A DNA stretch of 48,405 nucleotides from Arthrobacter sp. HMWF013. GTDB lineage: Bacteria; Actinomycetota; Actinomycetes; Actinomycetales; Micrococcaceae. Within the stretch, counting starts at the first letter, position 1. Each line of letters begins with the position of its first letter. Position numbers and translations under genes: made by a program. The stretch covers positions 1 to 48,405 of the forward strand of contig NZ_QAIQ01000122.1 in NCBI RefSeq assembly GCF_003061105.1, given 5' to 3'. Under the pieces are notes generated by a model that was not told the DNA's origin, made no database searches, and saw only the letters and a program-made list of their open reading frames with translations. Shown piece after piece: positions 1 to 48,405 of this stretch.

Positions 1-200
1 CCTCCTGGTACGGCGACTGCCTGCCCTCCCGCGACTTCCCGATGCTGGTGAGCCACTACAAGCAGGGCAACCTGGACCTGGATGCCTTTGTGTCCGAGCG
101 GATCAGCATCGACCAGGTAGAGGAAGCCTTCGAGAAGATGCACGAGGGCAAGGTCCTGCGCTCCGTTGTTGAACTGCCTGCCGCGGGTGTGGAGTCCTGA
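1..200 (+). CDS. mscR: S-(hydroxymethyl)mycothiol dehydrogenase, C-terminal end (partial)
   Basis: The reading frame is open from base 3 to the TGA at 198-200 and gives about 65 C-terminal residues of a zinc-dependent medium-chain alcohol dehydrogenase. Recognisable are the stretch [13 protein letters not shown] and the end [11 protein letters not shown]...[18 protein letters not shown], typical of the mycothiol-dependent formaldehyde dehydrogenase (AdhE2/MscR). The enzyme oxidises the spontaneous adduct of mycothiol and formaldehyde to S-formylmycothiol in the cytoplasm. The stop codon overlaps the ATG of the next gene (TGATG), so the two are translationally coupled, as in other actinobacteria where this dehydrogenase is followed by an MBL-fold protein. 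Mycothiol use restricts the host to Actinobacteria. The 5' part and promoter lie outside the window. Confidence 0.85.
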
Positions 201-838
201 TGGGCATCCGGATCGAGAACCTGGTCACCTCCGGCACTTTTTCGCTCGACGGCGGCACCTGGGACGTCGACAACAACGTCTGGATCGTCGGCAACGACGA
301 GGAATGCATCATCATTGATTCCCCCCACGACGCTTCCGCCACCATCAACCAGGTGGGTGGCCGGAAGGTCAAGGCCATCCTGCTGACCCACGCGCACAAC
401 GACCACATCGGCGCCGCTTGGGAGGTCGCGGACGCCGTCGGCGCGCCCATTTACATGCATCCGGGAGACCAAGTCCTCTGGGAGCAGGTTTACCCTGATT
501 CGGAGCCTGACCGTGACCTGAGTGACGGGGACGAGCTACAGGTGGGTGGAGTGACGCTCCAGGCTATCCACACACCGGGCCACTCTCCCGGTTCCACCTG
601 CTTTTACCTGGAAAGCGAAGGAACGGTCTTCACCGGGGACACGCTCTTCAACGGCGGGCCCGGTGCCACCGGGCGCTCCTACAGCGACTACCCCACCATC
701 CTGACCTCGATCCGCGAACGGTTGCTGACGCTGCCCGGTGACACGGTGGTCCGCACCGGACACGGCGACAACACCACCATCGCCGCAGAGCAGGAAAACT
801 TCTCAAGGCTGGATCACTCTGCGCCAGCAAAGCATTGA
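200..838 (+). CDS. MBL-fold metallo-hydrolase, partner of MscR
   Basis: A 212-residue metallo-beta-lactamase-fold hydrolase. The metal motif HAHNDH (HxHxDH) is at about residues 64-69, followed by the later ligands in HTPGHSPGS (about 120) and FTGDTLF (about 145) and a C-terminal GHGDNTT histidine. The length matches the glyoxalase II-like branch of the family. The ATG overlaps the mscR stop, so the gene is co-transcribed with it. By conserved context (inference) it may hydrolyse S-formylmycothiol or another mycothiol thioester, completing formaldehyde oxidation to formate. The family assignment is secure; the substrate is not shown by the sequence. A long hairpin directly after the stop probably ends the operon. 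Confidence 0.85.
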   Translation: MGIRIENLVTSGTFSLDGGTWDVDNNVWIVGNDEECIIIDSPHDASATINQVGGRKVKAILLTHAHNDHIGAAWEVADAVGAPIYMHPGDQVLWEQVYPDSEPDRDLSDGDELQVGGVTLQAIHTPGHSPGSTCFYLESEGTVFTGDTLFNGGPGATGRSYSDYPTILTSIRERLLTLPGDTVVRTGHGDNTTIAAEQENFSRLDHSAPAKH

Positions 839-841
839 GCG

Positions 842-873
842 AAGGGGCGTTCAGGTGATGCTGATCGCCCTTT
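842..873 (+). terminator. Hairpin terminator after the mscR operon
   Basis: AAGGGGCG (842-849) pairs with CGCCCTTT (866-873) with one G-U pair. The stem continues inside as TCAG/CTGA (851-854 with 861-864) around a 6-nt loop. It begins a few bases after the MBL stop codon. The T-tract is short (TTTGTT). Confidence 0.6.
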
Positions 874-1116
874 GTTCCAAGGCCTCTGGATGCAGACCAA
901 AAAAGGCCTGACTGTCAGGCTCAGCGGCCGCACAAAGCCACATCATCGTGACGTTGTCCGCTCCTAGTCTGGCGAGGCCAAGTTCATGTCAGTGCCGTTT
1001 CGTTCTCCGGAGGATGGGCTACGTTTACGCTCCTTTTGGGGGCACCGACAAAGGGCGACTGTTGGTAGCCGAGTTAGGTTACGGAAAAATAATGCCCCAG
1101 TGAGAAGTGAATGCTT

Positions 1117-1163
1117 TCTTTCATCATCCCAGTTGAAAAGATCCTCTGAATGATCCTATACTT
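1117..1163 (+). promoter_or_regulatory. Promoter with RpiR-type operator upstream of the cupin gene
   Basis: The -35 TTGAAA (1133-1138), an 18-nt spacer and the -10 TATACT (1157-1162) form a good sigma-70 promoter. The core TGAATGATCCTATACTT (1147-1163) matches the sites before lysA, pdxS and others in this window. The distal half TCTTTCA (1117-1123) lies 23 nt upstream of TGAATGA, as at the other sites. The expected transcript start near 1169 leaves a leader of about 195 nt before the cupin ATG. Confidence 0.6.
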
Positions 1164-1365
1164 CAGTTGTATGGCTTGGTGAATGGCATCACCGGGCAAC
1201 TTGGAATCGCATCCATCGTCTTAGGCGAAGAACTGTGTACGCGCTTTGTTAGGACTGCGATTCACGCGCTCGGCACCATGCAGCCTCTCGAGCCTTCCGC
1301 TCTGGGCTGCCTCACCATGGCTGCTGAACCGCCCAAGCCTCCTCAAGAAAGAGAAACATTCCCAT

Positions 1366-1728
1366 ATGACAACCGCATTTCGCGCAGCCGACCTCCCTTC
1401 CAGTGAGCTAGAAGAAACACTCCTCGCCCCACCCAGCGCCACGCCACTTACCGGTGACATAACCGTTCGTAGTTTTAGCGCCTTCAAGACTGAGGATGGA
1501 CGCATCTCTTCGGGCACCTGGGAGACCGAAACGGGGCAGTCCAGATGGGAATTCCTCACCAGGGGCGAAATCATTCATGTTCTCTCGGGCAAAATGAGTG
1601 TTAAGCGCGATGGCAGGGACGAAGTCCACCTCTCCGCTGGTGACACCGCTTATTTCCCTATTGGGTGGACCGGAACGTGGACCGTGCATGAGCGTCTGCG
1701 GAAGGTATATGTCATTTATTCAGCATGA
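1366..1728 (+). CDS. Small cupin-domain protein (DUF861-like)
   Basis: A 120-residue single-domain cupin. The ATG at 1366 was chosen because it is preceded by a purine-rich stretch (AAGAAAGAG) and starts the conserved part; a longer frame from 1246 adds 40 atypical residues. The core ISSGTWETETGQSRWEF...GEIIHVLSGKMSV...GDTAYFPIGWTGTWTVHERLRKVYVIY is the pattern of the DUF861/ureidoglycine aminohydrolase-like cupins: two short beta-barrel motifs and a conserved final W-x-V-x-E-x-x-RK-x-Y. Close relatives often sit beside amino acid or amine oxidase genes, but their reactions are mostly unknown. A promoter with the window's shared RpiR-type operator lies about 200 nt upstream, so this gene is probably co-regulated with the transporters and lysA-dapF. 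No specific substrate can be assigned. Confidence 0.75.
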   Translation: MTTAFRAADLPSSELEETLLAPPSATPLTGDITVRSFSAFKTEDGRISSGTWETETGQSRWEFLTRGEIIHVLSGKMSVKRDGRDEVHLSAGDTAYFPIGWTGTWTVHERLRKVYVIYSA

Positions 1729-2700
1729 CCTTCCGAACAGTTAACCTGCAAGGCCGCACACAATAGAGGAAGCATCGCTCCAGTAGTCAGGTCTAGCGTC
1801 TTGCGGCGGAACAGTGACGTTCGTAAAGCCGCTGGCGGACCGGTAAGTAGCCTGGAAGCCTGGCGCCGGGGTGAGTCCCCTCATGTAAACCAGACTTTCC
1901 GTCCTGCACTTGGAGCTTACCTTGAATGCTACTAGCCCTCTAAGGCCTGAGAGCGCCCTTCGAGAGCCACTTCATCCTCCGGATGCCGACACTAATGAGC
2001 CGGCTATTCCACCAATTGTCAGCACTGAATTGCCTGGTTGTGAAGACGGCTGTCACTACTGCGAGGGGCCGGAAACGGACTAGTGAGTCTCCCCCAACAC
2101 ATCCCTGCATCACTGGGGCCACGTCCCCGGACAGGGTGGCGAGAGCTCCTTAACGTGCCGAGGCTGCGGCTACCTGTCGCAGTTGTTCGGTAGAGTCCGG
2201 GGTTTGAATCCGGCAGTCAGGACGTAGACATGTGAGCGGCGCCGGTCCTTTTGCGGGTCAGCGTCAGGGAGAGAACCGCAGCATCGTGCGGCGGTGTGGC
2301 AAATCAACGTGACGCCGTATCCAACTCGGCCGTTAAAAAGTTACAGCCGCCCCCGTCAGGGGCAAAATGCTTACGCCTGCGCCGGTGATGCAAGCTTAAT
2401 CAATTCCTAGTCGGCCCCAACGCAGCTCGGCATCGATAGGGCACACGAACCTCCACAGCATCCTATCCAAAAGGGCTGTTCATACCATCCCGAATTAGCG
2501 TTTCGCCTACTCGCAAATAACGGGACTATGGATGCTGGGCCCACCGCCGCCTGAGAAAAGTCAGGGATGAATGCTTTTGGACATCTGTCAGGAAGCCCAC
2601 GGGCAAAAACAGCAAGGCGGCAAAAGCGGGCCGGCGAAGCCCTTAGACAATTCCGCGCCCACGCGCAAATAGATCCTACCCCTTTTTGGAAGGCAGCCCG
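1729..2700. other. Long stretch with only one candidate small ORF
   Basis: Nearly 1 kb between the cupin gene and gap. Apart from the small ORF at 1922-2083 I see no supported gene. A tRNA T-arm-like string near 2196-2212 is not backed by the rest of a cloverleaf. The stretch should hold the gap promoter, but I could not identify it. Confidence 0.4.
1922..2083 (+). CDS. Candidate small Cys-rich protein (53 aa)
   Basis: An open frame starting with TTG after TTGGAG (spacing about 5) and ending at TAG 2081-2083. The product is proline- and acid-rich with a C-terminal cysteine cluster, GCEDGCHYCEGPETD (CxxxCxxC with a histidine), which looks like a metal site or a modified-peptide tail. Composition is not that of random antisense reading: no internal stops, acidic, no Arg-rich runs. 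I do not recognise a family. It stands alone between the cupin gene and gap. It could equally be a chance ORF; conservation in relatives would decide. Confidence 0.35.
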   Translation: MNATSPLRPESALREPLHPPDADTNEPAIPPIVSTELPGCEDGCHYCEGPETD

Positions 2701-4188
2701 ATGCTACAAAGCTCAGATTCTTTTCGTGAAACGTGGATGGGCCGGGAGGCCCTCGCCGAGGCCATGATTCCGGTGATCGGCCGGCTGTACCGCGAAAACA
2801 ACGTGGTCACCAGCATCCACGGCCGCAGCCTGATCAACAAGTCCACCATGAACATCCTCAAGGCGCACCGCTTCGCGCGTCGGATCACTAAAGACGAATT
2901 GCCCCTCGAGGAGACGGCCCCGCTGCTGAACACCCTGGCGGGGCTGGACCTCGGTGCGGCGGCCATCGACATCGCCCGGCTGAACCAGAAGTTCAAGGAA
3001 GAGGGCGGCGACGCCACACTGGAGGAGTTCCTCCGCGAAGAGCTTGCAGAGATCGTGGGCAAGCACGGCGCCGACGACCGCACCAGCACCGACGTCGTGC
3101 TCTACGGCTTCGGCCGCATCGGCCGCCTCCTGGCCCGCCTCCTGATCGAAAAGGCAGGCGGCGGCCACGGCCTGCGGCTGCGCGCCATCGTGGTCCGCAG
3201 GGGCTCGGACAACGACCTCTCCAAGCGCGCCAGCCTGCTGCGCCGCGACTCGGTCCACGGCTCCTTCGAAGGCACCATCCGCGTTGACCAGGCAGCCAAC
3301 ACCATCACCGCCAACGGCGTCCAGGTCCAGGTCATCTACTCGGACAACCCGGCCACCATCGACTACACCGCCTACGGCATCAACAACGCGCTCGTGGTGG
3401 ACAACACCGGCCGCTGGCGTGACGCCGAAGGCCTGTCCCAGCACCTGCAGAGCAAGGGCGTGGCACGGGTGCTGCTGACCGCCCCGGGCAAGGGCGAACT
3501 GAAGAACATCGTCCACGGCATCAACCACCGCACGATCGCGGACACGGACCAGATTGTGTCCGCCGCATCCTGCACCACCAACGCCATCACCCCGGTCCTG
3601 AAGGCCATCAACGACAAGTTCGGCGTGGTCCACGGACACGTCGAGACCGTCCACTCCTTCACCAATGACCAGAACCTGATCGACAACTTCCACAAGGGCG
3701 ACCGCCGCGGCCGCTCGGCCGCGCTGAACATGGTGATCACCGAAACCGGTGCCGCCAAGGCCGTCGCCAAGGCCCTGCCCGAACTGCTGGGCAAGCTCAC
3801 CGGCAGCTCCGTCCGCGTCCCCACCCCGGACGTTTCGCTGGCCATCCTGAACCTGAGCCTGGAAAACGGAACCACCAAGGACGAGGTCAACGAATACCTG
3901 CGGGAAATGTCGCTGCACTCGGACCTGCGCAAGCAGATCGACTACATCGACTCGCCCGAGGTTGTTTCCACGGACTTCGTCGGTTCCCGCCGCGCCGGAA
4001 TCGTGGATGGCCTTGCCACCATCTCGAACGAGAAGAACCTGGTGCTCTACGTCTGGTACGACAACGAGTTCGGCTACAGCTGCCAGGTGGTCCGCGTGAT
4101 GGAAGAAATGGCCGGTGTGAACCGACCATCCTTCCCCGCCACGGACGCCGCTGAAGGACTCGTATCGGCGCTTGCCGCCCTGAGATAG
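2701..4188 (+). CDS. gap: Glyceraldehyde-3-phosphate dehydrogenase, long actinobacterial form
   Basis: A 495-residue GAPDH. An N-terminal extension of about 130 residues precedes the Rossmann motif GFGRIGR (136-142). The catalytic motif is ASCTTN (289-294, nucleophile Cys291), and the C-terminal WYDNEFGYSCQVVRV is present. The length and extension match the second GAPDH of actinobacteria (about 480 residues, GapB-like of Corynebacterium, reported to favour the gluconeogenic direction), not the classical 335-residue glycolytic enzyme. ATG 2701 was chosen because GGAAGG lies 7 nt upstream; a TTG at 2686 would lie inside that site. Next to RuMP and pentose-phosphate genes it would connect the triose phosphates made from formaldehyde with lower glycolysis or gluconeogenesis. 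Cofactor preference cannot be read from sequence alone. Confidence 0.93.
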   Translation: MLQSSDSFRETWMGREALAEAMIPVIGRLYRENNVVTSIHGRSLINKSTMNILKAHRFARRITKDELPLEETAPLLNTLAGLDLGAAAIDIARLNQKFKEEGGDATLEEFLREELAEIVGKHGADDRTSTDVVLYGFGRIGRLLARLLIEKAGGGHGLRLRAIVVRRGSDNDLSKRASLLRRDSVHGSFEGTIRVDQAANTITANGVQVQVIYSDNPATIDYTAYGINNALVVDNTGRWRDAEGLSQHLQSKGVARVLLTAPGKGELKNIVHGINHRTIADTDQIVSAASCTTNAITPVLKAINDKFGVVHGHVETVHSFTNDQNLIDNFHKGDRRGRSAALNMVITETGAAKAVAKALPELLGKLTGSSVRVPTPDVSLAILNLSLENGTTKDEVNEYLREMSLHSDLRKQIDYIDSPEVVSTDFVGSRRAGIVDGLATISNEKNLVLYVWYDNEFGYSCQVVRVMEEMAGVNRPSFPATDAAEGLVSALAALR

Positions 4189-4659
4189 ATGCAACCACTG
4201 CTTATCCGAACCGCGGCCCCTTACCAGGCCGCCGGTCGATGCCGGTGAGTAACACCAGTGAAGTAGCCTGAGCTCTCCGAAGGAGATCAATACTCCCCAC
4301 CAGGCCCAATGAGCCGCGGGTGCTCGCTGTACCTGATCAGCAGGATTGGTCAATCGGCTGACAGGCGGTGGGCGCCGACTAAGGGTGCGGTCCCATGAAT
4401 TCCGCCTTCTTGTTGCGGATAAGGCGTTTAGCGCCCACTAGGATGTGGCAGGCCATCTAGCGCCTGCGGCGGCGGCGGTTTCTTTTAGCAGTGAAACCTT
4501 CGGCGCGTCCCGGCCGCGCACTTCTCAAAGATGGATAAGCCACGGAAAGACACTCGAACTTCGAGGGCGGTGCGGCCAGTCGTCCTGCTGACCAGTCCGG
4601 ACCAGTCATGAATAAGGTTCATGATTGTAAAACCTTTTGAAAGCCTCACTGTCGGCCCG
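4189..4659. other. Gene-free stretch after gap
   Basis: No supported gene. Short antisense ORFs here have no recognisable motif. The right side probably contains the decayed 3' end of the IS481-type transposase described in the next entry. Confidence 0.4.
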
Positions 4660-5085
4660 GTGTTGTGGCTATCGTTCGCTGTTGAGCTGGTCTGCGGACG
4701 GTAGGCCCGGTCTCCAGCCATGAAGTTTCAGCTCCTAGCAAGTGTCCCGGCCAAAGATCTGATTTGTAGGCTGACCCGTTGTCGTAGAGCATGCACTTGA
4801 CGGTGACGGCGCGGGCAGCAGACGGGCTTACCGTCTTTTTAATACCGCTTGCTGCGGTGAGCGGCTGTTTCGTCACCGTGGGGTCCGGCATCGCGACCAG
4901 GGATGATCATCAATGACGACGCACGCACGGTCCGGACTGCCGTTGCAGTAGCTGTTGCCCGGTTAGAGAGATGCACCTGCCCTGCGGGTCTCCTTGGCCC
5001 AGCCGCTGCCGTCCGGGATGGTGAGGTTCTTCACATTGACGATCGACCAACCTCCGGGCTCTCGCTTGCTCTTATCGCCGGCTAA
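4660..5085 (-). pseudogene. Decayed IS481-family transposase fragments
   Basis: Reading the minus strand in several frames gives, in the right order, pieces of an IS481/IS3-type DDE transposase. IVNVKNLTIPDGSGW (around 5020-5065) resembles the VDVKKLGxIPDGGGW start of the core. VVIDDHPWSR (around 4890-4920) resembles the VDDxSR segment with the second Asp. ARAVTVKCMLYDNGSAYKS (around 4760-4820) matches the strongly conserved TDNGSxYRS motif. RAYRPQT (around 4700) matches RPYRPQT before the catalytic Glu. Frameshifts and stop codons separate the pieces, and no terminal inverted repeats were identified. The gene is dead but shows past transposition between gap and the tkt operon. Confidence 0.6.
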
Positions 5086-5093
5086 CAACCCCG

Positions 5094-5130
5094 GTGCGTT
5101 TGGCCACGTGGAGGACGTGGCCAAACGCAC
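5094..5130 (-). terminator. Perfect 16-bp hairpin ending the tkt-tal-rpe-rpiB operon
   Basis: GTGCGTTTGGCCACGT (5094-5109) and its exact reverse complement (5115-5130) enclose a 5-nt loop, GGAGG. It lies 20 nt downstream of the rpiB stop on the minus strand. There is no U-tract, as is common in actinobacteria. Confidence 0.8.
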
Positions 5131-5150
5131 AAGACCAGAGTTACTGTCTG

Positions 5151-5624
5151 CTACTCCGCAACCTTGCCGGTTGCTTCATAGATGGCGATCTTACCGATAC
5201 GGCGCTCGTGGCGCTCCGCATTGCTGAATGGTTCTGCAAGAAATGCCTCAATCAACTCGATGGCCGCTTGAACGGTGTGCTGCCGCCCGCCTACGGCCAC
5301 CACATTGGCGTTGTTGTGTTCGCGGGCTAGTTTCGCCGTGTCAAGGTTCCAGGCCAAGGCCGCACGGACGCCCTTTACCTTGTTCGCCGCGATCTGCTCG
5401 CCGTTACCAGAGCCGCCCAGCACTACCCCCAGGGCATCAACGCCCGCGGCCTGATCGGCCACGACGGCGGTCGCAGCCCTAATGCAGAACGTCGGGTAGT
5501 CGTCTTCGGCGTCATAGACCGCTGGCCCGTGGTCTACTATTTCGTAGCCGTTTGCAGACAATGCAGTAATGAGGTGGGAGCTTAGCTCCATACCCGCGTG
5601 GTCGGTTGCGACGTGTACGCGCAT
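5151..5624 (-). CDS. rpiB: Ribose-5-phosphate isomerase B / LacA-RpiB family sugar-phosphate isomerase
   Basis: A 157-residue protein of the usual RpiB length. It begins MRVHVATDHAGMELSSHL, with the phosphate- and ring-binding D-H-A-G, and carries GGSGNGEQIAANKVKGVRAAL, the active-site loop of the actinobacterial/Mycobacterium type where Glu and Ser replace the E. coli Cys arrangement. It interconverts ribose 5-phosphate and ribulose 5-phosphate. It is the last gene of a four-gene minus-strand operon; the ATG lies 9 nt after the rpe stop, with AAGGA overlapping that stop. In this setting it supplies ribulose 5-phosphate, the formaldehyde acceptor of HPS, from ribose 5-phosphate made by transketolase. 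Confidence in the family is high. Specificity for allose 6-phosphate is possible but unlikely here. Confidence 0.9.
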   Translation of the reverse strand: MRVHVATDHAGMELSSHLITALSANGYEIVDHGPAVYDAEDDYPTFCIRAATAVVADQAAGVDALGVVLGGSGNGEQIAANKVKGVRAALAWNLDTAKLAREHNNANVVAVGGRQHTVQAAIELIEAFLAEPFSNAERHERRIGKIAIYEATGKVAE

Positions 5625-5633
5625 GAATGGTCC

Positions 5634-6350
5634 TTAGGCTGGTTGGGATGCGGCGGCGTCGACGCGAGCACCGGGGCCGAAGGCGAGCTGACCGTTGGTG
5701 CGCAGTGACTCGATGGCATCTGCAGGGGACGGTTTGCCGTATACGGCCGATCCGGCTACGAAGATATTGGCACCGGCCCCCGCGGCCCGAGTGATGGTTT
5801 CCTCCGTGATGCCGCCGTCGACTTGGATAGCCACGTTCACCCCGGAGCCCTCAACGGCTGCGCGCGCGCGCCGGATCTTGGGCAGCATGACGTCCAGGAA
5901 TGCCTGGCCGCCGAAGCCCGGCTCTACCGTCATGATCAACAGCATGTCCAGCTCGGGGAGCATGTCGAGGTAGGGTTCCACCGGTGTGGCCGGGCGCAGT
6001 GCCATGCCCGCTTTGGCCCCGCGTGCGCGAAGTTCCCGAGCAAGCTTGATGGGTGCCTCGGACGCCTCAACGTGAAATGTGACAGAGCTTAGGCCCGCGT
6101 CGGCGTACAGGGGTGCCCAGCGGTCCACATTGGCAATCATCAGGTGCGCGTCCAACGGGACGGGGCTGACCTTGTTCAGTCGTTCCACAACAGGCAGGCC
6201 GATGGTCAGATTGGGTACAAAGTGGTTGTCCATGACATCCACGTGGACGGCATCAGCGTTGCTTATGCGGGAAAGCTCGGCTTCGAGGTTGACGAAGTCG
6301 GCCGAGAGGATGCTGGGGTTGATGCAGCAGTTCAGAAGTGATGCGGACAT
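5634..6350 (-). CDS. rpe: Ribulose-phosphate 3-epimerase
   Basis: A 238-residue TIM-barrel epimerase. Characteristic stretches are NPSILSADF near the N-terminus, [16 protein letters not shown] (metal-binding H and D), [16 protein letters not shown] and QVDGGI near the C-terminal phosphate-binding end, followed by [13 protein letters not shown]. It interconverts xylulose 5-phosphate and ribulose 5-phosphate. GAAAGGCAG lies just before the ATG. It sits between tal and rpiB in one operon. It converts the xylulose 5-phosphate made by transketolase back to the HPS acceptor, so it belongs functionally to the RuMP rearrangement branch. All expected catalytic residues are present. Confidence 0.95.
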
Positions 6351-6384
6351 GATGTCTGCCTTTCGCTAGCAGTCAAAGCTCGGG

Positions 6385-7506
6385 TCAGGGTGCCTTCCGT
6401 GCGCTGGCCAGTGCGCCTTCGACGTCGGCAAGCAGTTCCTTCCAGCTAGCAACAAACTTGTTCAGGCCTTCAGATTCTAGGAGTGCTACCACCTCGTTGT
6501 AGGAAATGCCCAGCGCGCCCAGATCGTTCAGCACGCGGTTGGAATCCTCATACATGCCGGTGATGGTGTCCCCGGTGATGACGCCATGGTCAAAGGTGGC
6601 GTCGAGGGTTTTCTCGGGCATGGTGTTGACGACGTCGGCAGCAACCAGACCGGTCACATATAGTGTGTCGGGGTAGGCCGGGTCCTTGACCCCGGTGGAG
6701 GCCCACAAGGGGCGCTGAGGGAGGGCTCCGGATCTGGCCAGCACTGCCCAGCGTTCCGTGGAGAAGAGCTCCTCGTAGACCTGGTAGGCCAGGCGGGCAT
6801 TGGCAACGCCAGCTTTGCCCTTGAGTGCCTTGGCTTCATCGATGCCGAGGCCGTCGAGGCGTTTATCGATCTCGGAGTCCACGCGGGAGACGAAGAACGA
6901 CGCCACGGAATGGATCGTGGACAAGTCGTGGCCGTTCTCCCTGGCCAGTTCCAGTCCGGACTGGAAGGCGTTGATGACCGCACGGTAGCGGTCCAGGGAG
7001 AAGATCAGGGTCACATTGACGCTAATGCCTTCGCCCAAGGTTGCCGTGATGGCCTCGAGGCCTTCGGGGGTTGCGGGAATTTTGATAAGGACGTTGTCCT
7101 TGTCCACCTTCTTGTAGAGGTTCTTGGCCTCGACGATGGTGCCGGCCGTGTCCCAGGCCAGCCGGGGATCAACTTCGATGGAGACACGGCCGTCAACGCC
7201 GTTGGTTGCGGCGGCGATCGGTGCGAACAGGTCGCAGGCGTCAGCGACGTCGGCCGTGGTGATTTCGAAGATGGTCTCTTCGACGCCGGCGCCCTGGGCG
7301 GCAAGCTGGGCGATCTTAGGGTCGTAGTCCGAGCCGGAGGTGATGGCGGCCTGGAAGATGGACGGGTTGGTGGTCACACCCACCACGTTCTTTTCGTCGA
7401 TGAGCTTCTGCAAGCTGCCGCTGTCGAGACGCTCACGCGAGAGGTCATCGAGCCAGATGGACACACCGGCATTGGATAGCTGGGCGGTTAGGGTTGCGTG
7501 GGCCAT
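6385..7506 (-). CDS. tal: Transaldolase
   Basis: A 373-residue transaldolase of the long actinobacterial type. It opens with [18 protein letters not shown] and [11 protein letters not shown] and carries the Schiff-base lysine in [16 protein letters not shown], followed by [13 protein letters not shown]. Start ATG 7506 is supported by AAGGAAGAAGCC directly upstream; the frame extends 16 residues further without an RBS. It transfers a dihydroxyacetone unit between fructose 6-phosphate and erythrose 4-phosphate or sedoheptulose 7-phosphate. With transketolase it rearranges hexose and triose phosphates into pentose phosphates. It lies 104 nt downstream of tkt and 34 nt upstream of rpe. Its presence points to the transaldolase variant of the RuMP cycle rather than the sedoheptulose-bisphosphatase variant. 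Confidence 0.95.
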
Positions 7507-7610
7507 GGCTTCTTCCTTCAAAATATGTGGGCTGGTGACAATTTGTGGCCGCACCGCCGGACGTCCCCCATGAGACCGTCCCGCGGTACGGCCAGCAGTG
7601 CTGGCATTGG

Positions 7611-9788
7611 TCAGATGCGGGCAGCGGCTAGGGAGTCCTTGGCGGCTGCGGTAACAGCCTCGGCGGTGATGCCGAACTCCTGGAACAGACGCTTATAGTC
7701 AGCGGAGGCGCCGTAGTGTTCGAGGCTGACGGAACGACCGGCGTCGCCGACGAATTCCTTCCAGCCCAGGGCCAGTCCGGCCTCCACGGAGACGCGGGCC
7801 CTGACGGCGGCTGGCAGCACGGACTCACGGTAGGCCGCGTCCTGCCTGTTGAACCACTCGACGCACGGCATGGAAACGACGCGGGCGCCGATGCCTTCGG
7901 CCTGGAGCGCTTCGCGGGCCTGGACGGCCAGCTGGACCTCGGAGCCGGTAGCGATCAGGATCACGTCGGCCGGAACGGTGGCACCGTCCTTGGCTGCTTC
8001 GGCCAGCACATAGCCGCCCTTTGCGACGCCCGCCGGGGAAGCAAAGGTGTCACCCTGTGCTGCGCCGGTACCGCGGGCGAAAGTGGGCACGTTCTGACGG
8101 GTCAGGACGATACCTGCCGGGTTTTCGTGGTTTTCCAGCATGGTCTTCCACGCGGTGCCCACCTCATTCGCGTCAGCGGGGCGGACTACGTCCAGGCCCA
8201 CGATGGCGCGCAGCGAGGCGAGCTGTTCCACTGGCTGGTGGGTGGGACCGTCCTCGCCCAAGCCAATGGAGTCGTGGGACCAGACGTAGATAGACGGGAC
8301 ACCCATCAGGGCCGAAAGGCGGATGGCCGGGCGCTGGTAGTCACTGAAGATCAAAAACGTACCGGAGAACGCACGGGTCCGTCCGTGCAGAGAGATACCG
8401 TTCACGATGGACGCTGCGGCGTGCTCGCGGATGCCGAAGTGCAGGACCCGGCCGTAGGGGTTGCCCCTCCAGGCATCGGTGGAGCGGGAGACCGGGATGA
8501 AGGACGCCGAGCCTTCGATGGTGGTGTTGTTGGACTCCGCGAGGTCAGCCGAGCCGCCCCAGAGTTCCGGCATGACCGGGCCCAGCGCGTTCAGGACCTT
8601 GCCTGACGCGGCGCGGGTAGAGACATCCTTGCCGGCTTCGAAGACCGGCAGGACTGCATCGAGTCCGGCGGGAAGCTTTTTAGCTTCGATCCGCTCCAAC
8701 AGGGCAGCGCCCTCAGGGTTCGCCGACCGCCATGCATCAAACGAGGAATCCCATTCGCTGCGGGTGGCTGCTCCGCGGTCCAGGACGGCACGGGCGTGGG
8801 CGAGAACCTCCTGGTCCACCTCGAAGGACTTCTCCGGGTCGAAGCCCAGAACCTCCTTCAGGCTCGCCACCTCGTCGGCGCCCAGGGCTGAACCGTGGAT
8901 CTTGCCGGTGTTCTGCTTCTTCGGCGCCGGGTACCCGATGATGGTGCGCAGCGAGATGATGGACGGCTTGGACGTCTCAGCCTTCGCTGCGAGCAGGGCC
9001 GAGTACAGTTCCTGGACGTCTTCGACGTATTCGCCGGTCTCGGTCCAGTCCACGCGCTGGGTGTGCCAGCCATAGGCCTCATAGCGCTTCAGGACATCCT
9101 CGGTGAATGAGATGTCGGTGTCGTCCTCGATGGAGATGTGGTTCTCGTCGTAGACCACTACGAGGTTGCCCAGTTCCTGGTGCCCAGCCAGCGAGGAGGC
9201 CTCGGAGGTCACGCCTTCCTGGATGTCGCCGTCGGAGGCGATGACCCAGATCGTGTGGTCAAACGGGGACGCGCCCTCGGCAGCGTCGGCGTCGAACAGG
9301 CCCCGCATGCGGCGCTGCGAGTAAGCGAAGCCCACCGAGGAGGCCAGGCCCTGGCCCAGCGGACCGGTGGTGATCTCCACACCGGGGGTGTGCTTGTACT
9401 CAGGGTGGCCGGGCGTCAGGGAATCCCAGGTGCGCAGCGACTTGAGGTCGTCCAGCTCCAGACCGTAGCCGGATAGGAACAACTGAATGTACAAGGTCAG
9501 CGACGAATGTCCGGGTGACAGGATGAAGCGGTCACGCCCCAGCCAGTCCGGGTCGCTGGGATCGTGACGCATCAGCTTCTGGAAAAGAAGATAGGCGGCC
9601 GGGGCGAGGCTCATGGCCGTGCCGGGGTGGCCATTGCCGACCTTTTCGACGGCGTCCGCGGCCAAAACCCGGGCTGTGTCCACGGCGCGCTGGTCCTCTG
9701 GCATCCAGTTTAATGTTGCCGATTCAGGAGGTGAAGCTGAATCGGCGGTGCTGAACAAAGTATGGGTCGCATTTGCGGTCGGATTCAC
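7611..9788 (-). CDS. tkt: Transketolase
   Basis: A 725-residue thiamine-diphosphate enzyme with the full transketolase layout. The N-terminal [19 protein letters not shown] and the ThDP/Mg motif [30 protein letters not shown] (in pieces from about residue 180) are present. The middle pyrimidine-binding domain has [19 protein letters not shown] (Glu at about 445), and there is a C-terminal regulatory domain. The start is GTG at 9788, with GAAGGG 8 nt upstream. It is the first gene of tkt-tal-rpe-rpiB. The upstream region (9789-9951) is shared with the divergent LuxR-type regulator and contains a 33-nt element repeated upstream of hpi-hps. It would regenerate pentose phosphates for formaldehyde fixation. 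An additional housekeeping tkt elsewhere in the genome is likely but not visible. Confidence 0.95.
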
Positions 9789-9886
9789 GATTTATGCCCT
9801 TCGATTCGGTCATCGGCCTTTTGCGGGCCACGGATGCTTCTGGCTATGTCTATGATCCCGAACCGAACGGGTAGGAGTAATACTGT

Positions 9887-9919
9887 TTTCTGACGGTTCT
9901 TACTACACTTTAGGACTGG
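9887..9919 (-). promoter_or_regulatory. 33-nt regulatory element upstream of tkt (copy 1)
   Basis: On the plus strand it begins TTTCTGACGGTTCT, then T, ACTACACTTTAGGA, C, TGG. It is identical at 31 of 33 positions to 15844-15876 upstream of hpi. It lies 99 nt from the tkt start, the same distance as copy 2 from the hpi start. It contains the small dyad CTAcacttTAG (CTA-N5-TAG), a possible binding site for a LuxR/NarL-type HTH protein such as the divergent gene starting at 9952, only 32 nt away. Confidence 0.65.
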
Positions 9920-9951
9920 CAAAACGCTCATCGCCCCCGTAGTCTGGCTGA

Positions 9952-11262
9952 ATGAGCACAGCTGCCGACCTACCCGTGAAGGATTCAGCCATTTCCCTGC
10001 CCGACCTGCCGTGGCCACTTTTGCAGAGCGTGGCGGCCCTGGCAGATGCCCCCCTGACCCAGATAGCGGAGAGACTGCGTGATGCCACGCTCCCCTACGT
10101 GCCAAGCAGCGCGTTGGTCATCTTCACCGAAGACTGCACGGGGCGGCCGCAGAAGAAAGCGGGCGCCGAAGAAATCATTTCCCGGGCCTCCATCGCCGAA
10201 CTGGACACGCTTCGCGCTACCCTTTCGGATGAGGCACCTTGGTTTGGGGAAGCCGAGCTCGCGGGCCGCCCCCGCCCGGTACTCGCCCTAAAGCACGCCT
10301 CCAGCAATGCCCTTCTCGTCCTCACGGATCCGCACCTTGCCGATACGGGACACAACGTCAGGCTGGACCTGGTGACGTATCTGTGGCGGCTTACTGCCCG
10401 GCGGATCCGGGAGAAAGTGGCAGATGCGCCGCCGTCGTACCTCCTCGAATCGCGGGCCGCATCTGCTGAACGCCTTCGTGTGACAGCGGAACTGACCGAC
10501 CTGCACTCCACGACCCTGGAGACCCTCCTGGCAGCCTTGCGATCATCCTCCCTTGACGATGCGGCAGCACGCTCAACAGTCACTGACCTCACCGCCAAGG
10601 CGTTGATCGGGCTCCGGACCCACAGTGACCGCACGACGGACCTAGTCGAGGAGCCTGTCGCGAAGGCCTTCGAACGTCTGCGGGAGGACCTGCGGCCGCT
10701 TACACGATACAGCGGCATTGAGATCGAATTTATTGAACCGCCGCTCAACGGAAGGGCCCTGCCCGGCGAAGTTGCGCACGCGGCGCGGGCCATCGTCCGG
10801 GGACTTGTGCTGGCCATAACGGAACAACCGGATGTCAGTAGGGTAAGGACACAATGGGACTGCGACGGCGAAAACCTGCTGATCAACGTCCGCGACGACG
10901 GCCGGGGCGCACTCAAAGCCGACGACCCGAGCATCGCCCGCCTGGACCGCCGGGTTCAGGCGCTCACCGGAACACTGCGTATCGAGGTTATGCCGGGCTG
11001 GGGTGCGGATGTATTTGTCACCCTCCCTCTCGACCTGCAAGCGTCACGCCCCGCCAGGGATGTCGCCGGTTGGGATCTGGCTGCCCGGGAGCTCGAGGTG
11101 CTCCAGCATCTTGTTGCCGGGCACCGCAACCGGACCATCGCCTCGACGCTGGGCATCAGCGAAAATACCGTCAAGTTCCATGTCCGGAACCTGTTCAGGA
11201 AGCTCGAGGTCGGCTCGCGCACTGAGGCCATCGCCCTGGCACACAGCCACGGACTTAGGTAA
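9952..11262 (+). CDS. LuxR-type regulator with histidine-kinase-like core
   Basis: A 436-residue protein with three parts. Residues 1-160 look like a GAF-type sensor region. About 165-360 resemble a NarX/DesK-type kinase core: a dimerisation helix (AERLRVTAELTDLHSTTLETLLAAL) and an ATPase-like part with DDGRG (about 314-318) and GWGADVFVTLPL. About 373-436 is a LuxR-type HTH (ELEVLQHLVAGHRNRTIASTLGISENTVKFHVRNLFRKLEV). At the usual phospho-acceptor position, E-L-H-D reads E180-L-T182-D, so autophosphorylation on histidine is unlikely. It seems to be a one-component sensor-regulator in which the kinase core acts as ligand or ATP-binding module. It is divergent from tkt, and the repeated 33-nt element lies between them, so it is the best candidate regulator of the tkt and hpi-hps operons. 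The ligand is unknown. Confidence 0.8.
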   Translation: MSTAADLPVKDSAISLPDLPWPLLQSVAALADAPLTQIAERLRDATLPYVPSSALVIFTEDCTGRPQKKAGAEEIISRASIAELDTLRATLSDEAPWFGEAELAGRPRPVLALKHASSNALLVLTDPHLADTGHNVRLDLVTYLWRLTARRIREKVADAPPSYLLESRAASAERLRVTAELTDLHSTTLETLLAALRSSSLDDAAARSTVTDLTAKALIGLRTHSDRTTDLVEEPVAKAFERLREDLRPLTRYSGIEIEFIEPPLNGRALPGEVAHAARAIVRGLVLAITEQPDVSRVRTQWDCDGENLLINVRDDGRGALKADDPSIARLDRRVQALTGTLRIEVMPGWGADVFVTLPLDLQASRPARDVAGWDLAARELEVLQHLVAGHRNRTIASTLGISENTVKFHVRNLFRKLEVGSRTEAIALAHSHGLR

Positions 11263-11398
11263 GGGTGTGACGACTCGGCGGCACAGCGAAGATCTATGCC
11301 CTCACGACGCAAGACGCCGCAGAGGCTGCACACGGGACGGAAGTGCCACCCTCTGCCGCTGCTGGTGAGTTTATTCCAACCGCCGTATCGGGGTTTCC

Positions 11399-12388
11399 TT
11401 AGACGACATCAGTTGCAAAAAGTCTGAGTTTCGCCCCGGCTCCCCGCTGCCAAGGAACATCGCGCGGCTTTTTTCGCACTCTGGGCGCTCCAAGACTACG
11501 AACCGTTCTGCCGAAGACTTCGTCCGGGTCCAGGCGTCGCAGCTCCTCGGCCAGGCAGTCGCGGAGGCTGCGGCGCGGCAGCGAGATCCGCTGGGCGGGT
11601 TGGCCCGGCTGGGTCAGCTCGGCCACGGACAGTCCCGGGCGGACGAGCTGGACGTCGCCGCCGGGACGGGTGAGCCGGACGCGGCGGATGCCGGTCCCGG
11701 CGGGGTCCGCCACGATGGTTACCGGTGCTTCCAGGGCGAGGGTAAGCCAGGCCGCGAGGAGGATGGTGGACGGGGAGTCCGATGCACCTTCGACGGCGAC
11801 GGCGGTCACCGGCGAGGCGTCCACTTCATCCAGGGCCGCCGCGAGCTGGCTCCGCCAGTTGGTCAGGCGGGTCCAGGCGAGGTCCGTGTCGCCGGCCCGG
11901 TACGTTTTGTGGATCCGGGCCAGTGCCGCCTGCGGGTCGGGCTCGTTGGCGGAATCGGTGATCCGGCGGTGGGCGATCCGCCCGATGGAGGTTTCGCAGG
12001 CGTTTTCGGGGGCGCCGTGCGGCCACCAGGCCACGATCGGCGCGTCCGGTAGGAGCAGCGCGGCCACCAGGGACTCGGATTCGTGGGCGAGCTCACCGTA
12101 GCCGCGCAGCACGATGACCTCGGACGCGCCGGCGTCACCGCCCACCCGGATCTGCGCATCCAAACGGTCCGCAGCGTCGGCGCCGGCGTCGGCGAGGACG
12201 ATGATCCGGCAGGGGTGTTCCCGGCTGGCATCGTTCGCCGCCTCGATCGCTTCTTCCTCAAGCCCGGACTTGGTGACCACCACGAGGGTGAGTACCCGGC
12301 CCAGGGCGATCACGCCGCCCTGCTCGCGCAGCGCCATGAGCTTTTTGGACACCTTGGAGGTGGTGGTGTCCGGCAGGTCTACAATCAT
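11399..12388 (-). CDS. opcA: Glucose-6-phosphate dehydrogenase assembly protein OpcA
   Basis: A 329-residue OpcA. It begins MIVDLPDTTTSKVSKKLMALREQGG and contains LTLVVVTKSG, ADAGADAADRLDAQIRVGGDAGASEVIVLRGYGEL, LLLPDAPIVAWWPHGAP and a C-terminal RRLDPDEVFGRTVRSLG, all typical of the actinobacterial/cyanobacterial OpcA family. The protein assembles or activates the G6PDH oligomer. The ATG overlaps the zwf stop (ATGA), so the two are translationally coupled. This pair normally sits in the tkt-tal-zwf-opcA-pgl operon of actinobacteria. Here zwf-opcA is a separate minus-strand unit next to the RuMP genes, and no gnd or pgl is present in the window. Confidence 0.93.
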   Translation of the reverse strand: MIVDLPDTTTSKVSKKLMALREQGGVIALGRVLTLVVVTKSGLEEEAIEAANDASREHPCRIIVLADAGADAADRLDAQIRVGGDAGASEVIVLRGYGELAHESESLVAALLLPDAPIVAWWPHGAPENACETSIGRIAHRRITDSANEPDPQAALARIHKTYRAGDTDLAWTRLTNWRSQLAAALDEVDASPVTAVAVEGASDSPSTILLAAWLTLALEAPVTIVADPAGTGIRRVRLTRPGGDVQLVRPGLSVAELTQPGQPAQRISLPRRSLRDCLAEELRRLDPDEVFGRTVRSLGAPRVRKKPRDVPWQRGAGAKLRLFATDVV

Positions 12389-13953
12389 GGCCTTCTCCAG
12401 GTTCGTCCGTCGCGGGCCAGCAGCTCATCGGCACTGGCCGGCCCCCAGCTGCCGGGGGCGTAGGGTTCGGGCTGTTCGTCCAGGGTGGCCCAGTAGTCCT
12501 CGAACGGGTCAAGGATCTTCCAGGACAGCTCCACTTCCTCATGCCGCGGGAACAACGGCGGCTCACCCAGCAGCACATCCAGGATCAAACGCTCATACGC
12601 CTCGGGGCTGGACTCGGTGAACGAGTGGCCGTAGCCGAAGTCCATGGTCACGTCCCGGACTTCCATCTGCGTGCCCGGCACCTTGGACCCGAACCGGATG
12701 GTCACGCCCTCATCGGGCTGGACCCGGATCACCACGGCGTTCTGGCCGAAGTCATCCTCCCCGTGGTCACGGAACAACAGGTTCGGTGCGCGCTTGAACA
12801 CCACCGCGATCTCGGTCACGCGCCGGCCCAGGCGCTTGCCCGCACGCAGGTAGAACGGCACCCCGGACCAGCGTCGGGTGTGGATGTCCACCCGGATCGC
12901 TGCGAACGTCTCCGTGGTGGAGTTGGCGGGGATGCCCTCTTCCTCCAGGTAGCCCTGAACCTGCTCGCCGCCCTGCCACCCGCCAGTGAACTGGCCGCGC
13001 GCCGAGTGGGTGGACAGGTCATCGGGCAGTTTGACGGCGGCGAGGACCTTTTCCTTTTCCGCGCGCAGGTCATCGGCGTTGAAGGAGATGGGCTCCTCCA
13101 TCGCGGTCAGCGCCAGCAGCTGGAGCAGGTGGTTCTGGATCACATCGCGGGCCGCGCCCACGCCGTCGTAATAACCTGCCCGGCCGCCGGTGCCGATGTC
13201 CTCGGCCATGGTGATCTGGACGTGGTCCACGTAGTTCGCGTTCCACAACGGCTCGAACAACTGGTTCGCGAACCGCAGCGCCAGGATGTTCTGGACCGTT
13301 TCCTTACCCAGGTAGTGGTCGATCCGGAACACCGCATCCGCGGGGAACACCGACTCCACAATGTCGTTCAGCTTCCGGGCCGACTCAAGGTCGTGCCCGA
13401 ACGGCTTCTCGATCACCACCCGCCGCCACTTCTCGCCCTCGGCCTGCGCCAGGCCGTGCTTGGACAGCTGCCGGCAGACCTGCTCAAACGCCTTCGGCGG
13501 GATCGACAAATAGAACGCGTGGTTGCCGCGGGTGCCGCGGACATCGTCGAGTTCCTTGATGGTCTCGCCCAGACGCTCAAAAGCGCCGTCGTCGTCGAAC
13601 TCACCCTGGACAAAACGGATGCCCTCGGACAGCTGGTTCCACACCGCCTCATCAAACGGTGTCCTGGCGTAGGCCTGCACGGAGGCCTTCACTTGACCGG
13701 CGAAATCCTCATCAGTCCACTCCCGGCGCCCAAAACCCACCAGCGCAAAGCTCGGCGGCAGCAGCCCGCGGTTGGCCAGGTCGTACACGGCCGGCATGAG
13801 CTTCTTGCGGGCAAGGTCGCCGGTGACTCCGAAGAGCACCAGCGAGGACGGACCGGAGATCCGGTTCAAACGACGGTCACGCGGATCCCGAAGCGGATTC
13901 CGCCCTGACTGTTGCCCAGACCTCATCCTTGAATCAGCGTAAGTGACTGACAT
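12385..13953 (-). CDS. zwf: Glucose-6-phosphate 1-dehydrogenase
   Basis: A 522-residue G6PDH. The NADP-binding motif GVTGDLA is at 42-48, EKPFG at 182-186 and the catalytic RIDHYLGKE at 210-218 (His212). It ends with the usual DPFEDYW...YAPGSWGPASADELLARDGRTW. ATG 13953 was chosen because GGAAAGTTAGAAG precedes it; the frame extends 51 residues upstream, but these are low-complexity and overlap the small gene at 14000-14215 antisense to its sense. It oxidises glucose 6-phosphate to 6-phosphogluconolactone with NADP. In RuMP organisms this is the entry of the dissimilatory cycle that oxidises formaldehyde to CO2 and gives NADPH, so its proximity to hps/hpi makes sense. Confidence 0.95.
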   Translation of the reverse strand: MSVTYADSRMRSGQQSGRNPLRDPRDRRLNRISGPSSLVLFGVTGDLARKKLMPAVYDLANRGLLPPSFALVGFGRREWTDEDFAGQVKASVQAYARTPFDEAVWNQLSEGIRFVQGEFDDDGAFERLGETIKELDDVRGTRGNHAFYLSIPPKAFEQVCRQLSKHGLAQAEGEKWRRVVIEKPFGHDLESARKLNDIVESVFPADAVFRIDHYLGKETVQNILALRFANQLFEPLWNANYVDHVQITMAEDIGTGGRAGYYDGVGAARDVIQNHLLQLLALTAMEEPISFNADDLRAEKEKVLAAVKLPDDLSTHSARGQFTGGWQGGEQVQGYLEEEGIPANSTTETFAAIRVDIHTRRWSGVPFYLRAGKRLGRRVTEIAVVFKRAPNLLFRDHGEDDFGQNAVVIRVQPDEGVTIRFGSKVPGTQMEVRDVTMDFGYGHSFTESSPEAYERLILDVLLGEPPLFPRHEEVELSWKILDPFEDYWATLDEQPEPYAPGSWGPASADELLARDGRTWRRP

Positions 13954-13999
13954 GGTTGCTTCTAACTTTCCGCAAGGCGGTGTAGCCGTCGACCGACGG

Positions 14000-14215
14000 T
14001 CACGAGAGTATCTGCTCGTGGGTTTCGCCGTAGGACACCGTGTCGCTGAGCGTGAGGGTATAGCGGCTGGGATCATGGCGAGTGACAAGAATTCCCGCTT
14101 GGCCATAGGGCATCGCCAATTGCCGGAGCGTTGCCTCTGCGTCGTCGAGCAACTCGTAAAGCCGACGCGGTTCTGTAACGACGACTTCCAAGATATGTGA
14201 GGCCTGACAATGCAT
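14000..14215 (-). CDS. Small uncharacterised protein upstream of zwf
   Basis: A 71-residue ORF whose product (ASHILEVVVTEPRRLYELL followed by a GILVTRHDPSRYTLTL segment and VSYGETHEQI) has a natural-looking composition with alternating beta and helical stretches. GGAAGGA stands upstream; a TTG at 14221 is closer to it, while ATG 14215 is the first ATG. It ends 46 nt before zwf on the same strand, so it is probably the first gene of a three-gene unit with zwf and opcA. I do not recognise a family. It may be a small regulatory or accessory protein. The coding assignment is moderately supported, the function unknown. Confidence 0.55.
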   Translation of the reverse strand: MHCQASHILEVVVTEPRRLYELLDDAEATLRQLAMPYGQAGILVTRHDPSRYTLTLSDTVSYGETHEQILS

Positions 14216-14377
14216 TATCAACAGATTCCTTCCTCAGGGATGGATTTTCCGTGTACGAAGACCCCTCCTCTTGGGAGCAAGTCAAATCCCTGTAGCAGGA
14301 TCGTTTTAGGTCTTCCACCGAAACATGTGCTGCCCATGGTGACGGTCTACCGCGGCAGCACAGGGACCCATACGGCA

Positions 14378-14413
14378 GCTGCAGGCCCCCTGAAGTAACA
14401 GGGGGCCTGCAGC
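14378..14413 (-). terminator. Hairpin terminator after hps
   Basis: A perfect 15-bp inverted repeat, GCTGCAGGCCCCCTG (14378-14392) and its complement (14399-14413), with a 6-nt loop, 55 nt downstream of the hps stop on the minus strand. Confidence 0.8.
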
Positions 14414-14467
14414 CGGAGGCGGTGTTTCGCGGCTTCTAGAGTGCGGGACGCCGCCGTTATCGAAGTG

Positions 14468-15091
14468 CTAGACGATGGCGGCGCGGAGCTGTTTGGCTGC
14501 CAGTGCCGGGTCGGCTGCACCGTAGATGGCGCCGCCGGCGACGGCGACATCAGCGCCAGCCTTCTGCACGTCTGCGATGGTGGCGAGCTTTACGCCGCCT
14601 GCAACGGAAAACGGAACGCGGGCTTCTGCTCCGGCACGGAGCAGTCCGTTCAGGTCGAAGCCAGGCTTAGCCTGCTCATCCAGGCCGGCGTGCATCTCTA
14701 CGAACTTTGCACCCAATGCGCGGACTTCTTTGGCGCGGCTAACCTTGTCTGTCACGCCGATCAGGTCCACGACGATGCCCTTGTTGTGGGCATTGGCGGC
14801 CTTGACGGCGCCGGCAATGGTGGAGTCGTCGGCAGCGCCGAGCACGGTGACCAGGTCCGCGCCGGCCTTGAAAGCGATGTCAGCTTCCAGTTCGCCAGCG
14901 TCCATGGTCTTGAGGTCCGCGAAAACGATCTTGTCCGGGTGAGCTTCCTTGATGGCGGTGACGACAGAGAGTCCTTCGGCCTTGATCAGCGGGGTGCCGA
15001 GTTCGATGATGTCAACGTGTTCGGAAACCTGGCCAGCCAGTTCGAGAGCGGCTTCGGTGGTGAGGAGGTCAATAGCGACTTGAAGTTTCAT
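14468..15091 (-). CDS. hxlA: 3-Hexulose-6-phosphate synthase
   Basis: A 207-residue TIM-barrel enzyme of the orotidine-phosphate decarboxylase superfamily. Key stretches are MKLQVAIDLL, DIIELGTPLIKAEG, FADLKTMDAGELEADIAFKAGAD (the catalytic D-x-K-x-x-D), VVDLIGV, FVEMHAGLDEQ and VAGGVKLATI...GAIYGAADP. These match the HPS family (rmpA/hxlA). It condenses formaldehyde with ribulose 5-phosphate to hexulose 6-phosphate, the key formaldehyde-fixing step of the RuMP pathway. It is second in an operon after hpi, 54 nt apart, the same order as rmpB-rmpA in actinobacterial methylotrophs. It could serve assimilation, detoxification or both; the adjoining full set of rearrangement enzymes favours assimilation capacity. 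Confidence 0.95.
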   Translation of the reverse strand: MKLQVAIDLLTTEAALELAGQVSEHVDIIELGTPLIKAEGLSVVTAIKEAHPDKIVFADLKTMDAGELEADIAFKAGADLVTVLGAADDSTIAGAVKAANAHNKGIVVDLIGVTDKVSRAKEVRALGAKFVEMHAGLDEQAKPGFDLNGLLRAGAEARVPFSVAGGVKLATIADVQKAGADVAVAGGAIYGAADPALAAKQLRAAIV

Positions 15092-15145
15092 GATGTTGTT
15101 TTCTTTTCTATTCGGAATTGCCGTTGGTGGAAATTTGAGGCTCGG

Positions 15146-15745
15146 TTATTCGAGGTTGGCGTGCCGGAGCCAGAGCTCTTCCGCAGGCACTTCCGTGTTA
15201 TCCCACAGCGACTGGAAGACTGCTTCCGTCGCTAGAAAAAGCACCTGTTCGAAGAGGGATCCGGCGTACTGGCGGGAGACGCTGGAGCCGTGGTCGGTCT
15301 TCTGCGCAGCGGGAATGATTACCACTGCGTCTGCTAGACCTGCCAGCGGCGAACCTGGGTTGGCGGTGAACGCGGCAATCCGCGCCCCGGCTGTCGCCGC
15401 TGTTTCCGCAGCCTTGACCACTCCCGAGGTCGTTCCCGATCCGGAGGCTACCAGGAGCAGGTCACCGGACCGGATTGCAGGGGTGGTGGTGTCGCCGGCC
15501 ACATGCACATCCAAGCCCAGGTGCATCAGCCTCATTGCGGCCATACGCAGGACCAGCCCGCTTCGGCCTGCCCCGGCCACGAATACGCGCCCCGGGTGGG
15601 AGAGGTGGCGGGCCAAATCCGCCACCTGCTGTCCATCGATCTTGGCTGCCGTGTCCGCGATCTCGTCGGTGACGAGAGACAGATTACGGACAATGTCAGC
15701 TGTGCTGCTGTACGCAGTACGCACCGCACTTTCTGTCTGATTCAA
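15146..15745 (-). CDS. hxlB: 6-Phospho-3-hexuloisomerase
   Basis: A 199-residue SIS-domain isomerase. It shows RVFVAGAGRSGLVLRMAAMRLMHLG (sugar-phosphate binding GxGxS), HVAGDTTTPAIRSGDLLLVASGSGTT and a C-terminal SLFEQVLFLATEAVFQSL, characteristic of PHI (rmpB/hxlB). It converts hexulose 6-phosphate to fructose 6-phosphate. The start is a TTG at 15745 with AGAGGA 6 nt upstream; no better ATG is near, and the N-terminal length suits the family. It is the first gene of the hpi-hps operon, transcribed from the region containing the second copy of the 33-nt element (15844-15876). The TTG start may lower translation relative to hps. Confidence 0.94.
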   Translation of the reverse strand: MNQTESAVRTAYSSTADIVRNLSLVTDEIADTAAKIDGQQVADLARHLSHPGRVFVAGAGRSGLVLRMAAMRLMHLGLDVHVAGDTTTPAIRSGDLLLVASGSGTTSGVVKAAETAATAGARIAAFTANPGSPLAGLADAVVIIPAAQKTDHGSSVSRQYAGSLFEQVLFLATEAVFQSLWDNTEVPAEELWLRHANLE

Positions 15746-15826
15746 AATTTATCCTCTGCTTTGGTCATCGGACCGTCTCGGTCGAATGATGCGTTCTGGC
15801 TGATATCAATCTTCGCGAAACGAAAA

Positions 15827-15832
15827 AGTATA
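15827..15832 (-). promoter_or_regulatory. Possible -10 of the hpi-hps promoter
   Basis: The minus-strand hexamer TATACT lies 82 nt upstream of the hpi start and about 11 nt downstream of the 33-nt element. A clear -35 was not found, which would fit an activator-dependent promoter. The corresponding place before tkt reads CCTACC. Confidence 0.35.
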
Positions 15833-15843
15833 GGTAACGATGA

Positions 15844-15876
15844 TTTCTGACGGTTCTGACTACACTTTAGGATTGG
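15844..15876 (-). promoter_or_regulatory. 33-nt regulatory element upstream of hpi-hps (copy 2)
   Basis: The same element as 9887-9919, differing at two positions, and again 99 nt from the start codon. Between element and gene the two leaders share further short words (GGTCATCGG, TTCTGGCT, CGAAnCGAA), so the promoter regions look duplicated or held under the same constraint. Confidence 0.65.
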
Positions 15877-16103
15877 TCGGACCCCAGGTCCCGGCCTGCC
15901 AAGATGAACGCAGCTGTAGGTCATGAGGCACGTCAGATCCGCCAGACCGGGTTGGGTGACGCCAGTATCCTGCTGACAGTTTCCGTTTTCCGGTAAGACC
16001 GGGTTAGGCGTTATCGCGACCGCACCTCGTTCGTGGAATAGCATGCTGGGCGGGTCGCTTGATAACGAGTAATTCGCTCTGCTAGTGCCTCTCCGGCGTA
16101 CGC

Positions 16104-17984
16104 TCAGATTCCCGCCGAACGTGTGACGTGCAGGGCGTGACTTGGACCGAACTCAGAGGCAAGCTCGACGGCTTCCATCCTTGCGGTCTCTAGCGAGGGC
16201 GTGTTGGAGATCAGGTGACGGGTGTACTCCTGCTGGGGGTTCCCGAGGATGGCGGCGGTATCGCCGTACTCGACGATGCTGCCGTTGGCGAGCACGACGA
16301 TCTTTTGCGCAATGGAGCGCACCAAAGGCAGGTTGTGGGTAACGAAGACCATCGACAGCCCGAGCTCGCGCTGCAGGTTGCCCAAAAGTTCAACGATCGC
16401 TGCCTGCACACTTACATCGAGGGCTGAGGTGACCTCGTCGCATACGAGCACCGACGGTGATGAGATCAGTGCCCGGGCAATGGCAACACGCTGCCGCTCG
16501 CCACCCGAAAGTTGGTCGGGGTATCGACGGGCGTAGCTGGCGGACAGCGATACCTGCTCCAACATTTCCGCGACCCGATGGTCCGCTTCGCGGCCAGAAG
16601 CGATGCCGAAGACCTGCAGCGGTTGGCCGACGGTCTCCCCCACGGACTTGCGCGGGTTCAGCGAACCGTACGGATTTTGGAATACGTACTGGATCTGGCG
16701 TCGGACGTCCGTGCTCCGGGCATGGGCGGAGGTTGCAAGGTCGAGATCGCCGAGTCGAATGCTGCCGGTCCAGTCACGATGGAGACCGGCAATCGCACGG
16801 GCTGTGGTGGTCTTGCCGGAACCGGACTCACCCACGATGGCCAGGCATTCATGGTGCTCCAAGTCCAGATTGATCGAGTGGAGCACCTCGGTGTCGCCGT
16901 AGTGAGCTACTAAGTTCTTGAGACTGAGCACTGGAGCGGAGGAATCGACACGAGGGCTTTGCACCCTTTCTCCCGGCGTCACCGCCTGTAACTTCACCAC
17001 CTCGAGTGCCTTGATGCAGCGCGAAGTGTGACCGCCCACGACCTGTAGCGGCTCGGGCACCTTTTCGTCGCACTCTGGCGAGTGAAGTTGGCAGCGGGGC
17101 GCGAACGCGCAGCCAGGGGGGCGTGACCCCGGGGATGGGGCGTGACCGGGAATCCCGACGAGGACGCGACTGCCGGTCAGCCGTGGGATTGCACCCACAA
17201 GTCTCCGGGTATAGGGGTGGGCCGAAGACTCGAAAAGCTGGTCGGCCGGACCCAGTTCCACGATCCGACCGGCATACATCACTGCGACCCGGCTCGCTAC
17301 GGCGGCAACTACCGCGAGGTCATGGCTCACGTAGAGTGCGGCTGAGCCATAAGCGGCGGCCAGATCGCGCACCGTTGCCAGAACAGTGGCTTGGGTGGTG
17401 ACATCGAGCCCGGTGGTCGGCTCGTCGAGGACAATTAGTCGCGGGCGGTTGGCAAAGGCCATTGCGAGTCCGATGCGCTGCTGCTGCCCGCCTGAGAGCT
17501 GGTGGGGGTAGCGGCGTAGGTACTCCGGGTCGTCGGGGAGGGCAACTTCGCGCATCATTTCGGCAATGCGCGCCGTATTTTCAGCATCACTGGTGGAACC
17601 GTGCGCTTTCAGTGCCTCACGCAGTTGTACGCCAATCCGCAGTGCAGGGTTCAGGGACGAAGCCGGATCCTGGGGCACGTACGAGACCAGCGATCCGCGA
17701 AGGCGACGAAGTGCAACGTCATCCATCTCAAGGACGTCCTGGTCACCAAGCAAAACGCTGCCGCTAACGATCTTGAGCCCGCGACGCGCGTGTCCGAGCA
17801 GGGATAGCCCCACCGTAGTTTTCCCTGAGCCGGACTCGCCCACAACTCCGAGCACCTCGCCCGCGGCAATTTCGAACGACAGGTCGGTGACGACTGGGAC
17901 TCCCGACGTCGTCGCTATTTGAAGTCCGCGGACAGTTACGGCCGCTCCGGTCTTTGTGACTGCGGCTTGTTGGTCGATGCTCAT
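16104..17984 (-). CDS. Dipeptide/oligopeptide ABC transporter, fused double ATPase
   Basis: A 626-residue protein made of two complete ABC ATPase domains of the DppD/DppF type. The first half has Walker [31 protein letters not shown], Walker B LIVLDEPTTGLD and the iron-sulphur-like tail PPGCAFAPRCQLHSPECDEKVPEPLQVV seen in oligopeptide transporters. The second half has [31 protein letters not shown] and VLVCDEVTSALDVSVQ (the usual P after DE is replaced by V). It powers import at the membrane. The start ATG overlaps the stop of the permease gene (ATGA). It is the last gene of a four-gene SBP-permease-permease-ATPase operon controlled by a promoter near 21754-21799. Confidence 0.92.
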   Translation of the reverse strand: MSIDQQAAVTKTGAAVTVRGLQIATTSGVPVVTDLSFEIAAGEVLGVVGESGSGKTTVGLSLLGHARRGLKIVSGSVLLGDQDVLEMDDVALRRLRGSLVSYVPQDPASSLNPALRIGVQLREALKAHGSTSDAENTARIAEMMREVALPDDPEYLRRYPHQLSGGQQQRIGLAMAFANRPRLIVLDEPTTGLDVTTQATVLATVRDLAAAYGSAALYVSHDLAVVAAVASRVAVMYAGRIVELGPADQLFESSAHPYTRRLVGAIPRLTGSRVLVGIPGHAPSPGSRPPGCAFAPRCQLHSPECDEKVPEPLQVVGGHTSRCIKALEVVKLQAVTPGERVQSPRVDSSAPVLSLKNLVAHYGDTEVLHSINLDLEHHECLAIVGESGSGKTTTARAIAGLHRDWTGSIRLGDLDLATSAHARSTDVRRQIQYVFQNPYGSLNPRKSVGETVGQPLQVFGIASGREADHRVAEMLEQVSLSASYARRYPDQLSGGERQRVAIARALISSPSVLVCDEVTSALDVSVQAAIVELLGNLQRELGLSMVFVTHNLPLVRSIAQKIVVLANGSIVEYGDTAAILGNPQQEYTRHLISNTPSLETARMEAVELASEFGPSHALHVTRSAGI

Positions 17985-18886
17985 GCAGCACGCTCCCGAT
18001 CGATTCCTGCGGCGGCACGGGCGATTCCATCACCTATGAGGCCGCTGCCTACTGTGAGCAGGGCGATCGCAATGATCGGTAGCAGAGCGCCCCAAGGTTG
18101 AGTGGCCAACGCTGTCTGGTTCTGCTGTATCATCGTCCCCCAGTTCGGGCTGTTAGGATTCCCGGATAGTCCGAGGAAGGCCAGTGTCGCAATAATGCCG
18201 ATGGAGTAAGTCAATCGGAGACTTGCCTCAACCATCAGCGGTCCGAGGATGTTGGGTAACAACTCTCCGAACAGGATCCGTAGCCGCGACATGCCCATTG
18301 CCTGGGTTGCGCCAATGAAGTCACGCTCTACAACCGGCTGTGCCGCCCCTCGCGCCACCCGCGCCACCCGGGGCGCTGTCGTCAAAGCGATCGCGAGGAC
18401 GATGATCCAGGTTTCGGGCCCGACCAGGCTGACCGCAACGAGGACGAGCATGATCTGAGGGAACGCCATGAGAACGTCCATGCCCCGCATCAGGACATCA
18501 TCCCAAGCGTTGCGCGAGTACGCGGATATCAAGCCAATGGCGACCCCGAGCACGAGACCGATGGCAGTGGAAACAACGGCCAGTACCAGAATTTCGCCCC
18601 CGCCGGTTAGGAAGCGGCTCCAGACGTCCTGGCCCAGGTAGTCAGTGCCGAAAACCGTGCCGCTGGTGCCTGGCAGTGAGTTCGGGAGCGCGACGAACTT
18701 GTCGGGGGCGGATGGCGCCAGTAGCGGACCGAAAACTGCGATGGCCACCAAAAGGGCCACGGCCGCCACCCCGATCCGGGAGCGCCACAGCCGCAACGAT
18801 CGAGCCAGTAGCGTCGAAGAGCGCCCGGACGGGGCCTTTGTGTCGGCGCTCTCTGGGAGTGGGGGTGCTGCTACGGTCTGGCTCAT
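17981..18886 (-). CDS. Dipeptide/oligopeptide ABC transporter permease (DppC type)
   Basis: A 301-residue integral membrane protein with a cytoplasmic N-terminus, a first membrane segment VAAVALLVAIAVFGPLLAP, the GTDYLGQDVWSR motif that precedes the core in DppC/OppC proteins, and the EAA loop MGMSRLRILFGELLPNILGPLMVEASLRL. These define the DppC subfamily. ATG 18886 has GGGA 6-7 nt upstream. It forms the membrane channel with the permease encoded upstream (18957-19937), separated by 70 nt. The 3' end overlaps the ATPase gene by 4 nt. Confidence 0.92.
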   Translation of the reverse strand: MSQTVAAPPLPESADTKAPSGRSSTLLARSLRLWRSRIGVAAVALLVAIAVFGPLLAPSAPDKFVALPNSLPGTSGTVFGTDYLGQDVWSRFLTGGGEILVLAVVSTAIGLVLGVAIGLISAYSRNAWDDVLMRGMDVLMAFPQIMLVLVAVSLVGPETWIIVLAIALTTAPRVARVARGAAQPVVERDFIGATQAMGMSRLRILFGELLPNILGPLMVEASLRLTYSIGIIATLAFLGLSGNPNSPNWGTMIQQNQTALATQPWGALLPIIAIALLTVGSGLIGDGIARAAAGIDRERAA

Positions 18887-18956
18887 TCGAAGTCCCGTCG
18901 TGGTTGTTCGGCGGTGGTGTGAAATACAGAGAATAGAAAATGTTTGCGCGTGGTGC

Positions 18957-19937
18957 TCACAGACGTGTCCTCAGTCGAGGGGTGACAATGATCGTCCCGA
19001 TGTCAGCAAACATGTTGAGGATGACGTAGACGGCGGCGATTATCATTGCCAGGGCCTGCACGACCGGAATGTCGTGGTTGACCACAGCGTCCTGAAGCAA
19101 ACTGCCGATCCCTGGGTACGCGAAGACGTATTCGACTACGACGATGCCTCCGGCGAGATAGGCAAGAGTTATTGCGATCACCTGGAAGACTGGGCCGATG
19201 GCATTCGGTAGCGCGTGTTTATACAGAACTGTACGTTCGGGCAGCCCTTTGAGCCGGGCCATCTCGACGTAGTCGGTTTCCAGTACCTCGATCATCGAGG
19301 CACGCATGATGCGTGAAACGTATGGCGCCACAGCGATGACAAGTGTGGCGACCGGCAGGATCAGTCCATCCGGGTACTCCCAGGGCCAATGGCCCGGAGG
19401 AACAGGACTGATTGCAGGGAGCAGGTGCAGGACGGTGGTGGAAAACAGAATCACCAGCAGGACGGCTACGACAAACTCCGGCAACGCCGTCAGCACCAGC
19501 ATCGCGTTAGAGCTCACTTTGTCAAATTTCCGCTCCCGGCGCAGGGCGGCATACGAGCCGATAATGATGGACAACGGGATCGAGATGACTGCCGCGCACA
19601 CCACTAGGAGCGCGGAGTTGACGAGGCGCGGACCGAGCATGTCACCCACGGGTAACTGCGAGGCCAGCGACGTTCCAAACGTCCCGTGGAATATTCCACT
19701 AAACCAAGACAGATACTGGGTGAGCACAGGCTGATCGAGGTTCAGCTGTTTTCGCAGTACCTCCAGCCGATCCGGAGTCGCTTCGCGGCCCAGTATCGCC
19801 CGGGCAGGATCGCCTAGTGCTTGGGTCGCGGCGAAGACAATGACCGAGACCAGAAACAGGACCAGCATTCCGAGCAGGGCCCGGCGTAGAACGAAGCCAG
19901 GGATGCCTCCCCCGCGCAGCCTTTTCATGACTCTCAT
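18957..19937 (-). CDS. Dipeptide/oligopeptide ABC transporter permease (DppB type)
   Basis: A permease of about 326 residues starting MRVMKRLRGGGIPGFVLRR. The first membrane helix is ALLGMLVLFLVSVIVFAATQ, followed by GDPARAILGREATPDRLEVLRKQLNLDQPVLTQYLSW, the conserved DppB/OppB periplasmic segment. The EAA loop is ARLKGLPERTVLYKHALPNAIGPVFQVI. ATG 19937 lies 4 nt after the SBP stop; ATG 19928 is an alternative with GAGAG closer. The open frame extends about 95 residues further upstream, but that part overlaps the SBP gene in another frame and is not homologous. Together with the DppC-type gene it forms the pore. Confidence 0.9.
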   Translation of the reverse strand: MRVMKRLRGGGIPGFVLRRALLGMLVLFLVSVIVFAATQALGDPARAILGREATPDRLEVLRKQLNLDQPVLTQYLSWFSGIFHGTFGTSLASQLPVGDMLGPRLVNSALLVVCAAVISIPLSIIIGSYAALRRERKFDKVSSNAMLVLTALPEFVVAVLLVILFSTTVLHLLPAISPVPPGHWPWEYPDGLILPVATLVIAVAPYVSRIMRASMIEVLETDYVEMARLKGLPERTVLYKHALPNAIGPVFQVIAITLAYLAGGIVVVEYVFAYPGIGSLLQDAVVNHDIPVVQALAMIIAAVYVILNMFADIGTIIVTPRLRTRL

Positions 19938-19941
19938 CGAC

Positions 19942-21588
19942 TTAGGCAAACCAGATGTTTCGGAATCCGTGCCCGAAGTTGCCGAGGTTGTACTCCAGCT
20001 TGCTAGGCGAGAAGCCCTGCACGTTCGCGGCGTGTCCGTCGATCTTGTCGGGGAAGAAGGGGATGATGTAGCCGCCCTGCTCATATTCCGCCTTCTGCAT
20101 CTGACCCTCGATTTCGATCCGCTTTTCGGTATTTGTCTCCGCGAGTGCCTGACTGTAAAGGTCAGCGAAATTCGAACCGGCACCTTCCCGCGGCGGCCAA
20201 TGAGTCTCGTTGTACAGCCCATCTCGTAGCGAGCTCAGAGGGACCTGCAGCATGTAGGGGAACGGCGTCCAGAAGTCCACCGAGAACGGGTACTTAAGGA
20301 AATCCTCACCGTAAAACGTTGAACCGGGAAGGTTCTTGACGTTGACCGTCACCCCGGCTTCCTTGGCCTGCTGTGCGAACACCGTGGCTATTGACACCTG
20401 ACCGGCTGCGCCGTTGGTTGTATTAAGGTCGACGGTCAGTGACTCATGCCCCGCTGCCTTAAGTAGCGCTTTCGCCTGGGAAATGTCACGCTGTCGCTGT
20501 GGCAGATCAGCGTTGTAGGCAGGGTCGTTAAGCGAATAGAGATCGTTGCCGATCTTTCCGCGGCCGGAAGCCACCTGATCCAGCATGGCCTGCCGATCGA
20601 CAATCAAACGGAAAGCCTGGCGAACACGTTCATCATCGAACGGCGCTACGTCAATATTCATACATAGGCCAAGCCAGAATCCGTTCTGTGAAGACACAAT
20701 CCGGCTGCCCCGAGACTCCAAAGATGCAATCTGGGCCTGCGGAACATCGGTCATCGCATCGATCTGGCCGCCCAGCAGAGCATTCACCTGGGCCGTGGAA
20801 TCAGCGAAGTTGCTTATTGTCACCTGGTCGAACCAGGGCGATCCGTCACCCCGCCAATAATTCGGGTTACGCTCATGCACGCTTTGCTGACCGGGCGTGA
20901 AACTCTTGAGCTTGTAGGGCCCAGTCCCGATTTGAGTCGAAGGGTCTCCCGAAAAGGGCTTGTACCCCGTGGGGACGATAGAGAAGGCAACATTGGCAAG
21001 CTTTTCAAGAAGAGCTGAATCAGGCGTCTTGAGCGGCAATCGAACGGTGTACTTGTCCAGCTGCTGGATGTTGGCAATGTCCATGGAAGCTGTCATGACA
21101 TATGCATTGAGTGCGTTCGACTTGTCGCCCACGCGCTGGAGCGAATAGATGACGTCTTCAGCTGTCATCTCCTTGCCGTCGTGGAACTGGACACCTTGCC
21201 GCAGGTGGATTGTGTACTGCGTGGGAGAATCTGAATCGACTCGCTCTGCCAGCCCATCGTTTTGTATCTGGTAGTTGTCGTCGCGGTTTAGAAGGGTCTC
21301 CCAGGCAGTCAACCTGCGCGAGATGTCGGGCAAGGTTATTGCGTTTTGACCGTCCATGATGTCCTTGGATCCTCCGCCGGTGACCCCAAGCCGGAAGTTC
21401 CCGCCCCGCACGGGTTTACCGCCTGTAGACAAACCGGATGGGGAGGGAGCACCACCGGAACATGCTGCTATGGAGGTCGCCACAAGGAGCCCGCCAGCGC
21501 CGGCCAGCCAAGTCCGTCTAGTCAAGTAGGGGTTGGACCATGGCCCATTTTTCTCCTGGTTACGGCCAGAGTTCTCATTAGCAGTCAT
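19942..21588 (-). CDS. Peptide ABC transporter substrate-binding lipoprotein (SBP family 5)
   Basis: A 548-residue extracytoplasmic solute-binding protein. The N-terminus has a twin-arginine-like TRRTWLAGAGGLLVATS signal and a lipobox IAAC, so it is probably a Tat-exported lipoprotein. Family 5 features follow: LTAWETLLNRDDNYQIQNDGLAERVDSDSPTQYTIHLRQGVQFHDGKEMTAEDVIYSLQR, in order, and GTGPYKLKSFTPGQQSVHERNPNYWRG. ATG 21588 was chosen from AGGA 8 nt upstream and the signal peptide; the frame is open 248 codons further upstream but encodes no signal-like or homologous sequence. It is the first gene of the operon, with a well-formed promoter and shared operator at 21753-21799, divergent from the Rieske oxygenase gene. 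Ligand uncertain: peptides or opine/betaine-like compounds. Confidence 0.9.
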   Translation of the reverse strand: MTANENSGRNQEKNGPWSNPYLTRRTWLAGAGGLLVATSIAACSGGAPSPSGLSTGGKPVRGGNFRLGVTGGGSKDIMDGQNAITLPDISRRLTAWETLLNRDDNYQIQNDGLAERVDSDSPTQYTIHLRQGVQFHDGKEMTAEDVIYSLQRVGDKSNALNAYVMTASMDIANIQQLDKYTVRLPLKTPDSALLEKLANVAFSIVPTGYKPFSGDPSTQIGTGPYKLKSFTPGQQSVHERNPNYWRGDGSPWFDQVTISNFADSTAQVNALLGGQIDAMTDVPQAQIASLESRGSRIVSSQNGFWLGLCMNIDVAPFDDERVRQAFRLIVDRQAMLDQVASGRGKIGNDLYSLNDPAYNADLPQRQRDISQAKALLKAAGHESLTVDLNTTNGAAGQVSIATVFAQQAKEAGVTVNVKNLPGSTFYGEDFLKYPFSVDFWTPFPYMLQVPLSSLRDGLYNETHWPPREGAGSNFADLYSQALAETNTEKRIEIEGQMQKAEYEQGGYIIPFFPDKIDGHAANVQGFSPSKLEYNLGNFGHGFRNIWFA

Positions 21589-21752
21589 CGAATACGTCCT
21601 GATCTGTTGTCTGCGGGGAAGGGCAAGTGACAAGGTGCCCGATGCATCGGAGCTCGGCTCCTGATCGTGCGACGCCTTGGTGCGGATCCTTGCAATTGCT
21701 AAAAGCTGCTTCATGGACCGACCCGGGTTGTGACCGGAACCACGTCTCAAAC

Positions 21753-21799
21753 CAGTATGAAGCCATTCAGGATTGCTGGCAATAGCATCCTGCGAAGGA
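21753..21799 (-). promoter_or_regulatory. Promoter with RpiR-type operator for the peptide ABC operon
   Basis: On the minus strand: -35 TTGCCA (complement of 21777-21782), 17-nt spacer, -10 CATACT (complement of 21754-21759). The core TGAATGGCTTCATACTG matches the site before pdxS at 15 of 17 positions. The distal half is weaker (plus strand CGAAGGA at 21793-21799, 23 nt away). Confidence 0.55.
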
Positions 21800-21918
21800 C
21801 TTCGTACAGAAAACCGTTGACTGGTCTGGAAACTGTATGCGATGGTTAGTTTCACGCAGCTGCCGGGTGAATCGAGCAGTGTAGTAACGAAAATTTTGAA
21901 GCAAGGGAGACTGACACA

Positions 21919-23064
21919 GTGACCAGCGTCATAGAGCACGAAGAATATTTCACTACCCTGCCTCGGGAGTACTACCTCTCCCAGGAGATCTTTGACCGTG
22001 AAATCGATCAGATCTTCACGCAGCAGTGGCACTATGTCGCACACGAGTCGGAGATTCCCCGTAAGGGCGACTACGTGACCGTACAGCTGGTCGGTGAAAG
22101 TGTGATGATCACCCGGGACCAGAATTTGGCAGTAAACGCCATGCTTACGGCTTGTCGCCACCGAGGACATTCTGTGTGCAGCAACGCAAGTGGAAATGCG
22201 CGGCGGTTCGTGTGCCCGTATCACAACTGGAGCTTCGGGCTTGATGGTCGTTTGCTCAAGGCGCCCACTATCGATGATGTAAGCGTCGGCGGCCCGATCG
22301 AGTACAGCGAGTTCGGCCTTTTCCCTGTCCAAGTTGACGTCTGGCAGGGGATGATCTTTGTTTGCCTGTCAAAAGAACCCAAGGAACCGATTTCGCCGGT
22401 ACTGGACGACATTGCGCGCGATGTCCTTCCGCTTGAGCCCGCTCGCATGAAGAAGGCGTACGAGCTCACGTATGAAGTCGATGCGAACTGGAAGTCGCTC
22501 ATTGAGAACTTCCTGGAGTGTTACCACTGCACGGGGAACCATCCCGAGCTCTGTGAGCCCATGGACCTTGACGCGACTGTCGAAAGCTCCATCCGGCCGG
22601 CCGTGGAGGTTTATGGCGGCGGACTTCCGCTCAAGACCGGAATGAAAACGTTGTCGCCTAATGGCGAAGTTATGTCCCGCCCACTGCTCGGGACGCTGGA
22701 AAATGGCGCTGAAATCCCTGATGCGTTCGGTGCTGGTTTCGGGATCCAGCCGTTTTTTACCCGCGCCTTCTTTCACGTAGACCATGCCGTAATCCACAGC
22801 ATTCGTCCTGTGGAGCCTGGTCACGTGCAGTGGGTTACACGCTGGTTCGTCCATGAAGACGCCGTTGAAGGCACCGATTACAACGTGGACGACCTGACTT
22901 CAATGTGGAAAGTGACAAACGAACAAGACATTGCGCTCCTCACCGAAGCGTTCCGCGGTGTGAAGTCCCGACACTGGACACCTGGACCCCTCAGTGCCGC
23001 AAAGGAGCCAGCCATCAAATCGGCACTATCTCAGTATCTTCTGATGATGGATGCCCCTTCCTAA
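21919..23064 (+). CDS. Rieske non-heme iron oxygenase, quaternary-amine demethylase type
   Basis: A 381-residue alpha subunit. The N-terminal LPREYYLSQEIFDREIDQIFTQQW is typical of the glycine betaine/stachydrine demethylase branch (GbcA, Stc2). The Rieske 2Fe-2S ligands are C79, H81, C99 and H102 (CRHRG and CPYHNW). The mononuclear iron histidines lie in ECYHCTGNHPE (H203, H207). The start is GTG 21919 with AAGGGAGA 8 nt upstream. It would hydroxylate an N-methyl group, releasing formaldehyde, with electrons from the reductase encoded 206 nt downstream. Glycine betaine, stachydrine and carnitine-like compounds are candidates; substrate choice cannot be read here. The linkage to RuMP genes supports a demethylase rather than a ring hydroxylase. 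Confidence 0.85.
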   Translation: MTSVIEHEEYFTTLPREYYLSQEIFDREIDQIFTQQWHYVAHESEIPRKGDYVTVQLVGESVMITRDQNLAVNAMLTACRHRGHSVCSNASGNARRFVCPYHNWSFGLDGRLLKAPTIDDVSVGGPIEYSEFGLFPVQVDVWQGMIFVCLSKEPKEPISPVLDDIARDVLPLEPARMKKAYELTYEVDANWKSLIENFLECYHCTGNHPELCEPMDLDATVESSIRPAVEVYGGGLPLKTGMKTLSPNGEVMSRPLLGTLENGAEIPDAFGAGFGIQPFFTRAFFHVDHAVIHSIRPVEPGHVQWVTRWFVHEDAVEGTDYNVDDLTSMWKVTNEQDIALLTEAFRGVKSRHWTPGPLSAAKEPAIKSALSQYLLMMDAPS

Positions 23065-23270
23065 GCTCTGGGCAGGCGTCGTTGATTAAACCCCACTTCC
23101 ATCCGCTGAAGCCGTCCACACCGCGCCCAGCTTCACCTCGCATCAGCATCTGAAGGAGATCAAATTGCTTAAGAGGCCGTCGGGCAGCCGAGTTTCCAGC
23201 TACGCTCACCGACTCGTCAGCCGGCTGTGCGACGAAGCATTGAGCGGTTCCCGCACGGTCGGAGCCATAA

Positions 23271-24350
23271 ATGGCAGTTGAGTCATATCAGCTCAAGGTT
23301 CTGGACGTCATCCGCGAGACAACAGACGTCTGCTCCGTCGTGCTTGAGGTTCCGTTGGAGGTGCGCCAGACGTTTTCGTTCCGGCCGGGCCAGTTCCTGA
23401 CCGTGGCCGTGCCGGGCGAATCTGAGGGGATTGTGGCGCGCTGCTACTCACTCTCTGGTAGTCCACTCGACGATACCCGGCTGACGTTTACCGTGAAGCG
23501 CACCGAACAGGGGTACGCCTCCAACTGGATCTGCGACCGACTTCGCCCGGGGCACACCTTGCAGGTGCTCCCACCCAACGGCATATTCACCCCGGCCTCA
23601 CTGGAGGTTGATCTACTTCTGTTCGCGGCGGGCAGCGGGGTGACTCCGATTATGTCCATCGCACGTCACGCCCTTGCCGCTGGAACGGCTCAAGTCGTCG
23701 TCTTCTGCGTTAACCGTGACGAGCGGTCGATTATCTTCGCCGATGAGTGGGAAAATTTGATCGCTCAATACCCCGACCGCTTGCAAGTCCTGCATTGGCT
23801 TACGGCAGTTCAAGGGCGTCCCACCCAAGAGAAACTAGCCGCTTTCGCGGGCCAGTACTTCGCTTCCGACACTTTCGTTTGCGGACCGGAAGAATTCATG
23901 AAAGTGACCGTGGCGGCGCTTGAGGATCTTGGTTTTCCCAGGGACCGCTTCCGCCAAGAAAAGTTCGTATCTCTCCGCGGAAACCCATTCGCAGCTACCC
24001 CCGAAAGCCCGGAGACGGGCGTCGCGGCTGGAGATGGGCTTAGCGAGGGCAGTGAGACGGACCTGCGGCGGCCGCTGGCCGAACTCGAAATTGAACTCAA
24101 CGGTGAAGTGCACAACTTCCCCGATTGGACCCCCGAGTGCACGTTGCTCCAATTCCTGGAGAGCAAAGGTGTGAAGGCTCCGTACTCCTGCCGGGAGGGC
24201 GAGTGCGGCGCGTGTGCCGTCCGAGTGCTTGAGGGCGAGGTAGCGATGATCCGGAACGATGTTTTGGAGGAGGATGAACTGGCCGACGGTCTTCGTCTTG
24301 GCTGCCAGTCGCTTCCGACCACCGATCGGGTCCGTGCTACGTATTCCTAA
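23271..24350 (+). CDS. Flavin/2Fe-2S oxygenase reductase (GbcB/KshB-like)
   Basis: A 359-residue three-part electron-transfer protein. The N-terminal FAD domain has RCYSLSGSP, and the NAD(P) domain has LLLFAAGSGVTPIMSI and VCGPEEFM. A linker rich in Glu/Ser (about 245-265) is followed by a C-terminal plant-type ferredoxin domain with ligands C307, C312, C315 and C345 (CREGECGACAV). This domain order is that of class IB/III oxygenase reductases such as GbcB, PaaE and KshB. It takes electrons from NAD(P)H to the Rieske oxygenase. It is on the same strand as the oxygenase after a 206-nt gap, and a hairpin terminator follows. ATG 23271 is preceded by CGGAG. Confidence 0.9.
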   Translation: MAVESYQLKVLDVIRETTDVCSVVLEVPLEVRQTFSFRPGQFLTVAVPGESEGIVARCYSLSGSPLDDTRLTFTVKRTEQGYASNWICDRLRPGHTLQVLPPNGIFTPASLEVDLLLFAAGSGVTPIMSIARHALAAGTAQVVVFCVNRDERSIIFADEWENLIAQYPDRLQVLHWLTAVQGRPTQEKLAAFAGQYFASDTFVCGPEEFMKVTVAALEDLGFPRDRFRQEKFVSLRGNPFAATPESPETGVAAGDGLSEGSETDLRRPLAELEIELNGEVHNFPDWTPECTLLQFLESKGVKAPYSCREGECGACAVRVLEGEVAMIRNDVLEEDELADGLRLGCQSLPTTDRVRATYS

Positions 24351-24391
24351 TTTGTCGCGGGCATTCAATAGGGCTGCCTGTGAGCGGACGG

Positions 24392-24423
24392 ACATGGGTC
24401 AAACGGGTACCCATGTATTTTTC
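24392..24423 (+). terminator. Terminator after the oxygenase/reductase genes
   Basis: ACATGGGT (24392-24399) pairs with ACCCATGT (24409-24416) over a 9-nt loop and is followed by ATTTTTC. It lies 42 nt after the reductase stop. Confidence 0.65.
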
Positions 24424-24566
24424 GGCGGTCGCAGGCCCCTCAACCGGCCCCAGGTTCCATTTGGGTAGGAGCAGAAACCGGGAACCGAAAATCCCGTTCT
24501 TCCGTGTAGTCTGCAAATGCGCAGGGCAGGCGTAGTACGTCCATAATTCAGGTTCCGCGTCTGCAA

Positions 24567-25130
24567 TCAAAGATGCGGTCGGTAGGTCAGGCTGATGAGT
24601 AGGTCCCTCAGCCGGCCACGGCTCTCTTCGTCTCGGATAGCGCCCCACATGGGGGCTGCACTTGCACCATCGGCGGCCGAGGTGACAACCTGCAGTAGCT
24701 CGGAGGGAAGACCGTCCTCGCCTAAGTCGGTGGCCCATCGTGCGGCATCGTGTCGGGCAGCAGCCTCGATAGTTGGGATGCTCATCAGTTGAGCGATAAC
24801 GACCGTACGATCGTGAGCTGATGTCTGATCGTGGCGGTCCACAAAACAAGCTCGAATGTAGCTCCGTGCAAGCCGACCGATTTGCTTGTCTTCTGGGTCG
24901 ATAAGCTCCAAAACGATGGAGCGAAAATTCTCGAGTGAGTCCTCGACAAGGGAGAGCAGGAGCTTCTCTCGGGTCGAGTAGTGGTAGATGAGTCCCCCTT
25001 TAGTGACGCCGGCCTCCGCAGCGACATCGTCTAGGCTTGCCGACATCCCGCGCACGCGAATTGTGCGCCAAGCGGCGTCCAGCAATATTCTCCGAGTCTG
25101 CTCGGGAGATCGTCCCGCGACTCGTCCCAT
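24567..25130 (-). CDS. TetR-family transcriptional regulator
   Basis: A 187-residue regulator. The N-terminal HTH is classical (RRILLDAAWRTIRVRGMSASLDDVAAEAGVTKGGLIYHYSTREKLLLSLVED), with GLIYHYF-like recognition helix end, and the C-terminal helical domain is variable. GAGGAG lies 6 nt before ATG 25130. It is convergent with the oxygenase/reductase pair, so it is a candidate local regulator of that pair or of the amino acid ABC operon to its right. Upstream lie two direct copies of CGTTATCG (25142-25149 and 25165-25172), a possible self-binding site. Confidence 0.88.
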   Translation of the reverse strand: MGRVAGRSPEQTRRILLDAAWRTIRVRGMSASLDDVAAEAGVTKGGLIYHYSTREKLLLSLVEDSLENFRSIVLELIDPEDKQIGRLARSYIRACFVDRHDQTSAHDRTVVIAQLMSIPTIEAAARHDAARWATDLGEDGLPSELLQVVTSAADGASAAPMWGAIRDEESRGRLRDLLISLTYRPHL

Positions 25131-25601
25131 CAGTGGCTCCTCGTTATCGATTGGTTGGCTATCACGTTATCGCAGCCGTTGCGAGAACGTTTTGGCCGGG
25201 CGAACGTCCACGTCGTACGTAGAGAGCGGATTCGGCTCGGCGGCGTCCGCATCCCAGCATAAGCTCCATCTTGTGTGACTGAGGATTGAGGCCAGGGATG
25301 GTGGATGTTTGATTCAATTGGCTCGCCGCTCGTTTCCATCGGGCACGGGCCGCGCGAGATATCGTCGCATTGCTGCATGGGAGGGGCTGTGCAGTGCAGC
25401 AGCGTGATAGTCCAGCCGTCACGCTTTCTGGAGCACCTGTTCATATTGAATGGGCACGGTTCGGCCGCGGACAGGGCGTGTGCAAGTCACTGCAAGCTCA
25501 AGCAAGAGGGTGGAGCAGCTGGTCGTCGGCTACCACCGCGATGTGTCGTAGCTCGTACCCAGGAGCAGAACAAAAGATTTACGGTGGGGCCACTGACACC
25601 T
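25131..25601. other. Intergenic stretch between tetR and the amino acid ABC ATPase
   Basis: About 470 nt without a supported gene. The left end holds the tetR promoter area with two CGTTATCG direct repeats 15 nt apart. The rest shows no motif I can name. Confidence 0.4.
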
Positions 25602-26483
25602 TCAGTTAGCCGCTCTGTTCCTTTCGTTGACGGCGTCCTGAATGAATGGTGCAATCGATGGCCCAATCGCATCGACGGGGGCGACGGGGAGGACAGCGTC
25701 CTTGGGCCCCTCTGCCCAGCCCATGGGGTCCAGGACTGAGCGGAGGAAATTCCGCGTCCGTTGCTCGTGTGGCGCTTGGAAAAGCTCGTCCGGGTGTCCG
25801 GATTCCACAACAATGCCTTGATCCATGAAGATGACACGGTCCGCTACGTGGCGCGCGAAGGTCATTTCGTGAGTCACGAACAGCATCGTCATGTTTGACG
25901 ATTCGGCCAGATCGCGCATGACTTTCAAAACGTCGCCCACGAGTTCTGGGTCGAGTGCTGAGGTGGGCTCGTCGAAGAGCATGATGTCTGGCTGCATGGC
26001 CAAGGCTCGAGCGATTGCAACTCGTTGCTGTTGACCACCGGATAGTTGCCTCGGATAGAAGTCCGCTTTCTCCGACAGGCCTACTTGGTCCAGCAGGTTC
26101 ATTGCCCGTTTTTTTGCTTCTGCTGGTTTGACGCCTCTGACACGTACTGGAGCCTCTGTGATGTTGCGGAGGACCGTCATGTGTGGAAACAGGTTGAAAT
26201 GCTGGAAGACCATTCCGATGCGATCTGCTACGTCACGGCTCGCCTTGGCTCCGGCAACGTAGTCCTTACCGAATACTTCTATATGGCCGCCTGACAGTTT
26301 CTCCAGCCCCATGAGCAGCCGCAGCACAGTGGTTTTTCCTGACCCGCTGGGGCCGATGATGGCAACCTTCTCACCGTCCGCAATCGTGAGGTCGAGACCC
26401 TTGAGGACCTTGTTCTCACCAAAAGACTTCTGAACGTCCCGGAATATGGCCGCCGGAGTCGGATTAGGGCTGTTGTTGTTCAT
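25602..26483 (-). CDS. Polar amino acid/ectoine-type ABC transporter ATPase
   Basis: A 293-residue ATPase of the GlnQ/EhuA class. It has Walker [18 protein letters not shown]-loop [19 protein letters not shown], signature [19 protein letters not shown], Walker [17 protein letters not shown] and the switch histidine in [19 protein letters not shown] 26483 is preferred (AGGTGA 5 nt upstream); a GTG at 26492 overlaps the permease stop. The C-terminus is about 45 residues longer than usual for GlnQ and ends in an Ala/Pro/Asn-rich tail of unknown role. It is the last gene of the SBP-permease-permease-ATPase operon. Confidence 0.92.
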
Positions 26484-26488
26484 GGAAA

Positions 26489-27145
26489 TCACCTAACGAG
26501 GCTGAAGCGACGATCAGCACGGTTGATAAGAAGGACGGAGGGGATGCTCAACGCGAGGAAAATCAGTCCAACCAGCGTGTAGGGCTCGAAATACCGGTAC
26601 GTAATACCCGCTACCTGGTTTGCGGCACCGAAAAGTTCGATAACAGTAATGGTGGCCAGAATGGGAGTGTCTTTGAACATTGCTATCAGGTAGTTTCCGA
26701 GCATCGGCACCATTGGAGGGATCGCCTGAGGCATGACGACTTTGGTCCAGGTATCCCTAATGGACAAGTGGAGCGCGGTGGCGGCTTCCCACTGACCGCG
26801 GGGTACGTTTTCCAGACCGGCCCTGTAAACCTCTGCGGTGTAGGCGCTGTAGTGGAGCCCGAGCCCCAGGACGCCCGTCCAGAAAGCCGGGGCCGTTACG
26901 CCGAATTCGGGCAAGATATAGAACAGGAAGAACAGTTGTATGAGCAATGGTGTACTGCGAACCACTGCGATGTATCCGTTGGCGAGGAAACGCACGGGCC
27001 ACAAGCGAGCCTGTTGGAGGACGCTGAGGATTAAGCCACCGACCAGTGCCAGGGCCATGCCCCCCAACGTCGCGGCAAGGGTGAGGATTGCTCCCTGCAG
27101 CAACTCGGGCAGGATGGAGAGGGCAAATTCGAGGTTGAATTTCAT
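26489..27145 (-). CDS. Amino acid/ectoine-type ABC transporter permease (EhuD-like)
   Basis: A 218-residue HisM-family permease with about five membrane helices. [23 protein letters not shown] is the first core helix, [22 protein letters not shown] is the conserved segment, [30 protein letters not shown] is the EAA-type coupling loop and [23 protein letters not shown] follows. Pairing with a non-identical second permease immediately upstream (4-nt gap) is typical of the ectoine/hydroxyectoine (EhuC-EhuD) and arginine/lysine systems. It forms half of the membrane channel. Confidence 0.92.
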
Positions 27146-27149
27146 CAGT

Positions 27150-27782
27150 TCACCACGCCTTTGTCATTCGTCGCTCGAAATGCCGGACCAGCAGGCTCAG
27201 TGGGTATGCGGCAGCGAAGTAGACGGCCATCACCAGCAAATAAACAAGCACGTTTTCTCCGGTCGAGCGAACCAGGGAGCTGCCGGTGAAAGCGAGTTCC
27301 GTGATTCCAATAAGGGACACGAGGGAGGTTGCCTTCAGGAGTTCTACGAGCAAATTTCCGAACGGCGGCAGCATGCGCCGCAGTGCCTGAGGAATGATGA
27401 CTCGGCGGACTGCCATGCCCCAACTGAATGAGAGGGCGTGGGACGCTTCCCATTGGCCTTTGTCTACTGCCTGGATGGATGACCTGACGACCTCGGCCCC
27501 GTAGGCGGAAAAGCACATGCCCAAGGCCATGATTCCCGCCGTCATGGGGGTGAGTTCGATGCCGATCAAAGGAAGGACGTAGAAGAAGTAGAAAATCTGG
27601 ACCAGTGCGGATGTGCCACGGAAGATTTCGACATAGATGCGGGCGGGTACCCGGAGCACACGCCATGGTGTGATCAACGCCAAACCGGCAACGAAGGAGA
27701 GCGCGAGGGCGACCGCACTTGCTCCGAGGGTTACCAGAAGCGAGTTATAGAGGCCCTGAATCAGGGGTGGAAGGAAGTTCAT
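27150..27782 (-). CDS. Amino acid/ectoine-type ABC transporter permease (EhuC-like)
   Basis: A 210-residue HisM-family permease. Core motifs are LVTLGASAVALALSFVAGLALI, VEIFRGTSALVQIFYFFYVLP and FSAYGAEVVRSSIQAVDKGQWEASHALSFS (coupling loop), then FGNLLVELLKATSLVSLIGITEL. The G-T-S-A-L-V-Q variant of the usual RGTP motif is seen in EhuC. It starts 6 nt after the SBP gene stop and is followed after 4 nt by the second permease. Membrane-embedded, it pairs with the EhuD-like subunit. Confidence 0.92.
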   Translation of the reverse strand: MNFLPPLIQGLYNSLLVTLGASAVALALSFVAGLALITPWRVLRVPARIYVEIFRGTSALVQIFYFFYVLPLIGIELTPMTAGIMALGMCFSAYGAEVVRSSIQAVDKGQWEASHALSFSWGMAVRRVIIPQALRRMLPPFGNLLVELLKATSLVSLIGITELAFTGSSLVRSTGENVLVYLLVMAVYFAAAYPLSLLVRHFERRMTKAW

Positions 27783-27788
27783 GGGCGA

Positions 27789-28697
27789 TCATTTGCAAAG
27801 GTCTGCAGCTGTAACGGATGCTTCGGGGATTTCATCTTCAGTGAGTCCGTAGGTGGCGAAGATCTTCTTCAGCGTGCCGTCCTCACGGATGGTCTTCAGC
27901 CCGTTGTTCAGGGCATCGATGATGTCCGTGTCGTCTAGTCGTGCCGCCAGTGCCCCGTAGTTGAAGACGGGCTTGCCGTCCTTCATGATCTGAGTGTAGG
28001 GCGTAACGCGTTCGATGGCGCCCTGGTTAGTGGATACGAGAGTTGCGGCCTGAAGGCTGGGGTAGTAGATGACATCCACACGGCCGGCTTTAAGGGCAGC
28101 TACGGATTCGTTGTCTGCCCCGAACTTGACCACTTGCCCTGAAGGGATCTTTGCGTCCTCGATTTCGGCCACTTGGCTGGTCCCGGTTTGCGTTCCAATC
28201 CGTACTGAAGGATTGGCTGCCACGTCAAGCAGGCTGTGGACAGGAACGTCCTCACCTGCCCGCTTCAGGAAGGCGCCTCCGGAGCGGTAGACCGGGTTAG
28301 TGAAGGAGACGGCCTGGCAGCGTTCCGGACGGATGTAAGTGCCACCTGCAATGAGGTCGAATCGACCGGATGCCGCACCGGGAATCAGTGCATCAAAGGG
28401 CACGACGACGGGATCCAGTGTTGTTATTCCGAGGGGTGCAAGCACGGCTGCCAGGGTTTCGACGATGAAACCTTTGACCTCCCCGTTGGAGTTGACGAAC
28501 CCGTAAGGATTTTCGTTCGCGACTCCGATGCGAACGCTCTTCTTGGCCTGCAGCTCTGCCAGCTTACCTCCGGTGGAGGATGTGCTGGACTGACCGCCAC
28601 AGGCTGTCAGGAAGCCCGGAACCGCAAGGGTAGCGCCGGCTAGGAGACCCAAACGTGAGCCGCCGACCAGCAGTTCTCGACGTGAAAATTTGTCCAT
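27789..28697 (-). CDS. Amino acid/ectoine-type substrate-binding lipoprotein (EhuB-like, SBP family 3)
   Basis: A 302-residue extracytoplasmic binding protein. The N-terminus FSRRELLVGGSRLGLLAGATLAVPGFLTACGG combines a twin-arginine motif and a lipobox (LTAC). The mature domain shows VRIGVANENPYGFVNSNGEVKGF, FDLIAGGTYIRPERCQAVSFTNPV and IGTQTGTSQVAEIEDAKI, typical of family 3 amino-acid receptors and close to EhuB, which binds ectoine or hydroxyectoine. CAGGAG precedes the ATG. It is the first gene of the operon and lies just downstream of a strong promoter with the shared operator (28759-28806). The likely ligand is a zwitterionic amino acid derivative; the exact one is unknown. Confidence 0.9.
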   Translation of the reverse strand: MDKFSRRELLVGGSRLGLLAGATLAVPGFLTACGGQSSTSSTGGKLAELQAKKSVRIGVANENPYGFVNSNGEVKGFIVETLAAVLAPLGITTLDPVVVPFDALIPGAASGRFDLIAGGTYIRPERCQAVSFTNPVYRSGGAFLKRAGEDVPVHSLLDVAANPSVRIGTQTGTSQVAEIEDAKIPSGQVVKFGADNESVAALKAGRVDVIYYPSLQAATLVSTNQGAIERVTPYTQIMKDGKPVFNYGALAARLDDTDIIDALNNGLKTIREDGTLKKIFATYGLTEDEIPEASVTAADLCK

Positions 28698-28758
28698 GTT
28701 GACTCCTGAAACCGCTTGACTTGTTTCCGGCCCCTGGGTGGCACCGGGCTATAACGAC

Positions 28759-28806
28759 AAGTACAACATCATTCATTTTGCTCGTCAATATCGGCCTCAT
28801 GTATTA
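28759..28806 (-). promoter_or_regulatory. Promoter with RpiR-type operator for the amino acid ABC operon
   Basis: Minus strand: -35 TTGACG (complement of 28783-28788), 17-nt spacer, -10 TGTACT (complement of 28760-28765). The core is TGAATGATGTTGTACTT. The distal half on the plus strand is TGTATTA (28800-28806), 24 nt away, matching TGAATGA at 5 of 7 positions. The leader to the SBP ATG is about 55 nt. Confidence 0.65.
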
Positions 28807-29501
28807 CACGATTCACTCAGCGGAGGCTTTGATGACAACGCAGCTCGGCCTGCTTGTGGCGATCCTGCCTATCAAATAACCAGTGCGCGCGGGCAGATTT
28901 AGGGTTGAACGAGTAGTTCACCCGGCGGGACCGGTCATGAGGGCCCCCTCACGGCCGCCACGACCGGGCCCTTCTGGAACGCTGCCGACAAGTCGCTCGG
29001 GCGACCTGCACGCCCCAGTCCCCAACACATGGTCGGGCGAAGAGTGCCCGATATCCATTGTGGACTCGCCCGCCCGCCATCTCCAGGACCTGCCTGGGTC
29101 AAGGTCCACAATGGCGGTCATCCACAGCTCATGCTGGAGTCGGCGAGGAGCCCGAATCGCATTCCAGAAGAAACGCATTGAGCGGGACCGCTGCTCGCGG
29201 AGGACTTCCGCCCACAGACAGCGGGAATGTGCCGGTTCAGCTGGAAACGGCATTACTTCATCCGTTTGCGACTCCGAACCGGGCAGCCGGCTGGCTCTCA
29301 ACAAGGACCTGCGATCGCCGTCGGATGACGGGTGCGGAAATGCCACGATTGTCGGGCACGGTGAAGAACCTGGTGGCCGCGTCAGGCCGTCCCTGGAGGT
29401 TCAGGTATTGGTCGTGGTCCTGTCTGGGGTTTGAATTAATAGACATTCCCACGAACCACGAGGGGTCGTAAAACCAAGAGGGACCGCCGGCAGCTTAGAT
29501 A
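28807..29501. other. Gene-free stretch, possible ISL3-type transposase debris
   Basis: About 700 nt with no supported intact gene. On the minus strand, scattered over frames, are TAIVDLDPGRSW (near 29100) and DLSAAFQKGPVV (near 28950-28990), which recall the VDL...GR and DPSAAFRKAL stretches of ISL3-family transposases. The matches are short, the frames broken and no terminal repeats were seen, so this is only a suggestion. Confidence 0.25.
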
Positions 29502-30644
29502 TCAAACAGTCAACCTTGCCAGACGGAAGACCTCGGGTGCGGCTTGCTTTCCGGTGGCGAGGTCGGCAAGGATTCGGCCGATGACGGGAACGAACTTGAA
29601 TCCAGTCCCGGAGAAGCCGGCACCAATAATCACAGGGCCGACCCGATCCAGAATGTAGTCTTCGGTACGCGTGCTGGTATATGTGCAGCTAACAGCTTCC
29701 AAGGAATCGGCGTCGACTCCGGGTAGCCAATTCCGCGCATACTCCTGTAGCGCAGCGAGCTGGACTGGTTCGGGAAGGAAGGACCGGCGGTCTGGGTCCA
29801 CCACTGGTCCCACGCCGTGCCAGCCGGCCTTGATTCCTTCCCCTGGCGTTTGCATGCCATAGATGGGCGTGTACCAGTATTTGTACTCGTCGCCGAAGCC
29901 GCGATGGTGATTAAATCCTGGCCAAGTCGCTCCCTCATCAACCACGCGGAAGTGTGCGGGCTGCTCCTGCGTGACTCGAAGCTCAGGAAGCCGTGCTCCT
30001 GTTCGAGCAAGTGCCCCACCCAGAACCTTCTCAGTCCAAGCGCCGGCAGTAACGACTGCCTGATTTGCCGTTACCACTTCCGACCCAGATGGGGACTCGA
30101 GGGTGAGACGTACGCTGCCTTCATTTATTTGCAGGTCAACAACCTTGGTGTGGTGCCGGACCTCCGAGCCGTTGGCGATGGCCAGACGCTGAAATGCCGG
30201 CAATGCCTTTTCCGGGTTGAGCTGGCCGCCGTCGGGCATGTAGAGAACCTTCTCATCGAACCGAATGCCGCGCCACCGCTCCTTGGCCTCGTCGGGACTG
30301 AGGAATTTGGCCCTGATGCCTGCCTGGGATAGGGCTGCGGCGATATCGGGAAAACGCGGATCCGGGCCATGATTGGCCATCCCTGTCCGGTCCAGGATCT
30401 TATCGCCGCTTTCTTGCTCCAGCTCAGCCCACAATTTCAGGGTTTCCCCCAGCATGGCCACGTACTCCGGGCGACTGTAGCCGAGGTTCAAGTTGCGGGT
30501 GGTGCCGTGTGACGCTCCGATCTTGTGTCCTGGACCGAACTGTTCCAGGAGTGTTACTTGACGCCCCTGGCGTGACAGGGCCCATGCGGTCGCTGAGCCC
30601 ATCGCACCGCCGCCGATTACGACGGTGTCAAGAGTGGTTGCCAT
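29502..30644 (-). CDS. Monomeric sarcosine oxidase / N-methyl amino acid oxidase family
   Basis: A 380-residue flavoenzyme of MSOX length. The FAD motif VVIGGGAMGSATAWALSRQG is at the N-terminus and GASHGTTR at about 43-50. Cys320 in AVSCTYTSTRTEDY corresponds to the covalent FAD cysteine (C315 of MSOX). GAGFSGTGFKF contains the Lys (about 350) used for oxygen activation. These enzymes demethylate sarcosine or other secondary N-methyl amino acids, giving formaldehyde and H2O2. GGAGAAGTT precedes the ATG. Its position between an amino-acid ABC transporter and formaldehyde-fixing genes supports N-methyl amino acid use. N-methyltryptophan, pipecolate or fructosyl-amino acid oxidation are alternatives in the same family. 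Confidence 0.82.
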   Translation of the reverse strand: MATTLDTVVIGGGAMGSATAWALSRQGRQVTLLEQFGPGHKIGASHGTTRNLNLGYSRPEYVAMLGETLKLWAELEQESGDKILDRTGMANHGPDPRFPDIAAALSQAGIRAKFLSPDEAKERWRGIRFDEKVLYMPDGGQLNPEKALPAFQRLAIANGSEVRHHTKVVDLQINEGSVRLTLESPSGSEVVTANQAVVTAGAWTEKVLGGALARTGARLPELRVTQEQPAHFRVVDEGATWPGFNHHRGFGDEYKYWYTPIYGMQTPGEGIKAGWHGVGPVVDPDRRSFLPEPVQLAALQEYARNWLPGVDADSLEAVSCTYTSTRTEDYILDRVGPVIIGAGFSGTGFKFVPVIGRILADLATGKQAAPEVFRLARLTV

Positions 30645-30929
30645 AACTTCTCCAGTTCAAAGTGTGCATTTGAATTTCTGCCTCGCTGCACCTGCTGACA
30701 GCAAAGGCACTTGTTGGCGGCGAAGACTGACTGCCATCTGGGACCAGGCCAGATCCGCACGCCTGGAAAGTGCGGGGAATTCCCGCGCCGCTATGGAGCT
30801 GAAGACTTCCGACTCTCGCCTCTGCCCTTCGGGGTTCAGTGCGGACTGGGTATGAGTAGTAGCCTCAAGCCGCCTCGGGGGCTCACCGTGAGGGGCCCGG
30901 TGCCTTCTGACCCACCCGTTCGGTTGAGG

Positions 30930-31889
30930 TCAGAGGAGCAGTTTCCCGTCCTGCATCACGGTTGTTCCGTCGAGCTCTATTGTGGGGCGCCAATAGACCA
31001 TGTCTTGGTGAATGGTTGACGAGTTGGCACCACCAAAGCTGTCATTGTTGCCGAACGCCACGTGACCGGTTCCAAGGGTTGCTTCATCTTCGACGATGTT
31101 TCCTATGACCCTGGCACTCGGATTCATCCCGAACCCAAACTCGGCAAAGACATGGGCGGAATCTCCGTGCTTGGCCAGCAGCTCGGTCATCGACCTTGCC
31201 TGCTCGCCTCCTCGAATTTCCTTAAGCCTTCCGTTCTCGACGAATATCTCCAGCGGCTCGTCTACCAGGCCAAAGGAAGTTGTGCTTCCGTCTATGACGA
31301 TCCGGCCGTTCACGCTTTCCTCCAGGGGGGCAATGAAGGCTTCCATGTCCGGACACGCGTCCCGATCGCCGGGTTTCTCTACTTTCCCAGTGCAATTGCC
31401 GCCCACCCGCCCCACGAGGCTAGCGGTCAGGTCAGTGCCTGCAACGGTCGTAACACGGATTCGCCGGGCGTCCGTCAAGAGGGTCGTGAGGGCCACACAA
31501 GGGCCCCCAGCAGCATCAAAATCAGCTTCTATGCCTCCAGCAATCAGGGTCCCGACGTCACATCCCGTCATTGCCAGCACCCGACCTCCCGCTGCTGCCG
31601 CTGCGCGCCCCAGGGCGCTGTGCCAAATGCTCAGACTCGTCGCCCCAATCAGGACATCGGCGTCGACTGCCCCGGGCGGGAATTCACTCGCGTCTGCAAC
31701 CGGCGAAAGAACCGTTTGCGCCACCGTTAGTTCCTTCACGTCGGCGCCACGCCGACGGGCGGAGGCGGCTACCGCGGCCGACAACGCGGGGTCTCCGAAC
31801 TCATCACAAAGCACCAGGACCCTTTCGCCCTTCTGGATTGTGGCGCACTGGGTTACCTTGTCCGCTCCCTGTTCCACGGTCAGTACCAT
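30930..31889 (-). CDS. M29-like metallopeptidase (COG2309/aminopeptidase T fold)
   Basis: A 319-residue protein. ATG 31889 was chosen because GAAAGGAC lies 4-8 nt before it; the frame extends 19 codons upstream. N-terminal VEQGADKVTQCATIQKGERVLVLCDEFGDPALSAAVAASARRRGADV is the typical first domain. The C-terminal FAEFGFGMNPSARVIGNIVEDEATLGTGHVAFGNNDSFGGANSSTIHQDMVYWRPTIELDG carries the metal-binding Glu, His and HxD residues of the M29 group. Members are leucyl aminopeptidases or, as NicX-type, ring-opening dioxygenases, so the chemistry is not certain. A promoter with the shared operator lies about 100 nt upstream, linking it with the peptide transporter. Confidence 0.75.
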   Translation of the reverse strand: MVLTVEQGADKVTQCATIQKGERVLVLCDEFGDPALSAAVAASARRRGADVKELTVAQTVLSPVADASEFPPGAVDADVLIGATSLSIWHSALGRAAAAAGGRVLAMTGCDVGTLIAGGIEADFDAAGGPCVALTTLLTDARRIRVTTVAGTDLTASLVGRVGGNCTGKVEKPGDRDACPDMEAFIAPLEESVNGRIVIDGSTTSFGLVDEPLEIFVENGRLKEIRGGEQARSMTELLAKHGDSAHVFAEFGFGMNPSARVIGNIVEDEATLGTGHVAFGNNDSFGGANSSTIHQDMVYWRPTIELDGTTVMQDGKLLL

Positions 31890-31991
31890 GATGGTCCTTT
31901 CATCGGGTCGGACTCCACGTTGTGAACCGGCCCTCCATGCCCACATGCCTTGAGCTGCTCTTTTGGGTGTGGGTCGATATCGTTCTCGAGC

Positions 31992-32039
31992 CAGTACAAC
32001 ATTCTTCAGGGTATGCGGTCAAGGGGGGGCTCAGAATGA
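31992..32039 (-). promoter_or_regulatory. Promoter with RpiR-type operator for the M29-like gene
   Basis: Minus strand: -35 TTGACC (complement of 32017-32022), 18-nt spacer, -10 TGTACT (complement of 31993-31998). The core is TGAAGAATGTTGTACTG, and the distal half on the plus strand is AGAATGA (32033-32039), 24 nt away. The leader is about 100 nt. Confidence 0.55.
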
Positions 32040-32182
32040 AATCATTCATCAGGGTTTGTACCCAGGAGAGCCATGTCAGATGTCCCGTTCGTGGTGCTCT
32101 GGCCGGCGTAAAGGTGCGCGAAGGGCAGCACGGCCTCCCCTCAATGTGGCTCTAAGGGTGGCCTCTGACAGTGAAAGTGCAA

Positions 32183-33037
32183 CTACACGTACATGCCGAG
32201 ACGTTGGACCTGATCTGGGAGCGGTGCGCGGGGTAGGTCGCTGTTCCTGTATCGACTGGGGGAAATGCCGAAAGTATCTTTGAAAACGCGAGAGAAGTGG
32301 AACTGGCTGGTGAAGCCACCCAGGGCCGATATCTTCCCCACGCTCAGATCGGTGCGTTCAAGTAAAGCGGCGGAATATCTTAGGCGCAGTAGGCGAAGCG
32401 CCTCAATGGGGCCGTAGCCGATTTCCTTCGTGTAAACACGACACAGGTGTTCACGGGTAACTGCTGCCGCCCCCGCGAGTTCATCGAGTGACGGGGTCCG
32501 CAGCGGTCCGCCTTGAGCCCATCGGACACGGACCAGCGCCATTGACCTCTCAATCGGAGGCGGCAGGGGCCGATCGCTGAGGCTGCTAGTGCCAGAGGCG
32601 CCGGAAAGATAAGCGGTCAGGGCGTAGCCCAACGCATCCCGCGCCTGGTCGCGCCAACCGGGCGTCCTGGTTGCGTCGAGCCACAGCAAATGATTCAACA
32701 ATGCAAGGACCACATCATCGGCTGCCAGATGGCGAACTAGGGGCCAGTCGTGTTCGATGAGCGACTCAGAGGTGAAAAGTACATAGCCGACTCTGGTTAT
32801 GTTGCGGGAGTCCCACGAGTAGGCCGCCTGCAGGCCTGGCTTCGTCACTATGACAGCATTCGGAGGCAAGGAATGTGTATCACCGTTGCTCGTAACAGCT
32901 GCATGACCATTTCGGATCCAGGCAATTTCCCACCGCTGCTCTGTGTTTGGCCGCTCATAGGCGGTAGCGGGGGCGGTTGCGATCGATCCAATCACTTTGA
33001 GATCAATAACAGATATTTTCTCGATAATTCTTGTCAT
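32183..33037 (-). CDS. AraC-family transcriptional regulator
   Basis: A 284-residue regulator. The N-terminal part is cupin-like ligand-binding sequence (RWEIAWIRNGHAAVTSNGDTHSLPPNAVIVTKPG). The C-terminal 100 residues are the double HTH of AraC/XylS proteins, ending KISALGGFTSQFHFSRVFKDTFGISPSRYR. ATG 33037 was chosen since the domain begins there and TTGGAAGC precedes it; the frame runs 100 codons further upstream, across the divergent gene's 5' end. It is divergent from the FAD oxidoreductase gene at 33279 and is its likely regulator. The C-terminal tail (about 17 residues after RYRNS) shows nothing notable. Confidence 0.88.
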   Translation of the reverse strand: MTRIIEKISVIDLKVIGSIATAPATAYERPNTEQRWEIAWIRNGHAAVTSNGDTHSLPPNAVIVTKPGLQAAYSWDSRNITRVGYVLFTSESLIEHDWPLVRHLAADDVVLALLNHLLWLDATRTPGWRDQARDALGYALTAYLSGASGTSSLSDRPLPPPIERSMALVRVRWAQGGPLRTPSLDELAGAAAVTREHLCRVYTKEIGYGPIEALRLLRLRYSAALLERTDLSVGKISALGGFTSQFHFSRVFKDTFGISPSRYRNSDLPRAPLPDQVQRLGMYV

Positions 33038-33278
33038 AGCTTCCAATACCCACTTCCCAGACAATGTTAACTCGGGGCACAACGGCCAAGCTATCTGGGT
33101 GCTCCGCCTCCTTATATTTTGATCGCGGATCGGTTGATGCCGAGCCGGAGCGGAAGATCTAGGGGATGAGCAAACTTCGTATGTACTCCGACATCGGTGC
33201 TCCATCAGTCGCCACCACGACGACCGAAAGATTTCGAGCGCTGCAGTCGCGGCACGTACACCATCGCGAAGGAGAATC

Positions 33279-34508
33279 ATGTTGGAAAGAAAAGAACGGG
33301 CAGATGTAATTGTCGTCGGCGCAGGCATCACTGGCACGTCCGTGGCGTATCACTTGCTCGAACAAGGCATCAAAAATGTAGTTGTCTTAGACGCAGGATC
33401 CCCCGCTTCAGGAACCAGCAGCGCTGGAGGGGGATTCGTTGCCCTTTGGGCAGCGGGATTCAACAAGCATTTCACCGAGACGGACCTGGCAATGGAGCAC
33501 TACGGCATCGAGTTCTATGGGCGCCTTGCCGCGGACTACCCAATCGACTATCGGCATCGTGGCACTCTCTTTGTGGCAACTTCCGATCAAGGCTGGGAGG
33601 AGTGGATAGCACCCATCGCTCAGCATCCGCGCGCCCCGAAGGACGCTCGCACGTTGGACCCACACGAGGTCAGCGCTCTGACCGATGGCGTGATTGCGGC
33701 CGAAGCAGTAGTCGGAGGAATACTGCACCCCGCTGGCCTTCAAATGAGTGCCGGTCGGGCCAACCGTGCATTGGCCGACGAGATCGTAGCTAGAGGCGGC
33801 GAAATCCGCACCGAGAGCCGGGTCAATCGCCTCCTCGTCACTGATGGCAGGGTCACCGGCGTTGTCACCGACGCCGGAGAACTGGAGGCTGGCCATGTTG
33901 TCTTGGCGGCAGGTGCCTGGACTAACCAGCTACTCGCTGACGTCGGGTTCAATATTCCACTGATGACGCTCGTGGCAACCCGCGCTATCTCGCTACCCTC
34001 AGGAGTCAGCAACGAAATGCCCACCGTTTTGGTTCCGGAACTTTCCGGGCTGTGGTTGCGCGAGCACCGTGGCGGACTGACATACGGCAACGGCGATGGT
34101 TACGCCCCGCTATTTTCCCTGGGCGGCTCCGTCGGGGATCCGGGTCAGCCTCGCCGTGAAGAGTTGTTGGAGCGGCTGAAGGTCGCCCTCACTCCTGAGC
34201 TGCGAAAACTCGTCCCGAGCCACGACACCTCCGTTGCTTGGTGGCTGCAAGGGATGCCTTGCATGACCCCGGACCGGCATTTTGTAGCGGGGCCCGTGCC
34301 TGGAGTTGAAGGACTGCATGTACTCGCCGGCGACAACGAGGCTGGAGTAACCCACGGACCGGGGCTTGGACGCCTACTTGCGGAAATGGTGATTAACGGC
34401 TCCAGCGACTGGATTGACTCCTCGGCGTACCGCCCGGACCGATTCGAGGCCGATGCATTCCCGACTGAGGAATCCATATTTGAGGCGATTCCCGCTCACC
34501 ACCACTAG
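33279..34508 (+). CDS. DAO-family FAD-dependent oxidoreductase
   Basis: A 409-residue flavoprotein with the N-terminal dinucleotide-binding motif VIVVGAGITGTSVAYHLLEQG, GTSSAGGGFVALW, a central substrate domain and a C-terminal FAD closure GVEGLHVLAGDNEAGVTHGPGLGRLLAEMV. The domain is DadA/sarcosine oxidase beta/dimethylglycine dehydrogenase-like. GAAGGAG precedes the ATG. It lacks the covalent-FAD Cys pattern of the MSOX gene at 29502 and has no folate-binding C-terminal domain. Likely substrates are secondary amines or D-amino acids; a role in N-methyl amino acid breakdown is inferred from the surroundings. It stands alone, followed by two hairpins, and is divergent from the AraC regulator. 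Confidence 0.82.
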   Translation: MLERKERADVIVVGAGITGTSVAYHLLEQGIKNVVVLDAGSPASGTSSAGGGFVALWAAGFNKHFTETDLAMEHYGIEFYGRLAADYPIDYRHRGTLFVATSDQGWEEWIAPIAQHPRAPKDARTLDPHEVSALTDGVIAAEAVVGGILHPAGLQMSAGRANRALADEIVARGGEIRTESRVNRLLVTDGRVTGVVTDAGELEAGHVVLAAGAWTNQLLADVGFNIPLMTLVATRAISLPSGVSNEMPTVLVPELSGLWLREHRGGLTYGNGDGYAPLFSLGGSVGDPGQPRREELLERLKVALTPELRKLVPSHDTSVAWWLQGMPCMTPDRHFVAGPVPGVEGLHVLAGDNEAGVTHGPGLGRLLAEMVINGSSDWIDSSAYRPDRFEADAFPTEESIFEAIPAHHH

Positions 34509-34511
34509 GAG

Positions 34512-34554
34512 CACCGTGCCGGCGTCGAGGCCGAGGCAAGGCGCCGGCACGGTG
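34512..34554 (+). terminator. Hairpin after the FAD oxidoreductase gene
   Basis: CACCGTGCCGGCG (34512-34524) and its exact complement (34542-34554) are separated by a 17-nt loop, directly after the stop codon at 34508. Confidence 0.7.
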
Positions 34555-34682
34555 GGAAGAGTTTACCGCGGCCTCCGTTTTCTTGATTGTGGAAGTGTCA
34601 GAGCGATACTTTCTAGTTACCGTTTGTCCACTCCACTCTCGCGCTAAGGCGCGATCCGGGTACGGCCGCTGGAATCCTCCTC

Positions 34683-34736
34683 GCAGCCTGCCACCGCGGC
34701 CTGGCCAAAAGTGGCAGGCTGCGCAAGGGTTTTTCT
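34683..34736 (+). terminator. Second hairpin, with T-tract
   Basis: GCAGCCTGCCAC (34683-34694) pairs exactly with GTGGCAGGCTGC (34711-34722) and is followed by GGGTTTTTC. It insulates rpiR1 from upstream transcription. Confidence 0.7.
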
Positions 34737-34767
34737 TATGGGTTGTATGATTTGGTCAGACGCGTCG

Positions 34768-34804
34768 TCATTCAGCGCTGGCGATAAAGCTCCTGCGTGA
34801 ATGA
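34768..34804 (+). promoter_or_regulatory. RpiR-type operator upstream of rpiR copy 1
   Basis: A perfect inverted repeat TCATTCA (34768-34774), N23, TGAATGA (34798-34804). The right half ends 19 nt before the rpiR1 ATG. The same sequence and spacing occur upstream of rpiR copy 2 and lysA. The position suggests autoregulation. A TATGAT-like -10 lies upstream (near 34746). Confidence 0.65.
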
Positions 34805-34823
34805 AGACATTTAGGAGACGAGC

Positions 34824-35732
34824 ATGTCAGATCAGCAGGCGATGAAGGAAGTGCCGGTGTTTGAAAACATTCGGCGTCGACTGTCTGAGATGACCTCTGC
34901 AGAGCGCAAGGTCGCTCGGGCCCTCCTAGGCGGTGCAGCCACGTTAGGCCTCGAATCTTCGACGAAGCTCGCCGGTCACGCTCAGGTGAGCGGACCCACA
35001 GTAATCCGCTTTGTGAACCATCTGGGGTTCGCGACGTATGCAGAATTCCAGGATGCGGTGAAGACAGAGGTTGTGGCGCGGGTGACGTCTCCTGTCGAGC
35101 AATACCCCGAGAGCCACAGCCTTGCAGACAACCCTTTGAGTGACCTCTCGGATATTCTATGTGCTGCTATATCAGAGACGATGAGCCGGCTGTCCGAAAA
35201 TGACATTAAGGCCGCCGCGGATCTACTGGCAGACCCACGACGAAAAATCCTCGTCTATGGCGGGTGGTTCACTTCTTCTCTGGCCCGGCATCTGGCCGCA
35301 ATGCTCCGGGAGTTACGCCCGGGGGTGGAGTTCGTCGACGACGCGCCTTCCCGGCGTGTGGCCGCATTGTGTGATGCAGACAAACGCACCACCGTAGTGG
35401 CCTTCGACTTCCGCCGCTACGAGGCCGACACCGAAAAGCTGGGCCGAGCCCTGGTCCAGCAGGGCGGGAAACTCGTTCTATTTACGGACCAGTGGCTATC
35501 CCCCTTGTCGGACGTTGCCAGTGCCGTTCTGCCAGCGGTGGTCGGGACCCCAAGGCCTTTTGAGTCCTATGTGTCCAGCCTGGCGTTAGTGGAGGCTTTG
35601 ACTGCAAGAGTGGTCGAGATGACGGCGGACTCATCACGAGCCAGATTCGAACGCTACGCGTCCTTCGTGGACACCCTGGTCCCCCACTGGGAGCATCACC
35701 GCGAGATCGCGGATAAGGCGATCGGGGCCTAG
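34824..35732 (+). CDS. RpiR/MurR-family transcriptional regulator, copy 1
   Basis: A 302-residue regulator. An N-terminal RpiR HTH covers residues 10-85 (FENIRRRLSEMTSAERKVARALL followed by STKLAGHAQVSGPTVIRFVNHLGFATYAEFQ). A C-terminal SIS domain covers about 130-275 (KILVYGGWFTSSLARHLAAMLRELRPGVEFVDD and FRRYEADTEKLGRALVQQGGKLVLFTDQWLSPLSDVASAVLPAVVGTPRPFESY). SIS domains of this family usually bind phosphosugars. TTTAGGAG precedes the ATG. It is clearly paralogous to the protein at 39249-40202, with long identical blocks including the HTH. The two genes flank lysA-dapF and both carry the same TCATTCA-N23-TGAATGA dyad upstream, so they probably bind the same operator. Confidence 0.92.
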   Translation: MSDQQAMKEVPVFENIRRRLSEMTSAERKVARALLGGAATLGLESSTKLAGHAQVSGPTVIRFVNHLGFATYAEFQDAVKTEVVARVTSPVEQYPESHSLADNPLSDLSDILCAAISETMSRLSENDIKAAADLLADPRRKILVYGGWFTSSLARHLAAMLRELRPGVEFVDDAPSRRVAALCDADKRTTVVAFDFRRYEADTEKLGRALVQQGGKLVLFTDQWLSPLSDVASAVLPAVVGTPRPFESYVSSLALVEALTARVVEMTADSSRARFERYASFVDTLVPHWEHHREIADKAIGA

Positions 35733-36240
35733 GAATTTCACCGGGGCCAGGAGCGAATGCTCCCCAATCTCAGTCCTAATCAGGCACGCGGTGAACCGCA
35801 TGGACGTTCCAGCGCCTCGGTCTGATTGTGGTTCGGCTAGTTGCTGTCCACACGGCAGTGAGCCGGTCTCCACAGAGAAAGGCCACCTCCGCTAGCGCAA
35901 TGATTCTGGGCAGGTCCCACGACCGGAAATCAGGCTGCCATAGGTAGCCATCATTCCTTCCGTGCGTCGCGCCTCTGCGGCTCTTGGCGCCTCGTTTTCG
36001 AACCTAATCTTACGCAGGCATCCTTGATCATTCTCATTCAGTTTTTACATTGAATGCACAGCTTGAATGACGTTATACTTTGATGGGTGGGGAGTGTTCT
36101 CCCCGCTTGGGAATGAAACGGAATTACGCCGTCAGCGTTGGAGCAGGTCCTGTCCCCCCTTTTCAAGGCCGGCACCGGACTAGGAACACGCTAACCTCCC
36201 AGATTCCGATGGACGCTAGCGACAAGAACGAGGCATAACT
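35733..36240. other. Intergenic stretch between rpiR1 and lysA
   Basis: About 500 nt, no supported gene. Near 35749-35762 GGAGC/GCTCC with flanking GGGG/CCCC may be a weak terminator for rpiR1. The right half contains the lysA promoter/operator (36034-36080). Confidence 0.5.
36034..36080 (+). promoter_or_regulatory. Promoter with RpiR-type operator for lysA-dapF
   Basis: TCATTCA (36034-36040), N23, TGAATGA (36064-36070) is a perfect inverted repeat. A third TGAATG lies at 36051. The -35 TTGAAT (36050-36055), 18-nt spacer and -10 TATACT (36074-36079) overlap the operator, so a bound repressor would block polymerase. The leader is about 155 nt. Confidence 0.7.
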
Positions 36241-37683
36241 TTGACGATTGAAGAAGCGCTGACGCGGGCAGGTTCTCCCCTGGCACCATTGTGGCTGTCC
36301 GTCCCTTCTGACGTGAATCATCTGCCCGCCAAGATTTGGGCGAGTGGAGTTACGCGGTCGGCAGCGGGAGAACTTGCCGTCAGCGGCATCGGGGTCGCGG
36401 AGCTAGCTAGGGAATTTGGTACTCCCGCCTACATCGTGTCCGAAGATGACTTCCGGGCACGCGCACGGGCCTTCCTGACAGCCTTCAATGATGCATTCGC
36501 GCCGCTCTGTGGAGGTGTTGATGTCTACTATGCGGGGAAGTCATTTCTCTGCATCGAAGTGGCCAAATGGGCTATCGAGGAAGGTTTGCGCTTGGACACC
36601 TGCTCGGGCGGCGAATTGGCCCTCGCAGCGCGGGCGGGAATCGAAGGTTCCAAGTTGGGCCTTCATGGAAACAATAAGTCGGATGCCGAGTTGGTGCGCG
36701 CGCTGGACATGGGTGTTGGCAGGATCGTTGTTGACAGCCTTCAGGAGCTAAAGCGCCTCGGTGAGCTCGCGCGGGAGCGCGGCATCAGGGCACCGGTACT
36801 GTTACGGCTCACTCCTGGCGTTCATGCCGAGACCCACGAGTTCATTGCCACGGCCCACGAGGACCAGAAATTTGGACTGTCCCTGGCTTCTGTTCAAGGA
36901 CGGGAATCTGCCGCCGCAACAGCCGTGGCTTTTGCCCTTCAGGACGCGGGGGTCGAACTCCTTGGCGTTCACAGCCACATCGGGTCTCAGATCTTCTCCC
37001 CGGATGGCTTCGCCCTTGCCGCCCAGCGGCTTCTGGCCTTCATCGCGGAGATGCGCAAGGTTCATGGGGTGTCCCTGAAGGAACTGGACCTTGGTGGCGG
37101 GTACGGTATCGCCTACACCGAAGTGGATGATCCGCAGGACCCTAAAGATGTTGCCGCGGCCATGGCCCGTGTAGTTGCGGATTCCTGCATTCAACTCGGC
37201 ATCGACGTTCCCCGGATCTCCATCGAACCGGGCCGTGCCATCGTCGGGAGCTCAACCTTTACCCTTTACGAGGTGGGGACGCTCAAGACCAACTACGTGG
37301 AGCATGGATCCGGTACATTCCCTCGTCGCTACGTTTCCGTGGATGGAGGGATGAGCGATAACCCGCGTCCTGTTTTGTATGGTGCTGACTACTCCGCCAC
37401 CCTCGCCTCGCGTTCATCCAGCGCCGAACCGGCGCTGACCCGGGTGGTCGGAAGTCACTGCGAAAGCGGTGACATCGTGGTCCGGGATGCATACCTTCCT
37501 GCAGATCTTGCGCGGGCGGATCTTCTCGCGGTGCCCGGAACCGGGGCCTATTGCTGGGTGTTGTCCAGTAACTACAACTACACACCTCGGCCGCCGGTCG
37601 TCGCCGTCACCCGCGGCCACGCCCGCCTCATAGTCCGGGGTGAAACAGAAGACGACCTGTTCCGCAGGGACGTCTGGGGCTGA
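36241..37683 (+). CDS. lysA: Diaminopimelate decarboxylase
   Basis: A 480-residue fold-III PLP decarboxylase. The PLP lysine is K100 in VYYAGKSFLC. Further motifs are DTCSGGELALAARAG, LHGNNKS, LGVHSHIGSQIF, LDLGGGYGIAY, ISIEPGRAIVG (phosphate and substrate binding), SVDGGMSDNPRPVLYGADY and GSHCESGD, where the Cys completes the neighbouring active site. These fit actinobacterial LysA and its DAP specificity. The start is TTG 36241 with GAGGC 5 nt upstream. It converts meso-DAP to L-lysine and CO2. It is followed after 53 nt by dapF and lies between two RpiR regulators, not in the usual argS-lysA-hom-thrC context, so it may be an inducible second copy. Confidence 0.92.
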   Translation: MTIEEALTRAGSPLAPLWLSVPSDVNHLPAKIWASGVTRSAAGELAVSGIGVAELAREFGTPAYIVSEDDFRARARAFLTAFNDAFAPLCGGVDVYYAGKSFLCIEVAKWAIEEGLRLDTCSGGELALAARAGIEGSKLGLHGNNKSDAELVRALDMGVGRIVVDSLQELKRLGELARERGIRAPVLLRLTPGVHAETHEFIATAHEDQKFGLSLASVQGRESAAATAVAFALQDAGVELLGVHSHIGSQIFSPDGFALAAQRLLAFIAEMRKVHGVSLKELDLGGGYGIAYTEVDDPQDPKDVAAAMARVVADSCIQLGIDVPRISIEPGRAIVGSSTFTLYEVGTLKTNYVEHGSGTFPRRYVSVDGGMSDNPRPVLYGADYSATLASRSSSAEPALTRVVGSHCESGDIVVRDAYLPADLARADLLAVPGTGAYCWVLSSNYNYTPRPPVVAVTRGHARLIVRGETEDDLFRRDVWG

Positions 37684-37736
37684 GGCCCAACGCGAGCTCC
37701 CCTTCCCTTTTTGTTTCCCCTGAAAGGCCAAACCCG

Positions 37737-38795
37737 ATGACGCACTCTTCCACCGCATTAGACGCGAACCCACAGTCACCGAGCATCAAGCCTCCTCAGG
37801 ACAGTGACCCCCACCGCAACGAGCTTCGCTTCTCCCAATTGCTCCAGGGGAAGCGGCTCCTTTCAGATGGGGTTCCGTTTTGGAAGGGCCATGGAACCGG
37901 AAACGATTTCGTCCTTATCCCAGATCCGGAAGGCGTACTCCACATTGATGGGCCTTCTACAGCTCTCGTCTGCAATAGGCACCAGGGCGTAGGTGCCGAC
38001 GGTCTCATCCGCGCAGTCCGGTCTGAAAACATCCCTGAAGGGCGGCCGTTACTGGCGAACATGCCTGAAGCTCAGTGGTTTATGGACTACAGGAATGCTG
38101 ACGGGAGCATCGCTGAGATGTGTGGCAACGGGGTACGGGCCTTCGTCCATTTCCTCGTTTCCGTAGGGCTCATTGAACTGCCGACCGGGGCAACAACGGC
38201 CGTTGGGACGCGCGCGGGGGTCAAATGGGTTCAGCGACGCGGGCAGAACAGCTATGAGGTGGACATGGGACCATGGCGCCTGTCGTTTCCCGAGCAGATC
38301 GCTGCCACGGGTACAGATGCGGCTGTAGCGCTTAAGGGACAACCTTCTAACCCGGCAATTTCCATCGACATGGGAAATCCACACTCCGTGGTTGTCCTCC
38401 CTGCGTCGACTTCCATCCAGGAACTCGACTTGACGACCGAGCCCGCTGTTGAACCCCGGCCTCCCGCCGGTACAAACGTGGAGTTCGCTACCCTGGCACG
38501 AATGTCGGAGCAGGGTACTGAAGCATCAGTTGTAATGAGGGTTTTTGAACGTTCCGTGGGTGAGACGCAAGCATGTGGTACGGGCGCCTGCGCCGTCGCA
38601 GCCGCCGTCCGGCACTCCGAAGAGCTGCATGACGTCAATGCTTGGACTGTCACCATGCCTGGCGGACCAGTTCAAGTCTCCTTTTGCCCGAAGGTCGAAG
38701 CTGATGGCAGCCAGGATGAACACGTCTTCCTGCGTGGGCCTGCACGAATGGTCGCGAGCGGGACCTTCAGCCATGAATTGTGGGATGAAAACTGA
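37737..38795 (+). CDS. dapF: Diaminopimelate epimerase
   Basis: A 352-residue DapF with both catalytic cysteines: C129 in AEMCGNGVRAF and C280 in TQACGTGACA. Also present are FWKGHGTGNDFVLIPD, NRHQGVGADGLI, MDYRNADGS and IDMGNPHSVV, as in actinobacterial DapF. The N-terminal 45 residues (Ser/Pro-rich, then LRFSQLLQGKRLL) extend beyond the usual length of about 275-300. It interconverts LL-DAP and meso-DAP, giving the substrate of LysA. GAAAGG lies 9 nt before the ATG. Co-transcription with lysA is likely. The pair performs the last two steps from LL-DAP to lysine and could also process DAP from imported cell-wall peptides. Confidence 0.92.
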   Translation: MTHSSTALDANPQSPSIKPPQDSDPHRNELRFSQLLQGKRLLSDGVPFWKGHGTGNDFVLIPDPEGVLHIDGPSTALVCNRHQGVGADGLIRAVRSENIPEGRPLLANMPEAQWFMDYRNADGSIAEMCGNGVRAFVHFLVSVGLIELPTGATTAVGTRAGVKWVQRRGQNSYEVDMGPWRLSFPEQIAATGTDAAVALKGQPSNPAISIDMGNPHSVVVLPASTSIQELDLTTEPAVEPRPPAGTNVEFATLARMSEQGTEASVVMRVFERSVGETQACGTGACAVAAAVRHSEELHDVNAWTVTMPGGPVQVSFCPKVEADGSQDEHVFLRGPARMVASGTFSHELWDEN

Positions 38796-39248
38796 CGCTA
38801 GGGCCTTTGCCTTGGCATCGGCAAGGTTGGCGTTTACTCCTTCTCGAGTGTCCAAAGGGGAACTCACCCCTTGCTGAACCTTTCGAGGCGTGCGGGGGAG
38901 CCGGAGGGCTCGACGTAGTCCTCCAGTCTTTCCGCGGAAGGCAAACCTTGTCGGGATGGAGGACTGGACTGCTATGAAGTATTCGTACCGTGACCTCGGG
39001 GTGTAGCCGGTTCCTCATGCTGAGGCGCCCTTGCTGTCTGGGCCCGCAGGGACCGGCCAGCGGGTACGGATCCGCTATTGCGGGCGCTGAAGGTCAGCTA
39101 CACACGGCGTGTGCTTCGACGTGCTGCCGCCACCGATTTGACTTGGGCGCGCAGCCAAGCACGGCGCACCCCGAACCATCTTCTGCGCGGATGCATAGAA
39201 CATGTTGGTGGGCTGGCAGGGATTTGCTGATTTCAGTGCCCTCCTACC
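38796..39248. other. Convergent intergenic stretch between dapF and rpiR2
   Basis: About 450 nt with no supported gene. A short hairpin AAGGGG-aactca-CCCCTT (38855-38872) could act as a weak terminator for dapF. Confidence 0.4.
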
Positions 39249-40202
39249 CTATTTGTGGCGGGGAGTCACTTCGTTCCGCCCAGTAGGCGCGAAGGCGCTT
39301 TCCGTCACCAAACCCAGCCCTCGGCCGAAGCCAGGATGAGGAACCATGGTGTCAACAAGGGATCCGTAGCGCTCGAACCGACTGCGAGAAGTGGCAGAGG
39401 TGTAGTCGAGCACCCGTGCGGTTAAGGCTTCTACTACGGCCATGGTGGACACATACGACTCAAAGGGCCTGGCAGTCCCCACCGACGCCGGCAGGACTGC
39501 ACTGGCCGCGTCCGCCAAGGGAGATAGCCATTGGTCGGTGAAAAGAATCAGCTTCCCGCCATGCTCGACCACTGCTCTTCCCAGCTTTTCGGTCCGGGCC
39601 TCATAACGGCGAAAATCGAAAGCCACCGCCGTGGTGCGTCTGTCCGCATCGCACAGCGCTGCCACTCGCCGACTGGCAGAATCGTCTACAAACTCCACCC
39701 CAGCACGCAGTTCCTGCAGCATGGCACAAAAGTGCTGTGCTAAGGATGAACTGAACCAACCGCCAAAGATCAGCACTTTCTGCTTGGGATCCACCAGCAG
39801 TTCTGCGGCAGCGTCGATGTCTTCACTTGAGAGGCGGTTTAGAGTTTCAGACAGTGCGGTAGTAAGGGCGTCAGACAAGTCCTGTACATCGGCGGCGCCT
39901 GAGGCGCCCGAGGCCTTCGGGAAGAGCTCGACTGGCGTCGTAACGCGGGCGATGACTTCGTCCCTCACTGCCTCCTGAAAGCCCATATAGGTGGCGAAGC
40001 CCAGATGGTTAACAAAGCGGATCACCGTCGGACCGCTGACCCCAGCCTGGCGCGCAAGCTTGGTAGATGTTTCAAGACCAATCGTGGCGGGTCCCCCGAG
40101 GAGGACCCGTGCGATCTTTCGTTCCGCAGTTGTCATGTCGGATAGCCGACGCCGGATGTTCTCGAACACAGGGACACGCCCATTGAGAAGGCTCGCTTCC
40201 AT
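39249..40202 (-). CDS. RpiR/MurR-family transcriptional regulator, copy 2
   Basis: A 317-residue paralogue of the regulator at 34824-35732. The HTH region (FENIRRRLSDMTTAERKIARVLL and VSGPTVIRFVNHLGFATY) is nearly the same, and the SIS domain keeps YGG/FGGWFSSSLAQH, FRRYEARTEKLGRAVVEHGGKLILFTDQWLSPLADAASAVLPASVG and RPFESY. It has about 15 extra residues at the C-terminus. ATG 40202 is preceded by AGGGAAGG in the minus strand. The TCATTCA-N23-TGAATGA dyad lies 26 nt upstream, the same geometry as for copy 1. It may act as homo- or hetero-oligomer with copy 1. The effector is unknown; a phosphosugar or PG-derived molecule is plausible. Confidence 0.92.
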   Translation of the reverse strand: MEASLLNGRVPVFENIRRRLSDMTTAERKIARVLLGGPATIGLETSTKLARQAGVSGPTVIRFVNHLGFATYMGFQEAVRDEVIARVTTPVELFPKASGASGAADVQDLSDALTTALSETLNRLSSEDIDAAAELLVDPKQKVLIFGGWFSSSLAQHFCAMLQELRAGVEFVDDSASRRVAALCDADRRTTAVAFDFRRYEARTEKLGRAVVEHGGKLILFTDQWLSPLADAASAVLPASVGTARPFESYVSTMAVVEALTARVLDYTSATSRSRFERYGSLVDTMVPHPGFGRGLGLVTESAFAPTGRNEVTPRHK

Positions 40203-40227
40203 CCGTGTAAACCTTCCCTAATTGACA

Positions 40228-40274
40228 TCATTCAGTTCTGGTGTGTTGCACCACATATGAATGACATTGTACTT
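40228..40274 (-). promoter_or_regulatory. RpiR-type operator upstream of rpiR copy 2
   Basis: TCATTCA (40228-40234), N23, TGAATGA (40258-40264), perfect inverted halves. The right side continues as TGAATGACATTGTACTT (40258-40274), the regulon core, here pointing away from rpiR2. Confidence 0.65.
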
Positions 40275-40291
40275 CAGGGGCTGGCTATATG

Positions 40292-40347
40292 GGAGGCCGT
40301 TCTGCTGCGATCCCGGATCGTTCCGCCATCACACCAGAACGGCCTCC
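40292..40347 (-). terminator. Hairpin terminator after the APC permease gene
   Basis: GGAGGCCGTTCTG (40292-40304) and its exact complement (40335-40347) are separated by a 30-nt loop. It lies about 58 nt after the permease stop (minus strand). Confidence 0.65.
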
Positions 40348-40404
40348 ATGAGCCTATGAGCCTAGGTCACTGATATCCGGTGTTCCCGCTTTATCAGAGG
40401 CGGA

Positions 40405-41814
40405 TTACACCGATTCCTTGTCCGTGCCCTGCGCGGCGGTTTCAGCGAGGTGCGGAACTGGCTTGTTCAGGGCCTTGCGGACGAGCAGGATGATCAAGCC
40501 GATGAGGAGCCACGCGCCACCGACAATCTTTGCGGTCTCTCCAGTTGAGACCAGAAGAACAACGGCGATCAGGGCGCCCAGGGCAGGAACCAGAATATGC
40601 GTGATGAGGCGCCCGGATTTGCGCTGGACTGCGAAGTAACCGATGACGGCAATGTTGACCAGAACGAATCCCACGAGGGCACCCACATTGATCGTGGTCG
40701 ACAAGATCTCCAGCCCGTCACCCTGCAGCGAGGCCGTTACTGCGATGACGAGGGACAGCCCGCCCAGGATCGCAACTGACACAATGGGGGTGCCACTACG
40801 TCGGCCAACCTTTGCCAGGAATGGTGGCAGGGTGTGTTCTCTGGCCATCGCGAACAAGAGGCGGCTGGCTGCAGCCTGCCCCACCATCGCACAGAAGGCT
40901 GACCCGAGTGCCTTGACGATGGCGAACACGGTAGCCAGCCATGGGGCGACTGAAGTGCGGATTGTGTCATAGAAAGCCGTGCCCTGCAGGTCAGGGTTAG
41001 CGGCCACCTCTGCGGGCGAGAAGGGGGCCAAAAGGGCCATAACGTAAGAGACTGCGACCAACAGCAGGCCTGCGAGGATCAGGCAGGTGATGGTGGCCTT
41101 GCCAACAAGGCGAGGATCCCCAGAGTTTTCCTCGGCGAAGGAAGCAATGCCGTCGAAACCGAGGAAGGAAAAGACTGCAATGGATGCTGCTGCGGCCAGC
41201 ACGACCAGGGTGAGCTGGCCATCCCCTGCAAGAGGCATAATCAAGGATTGAGCGGGGCCTCGGTTGATAAGGACGACCACGCCGAAGATCATGACGAGAC
41301 CAAGAAGAGCGAACTCGATGTAGAGCACAACTCGACCAACCCAGGCGGCGAACTTGACGCCCTGCAGGTTGCAGAGCGTGGTCAGTATGACTGCCACGGC
41401 AGTGAAGAGCCAAGCAGGTACTGACGGGACGGCCGAGTGGAGGGCAAGGCCGGCAAACAGGTACGCGATAGATGGAATAAAAACGTAATCCAAGAGCATC
41501 ATCCAGCCGCCGATAAATCCGGAGCGTGGTCCGATCCCGGCGTTTGCATAGGCAAATACAGACCCTGCAGTCGGGACCGCCCTGGACATCTGTGCGTAGG
41601 AGATTGCCGTGAGAGAGACCGCGGCGGCTGCAATGATGTAAACGAGGGCGAGAGCGCCATTGCTGCTGGCGTACAAGGTGCCGAAGATTCCGGCGATACC
41701 TGTTGGAGTGATGAACAGCAGTCCGTACACGACCAGGTCCCGGAATGTGATTGACCTACGCAGTGTGCCCTGTGTTGGGAGCTGATGTTGTTGGCTGCTT
41801 GTGACAGTTGTCAT
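40405..41814 (-). CDS. APC-superfamily amino acid permease
   Basis: A 469-residue membrane protein with about 12 hydrophobic segments. The N-terminal RRSITFRDLVVYGLLFITPTGIAGIFG, the SRAVPTAGSVFAYANAGIGPRSGFIGGW signature and LGFDGIASFAEENSGDPRLVGKATI are characteristic of amino acid/polyamine-organocation (APC) transporters. ATG 41814 has AAGGA upstream; the frame extends 38 codons further without an RBS. It would import an amino acid by proton symport. The promoter about 165 nt upstream carries the shared operator, so its substrate is probably related to the regulon effector, perhaps lysine, DAP or threonine-like amino acids (inference). The neighbour to the right is threonine aldolase in a separate unit. 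Confidence 0.88.
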   Translation of the reverse strand: MTTVTSSQQHQLPTQGTLRRSITFRDLVVYGLLFITPTGIAGIFGTLYASSNGALALVYIIAAAAVSLTAISYAQMSRAVPTAGSVFAYANAGIGPRSGFIGGWMMLLDYVFIPSIAYLFAGLALHSAVPSVPAWLFTAVAVILTTLCNLQGVKFAAWVGRVVLYIEFALLGLVMIFGVVVLINRGPAQSLIMPLAGDGQLTLVVLAAAASIAVFSFLGFDGIASFAEENSGDPRLVGKATITCLILAGLLLVAVSYVMALLAPFSPAEVAANPDLQGTAFYDTIRTSVAPWLATVFAIVKALGSAFCAMVGQAAASRLLFAMAREHTLPPFLAKVGRRSGTPIVSVAILGGLSLVIAVTASLQGDGLEILSTTINVGALVGFVLVNIAVIGYFAVQRKSGRLITHILVPALGALIAVVLLVSTGETAKIVGGAWLLIGLIILLVRKALNKPVPHLAETAAQGTDKESV

Positions 41815-41980
41815 TGAAAGATCCTTGAAATGCTCCGAAAGAGCTCGTTGGAAGGGGGCATGCAGGGCGCTGGTGCCAGGAGCCACAGTCCCCAGGATGG
41901 CTGATAGGAGAATGCGAATATCCAGCATGCTGCCAAGGGGTGACGTGGAGTTCGGTGGTTCTGCTCAACACCGTCCGACT

Positions 41981-42028
41981 CAGTACATCATCGTACAAAG
42001 AGCCGCGTCAAAGTGAGTTCATGAATGG
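41981..42028 (-). promoter_or_regulatory. Promoter with RpiR-type operator for the APC permease
   Basis: Minus strand: -35 TTGACG (complement of 42006-42011), 18-nt spacer, -10 TGTACT (complement of 41982-41987). The core TGTACGATGATGTACTG matches the site of the amino acid ABC operon at 14 of 17 positions. The distal half is TGAATGG on the plus strand (42022-42028), 24 nt away. Confidence 0.55.
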
Positions 42029-42095
42029 AATGAACCATGACGTTGAGGGCGTCGAGCTGCGTGAGTGCCATCTCCTCAAAACCTTGGAACGGACG

Positions 42096-42129
42096 CTGCG
42101 ACGGCGCGCGGAGGAGCGCGCCGTCGCAG
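42096..42129 (-). terminator. Hairpin terminator after the threonine aldolase operon
   Basis: CTGCGACGGCGCGC (42096-42109) and its exact complement (42116-42129) enclose a 6-nt loop, 33 nt downstream of the ltaE stop on the minus strand. Confidence 0.8.
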
Positions 42130-42161
42130 TTCAGGGTCTCGCAGCCAGCGAACTCGTTCTG

Positions 42162-43295
42162 CTAGTTGCCGGCTGCATCCTCCCGGCCCGGCTTTGACGT
42201 GGGAGTTGAGGCTACGGCCGCCTTAACGGCCGCGAGAAGGGATTCCACGTCGTTTTCGGTAGTGTCCCATGAGCACATCCAGCGAACTTCACCGCGTGCC
42301 TGGTCCCAGTCATAAAAACGAAAAGACTCACGGACTTTTTCTGCCACCCCGGGTGGCAGGATGGCAAAGACCCCGTTCGACTCTGTGGCCTGCGTGATCC
42401 TGACCTCGTCCACAGCTGAAACTCCGGCGCGTAAGCGTTGGGCCATGTCATTGGCGTGGCTGGCTGAACGTAGCCACAAGTCACCTGACAGCAAGGCAAT
42501 CAGCTGGGCCGAGACGAACCGCATCTTGGAGGCCAATTGCATATTCATCTTTCGCAGGTAGTTCATGCCGGGGTCAGTTTGTGAATCCAGCCAAACCACC
42601 GCCTCGCCGAACAGCAGCCCGTTCTTGGTCCCCCCGAAGGACAGGACATCAACACCCACATCTGTGGTGAATGAGCGCAAGGGCAGCCTGAGGTGGGCTG
42701 CCGCATTCGCCAGCCGCGCCCCGTCCATGTGAAGTTTCATTCCCCGGGCATGGACGTGCTCAGCAATCCGTTGAATCTCTTCAGGGCTGTAGCAGGTGCC
42801 AAGCTCCGTCGTCTGGGTAATCGATACAACCAGTGGCTGCGCCCGGTGCTCATCACCCCATCCCCATGCCTCGGCGTCAATCAGCTCCGGCGTGAGTTTG
42901 CCGTCGGCAGTCGGGACCGGAAGAAGCTTTATGCCTGCGATCCGCTCCGGGGCACCATTCTCGTCGGTATTGATGTGCGCGGTTGAGGCGCAAACGACAG
43001 CGCCCCAGCGCGGGAGCAGCGCCTGAAGGGCAAGGACATTAGCACCCGTGCCGTTAAACACCGGGTATGCGGTTGCCCCCGCGCCGAAATGGCCCTGCAC
43101 GACTTGCTGAAGACGCCCTGTATAGGCGTCCTCGCCGTATGCTGTGACATGGCCTTCGTTAGCCGCCTCAACCGCCGCGATTATTTCGGCATGGGCGCCA
43201 GCGTAATTATCAGAGGCGAAGCCCCGGTATCCCGGATCGTGGAGGCGTCCTGCCACTGCTAAGGAGCCTGGGCTGGATATAAAACTGAGGCTCAT
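42162..43295 (-). CDS. Low-specificity L-threonine aldolase family
   Basis: A 377-residue fold-I PLP enzyme. FASDNYAGAHAEIIAAVEAANEGHVTAYGED is the usual N-terminal region, HINTDENGAPE the loop near PLP, MKLHMDGARLANAAAHL contains the PLP-binding Asp, and VLSFGGTKNGLLFGEAVV contains the Schiff-base lysine. It cleaves beta-hydroxy amino acids such as threonine or allo-threonine to glycine and an aldehyde; with serine-like substrates this would give formaldehyde. It is the last gene of the operon with DUF6421 and SDR genes. Its start overlaps the SDR stop by 4 nt. The substrate in this operon is not known. Confidence 0.88.
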   Translation of the reverse strand: MSLSFISSPGSLAVAGRLHDPGYRGFASDNYAGAHAEIIAAVEAANEGHVTAYGEDAYTGRLQQVVQGHFGAGATAYPVFNGTGANVLALQALLPRWGAVVCASTAHINTDENGAPERIAGIKLLPVPTADGKLTPELIDAEAWGWGDEHRAQPLVVSITQTTELGTCYSPEEIQRIAEHVHARGMKLHMDGARLANAAAHLRLPLRSFTTDVGVDVLSFGGTKNGLLFGEAVVWLDSQTDPGMNYLRKMNMQLASKMRFVSAQLIALLSGDLWLRSASHANDMAQRLRAGVSAVDEVRITQATESNGVFAILPPGVAEKVRESFRFYDWDQARGEVRWMCSWDTTENDVESLLAAVKAAVASTPTSKPGREDAAGN

Positions 43296-44050
43296 ACCGG
43301 CGCACCGACCAACCGGCCAGAAGTAAGAGATAGCCGCTGACCGTTGATTTCCCCTGCCTCCAAATCAAAAATCCTCTCCACCGCCTCGGCAAGAACAGAA
43401 ACGTCCGTGAAGCCGGGGAACTTTCGCTCGGGCTGGGCTGCCCGCATCCGGTCGTCCACCAAGGCCTTGACCACGAGGACAAGCGCTGCCGAACGTTGAG
43501 TGCTGAGCGAAGTGTCGGCGCCTACCTGCCCCTGCCGGAATCCATCGGCGACGGCAAGAGTCCATGCTTCGGAGGCAGATTTCACTGCTGCATAGGCAGC
43601 CCCATCAGCAGTCGGCTTTGAAGCCGACTCGGCTGAAACGATGACCAAACGCCCGACGTCCGAGGCTGCCAGGTCATCATAAAAGGCCCGGGAGGTGTTT
43701 CGAAGCGTCGTGAGGACACTGGTGTTCAGGAAGTCCCAGTCTTCATCCGTCTGCCCTGCGATGCCGCCGCCACCTCGCCAGCCGCCCACGAGGTGGATGA
43801 TACCATCCACGGGGCCAAGGTCAGCCCGTACTGATCTTGCCAGCTCCTGAACGGATTGCTGGTCGGCGAGATTACAGACATAGCCTGTGACGCTGTCGTG
43901 CTTTCCGGCCAGCTCGTGGACACGGTCCTCAAGAATGTCTACAGCGGCTATGGATGCGCCGGCCGCCGAGAGGGTGCGGACCACTGCAGCGCCGGCTGCG
44001 CTGGTTGAGCCAGCGACGACAATGTTACGCCCCGCAAGGGCCCCGCTCAC
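43292..44050 (-). CDS. SDR-family oxidoreductase
   Basis: A 252-residue short-chain dehydrogenase. The cofactor-binding region is NIVVAGSTSAAGAAVVRTLSAAGASIAAVDI, where the classical TGxxxGxG is changed to GSTSAAGAA. The active site shows LVIVSAESASKPTADGAAYAAVKSASEAW, where the catalytic Tyr and Lys are YAAVK and the Ser is in VSAES. GGWRGGGGIAGQTDEDWDF is a glycine-rich loop. It overlaps the DUF6421 gene (ATGA) and the threonine aldolase gene by 4 nt each, so all three act together. It may reduce or oxidise the carbonyl or hydroxy compound handled by the aldolase. Confidence 0.87.
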   Translation of the reverse strand: MSGALAGRNIVVAGSTSAAGAAVVRTLSAAGASIAAVDILEDRVHELAGKHDSVTGYVCNLADQQSVQELARSVRADLGPVDGIIHLVGGWRGGGGIAGQTDEDWDFLNTSVLTTLRNTSRAFYDDLAASDVGRLVIVSAESASKPTADGAAYAAVKSASEAWTLAVADGFRQGQVGADTSLSTQRSAALVLVVKALVDDRMRAAQPERKFPGFTDVSVLAEAVERIFDLEAGEINGQRLSLTSGRLVGAPV

Positions 44051-45441
44051 GCGTCGACCTTGCTCTCAGTGTTCACTGGGCTGGTGCCCGTGATGCCGGC
44101 GGTGGATTCGATGACAGGCCGCATCTTCTTCTCGAGGGCTTCGTAGAACATGGACAGGGGGAATTCGTCATCGTGAACCTGATCGGTCAGGCCCTTGGGT
44201 GGCCCGTCCAAAGGCAGGGCCTCGGGGCCCTTGGCCCATACCGATGAGGGGTTTGGGGTGAGGGTTTCAGAGACGAGCTCATAGGCGGCGAGCCAGTGTG
44301 CGGTCTTGGGGCGGTCGATGGAACGCCAGTAGAGTTCCTCGATACGGATTCCCAGTTCGACGACGACGCCGGCGACGTCCTTCCAGTCGATGCTGAGCTT
44401 GCCGTCGGTCCAGTGCAGGACGCGGTGCTGGTGCATCCAGGCGAAGAGCAGCTGGCCACCCACTGCGTCATAGTTGCGGACCCGGTTCCCGGTAATGGCG
44501 AAACGGAAGATCCGGTCGAAGATGACGGCGTACTGGACCAACTTGGCGTGCTTGCGCGCATCTTCGGAGGCGTTCTCGTCCTTTTCGATGATGACGGATT
44601 CACGGAATGCGGTCAGGTCACAGCGGAGTTCCTCGAGGGAGTACAGGAAGAAGGGCATCCGCTGCTTGATCATGAATGGGTCAAACGGCAGGTCCCCGCG
44701 CATGTGGGTCCGGTCGTGGATCAGGTCCCACATCACGAAGGTTTTCTCCGTCAGGTGCTGGTCCTCAAGCAGTTCTGCGGCGTCCGCCGGCAGCTCAAGG
44801 CCCGTGATGTCGGCAGCGGCTTTCAGGACCCGGCGGAAGCGCGCCGCTTCCCGGTCCGCGAATATGCCGCCCCAGGTGAAGGTCGGGGTGGTCCTGACCG
44901 CAACGCTCTCAGGGAACAGGACAGCGGAGTTGGTGTCATAGCCGGGCGTGAAGTCCACGAAGCTGATCGGCACGAACAGCTTGTTCGAGTAACGACCCGC
45001 TTCAAGATCCGAGACGAAATCAGGCCAAATAACTTCAAGGAGCACGGCCTCAACCAAACGGCTGGTGCTGCCGTTCTGCGTGTACATGGGGAAAACCACC
45101 AGATGGGGCAGGCCATCGATACGAGCGTGCTCAGGGTGGAAGGCTACCAATGAGTCCAGGAAGTCCGGGACACCGAAACCCTCGGACTCCCAACGACCAA
45201 AGTCCCTCACCAGCAGTTCCAGGTACTCGCTGTCGTGGGGCAGGTGCTGTCGCAGCTCATGGATAGAAGCAACGATCGTGTTGACGCTGGACCGCGCTCC
45301 GTCGTGATGGGCGGCGTCAGGAACCGAACCGTCTTGTACCTGAACCTTCTGCAATTCAATGACAGCTGCTTTGAGGGCAGTCCAGGCCGGGAGGATCTTC
45401 AAGTCCTCGGCTTTGGTCAGTTCATTCACCGTGATCGACAT
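44047..45441 (-). CDS. DUF6421-family protein
   Basis: A 464-residue cytoplasmic protein of unknown function. ATG 45441 has AAAGGAAATGG upstream; the frame extends 11 codons further. It contains LVVFPMYTQNGSTSRLVEAVLLEVIWPDFV, FVDFTPGYDTNSAVLFPESVAVR, FTWGGIFADREAARFRRVLKAAADI, MWDLIHDRTHMRGDLPFDPFMIKQRMPFFLYSLEELRCDL and LLFAWMHQHRVLHWTDGKLSIDW. The HDRTHMRGD and WMHQHRVLHW stretches have His/Asp/Arg combinations suggestive of a metal or catalytic centre. I recognise this as the protein that often precedes an SDR and a threonine aldolase in actinobacteria. There are no membrane segments. It is first in a tightly overlapping three-gene operon. Confidence 0.8.
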   Translation of the reverse strand: MSITVNELTKAEDLKILPAWTALKAAVIELQKVQVQDGSVPDAAHHDGARSSVNTIVASIHELRQHLPHDSEYLELLVRDFGRWESEGFGVPDFLDSLVAFHPEHARIDGLPHLVVFPMYTQNGSTSRLVEAVLLEVIWPDFVSDLEAGRYSNKLFVPISFVDFTPGYDTNSAVLFPESVAVRTTPTFTWGGIFADREAARFRRVLKAAADITGLELPADAAELLEDQHLTEKTFVMWDLIHDRTHMRGDLPFDPFMIKQRMPFFLYSLEELRCDLTAFRESVIIEKDENASEDARKHAKLVQYAVIFDRIFRFAITGNRVRNYDAVGGQLLFAWMHQHRVLHWTDGKLSIDWKDVAGVVVELGIRIEELYWRSIDRPKTAHWLAAYELVSETLTPNPSSVWAKGPEALPLDGPPKGLTDQVHDDEFPLSMFYEALEKKMRPVIESTAGITGTSPVNTESKVDA

Positions 45442-45583
45442 GCCATTTCCTTTCATGGAGGGGTATGACATCAAGGTAGCAATGGTTAAGAACTGCTAAC
45501 AGAGTCACGCCACATGAGTAAGTAAGTCTGTTGCTACGCGTGCCTCGCGGGCCCTTATGGCAGAGATAACTTTAGGGTCGAAC

Positions 45584-45630
45584 CTATTCAGAAGCAATGG
45601 TTATGAGCTACCCTGAATGACGTCATACTG
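45584..45630 (+). promoter_or_regulatory. Promoter with RpiR-type operator for pdxS
   Basis: The core TGAATGACGTCATACTG (45614-45630) contains the near-palindrome GAATGAC-GTCATAC. -10 CATACT is at 45624-45629, with a weak -35 TTATGA at 45601-45606 (17-nt spacer). The distal half is CTATTCA (45584-45590), exactly 23 nt upstream. It lies between the divergent DUF6421 operon and pdxS and could affect both. Confidence 0.6.
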
Positions 45631-45757
45631 TTTTCCTGCGCACACGATTCTGCTTTGCGAAGCGACAACAAAGGTCGAACCACGCACTGTGCCGCCAAAT
45701 GCGGCAACCCCCGTTTGGCCAGTTCCAAAACTGCCCTGATTCCAAAGGACCTCCTAG

Positions 45758-46657
45758 ATGACCGCTACACCCATCAATGAAACGGGCAGCAGCCGTGTTA
45801 AGCGGGGCATGGCTGAGATGCTCAAGGGCGGCGTTATCATGGACGTCGTCAACGTCGAGCAGGCCCGCATCGCCGAAGATGCCGGTGCTGTTGCTGTGAT
45901 GGCCCTGGAACGCGTTCCGGCCGATATCCGTGCCCAGGGCGGCGTGTCCCGCATGTCCGATCCGGACATGATCGACCAGATCATCGACGCCGTGTCCATC
46001 CCCGTGATGGCCAAGGCCCGCATCGGCCACTTCGTCGAGGCCCAGGTCCTGCAGTCCCTGGGCGTGGACTACATTGACGAGTCCGAGGTCCTGACCCCGG
46101 CCGACTACGTCAACCACATCGACAAGTGGAACTTCAAGGTTCCGTTCGTCTGCGGTGCCACCAACCTGGGTGAGGCGCTGCGCCGCATTAACGAGGGCGC
46201 GGCGATGATCCGCTCCAAGGGCGAGGCCGGCACCGGCGACGTCTCCAACGCCACCGGGCACATGCGCCAGATCCGTTCCGAGATCGCCAAGCTCGCCGCC
46301 CTGCCCGAGGACGAGCTCTACGTCGCGGCCAAGGAACTGCAGGCCCCGTATGAACTGGTCAAGGAAGTCGCCGCTGCCGGCAAGCTTCCGGTGGTGCTGT
46401 TTACCGCCGGCGGCATTGCCACCCCGGCTGACGCTGCCATGATGATGCAGCTCGGCGCGGACGGCGTGTTCGTGGGTTCGGGCATCTTCAAGTCCGGCAA
46501 CCCGGCCCAGCGCGCCGCCGCCGTCGTGAAGGCCACCACCTTCTTCGATGACCCTGATGTCATCGCCAAGGCCTCCCGCGGCCTGGGCGAAGCGATGGTG
46601 GGCATCAACGTCGACGAGATCCCCCAGCCCCACCGGCTCGCCCAACGCGGCTGGTAA
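45758..46657 (+). CDS. pdxS: Pyridoxal 5'-phosphate synthase subunit PdxS
   Basis: A 299-residue PdxS/SNZ protein. [84 protein letters not shown] and [20 protein letters not shown] are the conserved barrel with both active lysines, and [31 protein letters not shown] is the phosphate site. It makes PLP from ribose/ribulose 5-phosphate, glyceraldehyde 3-phosphate and ammonia. AAAGGA lies upstream of the ATG. The glutaminase partner pdxT is not downstream, where it usually is. The promoter carries the shared operator. Substrates are made by the tkt-tal-rpiB block, and users (LysA, threonine aldolase) are next door. Confidence 0.96.
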
Positions 46658-46662
46658 CCACA

Positions 46663-46995
46663 GTGATGACGCACCTGGAGATCCGTAATCTCCTCTCCCC
46701 CGTTTCCTATGCCAAGGGCAGCAAGCTTCCAGCCCGGGAGTGGGGGCAGCTGGAAGAAGGTCACTATGTCATGGTCCAGCGCGAAGGCGAGCCGATCCTT
46801 ACAGGGGAAGTTGACGCCCGAACCAAGGACGGCTCCGTTTTCTGGGTTTGGCTTGACGGAGGCCGCGGACGCATAGCGGTCTACGCCGATGAGGGCACCC
46901 GCGTTTGGTTGCCTAAAGGTTATCGCCTGGAAGCTGAAGAAGAAGTTGCAGGAGCCCATTCGCAAACAGAGGCACCGGGGCAGCCGCCGGCTTGA
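46663..46995 (+). CDS. Small uncharacterised protein downstream of pdxS
   Basis: A 110-residue ORF starting GTG 46663 (an ATG follows directly at 46666), 5 nt after the pdxS stop, hence probably translated by coupling. The central part EGHYVMVQREGEPILTGEVDARTKDGSVFWVWLDGGRGRIAVYADEGTRVWLP looks like a small beta-barrel (SH3-like) domain. The C-terminus is acidic, Pro/Gln-rich and probably disordered. It occupies the place where pdxT is usually found but has no similarity to a glutaminase (no GGES or catalytic Cys motif). Function unknown; the composition makes a real gene likely. Confidence 0.6.
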   Translation: MMTHLEIRNLLSPVSYAKGSKLPAREWGQLEEGHYVMVQREGEPILTGEVDARTKDGSVFWVWLDGGRGRIAVYADEGTRVWLPKGYRLEAEEEVAGAHSQTEAPGQPPA

Positions 46996-47053
46996 TTTCT
47001 GGTGCAGGAACCGGCAACAAGAAGATCAATATGAGGGGCCTAGGAAGGAACGA

Positions 47054-47485
47054 ATGGCACCCCTCACCAGACAGAGAGGCCAGCACGCTGGCCAGGAGTG
47101 CACCTACCCCATTCCCACCCTTGGGCCCGCACAGCACCACCCAGAGGGAAGCACTGCGGTGGTCCTGGGCATGATGCATCCGAGCTCTGTCCCCCAGCCT
47201 TCGACGGACGCGCCAAATGATCTGCCGAGTCTCCCATCAAGCGTAGTTGCCGGCCTGCAGGGCGCAGAGGTTATCTTTTACGACCCGATCTCATCAGGGG
47301 GAGAAGACGAACTCACCCGGCAGCACCTTCCAAGAACTAGGAGGACCGCTACCCAGGCACGCAGTCACAGGCCCGCATCCAGGAACAAACTAAGGACTCG
47401 CGAGGAAGCCATAGAGACTGTCGTCCAAGAACTGCGACGGCTGTCGCAGGAAGGACGGACAGGAAAACCCGGGGAACCCTGTTAA
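47054..47485 (+). CDS. Hypothetical protein (143 aa)
   Basis: An ATG preceded by a strong GGAAGGA, open to TAA near 47485. The first half is Pro/Thr/Ser/His-rich without recognisable motif. The second half includes VVAGLQGAEVIFYDPISSGGEDELTRQHLPRT and a C-terminal helix TREEAIETVVQELRRLSQEG that could be a coiled coil. No family recognised. Coding potential is uncertain because of the composition of the first half. Confidence 0.35.
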   Translation: MAPLTRQRGQHAGQECTYPIPTLGPAQHHPEGSTAVVLGMMHPSSVPQPSTDAPNDLPSLPSSVVAGLQGAEVIFYDPISSGGEDELTRQHLPRTRRTATQARSHRPASRNKLRTREEAIETVVQELRRLSQEGRTGKPGEPC

Positions 47486-47765
47486 ATGGATTGGTGGGCA
47501 GTTATTCATCTCTGTTCTGGTAACGCTGTTCGTCATCATGGATCCGTCTGGAACCCCTGCCTCTGTTTATATCGTTCACGGCCGATATGACTGTTAAGAC
47601 TCGGCGCTGCAGGCCCTGGCCGTAGCGGCTGGCGTTCATAGCCTCCGCCGTGTTTGGCCAAAACATTCTTAATTACAGGCACATGAGCCTGGCCGCCTTG
47701 CATGGGCCATAAGCCCGCAGTGGGGCTGACGCCGCGATCATGAGCACTGTGAATAGGGGGAAGCC
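47486..47765. other. Gene-free stretch
   Basis: About 280 nt without a supported gene; a few short inverted words but no clear terminator. Confidence 0.35.
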
Positions 47766-47933
47766 TTGAAAGAAGTCAGCGCTGCACTAGTCAAAACCAG
47801 CATTCACAGAACTGACTGCAGTTGCCCGGGTAATAAGAGGCGAAGCACCATCGAAGGGTGGTCTGTAGGAATTTCTGGGACCGTTGCCATACTCGGCGCC
47901 ATCTATGCATCGTGGCAGTATCACGGATGGTGA
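47766..47933 (+). CDS. Candidate small membrane protein (55 aa)
   Basis: A TTG-initiated frame with GGGGGAAG directly upstream, ending TGA 47931-47933. The product has a basic, Cys-containing N-terminal half (TDCSCPGNKRRS) and one hydrophobic segment, WSVGISGTVAILGAIYASW, near the C-terminus, consistent with a single membrane span. No family recognised. It lies 150 nt upstream of the serine recombinase. It may be a small accessory protein of the mobile element or a chance frame. Confidence 0.4.
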   Translation: MKEVSAALVKTSIHRTDCSCPGNKRRSTIEGWSVGISGTVAILGAIYASWQYHGW

Positions 47934-48085
47934 ACCTGAAAACAGCTTCGTCAGGGGCCGCCATAGTAGGCACTGCTCTGCCGATCTGAGGCACACCCCA
48001 ATCTGACAAATTCGCGGCTGGTCTTGACTTCTTTCTGAGAGAAGCCTAGAACTCAACCTGACGGGTTCAAGGTTGGAGGCGATCA

Positions 48086-48405
48086 GTGGCCGGACAGCGG
48101 ATCGGGTACGTGCGCGTGAGCACCCTGGATCAGAACGAGAAACGCCAGCTCGAAGGCCAGGTTCTGGACCGGGTCTTCACGGACAAGGCCTCCGGCAGGG
48201 ACACCGCGAGGCCAGAGCTTACGGAGTTGCTGCGGTTTGCCCGGGACGGGGACACCGTGGTGGTGCACAGCATGGACCGGCTGGCCCGTAACCTCGATGA
48301 CCTGCGCGCTCTGGTCCAAAACCTCACGCGCAAAGGTGTGCGGGTGGAGTTCGTTAAAGAGAGCCTGGTCTTCACCGGCGAGGACTCCCCCATGGCCAAC
48401 CTCAT
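48086..48405 (+). CDS. Serine recombinase (resolvase/invertase family), truncated at window end
   Basis: A GTG start with TTGGAGG 6-7 nt upstream opens a frame running to the end of the window (about 106 residues). The N-terminal catalytic domain is clear: RIGYVRVSTLDQNEKRQLEG with the nucleophilic Ser, DKASGRDTARPELTELLRFARDGDTVVVHSMDRLARNLDDLRALV with the conserved R-x-x-R-N, and GVRVEFVKESLVF followed by the start of the MANL helix. It belongs to the small resolvase/invertase group of Tn3-like elements and plasmids. The DNA-binding HTH lies beyond the window. It marks a transposon, plasmid resolution module or invertible segment at the right edge. Confidence 0.88.
   Translation, partial: MAGQRIGYVRVSTLDQNEKRQLEGQVLDRVFTDKASGRDTARPELTELLRFARDGDTVVVHSMDRLARNLDDLRALVQNLTRKGVRVEFVKESLVFTGEDSPMANL

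Follow-up and report, generated by a model that had tools for sequence, protein, structure and literature searches.

The system considered here has a characterized relative in PolE, which has been assigned to family DUF6421 and is described as an Fe-, O2- and BH4-dependent L-isoleucine desaturase whose activity is boosted 2–3 fold by QDPR (PMC12614342). The same source gives HE/DxxHx(21-23)E as the metal motif of the PolE family and reports ~10 000 homologues. Two further systems share parts of the logic: phenylalanine hydroxylase with PCD and DHPR has been presented as an engineered set of a pterin hydroxylase and its recycling enzymes (PMC10354952), and carnitine synthesis couples the β-hydroxylation of an amino acid to a retro-aldol cleavage into glycine and an aldehyde (PMC8085414). 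The initial annotation of the locus studied here gave DUF6421 no assigned function, a description that is out of date because PolE, a DUF6421 member, is a characterized Fe/pterin oxidase (PMC12614342). In literature searches, DUF6421 was named in no paper other than this one, whose main text makes no mention of an aldolase; titles and abstract openings, partly among the best 10 of 24 matches, held nothing on an operon of DUF6421, SDR and aldolase genes. We read the locus as such an operon, combining an Fe/pterin amino-acid oxygenase, its own pterin-recycling reductase and an aldolase acting on the β-hydroxy product, and tentatively give this reading a probability of about 0.4.

Locus layout and conservation of gene order

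The window, a 48,405-nt stretch of Arthrobacter sp. HMWF013 DNA, carries on its minus strand three ORFs encoding a DUF6421 protein, an SDR and an aldolase (Table 1). The 4-nt overlap claimed earlier for both junctions is exact, with shared bases at 44047–44050 (DUF6421/SDR) and 43292–43295 (SDR/aldolase). The DUF6421 start was taken as the ATG six bases past AAAGGA; the longer mechanical start is a TTG at 45474. The inverted repeat beyond the aldolase (folding energy of the region −45.1 kcal/mol, z −2.7) possibly marks the transcript end; the terminator scan did not call it, promoter and terminator scans gave results near chance, and Rfam had no match at gathering score in 38000–48405.

Table 1. 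Coordinates of genes, motif codons and the downstream repeat in the window
Feature	Position	Strand	Description and basis
DUF6421 gene	44047..45441	-	464 aa; PF19985, 792.9 bits; PolE relative and candidate amino-acid oxidase or oxygenase dependent on Fe(II) and tetrahydropterin
SDR gene	43292..44050	-	252 aa, GTG start; PF00106 (adh_short), 74.8 bits; candidate dihydropterin (cofactor-recycling) reductase
Aldolase gene	42162..43295	-	377 aa, ATG start; PF01212 (Beta_elim_lyase), 164.8 bits; L-threonine-aldolase-like PLP enzyme
HDRTH codons (residues 242-246)	44704..44718	-	proposed metal-binding motif; conservation and published motif
Glu270 codon	44632..44634	-	third proposed metal ligand (HDRTH-x23-E); invariant in 28/28 sequences
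GGWRGG codons (residues 89-94)	43769..43786	-	SDR signature loop past the fourth strand; conservation
Lys224 codon in GGTKNG	42624..42626	-	presumed PLP Schiff-base lysine; invariant in 16/16 operon aldolases
Perfect 14-bp inverted repeat	42096..42129	-	just past the aldolase stop; without a T tract

We surveyed gene order in 96 loci, most of them related, whose sequence runs on for 6 kb or more past DUF6421. The SDR lay immediately downstream in 94 of them, the two exceptions (L132 and L135) having one mechanical ORF without a Pfam match between the two genes, and the full order DUF6421–SDR–aldolase was kept in 82. A start codon allowing the 4-nt DUF6421/SDR overlap was present in 66 of the 94 loci; together with the recurrence of the order, this is more than chance. 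The three genes had been proposed to form a single functional unit, and their conserved order bears this out; because it recurs in Micrococcaceae, Microbacteriaceae, other genomes of the same class and other classes of the actinobacterial phylum, the arrangement is not peculiar to this genome. Single frames spanning DUF6421 and the SDR (e.g. in L043) were considered as fusions and are instead read as overlapping open frames.

Among the neighbours in the genus, SelR/msrB, DUF3000, an HRDC exonuclease, a thiolase and a FadB-like protein gave no substrate hint. Amino-acid permease genes lie divergent from paralog operons, which we count for the model. Within the surveyed loci, pdxS adjoins the operon only in the HMWF013 copy and its copy L002, and was therefore not used as evidence.

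The DUF6421 protein as a PolE relative

The protein matched PF19985 far above the gathering score (792.9 bits against 25), over profile positions 2–437 of 437, and a PDB sequence search found PolE chains (best E 6.1e-12) at about 17–20% identity. Structure prediction, recommended in the initial annotation, gave an AlphaFold model (pLDDT 85.8) with the PolE fold (VIA against solved PolE 9j2e: Z 29.8, 368/370 aligned, rmsd 3.7). The next fold family was DPP III (Z 17.0, 364 residues aligned), a match that would suggest a Zn peptidase of the DPP III type and place the operon in peptide turnover. We consider this very improbable, as the PolE fold is far ahead, the HExxGH motif of DPP III is reported as non-conserved in DUF6421 (PMC12614342) and the Arthrobacter protein has HDRTH. 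Membership of the Fe/pterin amino-acid oxygenase class is well supported, with PolE as the sole member whose assay underlies the functional transfer.

The residues follow the fold. HDRTH-x23-E in the Arthrobacter protein fits the published motif, which was found in 37 of 38 scanned loci, the exception (L038) being a partial match. H242, D243, R244, H246, G249, D250 and E270 are invariant in 28 aligned DUF6421 sequences, and the counterpart of Glu270 in PolE is the first of the two Glu in LEELR. By hand count, SnPolE F140 and Y280, both mutated in PDB entries, map to the invariant F176 and Y324; the position of SnPolE Y157 is Ile193. Two conserved stretches had been offered as a possible catalytic site. 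HDRTHMRGD holds the published metal motif, whereas WMHQHRVLHW is not shared with PolE: its H337 and W344 are invariant in the 28 sequences, but neither is kept in the aligned PolE rows (read by hand).

PolE desaturates and does not hydroxylate, and its authors suggest routes to unusual amino acids (PMC12614342). Both points favour a biosynthetic module in which PolE-like desaturation of an amino acid by DUF6421 would be paired with an aldolase running in the synthetic direction, building a non-protein amino acid from glycine and an aldehyde. A desaturation product has no need of an aldolase, and the scanned neighbours are without condensation or carrier-protein domains (L130 has an AMP-binding enzyme upstream). 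DUF6421 also occurs in 60/61 sampled genomes of the Arthrobacter genus and in 11/11 of genus g8, a distribution that fits core metabolism better than a natural-product cluster; we regard the biosynthetic module as unlikely.

The GGWxGG loop of the SDR

The SDR (AlphaFold model, pLDDT 95.3) has a near-invariant loop, and this GGWxGG observation is new here. GGW.G is found in 131 of 134 aligned operon SDR rows, all 134 of which have YxxxK; G89, G90, W91 and G93 are invariant in 27/27 aligned SDRs, and the Arthrobacter copy reads GGWRGG. At the loop position, GGW is absent from all 29 further SDR loci compared from the same genome (8 are gapped there); a DNA pattern scan of that genome for GGWxG was uninformative (145 matches vs 135 for the reversed pattern). 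Against the PDB, a 43-residue loop profile, which contains GGW by construction, matched only seven sequences at E ≤ 10, and those at ranks 3–5 carry the name dihydropteridine reductase. The dihydropteridine reductases 8b5t, 8b5u and 1ooe align with the loop as VDxxxxxxGGWxGG, a weak match (E 0.14–0.33) below the non-QDPR entries 4h15 and 3tqh. These loop-only searches were non-blind, as GGWxGG had been noticed before they were made. An 83-residue SDR segment matched 8b5t at E 5.1e-4, 59th among the best 60 of 225 matches.

At full length the picture differs: the best 60 of 695 PDB matches to the SDR profile were mostly FabG-like and included no QDPR, and the best 50 matches of Foldseek and VIA fold searches were other SDRs, again without QDPR. 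The whole-chain profile points to a plain FabG-type enzyme, which we retain as a rival because whole-chain similarity is blind to the substrate loop. DUF6421 would then still be an Fe/pterin oxidase, with the SDR as a pathway dehydrogenase, reducing the aldehyde from the aldolase or oxidizing the β-hydroxy amino acid, and a general reductase recycling the pterin. Its appeal lies in the nearest full-length matches (among those listed, FabG-like and sugar/hydroxyacyl dehydrogenases), in genomes that have GGW-loop SDRs but no DUF6421 and, for the most part, no aromatic-amino-acid hydroxylase, and in the frequent retention of the catalytic Ser. QDPR is not known to have the classical catalytic Ser of SDRs; at position 13 before the Tyr, operon SDRs have Ser in 81/121, Ala in 39/121 (including the Arthrobacter copy) and Gln in 1/121. 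We dropped loss of this Ser as support for a QDPR-like role because a crude control, the SDR loci of the same genome, has the same Ser share (20/30). Resemblance of the near-invariant loop to dihydropteridine reductases speaks against the dehydrogenase, as does the persistence of the SDR in the 12 of 94 DUF6421–SDR loci whose aldolase is missing from the 6 kb downstream, the expectation if the SDR serves DUF6421 directly. On balance we hold the dehydrogenase role to be rather doubtful, and put a dihydropterin-recycling step at close to even odds. The SDR had been thought to act on a β-hydroxy amino acid or its aldehyde; such a role is not required, and the loop would instead point to pterin recycling.

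Across 396 genomes, 22 were DUF6421-positive, and 21 of these had a loop match at E ≤ 1.2e-18, with a profile that is not independent (9 of the 22 genomes supplied 10 of its 14 rows); in the exception, G397, DUF6421 sits at a contig end. A loop match occurred in 13 of the 374 DUF6421-negative genomes, in 4 at E ≤ 1e-15. The aromatic-amino-acid hydroxylase family PF00351, used as a separate check on the recycling role, was present in 2 of these 13 vs 7 of 361 loop-negative, DUF6421-negative genomes, a weak association because both positives come from one family (f33). PCD was found in 20/22 DUF6421 genomes vs 191/374 others, an association confounded by phylogeny, and was found neither in the fragmented Arthrobacter genome itself nor in G316. 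A Pfam scan of ten ORFs beside DUF6421-less loop SDRs returned no pterin family. In G234, a PCD match lies ~2 kb from the loop SDR, outside the scanned nearby ORF; at least one weak loop match, that of L209 in G085, is perhaps no SDR when judged by eye.

The aldolase, the proposed pathway and known systems

The best PDB match of the aldolase was the L-threonine aldolase 5vye (E 1.7e-79), and the operon aldolase profile matched 5vye and 1v72 at E 6.8e-105 and 6e-93. K224, D191, G192 and R194 are invariant in 16 operon aldolases, and the K224 motif aligns with GGTKNG/GATKNG of solved aldolases; we take Lys224 to be the catalytic PLP Schiff-base lysine. Scores stayed under the NCBIfam cut-offs for GntG and LtaE (NF041359, 72.8 bits vs 230; NF007825, 32.7 vs 312). 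The link to amino-acid chemistry drawn in the initial annotation is supported, and we infer that the aldolase splits the DUF6421 product.

Building on gene order, families, folds, conserved residues and loop similarity, the proposed pathway would begin with Fe(II) held by two His and one Glu of HDRTH-x23-E270, as predicted. If the HDxxH branch uses Fe and pterin, O2 and tetrahydropterin would serve to oxidize a free L-amino acid, with the β carbon as the simplest site. The SDR, if dihydropterin is its substrate, would regenerate tetrahydropterin like quinonoid dihydropteridine reductase, with NAD(P)H, Tyr153/Lys157 and the GGWxGG pterin loop; the dehydratase step would fall to a pterin-4a-carbinolamine dehydratase (PCD) encoded elsewhere, where present. 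Presumably running in the cleavage direction, the PLP aldolase would split the β-hydroxy amino acid, giving glycine and an aldehyde, like the hydroxylase–aldolase step of carnitine synthesis.

More broadly, and with somewhat less confidence than for the operon itself, we suggest that actinobacteria may have a widespread, so far unrecognized pathway of an HDxxH Fe/pterin β-hydroxylase of a common amino acid, a GGWxGG SDR dedicated to pterin recycling and an aldolase that releases glycine and an aldehyde. If so, Arthrobacter-like and related actinobacteria would oxidize non-aromatic amino acids with the help of pterin as part of their core metabolism, and biocatalysis with pterin-dependent enzymes would gain, in the SDR, a regeneration enzyme driven by NAD(P)H. 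For the PolE/DUF6421 family, the operon suggests that the GGWxGG SDR is a likely recycling partner and that the aldolase probably acts next; therefore, one three-protein assay could probe the biochemistry of the family.

Set against known systems, the operon DUF6421 protein shares with PolE of the polyoxin pathway of Streptomyces cacaoi (DUF6421; PDB 9j2e, SnPolE/SmPolE) the fold, His-x3-His-x(22-23)-Glu and the conserved F and Y, but is ~17–20% identical, has HDxxH instead of HExxH, a longer chain and Ile in place of Y157, and sits in a different gene context, with an SDR and an aldolase. The operon SDRs, which have YxxxK, share the VDxxxxxxGGWxGG loop with quinonoid dihydropteridine reductase (8b5t, 8b5u) and 1ooe; their whole chain is nearer to FabG-type enzymes among the matches listed, they often keep the Ser and, unlike the compared reductases, they are bacterial operon partners of a PolE-type oxidase. 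The aldolase resembles the L-threonine aldolase 5vye and the aldolase 1v72 across most of its length, with the GGTKNG and DGAR motifs of 5vye retained in the alignment, but scores under the GntG and LtaE cut-offs. Phenylalanine hydroxylase with PCD and DHPR divides labour between hydroxylase and recycling enzymes as the model does, yet belongs to another Pfam family (PF00351), present in only 2/22 DUF6421 genomes. Trimethyllysine hydroxylase and HTML aldolase of carnitine synthesis match the model in logic only, in that a β-hydroxylated amino acid then undergoes retro-aldol cleavage and yields glycine and an aldehyde; that pathway is eukaryotic and its hydroxylase is of another, 2-oxoglutarate/Fe type.

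Layout and conservation of the operon

The initial annotation described DUF6421, SDR and threonine aldolase genes as a tightly overlapping operon, and this was borne out when order, strand and both junctions were re-read and the families assigned by Pfam. The junctions are 4-nt overlaps, GTGA between DUF6421 and SDR (44047-44050) and ATGA between SDR and aldolase (43292-43295). The inverted repeat 3' of the aldolase may mark the transcript end; it lacks a T tract, and a terminator scan made no call there. Among the operon loci compared, pdxS adjoins the operon only in the window and its fetched copy, L002.

Features of the operon and its flanks in the window
Feature	Position	Strand	Remark
DUF6421 gene	44047-45441	-	family by Pfam
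SDR gene	43292-44050	-	family by Pfam
Aldolase gene	42162-43295	-	family by Pfam
Perfect 14-bp inverted repeat	42096-42129	-	3' of aldolase; fold z -2.7
Amino-acid permease	40405-41811	-	beyond inverted repeat; internal, hand-chosen start
RpiR-type regulator	39249-40202	-	beyond inverted repeat, same strand as operon
pdxS (PLP synthase subunit)	45758-46657	+	divergent from DUF6421, ~317 nt between starts

The three-gene unit is real and conserved. Of 61 genomes of the genus, the window's own among them, 60 carry DUF6421, and the one without it is 68% complete; across the phylum it was found in 22 of 396 sampled genomes. The loci comprised the best 80 of 570 relatives, hence mostly close ones, 20 hand-chosen further regions and the window; they are non-independent, and the same species may be in both the 80 and the 20. 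Gene order was counted where the sequence runs on for 6 kb or more past DUF6421, as it does in 96 of the 100 loci plus window. The SDR lies directly 3' of DUF6421 in 94 of these; in L132 and L135 no SDR is adjacent, but one follows after a single mechanical ORF without a Pfam match. SDR and aldolase follow in order within 6 kb in 82/96 loci (in 10 of them the aldolase is over 1 kb away), and 12 of the 94 have no aldolase within 6 kb.

The window's genome holds three DUF6421 copies: L002 (contig C128, the window's), L120 (C67) and L119 (C674). In a tree of 49 DUF6421 proteins, the window copy falls in a 10-row Micrococcaceae clade (support 95/90) that also holds L120, and L119 groups with L121 of the one-copy genome G001. 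Two of the operons are of one accessory clade and one is of a type known from a single-copy relative; as the assembly has 731 contigs and 4.4% contamination, a strain mixture could explain the three. In nine loci (eight from the window's clade plus L085) a gene of a single cluster diverges from DUF6421. Eight of these nine genes match the window's permease, L041 being a short piece, and Pfam assigns the three that were scanned to amino-acid permeases. The window and L127 fall outside this cluster, the window's permease sitting downstream instead. Permeases beside DUF6421 fit an imported amino-acid substrate.

In L033, L034, L035 and L036, from other classes of the phylum, DUF6421 makes up the C-terminal region of a single 700-762 aa ORF, possibly a natural fusion; the N-terminal region matches DUF4350 and IFT52_GIFT (and weakly ThuA, in L033). 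L110 (WNZI01000002.1), deposited under the name Vibrio cholerae strain 35D, has an Arthrobacter-type operon at 74% identity, and its assembly is probably mislabelled or contaminated.

DUF6421 as a candidate Fe/pterin enzyme

PMC12614342 describes PolE, a DUF6421 member, as requiring Fe(II), O2 and BH4 to desaturate L-Ile, its activity being raised 2-3 fold by quinonoid dihydropteridine reductase (QDPR); it calls the motif HE/DxxHx(21-23)E common to the family and reports that amino-acid-modifying enzymes are encoded near many members. The window protein, although only ~17% identical to PolE, contains HDRTH-x23-E270. The motif was present in 37 of 38 loci scanned (the exception, L038, is a partial match); across 28 aligned sequences its His, Asp and Glu never vary. 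The predicted structure (pLDDT 85.8) matched the solved SnPolE with Z 29.8 (rmsd 3.7, 368 aligned) vs Z 17.0 for DPP III. A profile alignment, with positions counted by hand, places SnPolE F140 and Y280 at F176 and Y324, both invariant, and Y157 at I193. Because motif, fold and two of the three mapped residues match PolE, the one assayed member considered here, the Fe/pterin class is likely, and we consider the window's DUF6421 protein probably an Fe/pterin amino-acid oxidase (probability roughly 0.75 from sequence and modelled structure).

The SDR and possible pterin recycling

QDPR is not known to have a catalytic Ser at FabG's Ser position, and its loop Trp sits at the pterin site. The operon SDR (predicted structure, pLDDT 95.3) has G89, G90, W91, G93, Tyr153 and Lys157 invariant in 27 aligned sequences; YxxxK occurs in 134/134 operon SDR rows and GGW.G in 131 (118/121 once identical rows are removed). 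GGW was found at the loop position in none of 29 other SDR loci of the genome (21 with other residues, 8 gapped); the genome has 42 adh_short matches, for which 30 loci were retrieved, and one of these is an operon SDR and was set aside. The position 13 residues before Tyr, which we take from 83-residue-segment alignments to be the site of FabG's catalytic Ser, is Ala in the window SDR and in 39/121 overall, Ser in 81 and Gln in one; a crude control gave a similar Ser share (20/30 SDR loci of the genome), so this residue fails to separate operon SDRs from ordinary ones.

The matches listed from full-length profile, Foldseek and VIA searches are other SDRs, with no QDPR among them, and therefore establish no whole-chain kinship to QDPR. 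The 83-residue segment matched QDPR 8b5t at E 5.1e-4, 59th of the best 60 of 225. A 43-residue, 14-row profile around the GGWxGG loop matched only seven PDB sequences at E ≤10. 4h15 (0.093) and 3tqh (0.12) rank first; next come three entries named as dihydropteridine reductases, two of them quinonoid (0.14 each) and one without that qualifier (0.33), followed by a pair of carbonyl reductases (0.71).

Across the phylum the loop profile matched in 34/396 genomes, comprising 21 of the 22 with DUF6421 (in the remaining one the gene lies at a contig end) and 13 of the 374 without (four at E ≤1e-15); ten of its 14 rows come from nine of those 21 genomes, so this co-occurrence is partly built in. Pterin-4a-carbinolamine dehydratase (PCD, PF01329) was found in 20/22 DUF6421 genomes vs 191/374 others, a trend that agrees with a pterin link, kinship ignored; a profile search found none in the window's genome or G316. 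Aromatic amino acid hydroxylase (PF00351) occurs in 11/396 genomes: 2/22 with DUF6421, 2/13 loop-positive without it and 7/361 remaining. Among genomes lacking DUF6421, L201 has a GGW-loop SDR (5695-6546) about 2 kb from a PCD match (~8132-8356), and LVGGWxGG-loop ORFs occur in L206, L207, L208, L210 and L211; scanned neighbours in L206, L208 and L210 were unrelated to pterin. Judged by sequence, the operon SDR may be a pterin reductase, at a shade under even odds.

The aldolase and the proposed pathway

The operon aldolase profile matched L-threonine aldolase 5vye (E 6.8e-105) and 1v72 (E 6e-93) over most of its length, with the lysine and DGAR motifs conserved in alignments to 5vye, 7yvr and 9l9g; the window aldolase scores too low for the curated thresholds of the GntG and LtaE models. 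That it acts on the DUF6421 product is an evenly balanced proposition. The most likely mechanism for the operon combines an Fe/pterin amino-acid oxygenase, a pterin-recycling SDR dedicated to it and an aldolase acting downstream: DUF6421 would oxygenate an amino acid, the SDR would regenerate its pterin cofactor, and the aldolase would carry out a later step on the product. Carnitine synthesis offers a precedent for this order of hydroxylation then cleavage: according to PMC8085414, the beta-carbon is hydroxylated and an aldolase then releases glycine and an aldehyde, an aldol cleavage that threonine aldolases perform as a side activity.
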